This document shows, piece after piece, positions 1 through 20,739 of a DNA stretch of 20,739 nucleotides. The stretch comes from a virus. Where the stretch lies: the IMG/VR virus record IMGVR_UViG_3300033143_004538, positions 1 to 20,739 of that record. One strand, given 5' to 3'. Below the pieces are notes generated by a model that was given only the letters and a program-made list of their open reading frames with translations, ran no database searches and had not been told where the DNA came from. Positions within the stretch are counted from its first letter, which is position 1. Every line of letters starts with the position of its first letter. Made by a program: the position numbers and the translations under genes.

Positions 1-1296
1 CAATTCAGAACGACAGCCGATCTAGTTGATTCGGTACTTAGAAGATGCGGAGAGCTTACAAGTGGTAATTCTCCTTATGAAACTCAAGCTCTAGATTATT
101 TGAATGAGATCCACCAAACCATAATCAATGGCGGAAACGAATTTGAAATAGACATAGACGAAAATTGGTCTTGGGCAAAGTCAGTCCAACCAATCATTTT
201 AGAATTACAACCAAAGTACGACACAGGGACCGTGTCAATAACTCAGGGCAGTGAAGTAGGCGCGTTCTCTTCGGCTCCGAGTACGTCCATGGAGGGACGA
301 TATATGTTTATCGCCAATCGTCCCGAGAAGATGAAAATCGCCGAACACACAGCGGGCCAAGCAGCATTTGAGCTCGACAGTGCTTATGTGGGCGAAACCG
401 GAGCGGCGCTAAGTTATAATGCCGTTTTGTTAGATTACGAACTTAAAAGTGAATATTATATCATTGACGAAAACAATCAAATTATAAACTTTGAAGAAAC
501 TCTCGGCTCCGAACTAACGGCTACACTAGATAAAGGTGTTTATAGCCCGGCGGATCTTGCGGCAGAACTAAAAATTCAATTAGAAGTTTCGGGTGCGAGC
601 ATTTACACCGTGACTTATGACACAATTACTGAGAAATTCACGTTGCTAAGTGATGGCGGCGGAGGCGGAGGAATATTTAGTATTCTTGGGGCCACGGGTT
701 CAGACATACATCGAAACGCTACTGGCGTTCTGGGCCTTGACAACGTAGATCTAACTGCTGCTCTTACTTACACCTCAACTTATATTAAAGATGGCGTAGT
801 GAGGTTGTTTGAGCCCCTCACAGTATTCACAGCAACGGGACAACATAAGGTCCACGGAATTAGTGAACTTAAAATGACTAACGACTATCCGCTAAACAAT
901 ATCACAGAAGGTATTCCGAATAATTATTCAATCACAAGGGAGAGTGCTCATGGAAGAATCACGATTAGGTTTGACAAATACCCAAAAGATCTTACTCGAG
1001 TGGAGCTTGATTATATTGCCGTTCCTAGAGATCTTAAAGACAATGCCGCGAGTGAGCCTCTAATACCGCGCAAGTTTAGACAGATTCTCGAGTTTGGGGC
1101 TTGTTTTTATGTTCTAATGGACAAGGAAGACACGAAAGCTCAAATGTATGCAACGTTGGCGGGAACAAAACTAAAAGCTTTGGTTAAACAAAATAGAAAA
1201 GCATTAAGCAAAACCGGCTCTAACTATGGAACTGTAATCCCTAGACGAGAGTCTATGACTACTAGTAAGAAACTTATCTACGGAGAGCCTAGTTAA
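1..1296 (+). CDS. Putative head-tail adaptor / tail tubular protein A-like, 5' partial
   Basis: The reading frame is open from base 1, so the gene starts left of the window; a TTG at 100 would give 398 residues but is only an internal codon, and 33 codons of matching protein-like sequence precede it. The N-terminal part reads like the small helical adaptor proteins that join portal to tail in short-tailed phages (helix, then a TLD-like 'YETQALDYLNEI' pattern). A run of six glycines (codons at 656-673) sits in a loop. I see no enzyme motif. The stop overlaps the next ATG (TAATG), and the next gene encodes a tail protein, which supports the adaptor role. A head-decoration or other tail protein remains possible. 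Assignment is by context and general resemblance. Confidence 0.55.
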   Translation, partial: QFRTTADLVDSVLRRCGELTSGNSPYETQALDYLNEIHQTIINGGNEFEIDIDENWSWAKSVQPIILELQPKYDTGTVSITQGSEVGAFSSAPSTSMEGRYMFIANRPEKMKIAEHTAGQAAFELDSAYVGETGAALSYNAVLLDYELKSEYYIIDENNQIINFEETLGSELTATLDKGVYSPADLAAELKIQLEVSGASIYTVTYDTITEKFTLLSDGGGGGGIFSILGATGSDIHRNATGVLGLDNVDLTAALTYTSTYIKDGVVRLFEPLTVFTATGQHKVHGISELKMTNDYPLNNITEGIPNNYSITRESAHGRITIRFDKYPKDLTRVELDYIAVPRDLKDNAASEPLIPRKFRQILEFGACFYVLMDKEDTKAQMYATLAGTKLKALVKQNRKALSKTGSNYGTVIPRRESMTTSKKLIYGEPS

Positions 1297-2885
1297 TGGG
1301 TTATCAAGGCCAAACAGTTACCATACCGCTAGGCAATCAAGGTTTGTTGACTGATATTAATCCCAGTGACATACCGATAACGGCGCTGATTAGGGCCAAT
1401 AATGTTAATTTGGGCAATGGAAATATTGAAAAGGCCAACGGAAGTCACAAGTATAATTCTAGTGCCCTAAGTTCGGGGATTGTGGCCCTGTTTGATTGGC
1501 ATCCGAGTTCAATCACACAAAGACTTATTGCTCTGACTTCTGACGGAAGTATTTATAAAGACTCGGGCGATAGATTGTTTAATGGCGGAACCGCGATCAA
1601 TACGGGACTAGGTTCGCCCAGCGTGCGATCTCAGTTTGTCGAGGGCGGAAACGAAACTGCCGGACGAAATAAAAAGCTATTTCTTTTTACTGAAAACAAT
1701 CAAGTTCAGGTTTTGTCCGGAGACGGAACGACATTTGCGGACATCGCCACTCCGGCGGCTGATTGGTCAACGCCGAACTTTCCCACGGGCGGAATCATAC
1801 ATAGAAACCGACTTTGGGCTTTCGGAAACGACAATGCGAAGTCGAGAATTTATGCCTCTAACACTGGCGATCATGAAGACTTTACGGCTAGTTTTCTTAC
1901 CTTTAATATTTTTCCCGGCGAAGGCGGACGCCTGATCGGGGCTTATGTTTTTAAGGGCCGGCTGTTTGTTTTCAAAGAAGGCGATTTTGTTTATTATCTT
2001 AACGACGGGGATTCTAATTCTAGTAATTGGTATTTCAGCAAACTCAGTTCGAGCTTCGGACTTGCATCTCCCCACGGATTATTACAAGCCATGGACGATG
2101 TACTAGTCGCCAACACAGTCGGGTCTATTACTTCGATGAGAGCGGCGGACACGTTTGGGGATATTGAAAGTGCTGATCTGTTGGCGGTGAGCCAAATCGA
2201 AAACTATGTTCGAGAAACAACTTCGATCTCGGGCGCTCAGTTCTCACATACACTGTACTATGGAGCTAAGAAATTGGCTTATTTTACTTTCAGGTCCAAA
2301 TACGGCGGAACAAACGACAGAGTTCTGGTTATGGATCTTAACCGCAAACAACCTAGATTTAGTTTTTTGACCAAAGACTCTCCGGACGTACTTGCGCTTC
2401 GCAAAGACATCAACGGAGTAGGGAGACCAATCTATGGCGATGCCTCGGGGTATGTCTATACCATGGACGAGGAAGATCGCGACGTAGGCGGGAACGCATA
2501 CACGGGCGAATTTAAAACTCCACACACTGACTTTCGTTCTGTAGACCCGTCTATCGTGCATAAAGAAAAACACTTTGATTGGATAGCGGTGGAATTTATT
2601 CCACAAGGAAATTGGAATCTCAGTGCCGATGTTTTTATTGACGGGAAGTTCAGCGAAACGCTTACGTTTTCAATGAAAACTCGATCTGACGGAATGGACA
2701 CATTCACGCTTGACGAGGACGATTTGGGCCGCGAAGAGTCACAACTCTCACCAATGAAGCCCTTGCACGGGACAGGCAGGCGAATAAGTTTGCGGTTCTA
2801 TAACTCTGGACTACTTGAGAACTTTAAATTATCATCATATACAATAGGATTTAGGCCTGCGGGCGAAGGTCCGACACGACTATAG
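1296..2885 (+). CDS. Tail nozzle/stabilisation protein (P22 gp10 / T7 gp12-like)
   Basis: 529 residues beginning at the ATG of a TAATG overlap, with GGAGAG upstream as ribosome site. The sequence is rich in beta strands and carries repeated blade-like segments; the middle has 'HRNRLWAFGN' followed by 'SRIYASNTGDHEDF', a pattern typical of the beta-propeller tail proteins that close the portal channel and hold packaged DNA in (packaged-DNA stabilisation protein gp10 of P22, tail tubular protein B of T7). No signal peptide or membrane segment is visible. It lies between the adaptor candidate and the tail fibre, the usual place. The product would be a structural part of the short tail. Family resemblance is good; the exact subfamily is not settled. 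Confidence 0.7.
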   Translation: MGYQGQTVTIPLGNQGLLTDINPSDIPITALIRANNVNLGNGNIEKANGSHKYNSSALSSGIVALFDWHPSSITQRLIALTSDGSIYKDSGDRLFNGGTAINTGLGSPSVRSQFVEGGNETAGRNKKLFLFTENNQVQVLSGDGTTFADIATPAADWSTPNFPTGGIIHRNRLWAFGNDNAKSRIYASNTGDHEDFTASFLTFNIFPGEGGRLIGAYVFKGRLFVFKEGDFVYYLNDGDSNSSNWYFSKLSSSFGLASPHGLLQAMDDVLVANTVGSITSMRAADTFGDIESADLLAVSQIENYVRETTSISGAQFSHTLYYGAKKLAYFTFRSKYGGTNDRVLVMDLNRKQPRFSFLTKDSPDVLALRKDINGVGRPIYGDASGYVYTMDEEDRDVGGNAYTGEFKTPHTDFRSVDPSIVHKEKHFDWIAVEFIPQGNWNLSADVFIDGKFSETLTFSMKTRSDGMDTFTLDEDDLGREESQLSPMKPLHGTGRRISLRFYNSGLLENFKLSSYTIGFRPAGEGPTRL

Positions 2886-2895
2886 GGGAGATGCC

Positions 2896-4875
2896 ATGGC
2901 AGGCGCAATTTTTTCAAGAATTAAAACATGGATAAGTACAGAAGACGTAACGGCGGCGGATCTTAATGCCGAGTTTGATAACATACTAAACAATCTTCTT
3001 CCCGCTCAGCTTGACGATTATTCTGTTAATACGGCCCAAATGCAGCTTACGGTTGATCCCGGCGAGGTAGGCACGGAAAGTGCGGCGACTACTCTTGCGG
3101 GTGAGATTGAACGGTTTAGATTTGCACTTAATGAAATAAAAGGAACAACTCAATGGTATGAAAGTCCGGCTACGAGTATTGCGGATTTAGACAATGCTGT
3201 AGGAACGGGAGTTAATCCAAACAGACTTATTTCAGGAAAAACTCTCGCTGGCTCCGAACAAGCATTGTTTCTTAAGGCCGACGGTTCTGCAACAACAGCA
3301 ACGCTTGAGGCTACTGCGACTGATTTTTTATACGCAGTTAATGGTACAATTTATACTATAAGTGCGGACGTGGATATTACTGGGTTGAGTGTTGCACCAG
3401 CAGCAAACAATACAGCTTTGGTAGATGACCCGAGTGCGGCTGACGGAAATGAAACTAAATATTTAGGTCAGTTTGGAACTGAAATTCACCTCGACACAGT
3501 AGGCAGTGAGATCTCAAGTTTAATTGGCGAATACAGGGCGTTTAAAATAAACGACGGAAGTAATGATGAATATTTTACGGCCAGAATCAAAGACGCAGCA
3601 ACACTAGTTGAGTGCCGTAGGGGTTATTTTTTCGATAGCACACGCACACACGTTCCAGCAATAGCATTTACCAACAACGATACTATAACTCTAATTAACA
3701 CGGCTTGGCTTTTTGCCAAAACAGACCTAACTCTTGCCGTTACTTATAACGAACCTATTTTTAGCGTAAGCACGCCGGTTGGTCCTGCTATTGGAGATTA
3801 TTGGTTTGATTTTGCAAACAATATCTGGAAGCGATACAACGGAACAAGCTGGGACGATGCCCTAGCGACACTCATCGGGTTGGCTCTAATTGATGATACT
3901 AATTGTGTGGCCTCACGCTCGTTTGACTTTTTCGATAGCTATGATGACTTAAACACGGTTGATGTTATTTGGGAATCAAATACGCAAGTTAGAAGTAAGG
4001 ATTTCGGCGCCGTTGTTTCTGTTAAGGGAACTCAGTTTAGGTTTGAGTACGATGATATTGTTTGGGACATATCTGCGGATTTAGAAAGCGGCGAGAGCGA
4101 AACAAGCTCAACTTATTATTATTTATATGTCACCGAAACTGGCGATACTAAAATGTCAACCAAAGCGCCTTTGGAGTTATTTGGAATCAGACGGGGCCTT
4201 TATCACCAGGAACAAACTTGGCGCTGTGTGGGAAAATGTTATAATGATGGCAGTTCAAATTTGAGTCCGCTTAAGCTTGTTTCTACGGGCAACACAAAAG
4301 CGCAGAGTTTATTTTCTAACAATGATGATAATATTGGAACTACTTATTTAAGATTTGGGGATGACTTGCAAGAAGGCGAGTTAGAACTTACTGGAACACA
4401 AACTGTAAGCAGGTATTTATACGCGGAATTGTTTGATCACTTAGGCACTAATGTCGGTGAGGGCGATGCGGCGGATACTTTTCACCTTCCTGATATGGAC
4501 GGGCAATTTATTCGTACGACTGATAATGGCGCTGGAGTTGATGCGGATGCGGCTGGTAGAACCGCCATGAATACAAATGGCAATACGGGCGATGCTGTGG
4601 GTAGTGTGCAGGATGATTCTGTATTCGCGGCCCATAATCATAAATGGTATGAATATAATGGGACTGGTTCGGGTGTGCACGGGCAAACATATAACTCTGG
4701 CGGAACCGCCATAGATATAACTCCTGTGCTCGCTTTTTCGTCTAATCAAGTTCAAGCACAACAAACTTCCTCTACGGTAGCCCTAGACGACTCCTGGACC
4801 AATACCCAAGCGGCAGTTCCTGACGTTCACCCAACAAACGCATACCTAAACATATTCATGAAAGTATCGAGGTAA
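2896..4875 (+). CDS. Tail fibre/collar protein
   Basis: 659 residues. The ATG at 2896 follows a strong GGGGAG; another ATG at 2891 is out of frame. Residues about 1-95 ('TAADLNAEFDNIL', then 'LAGEIERFRFALNEIKG') resemble the N-terminal virion-attachment region of many short-tailed-phage fibres. The middle is beta-rich and low in conserved motifs. Residues about 490-545 match the phage tail-collar pattern: a tyrosine-rich 'YLYAELFDHLG', then 'FHLPDMDGQFIR'. The C-terminal end has His-rich 'AAHNHKW' near residue 579 and finishes with 'NAYLNIFMKVSR', the usual end of collar/fibre proteins. It should form the receptor-facing fibre. Receptor specificity cannot be read from sequence. This is the only gene in the cluster preceded by a clear gap (10 bp). 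Confidence 0.8.
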   Translation: MAGAIFSRIKTWISTEDVTAADLNAEFDNILNNLLPAQLDDYSVNTAQMQLTVDPGEVGTESAATTLAGEIERFRFALNEIKGTTQWYESPATSIADLDNAVGTGVNPNRLISGKTLAGSEQALFLKADGSATTATLEATATDFLYAVNGTIYTISADVDITGLSVAPAANNTALVDDPSAADGNETKYLGQFGTEIHLDTVGSEISSLIGEYRAFKINDGSNDEYFTARIKDAATLVECRRGYFFDSTRTHVPAIAFTNNDTITLINTAWLFAKTDLTLAVTYNEPIFSVSTPVGPAIGDYWFDFANNIWKRYNGTSWDDALATLIGLALIDDTNCVASRSFDFFDSYDDLNTVDVIWESNTQVRSKDFGAVVSVKGTQFRFEYDDIVWDISADLESGESETSSTYYYLYVTETGDTKMSTKAPLELFGIRRGLYHQEQTWRCVGKCYNDGSSNLSPLKLVSTGNTKAQSLFSNNDDNIGTTYLRFGDDLQEGELELTGTQTVSRYLYAELFDHLGTNVGEGDAADTFHLPDMDGQFIRTTDNGAGVDADAAGRTAMNTNGNTGDAVGSVQDDSVFAAHNHKWYEYNGTGSGVHGQTYNSGGTAIDITPVLAFSSNQVQAQQTSSTVALDDSWTNTQAAVPDVHPTNAYLNIFMKVSR

Positions 4876-4878
4876 ACA

Positions 4879-5451
4879 ATGGCAAGATATTTAGTAGACG
4901 ATAATGGATTTTTAATGGGACAAACGGAAGGCCAAATCAGCCCGCACGGCGGAGTGATCTTTCCTATTGATTCGATAAACAAAGTTCCTCCCGGCGGGGC
5001 TGGCAATAACGAACCTAAGTGGAACGGAACAAAATGGGTTATGGCAATTAACCCTATTGCACAGGCGGCGAGAGATAAAGAACTCGAAGCCCAAAATAGG
5101 ACTAAACTTGAGGAAGTTAATTCGGATGGGATCCAAATTTATTACTTAAATCATGGCGGAAATATTGTTCCTAAAAATGTCTCCCAGCTAACGCATGACT
5201 TGAGAAATAAAAAAAGACTTACCTATATGGGCACAAGAAGCGGCTTATTGCAAAATGCAAAACATTATATGAACCTCGCACTGGCCGAAAACAACACAAC
5301 ACTCGCAGCTAGTCTTAAGACTTATTACAACGAATTGATCGCTATGGGGCCAAATATTAAAAACGACACCGATATGGCCGCGCTTGTTTATCCAACAATG
5401 CCCGACATCGGTACGTTAGATCCATTATTGGGCGAGGACTTATTAGCGTGA
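4879..5451 (+). CDS. Possible tail-fibre assembly/accessory protein
   Basis: 190 residues starting 3 bp after the fibre gene stop. Residues about 45-55 hold 'EPKWNGTKWV', the Trp-x-Gly-x-x-Trp pattern common in fibre-assembly (Tfa-like) and fibre-tip proteins. The second half is helical, with no catalytic motif. Position straight after a collar-type fibre suggests a chaperone or a second fibre subunit. The stop overlaps the next gene (GTGA), indicating translational coupling. The assignment is weak; 'hypothetical virion-associated protein' is the safe reading. Confidence 0.45.
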   Translation: MARYLVDDNGFLMGQTEGQISPHGGVIFPIDSINKVPPGGAGNNEPKWNGTKWVMAINPIAQAARDKELEAQNRTKLEEVNSDGIQIYYLNHGGNIVPKNVSQLTHDLRNKKRLTYMGTRSGLLQNAKHYMNLALAENNTTLAASLKTYYNELIAMGPNIKNDTDMAALVYPTMPDIGTLDPLLGEDLLA

Positions 5452-5903
5452 GCGATAAAGACCTAATAGAACAAGCAGACCCCATGGACATGAGACGAAA
5501 GATTTATGCCCTAGAGGAAGCTATTGGCGAGGTCGAGCAAATAGATCTTAAGATCACACATCATTTTGCGCCGGGAGTTTATGCCCGGGAGATGTTTATT
5601 CCTGCGGGCGTAATGCTTACGGGTAAGATTCATAAATTTAAACATTTGAATATTATTTCGCAAGGTGAAATTAGAGTTCTAACGGAAGAAGGAGCCAAAA
5701 CAATCAAGGCCCCTTGCACGCTGGTGAGTGAAGCCGGGACTAAACGGGCGGGACTAGCGATAACAGATACTATCTGGACGACTATTCATCCAACCGACGA
5801 GACGGATTTAATTAAGATTGAAGAACAAGTTATTGCGAAAACACATGAAGATGTCCCAAATATAGGGCACAATAAAGATATAACTATTGAGGGGGATTTA
5901 TGA
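5448..5903 (+). CDS. Cupin-fold protein in virion gene cluster
   Basis: 151 residues; the start is GTG at 5448, four bases inside the previous gene (GTGA). After a helical N-terminus, residues about 38-120 form a small beta-barrel pattern with histidines and acids at cupin positions: H38, H39, H62, H66, E74 and H114, with 'IPAGVMLTGKIHK' as the first cupin box. Cupins bind a metal or a small ligand; here no substrate can be read. Similar small cupins sit beside tail genes in other phages, and a structural or host-surface role is as plausible as catalysis. The next gene starts inside its stop (ATGA at 5900). Confidence 0.6.
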   Translation: MSDKDLIEQADPMDMRRKIYALEEAIGEVEQIDLKITHHFAPGVYAREMFIPAGVMLTGKIHKFKHLNIISQGEIRVLTEEGAKTIKAPCTLVSEAGTKRAGLAITDTIWTTIHPTDETDLIKIEEQVIAKTHEDVPNIGHNKDITIEGDL

Positions 5904-6712
5904 GTTGGGCAGCAGTGGCGGGAGCCGCAGTAGGAGTTGTTGGAAGTGTTATTGGCGGAGAGAAGCAAGCCGCTGCGGCGGGAAAAGCTGGAGCCCGCGC
6001 CGAACAACTAGCTCGTGAGCAGCAAGACCGCGCGTTGGCGGAAGCACAAAGCCCCGAGCAATTAGCCTCGTTAGAAAAACAAATGGCCAGCCAAGAACAA
6101 AACTTAGCCCGAGAAGAAAAGTTTTTATCCAACATAGATCCCACATTGATTGAAGCCAGCCAGCAAGCTTTGAAACTTCTTAGAGGCGAGCAAAGCAGCG
6201 CGGTGGATCCGGTAAGGGAACAACGAAAGAGACAACGTCAGCAGTTGGTTGATCAGTTGAGAGAGCAGCTTGGTCCGGGAGCCGAAACTAGTTCGGCTGG
6301 TATGCAGGCGTTACAGAATTTTGATTTTCAAACATCACAATCAATAAGCGGAGCCCAACAAAGCTCCTTACAAATGTTATTAGGAAGTACGCAACAGTCG
6401 GGACAAACCGGACGATCAGGACTGTCTAGTTTAGGTCAAATGGGGCTCGGCATAAGTGGTCAATTTGGCAGCGCGGCTCAACGTAGAGTTAATGCTGTGA
6501 CCGGAACTACCGGAGGCGTTGCAGGGGCAGCCGGAGGACAATTCGCTGGAGACGCCATAAGGGGCGGAGCCATAAGTGCTATCGGTGGAAATTTACTTGA
6601 AGGCGGAATTGCTGGGATTATAGGACAGTCTGGCGGAACTAAAAAGCCAACGGGCACAGGTTCCGGAACACAGGCAGGTGGAAGTTTTGATCTTGGGAGC
6701 AACATAGCATAA
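5900..6712 (+). CDS. Internal virion (ejection) protein, T7 gp14-like by layout
   Basis: 270 residues; ATG overlaps the previous stop (ATGA) and follows GAGGGGG. The N-terminus is a small Ala/Gly/Val hydrophobic segment (residues about 3-20), followed by a long Gln/Glu/Arg helix region (about 30-130) and a Gly/Ser/Gln-rich C-terminal half. This build, a short hydrophobic N-terminus with a coiled middle, is typical of the smallest ejected internal proteins of podoviruses (gp14 of T7, gp7/gp16/gp20 of P22). These proteins enter the cell envelope during DNA ejection. No enzyme motif is present. Assignment is from composition and position before two larger internal-type proteins. Confidence 0.6.
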   Translation: MSWAAVAGAAVGVVGSVIGGEKQAAAAGKAGARAEQLAREQQDRALAEAQSPEQLASLEKQMASQEQNLAREEKFLSNIDPTLIEASQQALKLLRGEQSSAVDPVREQRKRQRQQLVDQLREQLGPGAETSSAGMQALQNFDFQTSQSISGAQQSSLQMLLGSTQQSGQTGRSGLSSLGQMGLGISGQFGSAAQRRVNAVTGTTGGVAGAAGGQFAGDAIRGGAISAIGGNLLEGGIAGIIGQSGGTKKPTGTGSGTQAGGSFDLGSNIA

Positions 6713-6978
6713 TGGCAAGTCTAAATGAAATTTTTGGTAAAAAAGGCGCAAAAGAAAGTTTTGAACTTAGCGACCTAAACGACATATTGGGTGAAAAGAT
6801 GCCCGAACTTCCCTTCAACGCGGTAGGAAGGGTAAGACTTCTTAAAGCCCTTCGCAATAGGTTTGGCGAGGGCTATAGAAACATAGCCAAACTCAAAGGA
6901 ATAATTAAACAATTTGACGGAGAGATTAAATCTGATCTTGATATTAGAAAAATCAAGTCGATGAAAATGGAGGACTAA
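6712..6978 (+). CDS. Small hypothetical protein in internal-virion cluster
   Basis: 88 residues, starting with TAATG overlap and ending in another. It is basic and helical ('NAVGRVRLLKALRNRF' in the middle), with no membrane segment or cysteine. I do not recognise a family. Its place between two putative ejection proteins and its coupling at both ends suggest it is a minor virion or assembly component made in step with them. Confidence 0.65.
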   Translation: MASLNEIFGKKGAKESFELSDLNDILGEKMPELPFNAVGRVRLLKALRNRFGEGYRNIAKLKGIIKQFDGEIKSDLDIRKIKSMKMED

Positions 6979-8174
6979 TGGGATTAGCTGATACTATCAT
7001 TAAAGGGGCGCAACAGAATGTTGTTGAGACGGCGCCGGATATTGCTGGGGCTATAGATAAAGGTTCTCAAATAGCACTTAGGCAAGAGCAAGCAGAGCAG
7101 GGCAGGAAAAAGCTTGAGCAGCAGAAGTTAACTATAAAATTAAAACAAATGGATTCTTTCGCTGATGCCGTTTTTAAAATGGATAAAATGGAAGATCCTA
7201 AACAACAGCGTTTGTTTCAAACTAATTTCTTACCTAAGATGGCAGCCGCAGCGGGTATTGAACTTGATAAAGGTCAGATTGATTTTATTGCCACACCAGA
7301 AAATAGAGCTAAGTTAGCTTATGTAAAATCACTAGCGGAACAAGGTAAAATTGGTCCCGAAGTTATTTTAGATATTATGAAAAATCCCGAAGGAACACTC
7401 CCTGACGTTGATCTACCAGAAGCAATCAGGCAAGGTTTGACTGTCGGTCAAATAGGTTCAGCTATCAGTGAGGGAACTAGTAAATTTCTTGGGCGTAAAT
7501 CTCAGGAACGAACCCGTGGATTCCGTGAAAGCAAGGAAGAGCAGAGACAGAAAGAAAAATTCGATACTATGGCTACCGAAACAAGTAAGCGAGTGACGGC
7601 GGCGTTCAAACCTCTTATGGATGCTAAAGACGGTGTGCGAATAGGTAGAAAAGCTCTAGACCAGTTACTATTGGATGCGAAAGCAGGCAAGACTCTCAAT
7701 GAAAACTTATTCAACACGGCTGCTCGTGGAATAGCTAAAGCCTTTAATAAGGGCGCTATGACCGAGCAGGATGTCGCGGATTTCAAAGAGCTTAAAGGCT
7801 TTTTGGGTAAGGGTGAAGAGTTTACTAGAAAATGGATAGTTGGCGGAGTTAATCTCAAGGTTGTTAAAAACTTAATAGCCGTGACTGATATTACATCGAA
7901 AATATTAGATCGCAGAGCCACTGAAACAGCAACACAAATGCAAAACAGTTTTACCTCAACGGCATTTCCAGGCAGAGAAGCGGAACTTAGAAAGCGTTCC
8001 GGACTAGATAGAGCTCTTGAACCTACATTGAAGAAGCAAGAAAAAGAACCAGCTTCATTGGGCGCACTGACGTTAGACGCATATAAAAAAGCCAAGCCCG
8101 CAGTGCAAGCCGTTATACAAAAACAAAAGGGTCTTACCCATAAAGACATATTAAAACGACTAGGGGATAAGTAA
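6978..8174 (+). CDS. Putative internal virion protein, T7 gp15-position
   Basis: 398 residues; ATG of a TAATG overlap with GGAGG five bases before it, a strong site. The protein is almost all helix with many Lys, Gln and Glu; residues about 35-60 ('ALRQEQAEQGRKKLEQQK') should form a coiled coil. There is no signal peptide or catalytic signature. Its length and position between a gp14-like and a large gp16-like protein fit the middle ejection protein. The name rests on gene order and composition only. A long antisense frame over its 3' half is a shadow. Confidence 0.55.
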   Translation: MGLADTIIKGAQQNVVETAPDIAGAIDKGSQIALRQEQAEQGRKKLEQQKLTIKLKQMDSFADAVFKMDKMEDPKQQRLFQTNFLPKMAAAAGIELDKGQIDFIATPENRAKLAYVKSLAEQGKIGPEVILDIMKNPEGTLPDVDLPEAIRQGLTVGQIGSAISEGTSKFLGRKSQERTRGFRESKEEQRQKEKFDTMATETSKRVTAAFKPLMDAKDGVRIGRKALDQLLLDAKAGKTLNENLFNTAARGIAKAFNKGAMTEQDVADFKELKGFLGKGEEFTRKWIVGGVNLKVVKNLIAVTDITSKILDRRATETATQMQNSFTSTAFPGREAELRKRSGLDRALEPTLKKQEKEPASLGALTLDAYKKAKPAVQAVIQKQKGLTHKDILKRLGDK

Positions 8175-10627
8175 TGGCCGGAACACAAGATATAAATCCA
8201 TTTGATACACTTCCACAAAACAGTGCTTTTGGAGCCAAGCCCCAACAAGTTAGTGAGCCAGTTCCGGGAGAGCAGGAGCAAGTTGAAACACAAGAATTTT
8301 TTGAGTCTCAACCCGAGGTAAGTGATTTTAGTTCCGGCGGAGTCGAGGGAGAACAAGCTCCGGAAGCGATGCCACAAGAACTAACCCCAGAGCAAGAAGC
8401 CCAACAGTTAATGGGAATGAGTCCCGAAGAAGAAGCCGCGCAGTTAATGGGCGAGGATTTTCAAGAAGACTTACAGGATCCCAACTCAAGCATTGAAGGT
8501 ATCATGCAGCAAGTTAGGGATTTTCCTTTGCGTGCAAAAGTATCTTTTGGCGTAACTCGCGCCGAACAAATGGAAGGCATCGAAGAGTCTGTAGGTAAAG
8601 AGAATGTCAAAATAGATAAAGCTTCGGATAAAATTAGATTTAGAAAAGATAAAAATGCCCCATGGAAAAACTTTGATCCGGACACAGCGGAATTTTTAAA
8701 TGATGTTATTGGTGATAATGTTAGAAATATTGCCGAGGGACTGTTTGAAAACTTTATGCGCCTTAAGGGTGGAATAGCTGGAGCCGGTGGCGCTGCTATA
8801 GAAGGTGCAGCTGTTGGCGGACTTGCTGGAACAGCAGTAGCTCCTGGGCCAGGCACAATTATTGGGGCAACAGCTGGCGCTGCCAGTAGCGGTGTTCTTG
8901 GTGGAATAGCTGGAGCATCACTTGGGGGTGCTGTTGGTGCCGCCGGAGCACTTACGTTCGGTGATTTTATGCAGGAAAAAGTGTTTGAGATTTCTAGGGA
9001 TCCAAACAGATCAAGCCGGGCGAAAGAAACAGCGCAGGCCGCAGCTATCGGAGCGGGGTTTAATTTTCTCGCTGCCGGAACAGTTAGGGCCTTATCTAAA
9101 GCTAAATCGGCAATTATGCCAAACAGAACCATTATGCCCGAGAGTTTACCCACTAGCGTAGACGAGGCCGTGGCAAGTATTAATAAGCTTGAAGAGTCTG
9201 GGTTAAAGAAATTCAGGACTATAGACGGTTCTGAGATTCACCTTATGCCGAACCAAATGAATCCAAACAGTCCGGGATTACAGGCCGATGCTAAAAGTCT
9301 TTCATCACTTGAAAGTTATAATACGTTTATAGAAAAACAAGGCAAGATGCTCAAAGATACTTATATGGAAATTGCGGATGCCGCTGGCAACGTAATGAAA
9401 GGCCGTAAGAATTTAGGCAAGCGTTTCGGTGCCAGTGTTGAGCGAATTAATAATTTTGAACTAGACAGCATGAGACGTTACCAAAACGAAGCCATGTTAA
9501 GAAGTAAGGGAGCTAAGGTTCCTGTTGATAGGTTTAGAGAAAACTTAAAAGGTATGATGGGAGAGTTAGGCCTGACACCCACGTTAAAAATGACTAAAGA
9601 CGGAAAACAGGTTTTTAAGATCTCAGGCGAGATTGACGCTCCCGAGCTTACTGAGGGCCAGAAGAAAACTCTTATGACTAAGTTTACTGAGTTCGGAGAT
9701 ATGTTAACTAAAAACAATGGTCAAATGAGTTTAGAGGCCATGAACAAACATTACGTTGGACTGACTCGAAACATAAACAAACTCGATGGCGCTGTTACCA
9801 AAGACCCATTGATGTCACATTTTATTAAAATGAAAAATAGCTTACGAGACGACTGGACAGATTCGATAGAACAATTCCTACCCGAAGGTGACACTATCGC
9901 CGGATATAAACAAGTTCGAGAACGTATTAGTTCTATAATTGGCTCTAAAGGCAAATTGAACAAAGCTCTTAAACATAATGAAATTGCACGAGAATCCTTG
10001 GCTAAGACTGTATTTAATAAAAGCAGAACAGGCTTGGACGACGTTCGAGCACTTAAGAATTTAATTGCCAACGATGATCCCGCCCTGTGGCGTGACCTAA
10101 CCGGCGAGTGGTTAGAAGGAACTATTGAAGCCGCAACGGACAGAACAACTAAACTTACTGACTGGAAGAAAGTTAGGGGTAAGTTTTTTGGTCCTCAAGG
10201 TCTAGGGGATGAGATTATTGGTGAAATGTTTGGCGATGCGAAGTTTGGTAAAAAAGAACTAGATGCGCTATTTAAACTGGGTGAGCTTACACAGTCCGCT
10301 AGGTTTCAAGCAGCTCAACCAGAAACTATAGAACACCTATCGCGTGGTTTTATTAAACTATTAGCGACTCCGTTTGCCGCTCTTAGAATTGACCGCGGAG
10401 CCAAGATTCTAGCCAGCTTTGGTAAAGAAAAAGAGTTCGCAAAATTTATATCTAGAGAAGGTGCCGAAGGAATTATGCGGGGCTACAAAGGTAAGAATAA
10501 GAAATTTATCGAAAACCGTTTGGTTCAAATGGCAGTAGCCGCAACAGCAGCATCGGCTAAAACGGGAGTCCGAAAAGCCCAACAAGCTGACGAACTAGAA
10601 CAACGTGGCGTTGAGTTACCGAGATGA
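8174..10627 (+). CDS. Large internal virion/ejection protein, T7 gp16-position
   Basis: 817 residues; ATG of a TAATG overlap after GGGGAT. Residues 1-105 are acidic and Gln-rich, with a 12-residue tandem repeat (TPEQEAQQLMG at 71-81, SPEEEAAQLMG at 83-93). Residues about 110-170 ('FPLRAKVSFGVTRAEQ', then 'DKIRFRKDKNAPWKNFD') resemble a segment common in large podovirus internal proteins. Residues about 199-263 are a long Gly/Ala hydrophobic stretch likely to enter membranes. The remainder is helical. No lysozyme or transglycosylase motif is visible, unlike T7 gp16. The likely role is to help form the DNA-ejection conduit across the envelope. The last gene of the block begins inside its stop (ATGA). 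Confidence 0.65.
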   Translation: MAGTQDINPFDTLPQNSAFGAKPQQVSEPVPGEQEQVETQEFFESQPEVSDFSSGGVEGEQAPEAMPQELTPEQEAQQLMGMSPEEEAAQLMGEDFQEDLQDPNSSIEGIMQQVRDFPLRAKVSFGVTRAEQMEGIEESVGKENVKIDKASDKIRFRKDKNAPWKNFDPDTAEFLNDVIGDNVRNIAEGLFENFMRLKGGIAGAGGAAIEGAAVGGLAGTAVAPGPGTIIGATAGAASSGVLGGIAGASLGGAVGAAGALTFGDFMQEKVFEISRDPNRSSRAKETAQAAAIGAGFNFLAAGTVRALSKAKSAIMPNRTIMPESLPTSVDEAVASINKLEESGLKKFRTIDGSEIHLMPNQMNPNSPGLQADAKSLSSLESYNTFIEKQGKMLKDTYMEIADAAGNVMKGRKNLGKRFGASVERINNFELDSMRRYQNEAMLRSKGAKVPVDRFRENLKGMMGELGLTPTLKMTKDGKQVFKISGEIDAPELTEGQKKTLMTKFTEFGDMLTKNNGQMSLEAMNKHYVGLTRNINKLDGAVTKDPLMSHFIKMKNSLRDDWTDSIEQFLPEGDTIAGYKQVRERISSIIGSKGKLNKALKHNEIARESLAKTVFNKSRTGLDDVRALKNLIANDDPALWRDLTGEWLEGTIEAATDRTTKLTDWKKVRGKFFGPQGLGDEIIGEMFGDAKFGKKELDALFKLGELTQSARFQAAQPETIEHLSRGFIKLLATPFAALRIDRGAKILASFGKEKEFAKFISREGAEGIMRGYKGKNKKFIENRLVQMAVAATAASAKTGVRKAQQADELEQRGVELPR

Positions 10628-10800
10628 TCTTTGAAGACGAAGACACCCGAACGTTCTTTCATTTGCTCGAGGCCGAAACACAAATTCTGTTCTATGAAAT
10701 AGAAGAATTGTTGCAGGGTTATGGCAAGCGTCTAGCAATAGATGACTGTTCGCTGGATGAAAACAACGAACTAGAGCTTGTCTTGCGGGTCATTGAGTAA
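10624..10800 (+). CDS. 58-residue acidic hypothetical protein
   Basis: ATG at 10624 overlaps the stop of the large internal protein gene (ATGA); TAA at 10798-10800. The protein is acidic (starts MIFEDEDTR), helical, with one Cys and no membrane segment. Small acidic proteins of this sort end many podovirus virion operons, but no function can be read. It overlaps the 3' end of the opposing helicase gene by 30 bp, so the two operons meet tail to tail with no spacer. Coupling to the upstream gene is the main evidence that it is real. Confidence 0.55.
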   Translation: MIFEDEDTRTFFHLLEAETQILFYEIEELLQGYGKRLAIDDCSLDENNELELVLRVIE

Positions 10801-11970
10801 TGTAAAACTGGGCGGACGCCCAAGAGATATAGTAATAATCCCTGCGTCTTTCATGTCGTGAAGGGCTTCTGAAATAAATCTTTTATCATGTGACATCGGA
10901 ATATGATTACGAAGCTGGGCATAGCTGGCGGACTTGCGTTTTCGCAATAGGTCTAAAATCTCATGCTTAATACCGACAGTGCCTTGCTGTTGTTTTTCTC
11001 CCATGGCAATCAGATCCGGAAGCTGTTTGTTTATAGAATCCAATAAGCTTAAGGCTTTGTCCCAATGATCAAGTGTGATTAGCATTTCGTTAGATTCACT
11101 AGCACTAAATACTTGGGCGAGCTTAAGCAGGTTTGTGTGGTTTCTGGCCATGAAATGTTGTAGCGTGCTCGAGCTGAGTTTTTGATTGCGTTCATCGTTT
11201 ATTGGGAACCATTCTATGTAGGCTTTTTTGAACTCTTTGGTGAGTTTAAATTGCCCGGTCATTTTATTAATCTCATGCAGATCTGCTATGAGCTTTTGTT
11301 TGACTTCCGAATTAGCACTTATACTTTCCCAAGTGGGATGTCTGACCATAAGCTGATTATGTACGACGTAGATATTTCGTGAGGCGAAGCCGCCCGCAGA
11401 ATTGGCGCCAAGAATTAATCGCTTTGCAAAATCAAAAGTAAGTCCCGAAAGCATATTAAGGCACAGATTTTTGAGCTCAAGAATCCCATCTATCTTGGTT
11501 CCTTTTTTCCAATCCACCGGACAATCATAAAGATCGGTTATCATAGGAATGATGTCACCGCCGCCCTTTTTTTCCTCCAGCACATTAGAACCTTCACTGG
11601 CATACCAATAAGCCGAACTATGAATTAGCTCTTTGTTTCCTTGATAGAAAGATTTGCGATGGCTCATTATTTCCACCAGCTTAGCTTCAGTTATGTGCTG
11701 GGGGATAAAGTTCATTCCATCAAGCTGAGAAAGTAATCCGGTCACGCCTATGCTCATAGCAGAGCTCTTTCCCATTCCGGGACCACTAACCAGCATGATA
11801 TAGAGATTGGGATAAAAGTTATATTTGTCCTGCTTAATAAACACTTTGCGCTCTAGCGCACCCGCAATAAGACTGATTCCTGTCCAGTAGTGAAATTTGT
11901 TAGGACAAAATCCATCGGCGGCGTATTTGTAATATTCGTCAAGAAAGCTGCTATAGTTTCGCTTGTTCAC
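10771..11970 (-). CDS. DUF3987-like P-loop ATPase, putative replicative helicase
   Basis: 399 residues. The start is GTG at 11970, twenty bases inside the preceding small gene and with only a weak AAAGAG ribosome site. After an N-terminal region ending in 'FHYWTGISLIAGALERKV', a Walker A motif GPGMGKSS lies at 63-70. A Walker B-like hydrophobic strand ends in 'YWYASEGSNVL' near residue 127, and 'LCLNMLSGLT' plus 'ASRNIYVV' follow as sensor/arginine candidates. The last 75 residues look like a winged helix ('ASYAQLRNHIP'). This is the plan of DUF3987/primase-helicase-associated ATPases used by phages as replicative helicases. Position in the polymerase operon supports it. No primase domain is fused. 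Whether it loads as a ring helicase is inferred. Confidence 0.7.
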   Translation of the reverse strand: MNKRNYSSFLDEYYKYAADGFCPNKFHYWTGISLIAGALERKVFIKQDKYNFYPNLYIMLVSGPGMGKSSAMSIGVTGLLSQLDGMNFIPQHITEAKLVEIMSHRKSFYQGNKELIHSSAYWYASEGSNVLEEKKGGGDIIPMITDLYDCPVDWKKGTKIDGILELKNLCLNMLSGLTFDFAKRLILGANSAGGFASRNIYVVHNQLMVRHPTWESISANSEVKQKLIADLHEINKMTGQFKLTKEFKKAYIEWFPINDERNQKLSSSTLQHFMARNHTNLLKLAQVFSASESNEMLITLDHWDKALSLLDSINKQLPDLIAMGEKQQQGTVGIKHEILDLLRKRKSASYAQLRNHIPMSHDKRFISEALHDMKDAGIITISLGRPPSFTLLNDPQDKL

Positions 11971-12091
11971 GTTGCTGCTCTTTTTGTAGATGTTTGATTT
12001 TTTTGTGGACGCGTTTAACTATCTCAGATCTATTTCTAGCTAGGAGCTTTTGTATTTCTTCCTGCATTAGCTGTTCGACTAACTTTTCCAT
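11951..12091 (-). CDS. 46-residue basic helical protein
   Basis: ATG at 12091, TAG at 11953-11951. It begins 13 bases inside the CsrA-like gene and ends 20 bases inside the helicase gene, so it is held by overlaps on both sides. The ribosome site is AAGGAA, eight bases before ATG. The protein (MEKLVEQLMQEE, then Lys/Arg/Gln-rich 'KRVHKKIKHLQKEQQ') is one amphipathic helix with heptad-like spacing and a strongly basic C-terminal half. It may bind nucleic acid or a partner such as the helicase. No family is recognised. Confidence 0.6.
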   Translation of the reverse strand: MEKLVEQLMQEEIQKLLARNRSEIVKRVHKKIKHLQKEQQREQAKL

Positions 12092-12267
12092 GGTTTAGTT
12101 CCTTCTATGTTGAGTTTTTCCGTCTCGGAAATTCTATGTATTTTAAGTTCTGTGGGCGCAGTTATAACAACTTTGCGATCTTTGTTTCGCGTGTTAGAAA
12201 ATTCAAGCACAATGTCGTTGCCGATTTTAATTTTGGTATAATCTTTAATTCCTATTGCTAGCCCCAT
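12079..12267 (-). CDS. csrA-like: CsrA/RsmA-family RNA-binding regulator homologue
   Basis: ATG at 12267 gives 62 residues, the normal CsrA length; a TTG at 12285 would add six residues but lies inside the polymerase gene and is less likely. Alignment by eye is clear across the core: 'KIKIGNDIVLEF' matches the beta-2 strand and IGDEV turn, and 'VVITAPTELKIHRISE' matches the beta-4/beta-5 strands with the invariant Ala-Pro and the RNA-binding Arg (R45, equal to R44 of E. coli). The beta-1 strand is divergent: the TRR of CsrA (R6, R7) is not kept. CsrA dimers bind GGA in RNA hairpins and block or aid translation. The gene overlaps polymerase by 10 bp and follows GGGGAGAG, so it is co-expressed with replication. 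Real RNA-binding activity is not proven. Confidence 0.8.
   Translation of the reverse strand: MGLAIGIKDYTKIKIGNDIVLEFSNTRNKDRKVVITAPTELKIHRISETEKLNIEGTKPWKS
12096..12107 (-). promoter_or_regulatory. Small hairpin with AAGGAA hexaloop before the 46-residue ORF
   Basis: On the - strand TAG-AAGGAA-CTA has only a 3-bp stem, but the loop fits the ARGGA core of CsrA targets. It lies inside the 3' end of the CsrA-like gene and forms the ribosome site of the gene at 12091. Confidence 0.3.
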
Positions 12268-14591
12268 GGTTTCATCTCTCCCCAATATTGTCCTGTTTCA
12301 CAGTCAGTTGGAATCACCAGTTTGCCTGCGGGCAATATGACTTCCGGATGCCATGAGTTAGTATTCAAGCATATCTCGCCGAGTTGGTCCACATACTTAG
12401 GCTCAACTTCAAACAGCAGCGAGTCATGGACCTGAAGTAATAAATTAAATTCTATTCGCCCTGTTTCTCTTTGGTCCCATAAGTACAACATAAGTGCGTT
12501 TGTAATATATGGGATTGTAGATTGAGGTCGGAAAGCGTACGCTTCACGGAATAGATCATCTCCAAGTCGTCCGTAGAAATAACGCTCCCATCCGACAGGA
12601 TTGTGTAGCTTACGAGTTTGTCTAACTTCACCTCTAATTCTTTGATGCCATCGACGTATTCCCGGGAATAATCTATGATATGACTCAAGTACATTTTCAG
12701 CCTCCTTTTTAGTTAATATAATATCATCGCCAATACATTGTTCTATGAAAGTTGGAACTCCCATTGCGTAGTTGGCTCCGTGTCCGGACTTCTTACCCAA
12801 GCTTCGTTTGACCTTATCGCCAGCTTTGGTCTCTCGAATAATATCTTCAGGTGTACAGTTGAATATTTCGGCGGCGACATAGCTATGGATGTCTTTTGTG
12901 TCGTCCTCGAGCATGTCGATGAGATTGTTGTCACAAGAGTCATAGGCCACGAACCGGCTCTCGGCTTGTTTGAGATCCACGTTGAAAAAGATCTTACCCT
13001 CGGGAGCCTCAAAGATCTTCTTAACATTAATACCTTTGTAGCCTCCGGGAACTGTTTGGGGATTGATTCCTTTGTTCCACGGATCTTTGTGGCCGGACCA
13101 ACGCATTGTCTCGGTGCCCACTCCGTTAAGGGTGAATCTCATTCGGTTGTCAGTATCGTACTTTATATCTAAATAACTGCTTTTGGCCTTGTTAAGTGTT
13201 GAGAGGTCAAGTAGGAGGGGGATCTCGGCGCAGGTTTTATACTTGATTCGCATTTTCTTTAAACTAGTTTGGTTAGTCGATTCTTTATATGTTTTAGTTT
13301 TCGAGTCATATTTTTTATAGAGCATAAAATTCTTAGACTTAAAATAATCTTTAAGCTGTTTATTCGACTTTGGATTGATAACGGCAGGCTCAGTGACAAG
13401 GTTAAGTTCTGTAGTAAGCTGTTCAATTCGTTCGTTGGTGTCTTTTTGGAGCGCATGAAGTTGATCGTTTGATATTCCAAGCCCACGAGAACACATTTCG
13501 CTAATGCACGGTGCGAATCGCATAACAAAGTTGTAGAACAGATCGGACAAATTTCGGTCAATGAGATCAGCTCGCTGATTAATATAACCCTCGTAGGTGT
13601 AACAGGTGTCTTTGCAGTTGTAGAGATAGTGCTCGTCCCAGTCTTTGATGTTGTTCCAGTTTTTGTTGTCTTCTTTCCAATAGGGTTGTTTGGTGTATAT
13701 TCTTCCAACATTATCGAGTCCTTTTTTTAGTTCCGGATAAAGAAACTTTTGTGCCCACATCGTGTCGTGGTGGATGTTGTTTAGTTTTATTCCATAGCGA
13801 GAGAGATACATGGTTTCATACATGTAGTTTTGTAAGATTTTTGGTTGGTCACTCTGGCAGAGCTCGGCGATCAAACTCCATATTTTGTGGTGAGTCGCGG
13901 TGCCAAAACGTGACGGAAGAATACCAATAGCGATAGCAGTATCGGGCGAGATAGCCACACCAAAGGTATTAATCCGTCCACTTGAAGTTTCAATATCAAT
14001 AGAAAGTTTGTCGGCTTGTTTGGCTCGCTCGAGAAAATCAACTGTCTCATCGACGGTGCGGTTTATCAAGAAGTTTTTAGGCGTTCGGATAAGTTCCTTC
14101 CAACGCATTTCTTCTTTAGCTTTAACGAAAGCTAGTTCGACAAAGATCTGATTGTGAAATTCGCCGAACAACCGATCAGGCAAATAACTCGGAATAGCCT
14201 TCCGGCAGGTCAAGCTGGGAAGTGTGTCGAGTAAGCTTAATTGCCACTTGTCGATTCCGCGCTTGCCGCAGATCTCCCCAAGACATAACTCACCTAAAGG
14301 AACAATCACACATAGTTCGCTTAGGTCATTTAGTCTTTGTTTTGTGTCCCGAATATAGGTATCAAGTTCCATCGGATTGATTGCTCGGGTTGTTTTGTTT
14401 GGCGGACAAAACGGAACAATAGACTCGAATCTTACCGTTGAAGGATGGATCCCCGCTTTTAAAAGTTTACCGTAAATAAAATCCTTCTCGAATCCGAAAA
14501 GGACCTCCCCCTCGGCGGCAGCAGAAACCCTAGGAAAATCGACCAACACACAAATTTTACTGTCTAGTGGTCCCGTTCCTAAAACTCTCAT
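12258..14591 (-). CDS. polA-like: Family A DNA polymerase with N-terminal UDG-like domain
   Basis: 777 residues from ATG 14591. Residues about 1-160 have a uracil-DNA-glycosylase-like fold pattern ('SKICVLVDFP', 'DFIYGKLLKAGI', 'VIVPLGELCL') but the catalytic HPS motif is replaced by 'PSYLPDRLF', so glycosylase activity is doubtful. Residues about 165-340 are a DEDDy 3'-5' proofreading exonuclease: D199/E201, N255 with E259 where Asp is usual, and Y324...D328. The polymerase domain carries 'TETMRWS' (493-499), motif A D539-x2-Q-x-E-x-R, motif B R596...K600...H604...Y608, and motif C V721-H-D-S. Motif B has His where E. coli Pol I has Phe762 and T7 has Tyr. It is the phage replicative polymerase. 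Three DNA-binding partners are encoded upstream in the same operon. Confidence 0.93.
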   Translation of the reverse strand: MRVLGTGPLDSKICVLVDFPRVSAAAEGEVLFGFEKDFIYGKLLKAGIHPSTVRFESIVPFCPPNKTTRAINPMELDTYIRDTKQRLNDLSELCVIVPLGELCLGEICGKRGIDKWQLSLLDTLPSLTCRKAIPSYLPDRLFGEFHNQIFVELAFVKAKEEMRWKELIRTPKNFLINRTVDETVDFLERAKQADKLSIDIETSSGRINTFGVAISPDTAIAIGILPSRFGTATHHKIWSLIAELCQSDQPKILQNYMYETMYLSRYGIKLNNIHHDTMWAQKFLYPELKKGLDNVGRIYTKQPYWKEDNKNWNNIKDWDEHYLYNCKDTCYTYEGYINQRADLIDRNLSDLFYNFVMRFAPCISEMCSRGLGISNDQLHALQKDTNERIEQLTTELNLVTEPAVINPKSNKQLKDYFKSKNFMLYKKYDSKTKTYKESTNQTSLKKMRIKYKTCAEIPLLLDLSTLNKAKSSYLDIKYDTDNRMRFTLNGVGTETMRWSGHKDPWNKGINPQTVPGGYKGINVKKIFEAPEGKIFFNVDLKQAESRFVAYDSCDNNLIDMLEDDTKDIHSYVAAEIFNCTPEDIIRETKAGDKVKRSLGKKSGHGANYAMGVPTFIEQCIGDDIILTKKEAENVLESYHRLFPGIRRWHQRIRGEVRQTRKLHNPVGWERYFYGRLGDDLFREAYAFRPQSTIPYITNALMLYLWDQRETGRIEFNLLLQVHDSLLFEVEPKYVDQLGEICLNTNSWHPEVILPAGKLVIPTDCETGQYWGEMKPWG

Positions 14592-14649
14592 CTATTATTC
14601 CCCGTTGTTGTATTTTTATAAAACTAATAACTGTTATTGTTATTGTTTA
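14592..14649 (-). promoter_or_regulatory. AT-rich leader before polymerase with 13-bp dyad
   Basis: This is the only gap of any size inside the replication operon. It contains the dyad AATAAC-T-GTTATT at 14626-14638, followed on the - strand by a possible -10 (TATAAA, 14620-14615) with a poor -35, so an internal promoter or an operator is possible. The ribosome site before ATG 14591 is weak (GGGGAAT). Confidence 0.35.
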
Positions 14650-15309
14650 TTATGCGTACTTAGATACTGATTTTACTTCTGGCCATCCGCTCGGGTTTCC
14701 GTGCTGATCCATTCCGTCAACAATCGAAACTCTTACTTCGGAGCCGATAAGTTGTTCAGTGTCAAAGGGTCCTGTTAAAGGTTCGCCAGTGGCGGCCTTG
14801 TACATTTCCTGAGTTTTAAAAATACCCTTACCAACTAACATAGTGCGGGTAATAACTCTTTTGCCATTGAAACCAGCGTCATCGCTGCCGAAAGTTTCAA
14901 GGGTCCATTTAAGCATTGCCTTGCCGGCTTTGCTTTCCACAGCGTCTGCTGCGATAATTCTTGCTGGATATACTCCAGGCTCTAATGGTTTTTGTGCTTC
15001 GGACATGTCCGGTGTTACAAGACTCATTCGTCTCTCCTTTTGTTTAGTGAACCGTTTGGTTCTGTTAATATGACTTATGTATTGTTTTTGTGTTCCCGCG
15101 CCATCATAATCGGTGCAGAGTTTTTCGGCGCAGACACAGCCCACACCAACACGATGATCTAATGTTGGGTGGGTGAGGTAATGCATATATCTAACTGGAT
15201 AGTTATTGCACATTTCGCAAGTTTGGTAGTCTTGCTCGAAGTCTGTCATGTCGCTAAACTCCCAACCTTTATGGGGATAATTTTTTTTAGTCCAGAGATT
15301 CTCGCTCAT
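14650..15309 (-). CDS. Zinc-finger/SSB-like fusion (DUF669-type OB protein)
   Basis: The best start is ATG 15309 (219 residues): it has AAGGAG seven bases upstream and forms TAATG with the previous stop; a GTG at 15342 has no support. Residues 1-94 are a small cysteine domain, 'CEMCNNYPVRYMHYLTHP' then 'VGCVCAEKLC' (C31, C34, C58, C60, C65), a family found alone in bacteria and phages. Residues 95-219 resemble phage DUF669-type single-stranded-DNA-binding proteins ('LEPGVYPARI', 'AMLKWTLETF'). M95 (ATG 15027) has its own strong site AAAGGAG, six bases away, so a 125-residue SSB may also be made. It sits between a Sak4 ATPase and polymerase, as SSBs do. The SSB role is inferred. Confidence 0.72.
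   Translation of the reverse strand: MSENLWTKKNYPHKGWEFSDMTDFEQDYQTCEMCNNYPVRYMHYLTHPTLDHRVGVGCVCAEKLCTDYDGAGTQKQYISHINRTKRFTKQKERRMSLVTPDMSEAQKPLEPGVYPARIIAADAVESKAGKAMLKWTLETFGSDDAGFNGKRVITRTMLVGKGIFKTQEMYKAATGEPLTGPFDTEQLIGSEVRVSIVDGMDQHGNPSGWPEVKSVSKYA
15027..15040 (-). promoter_or_regulatory. Internal ribosome site and start for SSB-only product
   Basis: AAAGGAGAGACGA directly precedes an in-frame ATG at 15027 (GGAG six bases from ATG). It is at the exact junction of the cysteine domain and the SSB-like domain, and would give a 125-residue protein. No hairpin is visible around it. Confidence 0.6.
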
Positions 15310-15533
15310 TAATGAACTCCTTCGGAGTCCCAAAGAAACCACAGATCTAAGTAATTGAGCATCCGGGCATCAAGCTCTATCGGCGCTCCGTCATATACTA
15401 GCGTGCCGTGATGTGCTTCAACATGACAGACTTTTAGACGTTTGAAATCAAAACAAATATCAGTTGGCTTAAGAAAATCAGTTTGGCAGGTAGCGTTTAA
15501 TTTCGTCGCATTTACAGGATAAGTTTTTCTCAT
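15309..15533 (-). CDS. 74-residue hypothetical protein
   Basis: ATG 15533 overlaps the stop of the ATPase gene (ATGA), and its stop overlaps the next ATG (TAATG), with GGAG upstream. It has no membrane segment. Cys at about 16, 27 and 36 and the 'CHVEAHHG' stretch could hold a metal, though the spacing matches no finger I know. The Trp/Leu-rich C-terminus ('MLNYLDLWFLWD') may be a binding face. It is a coupled member of the recombination block; no function can be given. Confidence 0.65.
   Translation of the reverse strand: MRKTYPVNATKLNATCQTDFLKPTDICFDFKRLKVCHVEAHHGTLVYDGAPIELDARMLNYLDLWFLWDSEGVH
15314..15330 (-). promoter_or_regulatory. RNA hairpin enclosing the zinc-finger/SSB ribosome site
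   Basis: On the - strand GGACTCC-GAA-GGAGTTC can pair over seven positions (one G-U) around a three-base loop. The 3' arm and loop contain AAGGAG, the ribosome site of the ATG at 15309. Initiation of the fusion should need ribosomes arriving from the upstream gene, whose stop overlaps this ATG. Confidence 0.6.
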
Positions 15534-16264
15534 TTGTTTAACTCCAATACTAGTTTATTATAATCAAGCTCAAGCTTAGCCGGAAGCCCGCGTTGAGTTC
15601 GGCAGTTAAACTTTCTGTCGCTTTGGGTTTGCAGCATATGCTTGCGGGTAGTGCCCTCGCCTTCGACATAAGCGTAATAGACTTCCTCGAAATATATCGG
15701 AAGCTCTTTGGCTAGCTTGCCCGTAAGCATCGGAACTCTTAACAACTGTCCGGTGTTTTCGTCTTTAACTATATCAATATGTGCGATCATTACTACGTTG
15801 CAAGGAAACGAAAGAATTTCTGCAATGAATTGCTTCATAAAAATTCTAAACACACCATAGTCCTGGAGTGCCGGGGCCTGTGCTCCTTGGGTTATTACTC
15901 TTTTGATTCCCGGATTGGACTTCATAAGATAGGACATGATTCGATCAGACAAAGTGGTGAGGCTATCAATGACGATAGTTTTGTATGGAAAATCTCCACT
16001 CGTAGCCAGTTGTTTGAGCTTGCCCATGTCATCGTTGAAGCGTTGACCGGCTTCACCGGGGTTGGTTTTCGATGCCGGATACTGATCATAAGTAATATGA
16101 CCAATGTCTTGAGTGAAGCTTTTCACTGATCCGACCTTGAGGTCAAAATCATAGTAGTGAGTAGGGCCGGGGAACTTTGATGCGAAGCACGTCTTGCCAA
16201 CCCCACTCTCACCGAATAGTAATATTTTTATATTTTCGTCTGTCTTAAGTTCATTTAGTTTCAT
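15530..16264 (-). CDS. RecA-fold ATPase, Sak4-like recombination protein
   Basis: 244 residues; ATG 16264 overlaps the nuclease stop (ATGA). Walker A is GESGVGKT at 18-25, followed by 'YYDFD' near 38-41. The Walker B strand is 'TIVIDSLTTL' at 96-105 and a third strand is 'NVVMIAHID' at 156-164, the order seen in RecA/RadB-like cores. Length and motifs fit the phage AAA_24/Sak4 group, single-strand annealing-type recombinases that work with SSB and are often next to a Cas4/RecB-like nuclease, exactly as here. It likely promotes annealing during replication or repair of phage DNA. The N-terminal oligomerisation segments of full RecA are absent. Confidence 0.8.
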   Translation of the reverse strand: MKLNELKTDENIKILLFGESGVGKTCFASKFPGPTHYYDFDLKVGSVKSFTQDIGHITYDQYPASKTNPGEAGQRFNDDMGKLKQLATSGDFPYKTIVIDSLTTLSDRIMSYLMKSNPGIKRVITQGAQAPALQDYGVFRIFMKQFIAEILSFPCNVVMIAHIDIVKDENTGQLLRVPMLTGKLAKELPIYFEEVYYAYVEGEGTTRKHMLQTQSDRKFNCRTQRGLPAKLELDYNKLVLELNK

Positions 16265-17295
16265 TCATAAGCTCCAGTGTTAAATTTATTAACTAAAATA
16301 CTTTCATGTAAAGTTTTTGGTACACTACAAACGTCTAGAAATTTACAGCCGCCATAAGAAGCACAACTGTTCACTGGGCCCCGAGGCCAAAAGCCAGACT
16401 CCTTACATTTGATATATTGTTCAACGTAATATTTGAGTGTTGTTTTGAGCTCGTCAAAATCTTCCTGCGTTCGGTTAGTAATCTGACGGACATAATTAGG
16501 AATCGTACCACGAGCTGTTTTGGGTTTCGCTTTAACTTGTATTCCGTTGATCATAAACATTTCGCTGTCGATGCCTAGTTCTTGTTGGGCGCCGAGAATA
16601 TATCCCGTGTATTGGTTGTTTGGTTTTAATCGGTTATAAAAATCATTCCCAAGAACGCTAGTGGTCTTATGATCGGCCACAATGATGTTTGATGTCTGAG
16701 CGTTCTTGAGAACAACATCAATAGTGCCAAACAGATTAATGGTTAGGTGATCTTCTTCGATAAATTTATGCGTGAACTTTCTCTCTATCATCGGTCCATC
16801 TTCGTCACAATGTACGACAAACGGATCGTCCGCATAGCGTTTAAAATAATGTTCGAGGGTCCAAACGCCAGTCGGAATGGATCGCTTGTCATATTCGTCT
16901 AGGTTTATAAGGGGGCTGGCCATGATGCAAAAATCTTCAACACTCTTACAAACCAAGCAGCCAGTGTGATCGTTGGGCTGACCGTGGGCCATGAGCTCAA
17001 AATTCTCCACGCACTGTTTTGTTATTTGGCGCTTGTTGATGTCGCCTTCGTAATAAGTTTCCAGCGCCTTGTGAATCGCGCTGCCATATAACATAGCCGG
17101 ACTCTCAGTGTTACTTGTGAGACCGCGCTCAAGAATATAATAACTCTTTCTCATACAAGTTTGGAGCAAGTCCAGCGAGCTGTTATTTATGTCCACCGTT
17201 ATGTGGCCATCAGGAGCCTTAGTGTATTGAAGCATTTTTTTTGGTGTCTTGTGCTCAGTTGTAATTTCATTAGGAAGTTCTACATCCACATTCAT
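16261..17295 (-). CDS. PD-(D/E)XK nuclease, Cas4/RecB-like with Fe-S cysteines
   Basis: 344 residues from ATG 17295, preceded by GAGGGG. Nuclease motifs in order: 'GSAIHKALE' with H75, 'GTIDVVLKN' with D193, 'VADHKTTS' with D208 and K210, and 'QYTGYILGAQ' with Q228 and Y232. One cysteine before the core (C47 in 'LLQTCMRKSY') and three after it (C311, C317, C323) match the 4Fe-4S ligand layout of Cas4 and AddB. Such enzymes resect or trim DNA ends. Gene order with a Sak4 ATPase and SSB indicates a phage recombination module rather than a CRISPR one; no repeats or other cas genes are present. It is the first gene of the - strand replication operon. Confidence 0.85.
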   Translation of the reverse strand: MNVDVELPNEITTEHKTPKKMLQYTKAPDGHITVDINNSSLDLLQTCMRKSYYILERGLTSNTESPAMLYGSAIHKALETYYEGDINKRQITKQCVENFELMAHGQPNDHTGCLVCKSVEDFCIMASPLINLDEYDKRSIPTGVWTLEHYFKRYADDPFVVHCDEDGPMIERKFTHKFIEEDHLTINLFGTIDVVLKNAQTSNIIVADHKTTSVLGNDFYNRLKPNNQYTGYILGAQQELGIDSEMFMINGIQVKAKPKTARGTIPNYVRQITNRTQEDFDELKTTLKYYVEQYIKCKESGFWPRGPVNSCASYGGCKFLDVCSVPKTLHESILVNKFNTGAYE

Positions 17296-17314
17296 TCTCG
17301 CCCCTCTGTGAGAA
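17295..17314 (-). promoter_or_regulatory. Possible hairpin at the nuclease start
   Basis: On the - strand TTCTC and GAGAA can pair (5 bp) around a 10-base loop that contains GAGGGG, the ribosome site for ATG 17295. The pairing reaches into the start codon, so translation of the first operon gene could be tunable. Confidence 0.3.
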
Positions 17315-17433
17315 ACAAAGATCTACCAAAGTTACCCAAAACACAAGTCATTATTTTGTGAGCTGCGAGTCAAAGAACTAAGGGTTTAGAATTGCTAAGA
17401 AATTATTTGTAACCCTAAGCAACACAGATAAAT

Positions 17434-17462
17434 TTGCATTATCTATATAATGGCTTTAGAAT
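17434..17462 (+). promoter_or_regulatory. Candidate sigma70-type promoter for small-gene cluster
   Basis: TTGCAT (17434-17439), 17-bp spacer, TAGAAT (17457-17462). The -35 is a poor match and the -10 a good one. A perfect TATAAT at 17446-17451 is an alternative -10 but lacks a -35. Both would place the RNA start within about 30 bases of the ATG at 17487. Confidence 0.45.
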
Positions 17463-17468
17463 TATTAC

Positions 17469-17484
17469 TTACCACGGGAGGTAA
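17469..17484 (+). promoter_or_regulatory. RNA hairpin presenting ribosome site in a hexaloop (CsrA-type target candidate)
   Basis: TTACC (17469-17473), loop ACGGGA (17474-17479), GGTAA (17480-17484): a perfect 5-bp stem. The ribosome site GGGAGG runs from loop into stem, five bases before ATG 17487. CsrA-family targets show GGA in hexaloops; here GGA is shifted one base from the usual loop position. Confidence 0.45.
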
Positions 17485-17486
17485 AT

Positions 17487-17720
17487 ATGGATAAGGAAGT
17501 TCTAATCGCGATGATACTAAAAAGAATCGACGTAAAAGGAATCTTAGTGGAGGACATTTTAAATGGTGTTATCTATAAGAAAATTGATGAGTTAGTTTTA
17601 AAATCTGACAACACGTTAGACGATGCTATCGCGGCGATGCTTAAACCACTTTTGTCTGCGGAAGTAGATAAATATGTAGCTGAGTTATTGGCTAAATATA
17701 GCGGAGACATTGCTGTTTAA
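17487..17720 (+). CDS. 77-residue hypothetical protein
   Basis: ATG 17487 with GGGAGG five bases upstream; the stop overlaps the next start (TAATG). The protein is helical, alternating hydrophobic and charged residues ('VLIAMILKRIDVKGILVED' near the N-terminus), with no Cys and no long enough membrane segment for certainty. First gene of a three-gene cluster that ends with a lipoprotein, so a lysis or envelope-related role is possible but unproven. Confidence 0.6.
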   Translation: MDKEVLIAMILKRIDVKGILVEDILNGVIYKKIDELVLKSDNTLDDAIAAMLKPLLSAEVDKYVAELLAKYSGDIAV

Positions 17721-17950
17721 TGACCGCAATATATACATTTGTACTTAAGTATGTTTTGGATTTTATTTTTGGTAAGGTCCAGACTTATTTCCGTACGCAA
17801 TCTAAAAAGCAAGAGAGCAAAAACGAAATTGAAATAAAAGTCAAACGGCTCAACGAGGCGATTAAGATTGCATATGACGGAGAGGATATTACGGATGAAC
17901 AAAGTAAAGAAATTATTAGTTCTGCTCGGGATCTTATTAGTTCTTACTAG
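17720..17950 (+). CDS. 76-residue protein with hydrophobic N-terminus, possible inner-membrane lysis protein
   Basis: ATG 17720 is coupled by TAATG. Residues about 4-24 ('IYTFVLKYVLDFIFGKV') form a hydrophobic or amphipathic helix, followed by a charged coiled-coil-like region ('SKNEIEIKVKRLNEAIKI'). The next gene, a lipoprotein, starts inside it in another frame. That arrangement, an N-terminal membrane anchor plus coil overlapped by a lipoprotein gene, is like Rz/Rz1 spanin pairs, although 76 residues is short for an inner-membrane spanin. A pinholin-type or unrelated membrane protein is possible. Confidence 0.55.
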   Translation: MTAIYTFVLKYVLDFIFGKVQTYFRTQSKKQESKNEIEIKVKRLNEAIKIAYDGEDITDEQSKEIISSARDLISSY

Positions 17951-18146
17951 CTGTAAGATTAGTGAGCCCAAGCTTCAATTTTGTGTTCTGAACAAAGTCA
18001 CTGAGTGTACTTGTTTTGATGGCGATAAGGATATTGTTAAGCCGATAAAAGAGTGTTTGGGTTATTTGATGCTCAGTCCGGATGACTTTGGGCTGGCAGC
18101 TTTGCATCACGATGAACTCCATATTGAGCTGGATTTATGCGAATAG
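17895..18146 (+). CDS. Small lipoprotein, possible outer-membrane spanin
   Basis: ATG 17895 gives 83 residues; a TTG at 17868 would only add a tail before the signal peptide. The N-terminus MNKVKKLLVLLGILLVLTSC is a textbook lipoprotein signal with lipobox L17-T-S-C20. The mature part is about 64 residues with four more cysteines and the ending 'HHDELHIELDLCE'. GGAGAGG (17878-17884) is the ribosome site. It overlaps the previous gene by 56 bases, as Rz1-type genes do, but it is not proline-rich. Export and lipidation are well supported; the spanin role is an inference. It overlaps the 3' end of an opposing gene by 12 bp. Confidence 0.7.
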   Translation: MNKVKKLLVLLGILLVLTSCKISEPKLQFCVLNKVTECTCFDGDKDIVKPIKECLGYLMLSPDDFGLAALHHDELHIELDLCE

Positions 18147-18320
18147 TTTTTCTTTAAGGACGTATAATAAGATTAGTCCTATGACTGGAATTGCCCCGGC
18201 AATAAAACCCCACAAACCAGATTTAAGTTTAAGTAATTCTATTTCGGTGCTCATGGCGTGAACAATAGTTCGGACTTCTTTGATTTCCGTAAGCAGTAAA
18301 TTTCGCCAATCTTTATCCAT
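18135..18320 (-). CDS. XhlA/holin-like single-span membrane protein
   Basis: 61 residues from ATG 18320. The first 35 residues form a charged heptad helix ('LLLTEIKEVRTIVHAM'), then 'SGLWGFIAGAIPVIGLILL' makes one membrane helix with a short basic tail. This coil-then-membrane layout is that of hemolysin XhlA-type accessory lysis proteins of phages. It stands alone on the - strand and no Shine-Dalgarno sequence is visible upstream, which is unusual for a lysis gene. A promoter could lie in 18321-18443. Its 3' end overlaps the lipoprotein gene. Confidence 0.6.
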   Translation of the reverse strand: MDKDWRNLLLTEIKEVRTIVHAMSTEIELLKLKSGLWGFIAGAIPVIGLILLYVLKEKLFA

Positions 18321-18443
18321 AGTTATAGTATGAGGTAGATCAGATCTAATATAAAGCCATTAGACGGCGTGTTAAGGCCTCGATTTTCTTACATAATCTT
18401 AAATAGTTATAGCTTAAAGACTAGGCACGAGGTAGAATTTTGC
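18321..18443. promoter_or_regulatory. Divergent intergenic region with 13-bp palindrome
   Basis: It lies between the XhlA-like gene (-) and the phosphoesterase gene (+). It contains TAGATC-A-GATCTA at 18336-18348, a perfect dyad around one base, suited to a dimeric regulator. No good consensus promoter was found; TATAGC near 18408 is a weak -10 candidate for the + side. Confidence 0.4.
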
Positions 18444-19157
18444 ATGAGTAAAAAGTATAAATCTATATTGATTATCTCAGATCTCCATGCCCCGTATTAC
18501 CACCCCGATAGTGTCAAGTTTTATGCCGCAGTCAAAAAGAAATTTCAGCCTGATTGTGTAATAAATATTGGAGACGAAGTTGACGGACATGGCTGGAGTT
18601 ATCACCAAAAAAACACCAAACTAGCCAATCCCGACGAAGAGCTCAATCTTGCGATATTAAAGCTTCGTCCGTTTTATAAAATGTTTCCCCAATGCCACGT
18701 TATGCACTCGAATCACGGCAGCCTTGCGGTCCGGAAGGGCCAGACGGCTAGCATTCCGAGCCGTTACATACTCTCTAACAAAGACGCCCTGGACGCCCCG
18801 AAGGGATGGAGTTGGCACAACCAATTAGATTTAATTCTTCCTAATGGTGAGCCCGTTAGGTTCTTACATCACTTAGGAACCAATGTCCTGAACTCAGCAA
18901 AAGACATCGGCATGAATCTTGTGGCGGGCCATGCACACACACACTTAAGAGTAATGAGTCAATATGTGCACGGGCTCGGCAAGACAGTGTTCGGAATGCA
19001 AGTGGGTGCGAGCGTGGATAACGATGCGCTTTGTTTTGAATATAATAAGCTGCAAAGCAAGACTCCGGCGATAGGTTGTGGGGTGATAATTGATAGCATA
19101 CCTATGGTTGTACCGATGATTCGAGATAAGAACAATCGTTGGGTAGGGAAGCTGTGA
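18444..19157 (+). CDS. Calcineurin-like metallophosphoesterase
   Basis: 237 residues from ATG 18444, with GAGGT ten bases upstream; an earlier start at 18369 would add 25 residues unlike the family. Metal-binding motifs appear in order: D13-x-H15 ('ISDLHAPYYHPD'), G43-D44 ('IGDEVDGHG'), S89-N-H-G (the GNHD/E motif, changed at both ends), H142-H143 and G162-H-A-H-T-H. These fit the two-metal phosphoesterase fold. Many phages carry such a protein; roles proposed include nucleotide or nucleic-acid phosphatase or nuclease, and the substrate cannot be read here. The next gene starts within its stop (GTGA at 19154). Confidence 0.85.
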   Translation: MSKKYKSILIISDLHAPYYHPDSVKFYAAVKKKFQPDCVINIGDEVDGHGWSYHQKNTKLANPDEELNLAILKLRPFYKMFPQCHVMHSNHGSLAVRKGQTASIPSRYILSNKDALDAPKGWSWHNQLDLILPNGEPVRFLHHLGTNVLNSAKDIGMNLVAGHAHTHLRVMSQYVHGLGKTVFGMQVGASVDNDALCFEYNKLQSKTPAIGCGVIIDSIPMVVPMIRDKNNRWVGKL

Positions 19158-19393
19158 AGATACCCGCATTTTATGAAATAACATGGATAGATAGCGAGAG
19201 CGATATTGGCTGGGATAGTGCGGAAAAACTAAAGCAGCCAAAAAATGATGTTAAAAGTTATGGGTTTTTTATTAAGGAAACCGATATTTATTATACTATA
19301 GGGGCGGATATTGACCCCGATAACGGACATTTCAACAGGTTTATCCACATACCTAAAGTTAATATTAAACGTAAACGGAAAATTAAATTATGA
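19154..19393 (+). CDS. 79-residue hypothetical protein
   Basis: GTG 19154 forms GTGA with the phosphoesterase stop and follows AGGGAAG; the upstream TTG at 19139 is less likely. The protein opens 'VKIPAFYEITWIDSE', contains aromatic-rich beta-like segments ('SYGFFIKETDIYYTIG') and ends in a basic tail. The look is of a small beta-sheet protein that reports or modifies surfaces, but no family is recognised. Its stop overlaps the next ATG (ATGA). Confidence 0.65.
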   Translation: MKIPAFYEITWIDSESDIGWDSAEKLKQPKNDVKSYGFFIKETDIYYTIGADIDPDNGHFNRFIHIPKVNIKRKRKIKL

Positions 19394-19593
19394 ATGACGA
19401 GCTAAGTGTTAGTTATAAAATTGAATACGACGAAGATCATACGATTGTTGGGCTGCATGTTATTTCGGATGACGATGTGAGTTTAACTACGGAACAAGTT
19501 TTTCAGGAACTCGAGTATTTTATTGCCAATGCCAGAGCTACGAAGCTGGATATTTTTAACACTGACAATGGGGCGGGCGAGATTCTGAACTAA
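19390..19593 (+). CDS. 67-residue acidic hypothetical protein
   Basis: ATG 19390 is coupled by ATGA to the gene before it. The protein is acidic with alternating beta ('YKIEYDEDHTIVGLHVIS') and helical segments. Its last 111 bases lie antisense to the 3' end of the amidase gene, so at least one protein end is constrained by the other strand. No function known; the coupled start supports it being real. Confidence 0.55.
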   Translation: MNDELSVSYKIEYDEDHTIVGLHVISDDDVSLTTEQVFQELEYFIANARATKLDIFNTDNGAGEILN

Positions 19594-20073
19594 ATGAGGT
19601 TCGATAACTCTTATAGGTGCCGTGTTTATTTTTTCTTCCAACTTATATTTCACTAGCTTTCTTAGAACGCTTCCCGGAATGTTCGGGCAATCTTTCACCA
19701 CATAGGGATATTCTTGATGACCTTTGATTTTAGGCAGGGGAATGTTATACGCGATAGCTTTTTCTGCAATGTCGTTCAGGGCGGCTTCAATTTGAGCGTC
19801 CGTAAAATGGCGCGTTCCTACTAGGCATATTGCATACGCATCGCGATTAAAGCCCAGTATCGAAGCTGGTTGGCTCGTAATAGGTCTGCCGTGTTCTATT
19901 TTCCCAGAACGTGTAACAATAGTATGATAACCACAAGATATACCGCTAGCAGCGTCACGGAATCCCCTACGCCGGTGCATTTCTTCGATCTGAAAGACCC
20001 CAATTAAGTCGCCCCGGTCCGGCGTGGCACTACAGTGAACATGAATTTCTTTGGGATAGTTTTGTGTACTCAC
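19483..20073 (-). CDS. N-acetylmuramoyl-L-alanine amidase endolysin (T7 lysozyme-type)
   Basis: GTG 20073 is the likely start (196 residues): GTGGAG lies seven bases upstream, while the ATG at 20094 has no ribosome site. It is an Amidase_2 enzyme that cuts the amide bond between MurNAc and L-Ala in peptidoglycan. Zinc ligands and catalytic residues match T7 lysozyme: H13 ('IHVHCSATP'), Y49-H50 ('CGYHTIV'), H119 ('IKGHQEYP'), K127 and C129 ('VVKDCP'). The domain ends near residue 148; about 45 extra residues follow, ending in an amphipathic 'NKILEFLKNLFRS'. There is no signal peptide, so release needs a holin-type protein. It overlaps the previous gene by 44 bp. Confidence 0.9.
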   Translation of the reverse strand: MSTQNYPKEIHVHCSATPDRGDLIGVFQIEEMHRRRGFRDAASGISCGYHTIVTRSGKIEHGRPITSQPASILGFNRDAYAICLVGTRHFTDAQIEAALNDIAEKAIAYNIPLPKIKGHQEYPYVVKDCPNIPGSVLRKLVKYKLEEKINTAPIRVIEPHLVQNLARPIVSVKNIQLRSSGIGNKILEFLKNLFRS

Positions 20074-20251
20074 GGTCAAACTCCACTTTGTCATAAGTCA
20101 TCAGCGGGTTAGCGTTGATGATTTGGGTTAGCACTCTGTTCTCGGCGTTGAGTTTTTTGTTTTTATATTTCGCTTGTTTGTTCGCCAGTTTCATTTTGTC
20201 TAATTGTCTTAGTGTCTCGTTTAGTGTTTGTTGGAGTTTTTCTGCTAACAC
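20030..20251 (-). CDS. 73-residue coiled-coil hypothetical protein
   Basis: GTG 20251 with AAGGAA upstream. The first 45 residues are a charged helix with heptad-like leucines and lysines ('LAEKLQQTLNETLRQLDKM', then 'NKKLNAENRVL'). No membrane segment, so not a normal spanin. It overlaps the previous ORF by 89 bp and the amidase start by 44 bp. The sequence looks more protein-like than the competing frame of the previous ORF, which supports this start. Confidence 0.55.
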   Translation of the reverse strand: MLAEKLQQTLNETLRQLDKMKLANKQAKYKNKKLNAENRVLTQIINANPLMTYDKVEFDREYTKLSQRNSCSL

Positions 20252-20372
20252 GGTGTTGTTCCTTTTTTAAGGCTAAATACTCTCTGATCTCTAGTTTTTG
20301 GGAGGGCGTCGGGAAGTTATATTCGTCCCAGTTATAAAACGTAACTTCGTCTTCATCGTCATGTTCGATCAT
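20163..20372 (-). CDS. Acidic small protein, C-terminal third overlapped
   Basis: ATG 20372 is coupled to the LuxR-type gene stop (ATGA). Residues 1-38 look real ('DEVTFYNWDEYNFPTP'); residues 39-69 are Thr/Arg/Gln-rich and lie in the region where the next gene uses another frame. The codons at K36-K37 form A-AAA-AAG in the phase that allows -1 slippage, which would end the protein after 42 residues. Function unknown. Confidence 0.5.
   Translation of the reverse strand: MIEHDDEDEVTFYNWDEYNFPTPSQKLEIREYLALKKEQHRVSRKTPTNTKRDTKTIRQNETGEQTSEI
20261..20272 (-). promoter_or_regulatory. Small hairpin at ribosome site of the 73-residue gene
   Basis: CCTT-AAAA-AAGG on the - strand can fold into a 4-bp stem with a tetraloop and covers part of the AAGGAA site used by GTG 20251. 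It also contains the slippery A-AAA-AAG of the overlapping ORF. Confidence 0.3.
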
Positions 20373-20662
20373 AATCCCACTAGTCCCGGAGCGAGCACGT
20401 CATCGGCATAGATTGTTCGTGCAGATTTAAAACCTTCTAATTCTTCTTGTCTCATGTAACTAAAACACATGTACATTAGTTTGGCTCGGGATTCGAGGGT
20501 CAGTTTTTTATACACGTTAGTGAGGTGGAATTTGACGGTGGATTCTGAGAGGAATATTTCGTTTCCAATCTCTCTATTTGACAGTCCGAAGGCAGTTAAA
20601 TAAGCCACGTCTATTTCCCTGTTTGTTAGGCCGATGGCCTTGAGATGCTCTTTGAGTGTCAT
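20369..20662 (-). CDS. Stand-alone LuxR-type HTH transcription regulator
   Basis: 97 residues from ATG 20662. Residues about 11-66 form a GerE/LuxR four-helix DNA-binding domain: 'LTNREIDVAYLTAFGLSNREIG', the recognition-helix region 'SESTVKFHLTNVYKKL', and 'SRAKLM' at the end. There is no receiver, autoinducer or other sensor domain; a 30-residue tail follows. It should bind DNA as a dimer and regulate phage or host promoters. No ribosome site is visible, and the promoter suggests a leaderless mRNA. Two small ORFs and the amidase follow in the same direction. Such HTH-only proteins are known in bacteria; their targets here are unknown. Confidence 0.82.
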   Translation of the reverse strand: MTLKEHLKAIGLTNREIDVAYLTAFGLSNREIGNEIFLSESTVKFHLTNVYKKLTLESRAKLMYMCFSYMRQEELEGFKSARTIYADDVLAPGLVGL

Positions 20663-20668
20663 GTCAGG

Positions 20669-20697
20669 ATTACACTATTGTCGAGGTTTTAAGGCAA
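20669..20697 (-). promoter_or_regulatory. Sigma70-type promoter, likely giving a leaderless mRNA
   Basis: On the - strand: TTGCCT (20697-20692), 17-bp spacer, TGTAAT (20674-20669). Six bases separate the -10 from ATG 20662, so transcription should start at or beside the A of the start codon. The upstream frame open from the window edge ends at TAA 20691-20689, so a neighbouring gene may run into this promoter. Confidence 0.6.
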
Positions 20698-20739
20698 GCT
20701 AAAGTGCGTTATTGGATTTTTTGACTCATTTAGTGCCCA

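Follow-up and report, generated by a model that had tools for sequence, protein, structure and literature searches.

We show that a virus encodes a divergent homologue of the RNA-binding regulator CsrA within its replication operon. The gene lies in a virus record of 20.7 kb, analysed as a whole and referred to here as the window. It is conserved in one relative, overlaps its neighbours tightly and has lost part of the surface with which CsrA usually grips RNA. On balance, we favour the reading that it encodes a divergent phage CsrA which is produced alongside the replication proteins and regulates translation by binding RNA, its targets probably being host mRNAs. The presence of a CsrA-like gene at this place had been noticed in a first-pass annotation made from the sequence alone and is confirmed here, while the interpretation given there is partly supported.

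The replication and recombination module of the window is encoded on the minus strand, from 17295 to 10771. It comprises, in order of reading, genes for an exonuclease, a Sak4-like ATPase, a DUF669 protein and a DNA polymerase, the CsrA-like open reading frame (ORF), a small basic ORF (ORF46) and a gene for a DUF3987 ATPase of the primase/helicase type (Table 1). All four genes from the polymerase to the primase/helicase overlap. The last 10 bases of the polymerase gene overlap the start of csrA, where the sequence reads GGGGAGAGATGAAACC-ATG-GGGCTAG, the end of csrA overlaps ORF46 by 13 bases, and the GTG start of the primase/helicase gene overlaps ORF46 in turn. The presumed ribosome-binding site of csrA is situated inside the polymerase reading frame and contains GGA. 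Its counterpart in the nearest relative found, L002 (IMGVR 3300028844_006411; polymerase 71% and primase 63% identical), is GGGGAGAA. The earlier placement of a CsrA homologue inside the replication operon was right, except that the helicase gene does not abut csrA directly; ORF46 intervenes. In L002 a small ORF, 52% identical, occupies the place of ORF46, and one is also found there in L009 and L014, two relatives which lack csrA.

Table 1. Genes and sites of the replication region of the window.
Feature	Position	Strand	Evidence
CsrA-like gene, 62 aa (MGLAIGIKDYTKIKIGNDIVLEFSNTRNKDRKVVITAPTELKIHRISETEKLNIEGTKPWKS)	12079..12267	minus	Pfam CsrA, E 2.7e-6; L002 orthologue at the same place; purifying selection in frame; AlphaFold2 match
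Family A DNA polymerase gene (ATGGGGCTAG)	12258..14591	minus	Pfam DNA_pol_A, E 4.3e-39; 3'-5' exonuclease domain
Presumed csrA ribosome-binding site, purine-rich (GGGGAGAG upstream of ATG)	12276..12283	minus	sequence
ORF46, basic, 46 aa, probably helical	11951..12091	minus	sequence
Primase/helicase-type ATPase gene (DUF3987)	10771..11970	minus	Pfam DUF3987, E 3.1e-7; phrog_14296 DNA primase, 1.9e-39
DUF669 protein, Sak4-like AAA ATPase, PD-(D/E)XK exonuclease (rest of the replication/recombination module)	14650..17295	minus	Pfam, PHROG

Three further observations concern the window. On the coding strand, the polymerase/csrA and csrA/ORF46 junctions have the string AAACCATGG in common (12264-12272 and 12088-12096, minus strand), which would fit a duplication of the start site on acquisition of csrA; the second copy is absent in L002. 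At 20369-20662 (minus strand) a LuxR-type (GerE) helix-turn-helix protein of 97 aa is encoded, a stand-alone DNA-binding domain (Pfam E 8.9e-17). An apparent lysis region holds a small putative lipoprotein with an LVLTSC lipobox (17868-18146, plus strand), which suggests a Gram-negative host.

The CsrA-like ORF consists of 62 codons and a stop and narrowly passes the gathering cut-off of the Pfam CsrA family (PF02599; 27.7 bits against 27, E = 2.7e-6). The core described in the first-pass annotation is present on the minus strand, with IGND at residues 15-18, APTE at 37-40 and IHR including R45. The CsrA-like ORF of L002 occupies the equivalent position and shares 50% identity with that of the window over 46 codons; at 20.8 bits it falls below the Pfam cut-off. 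The match of the window ORF to phrog_9500, 'CsrA-like regulator', is weak (E 0.009), and at 16.3 bits it lies far under the cut-off of 70.1 for the NCBIfam csrA equivalog (TIGR00202), in which it differs from canonical CsrA/RsmA proteins. Identity to canonical CsrAs is only 20-25%. A profile of the window/L002 pair aligned to eight phage CsrAs, seven canonical and one of the PTXU04 type, gave an hhalign probability of 95.8 (E 8e-9, 44 columns). The resemblance to CsrA exceeds chance.

An AlphaFold2 monomer model, built from the window and L002 sequences alone without any canonical CsrA sequence, has low to medium confidence (pLDDT 68) and shows a C-terminal helix (48-56) in addition to strands beta-2 to beta-4; the swapped strands beta-1 and beta-5 cannot appear in a monomer model. 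Its best 12 PDB matches are all CsrA/RsmA chains, but with E values of 0.05 or worse. A second, deeper model reproduces these three strands but has no helix; searched against viral folds, it gave mixed matches, several of them phage CsrAs. The protein resembles the CsrA/RsmA family (E. coli CsrA, Pseudomonas fluorescens RsmE) in size, in the beta-2 to beta-4 core, in the IG-D turn, in the AP-x-E...HR motif with its essential arginine and in its best fold-search matches. Most likely it would dimerise by strand swapping, as CsrA does.

The RNA-binding residues set it apart. L4 in beta-1 and R44 in beta-5 have been rated the most critical residues of CsrA (PMC7652899), and R6, R7, E46 and I47 matter when the E. 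coli or the C. jejuni protein binds RNA (PMC6692469). In our alignment, E. coli L2, L4, V40, V42 and R44 correspond to L3, I5, L41, I43 and R45 in the window and to L3, L5, L41, I43 and R45 in L002. Both beta-1 hydrophobics and the essential beta-5 arginine are therefore retained, as is the core pattern IG-DIVLEF and ITxPxELKI in both orthologues. R6, R7, E46 and I47 are not conserved. LTRR of E. coli CsrA and RsmE becomes IGIK in the window and LTIN in L002, R6 being replaced by I7 in both proteins and R7 by K8 and N8, respectively. TRR thus reads GIK in the window, with one arginine replaced by lysine, and TIN in L002. The annotation had correctly reported both arginines as gone from the window protein and R45 as kept, but had missed that E46, the salt-bridge partner of R6, is lost as well (S47 in the window, K47 in L002). 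Since both ends of the R6-E46 bridge are lost in both orthologues, this looks like a property of the branch and not like a sequencing error. Without the bridge and R7, recognition should persist, but with a changed affinity or dimer stability, and the loss of the bridge may also change the choice of RNA.

Phage-borne csrA genes as such are already known. They were found in 30 of 2517 phages (PMC7366521), and many are present in GenBank and IMG/VR, for which an anti-CRISPR role has been suggested (PMC8450108). A copy between polymerase and helicase genes, called striking in the first-pass annotation, is only partly so, as phage csrA genes have been catalogued in these two studies and the csrA of phage L007 adjoins a YqaJ recombinase gene. 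The closest annotated phage relatives are the CsrA-like gp28 proteins of Escherichia phages PTXU04, Pondi and HelliStehle_Bas95 (Xuquatrovirus), with 39% over 44 aa. They share the GL-x-I start of beta-1, the IGNDIV turn and the divergence after beta-5. Unlike the window protein, they keep TRR in beta-1 (LRITRR), and their genes lie beside holin and endolysin genes instead of between polymerase and primase. Further phage csrA genes occur in Pseudomonas RsmM phages, Vibrio phages, Lessievirus JC1 (gp47) and the phages L007, L099 and L101. In the last three they are near apparent recombination or early genes, of which only the YqaJ gene of L007 is confirmed by Pfam. The JC1 gene lies between virion genes, and its product is possibly a virion protein (PMC9144972). 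In contrast to the window, the other phage CsrAs examined have other gene contexts and a near-canonical beta-1, all of the near-canonical ones compared beginning LILTR. What distinguishes the window protein is the loss of part of the usual RNA-gripping surface.

A bolder reading, which we think unlikely, takes the protein for a phage-specific CsrA branch with a rebuilt RNA face, in which the R6-E46 bridge has been replaced. It would then recognise a different RNA motif or form mixed dimers that poison host CsrA, and would be directed against the host or its defences while being expressed with the replication proteins. Quite improbable is plain interference with host CsrA, in which the phage protein would pair with host subunits or compete for RNAs or protein partners and, owing to a defect in its own beta-1 face, reduce the activity of host CsrA. 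The altered beta-1 RNA face and the core pattern kept in both orthologues would suit this, and each face of a mixed dimer would combine strands of both proteins, normal beta-1 with phage beta-5 on one side and phage beta-1 with normal beta-5 on the opposite side. However, there is no demonstrated case of a heterodimer between CsrA paralogues (PMC7366521), and co-folding with host CsrA is uncertain because of the low identity to canonical CsrAs.

We give no better chance to self-regulation, in which the protein would bind GGA in the polymerase-csrA-ORF46-primase mRNA and set the ratio or timing of the replication proteins. The position of csrA inside an operon of overlapping genes is consistent with it, as are three GGA within -60 to +20 of each of the csrA and ORF46 starts and the GGA that the window and L002 each have in the two presumed ribosome-binding sites. 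Yet GGA is expected in any ribosome-binding site, and close relatives run the same operon without csrA. Near the gene starts of the phage GGA shows no enrichment, with 38 occurrences where 42 are expected, and at the csrA and ORF46 starts no RNA hairpin beats shuffled sequences, leaving no stable GGA-presenting hairpin. Because the gene starts of the phage itself have no excess of GGA, likelier targets than phage RNAs would be mRNAs or Csr RNAs of the host, as in the regulator of host mRNAs that we favour.

Least probable is a drifting relic, an acquired csrA which no longer binds RNA and persists only because, as a spacer or overlap, it keeps polymerase and ORF46 translationally coupled: the weak family score, the loss of R6, R7 and E46, the C-terminal tail of L002 csrA, which is overprinted by the ORF46 frame, and the relatives that do without csrA fit it, but the frame has stayed open and core residues including R45 have been kept across about 29% polymerase divergence. 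In the window/L002 comparison the csrA frame has no stops, whereas the other two frames are 24-27% identical, about half the in-frame value, with several stops. With dN 0.53 and dS 1.16, dN/dS is about 0.46, a rough value from only 46 codons.

A further 75 phage records encode a related polymerase or primase. Even with the threshold relaxed to E <= 1, L002 alone of these gave a match to CsrA, at the same position as in the window; the other 74 have none anywhere, and a local profile search over the relatives' loci agrees. The next closest phages, L014 (polymerase 50% identical) and L009 (45%), have no csrA, and there the polymerase overlaps or abuts the small ORF preceding the primase. About 70 further polymerase relatives also lack csrA. 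The polymerase-primase pair is common in the relatives and its gap carries different cargo in different phages. By eye, GIY-YIG-like and HNH-like ORFs are seen in it (L067:8340-8981, L079:8722-9357, L065:9306-9734), so that the gap looks like a cargo site. The absence of csrA from L009, L014 and the some 70 others therefore argues for a lineage-specific gain in a cargo-prone gap. A single gain is the simplest history; loss in the other lines needs more steps. The gene would have been gained at the point where ribosomes are handed over from the polymerase gene to the small ORF preceding the primase, and so would be made together with the replication proteins.

Scans of IMG/VR with single sequences and with alignments recovered, besides canonical or PTXU04-type CsrAs, L002 as the only further member of this subfamily. 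A scan of genome contigs gave zero confirmed relatives and a plasmid search zero matches. A match to Vibrio phage 1.285.O lacks the HR of beta-5 and looks like chance. Relatives of the polymerase in genomes were limited to two distant Omnitrophota MAG contigs. In two polymerase relatives (L013:3959-5605, L010:4563-5363) the polymerase is split into two ORFs, with an apparent intein-like insert in the second half in L013 (by eye).

According to one proposal, phage CsrAs reset the physiology and immunity of the host (PMC8450108). Plaques become smaller when the CsrA of phage PTXU04 is knocked down, so that one such protein is needed for normal plaques (PMC11879866). A natural variant which keeps the essential beta-5 arginine but has no R6-E46 bridge would reveal what phages require of the CsrA surface, and also whether mixed dimers occur.
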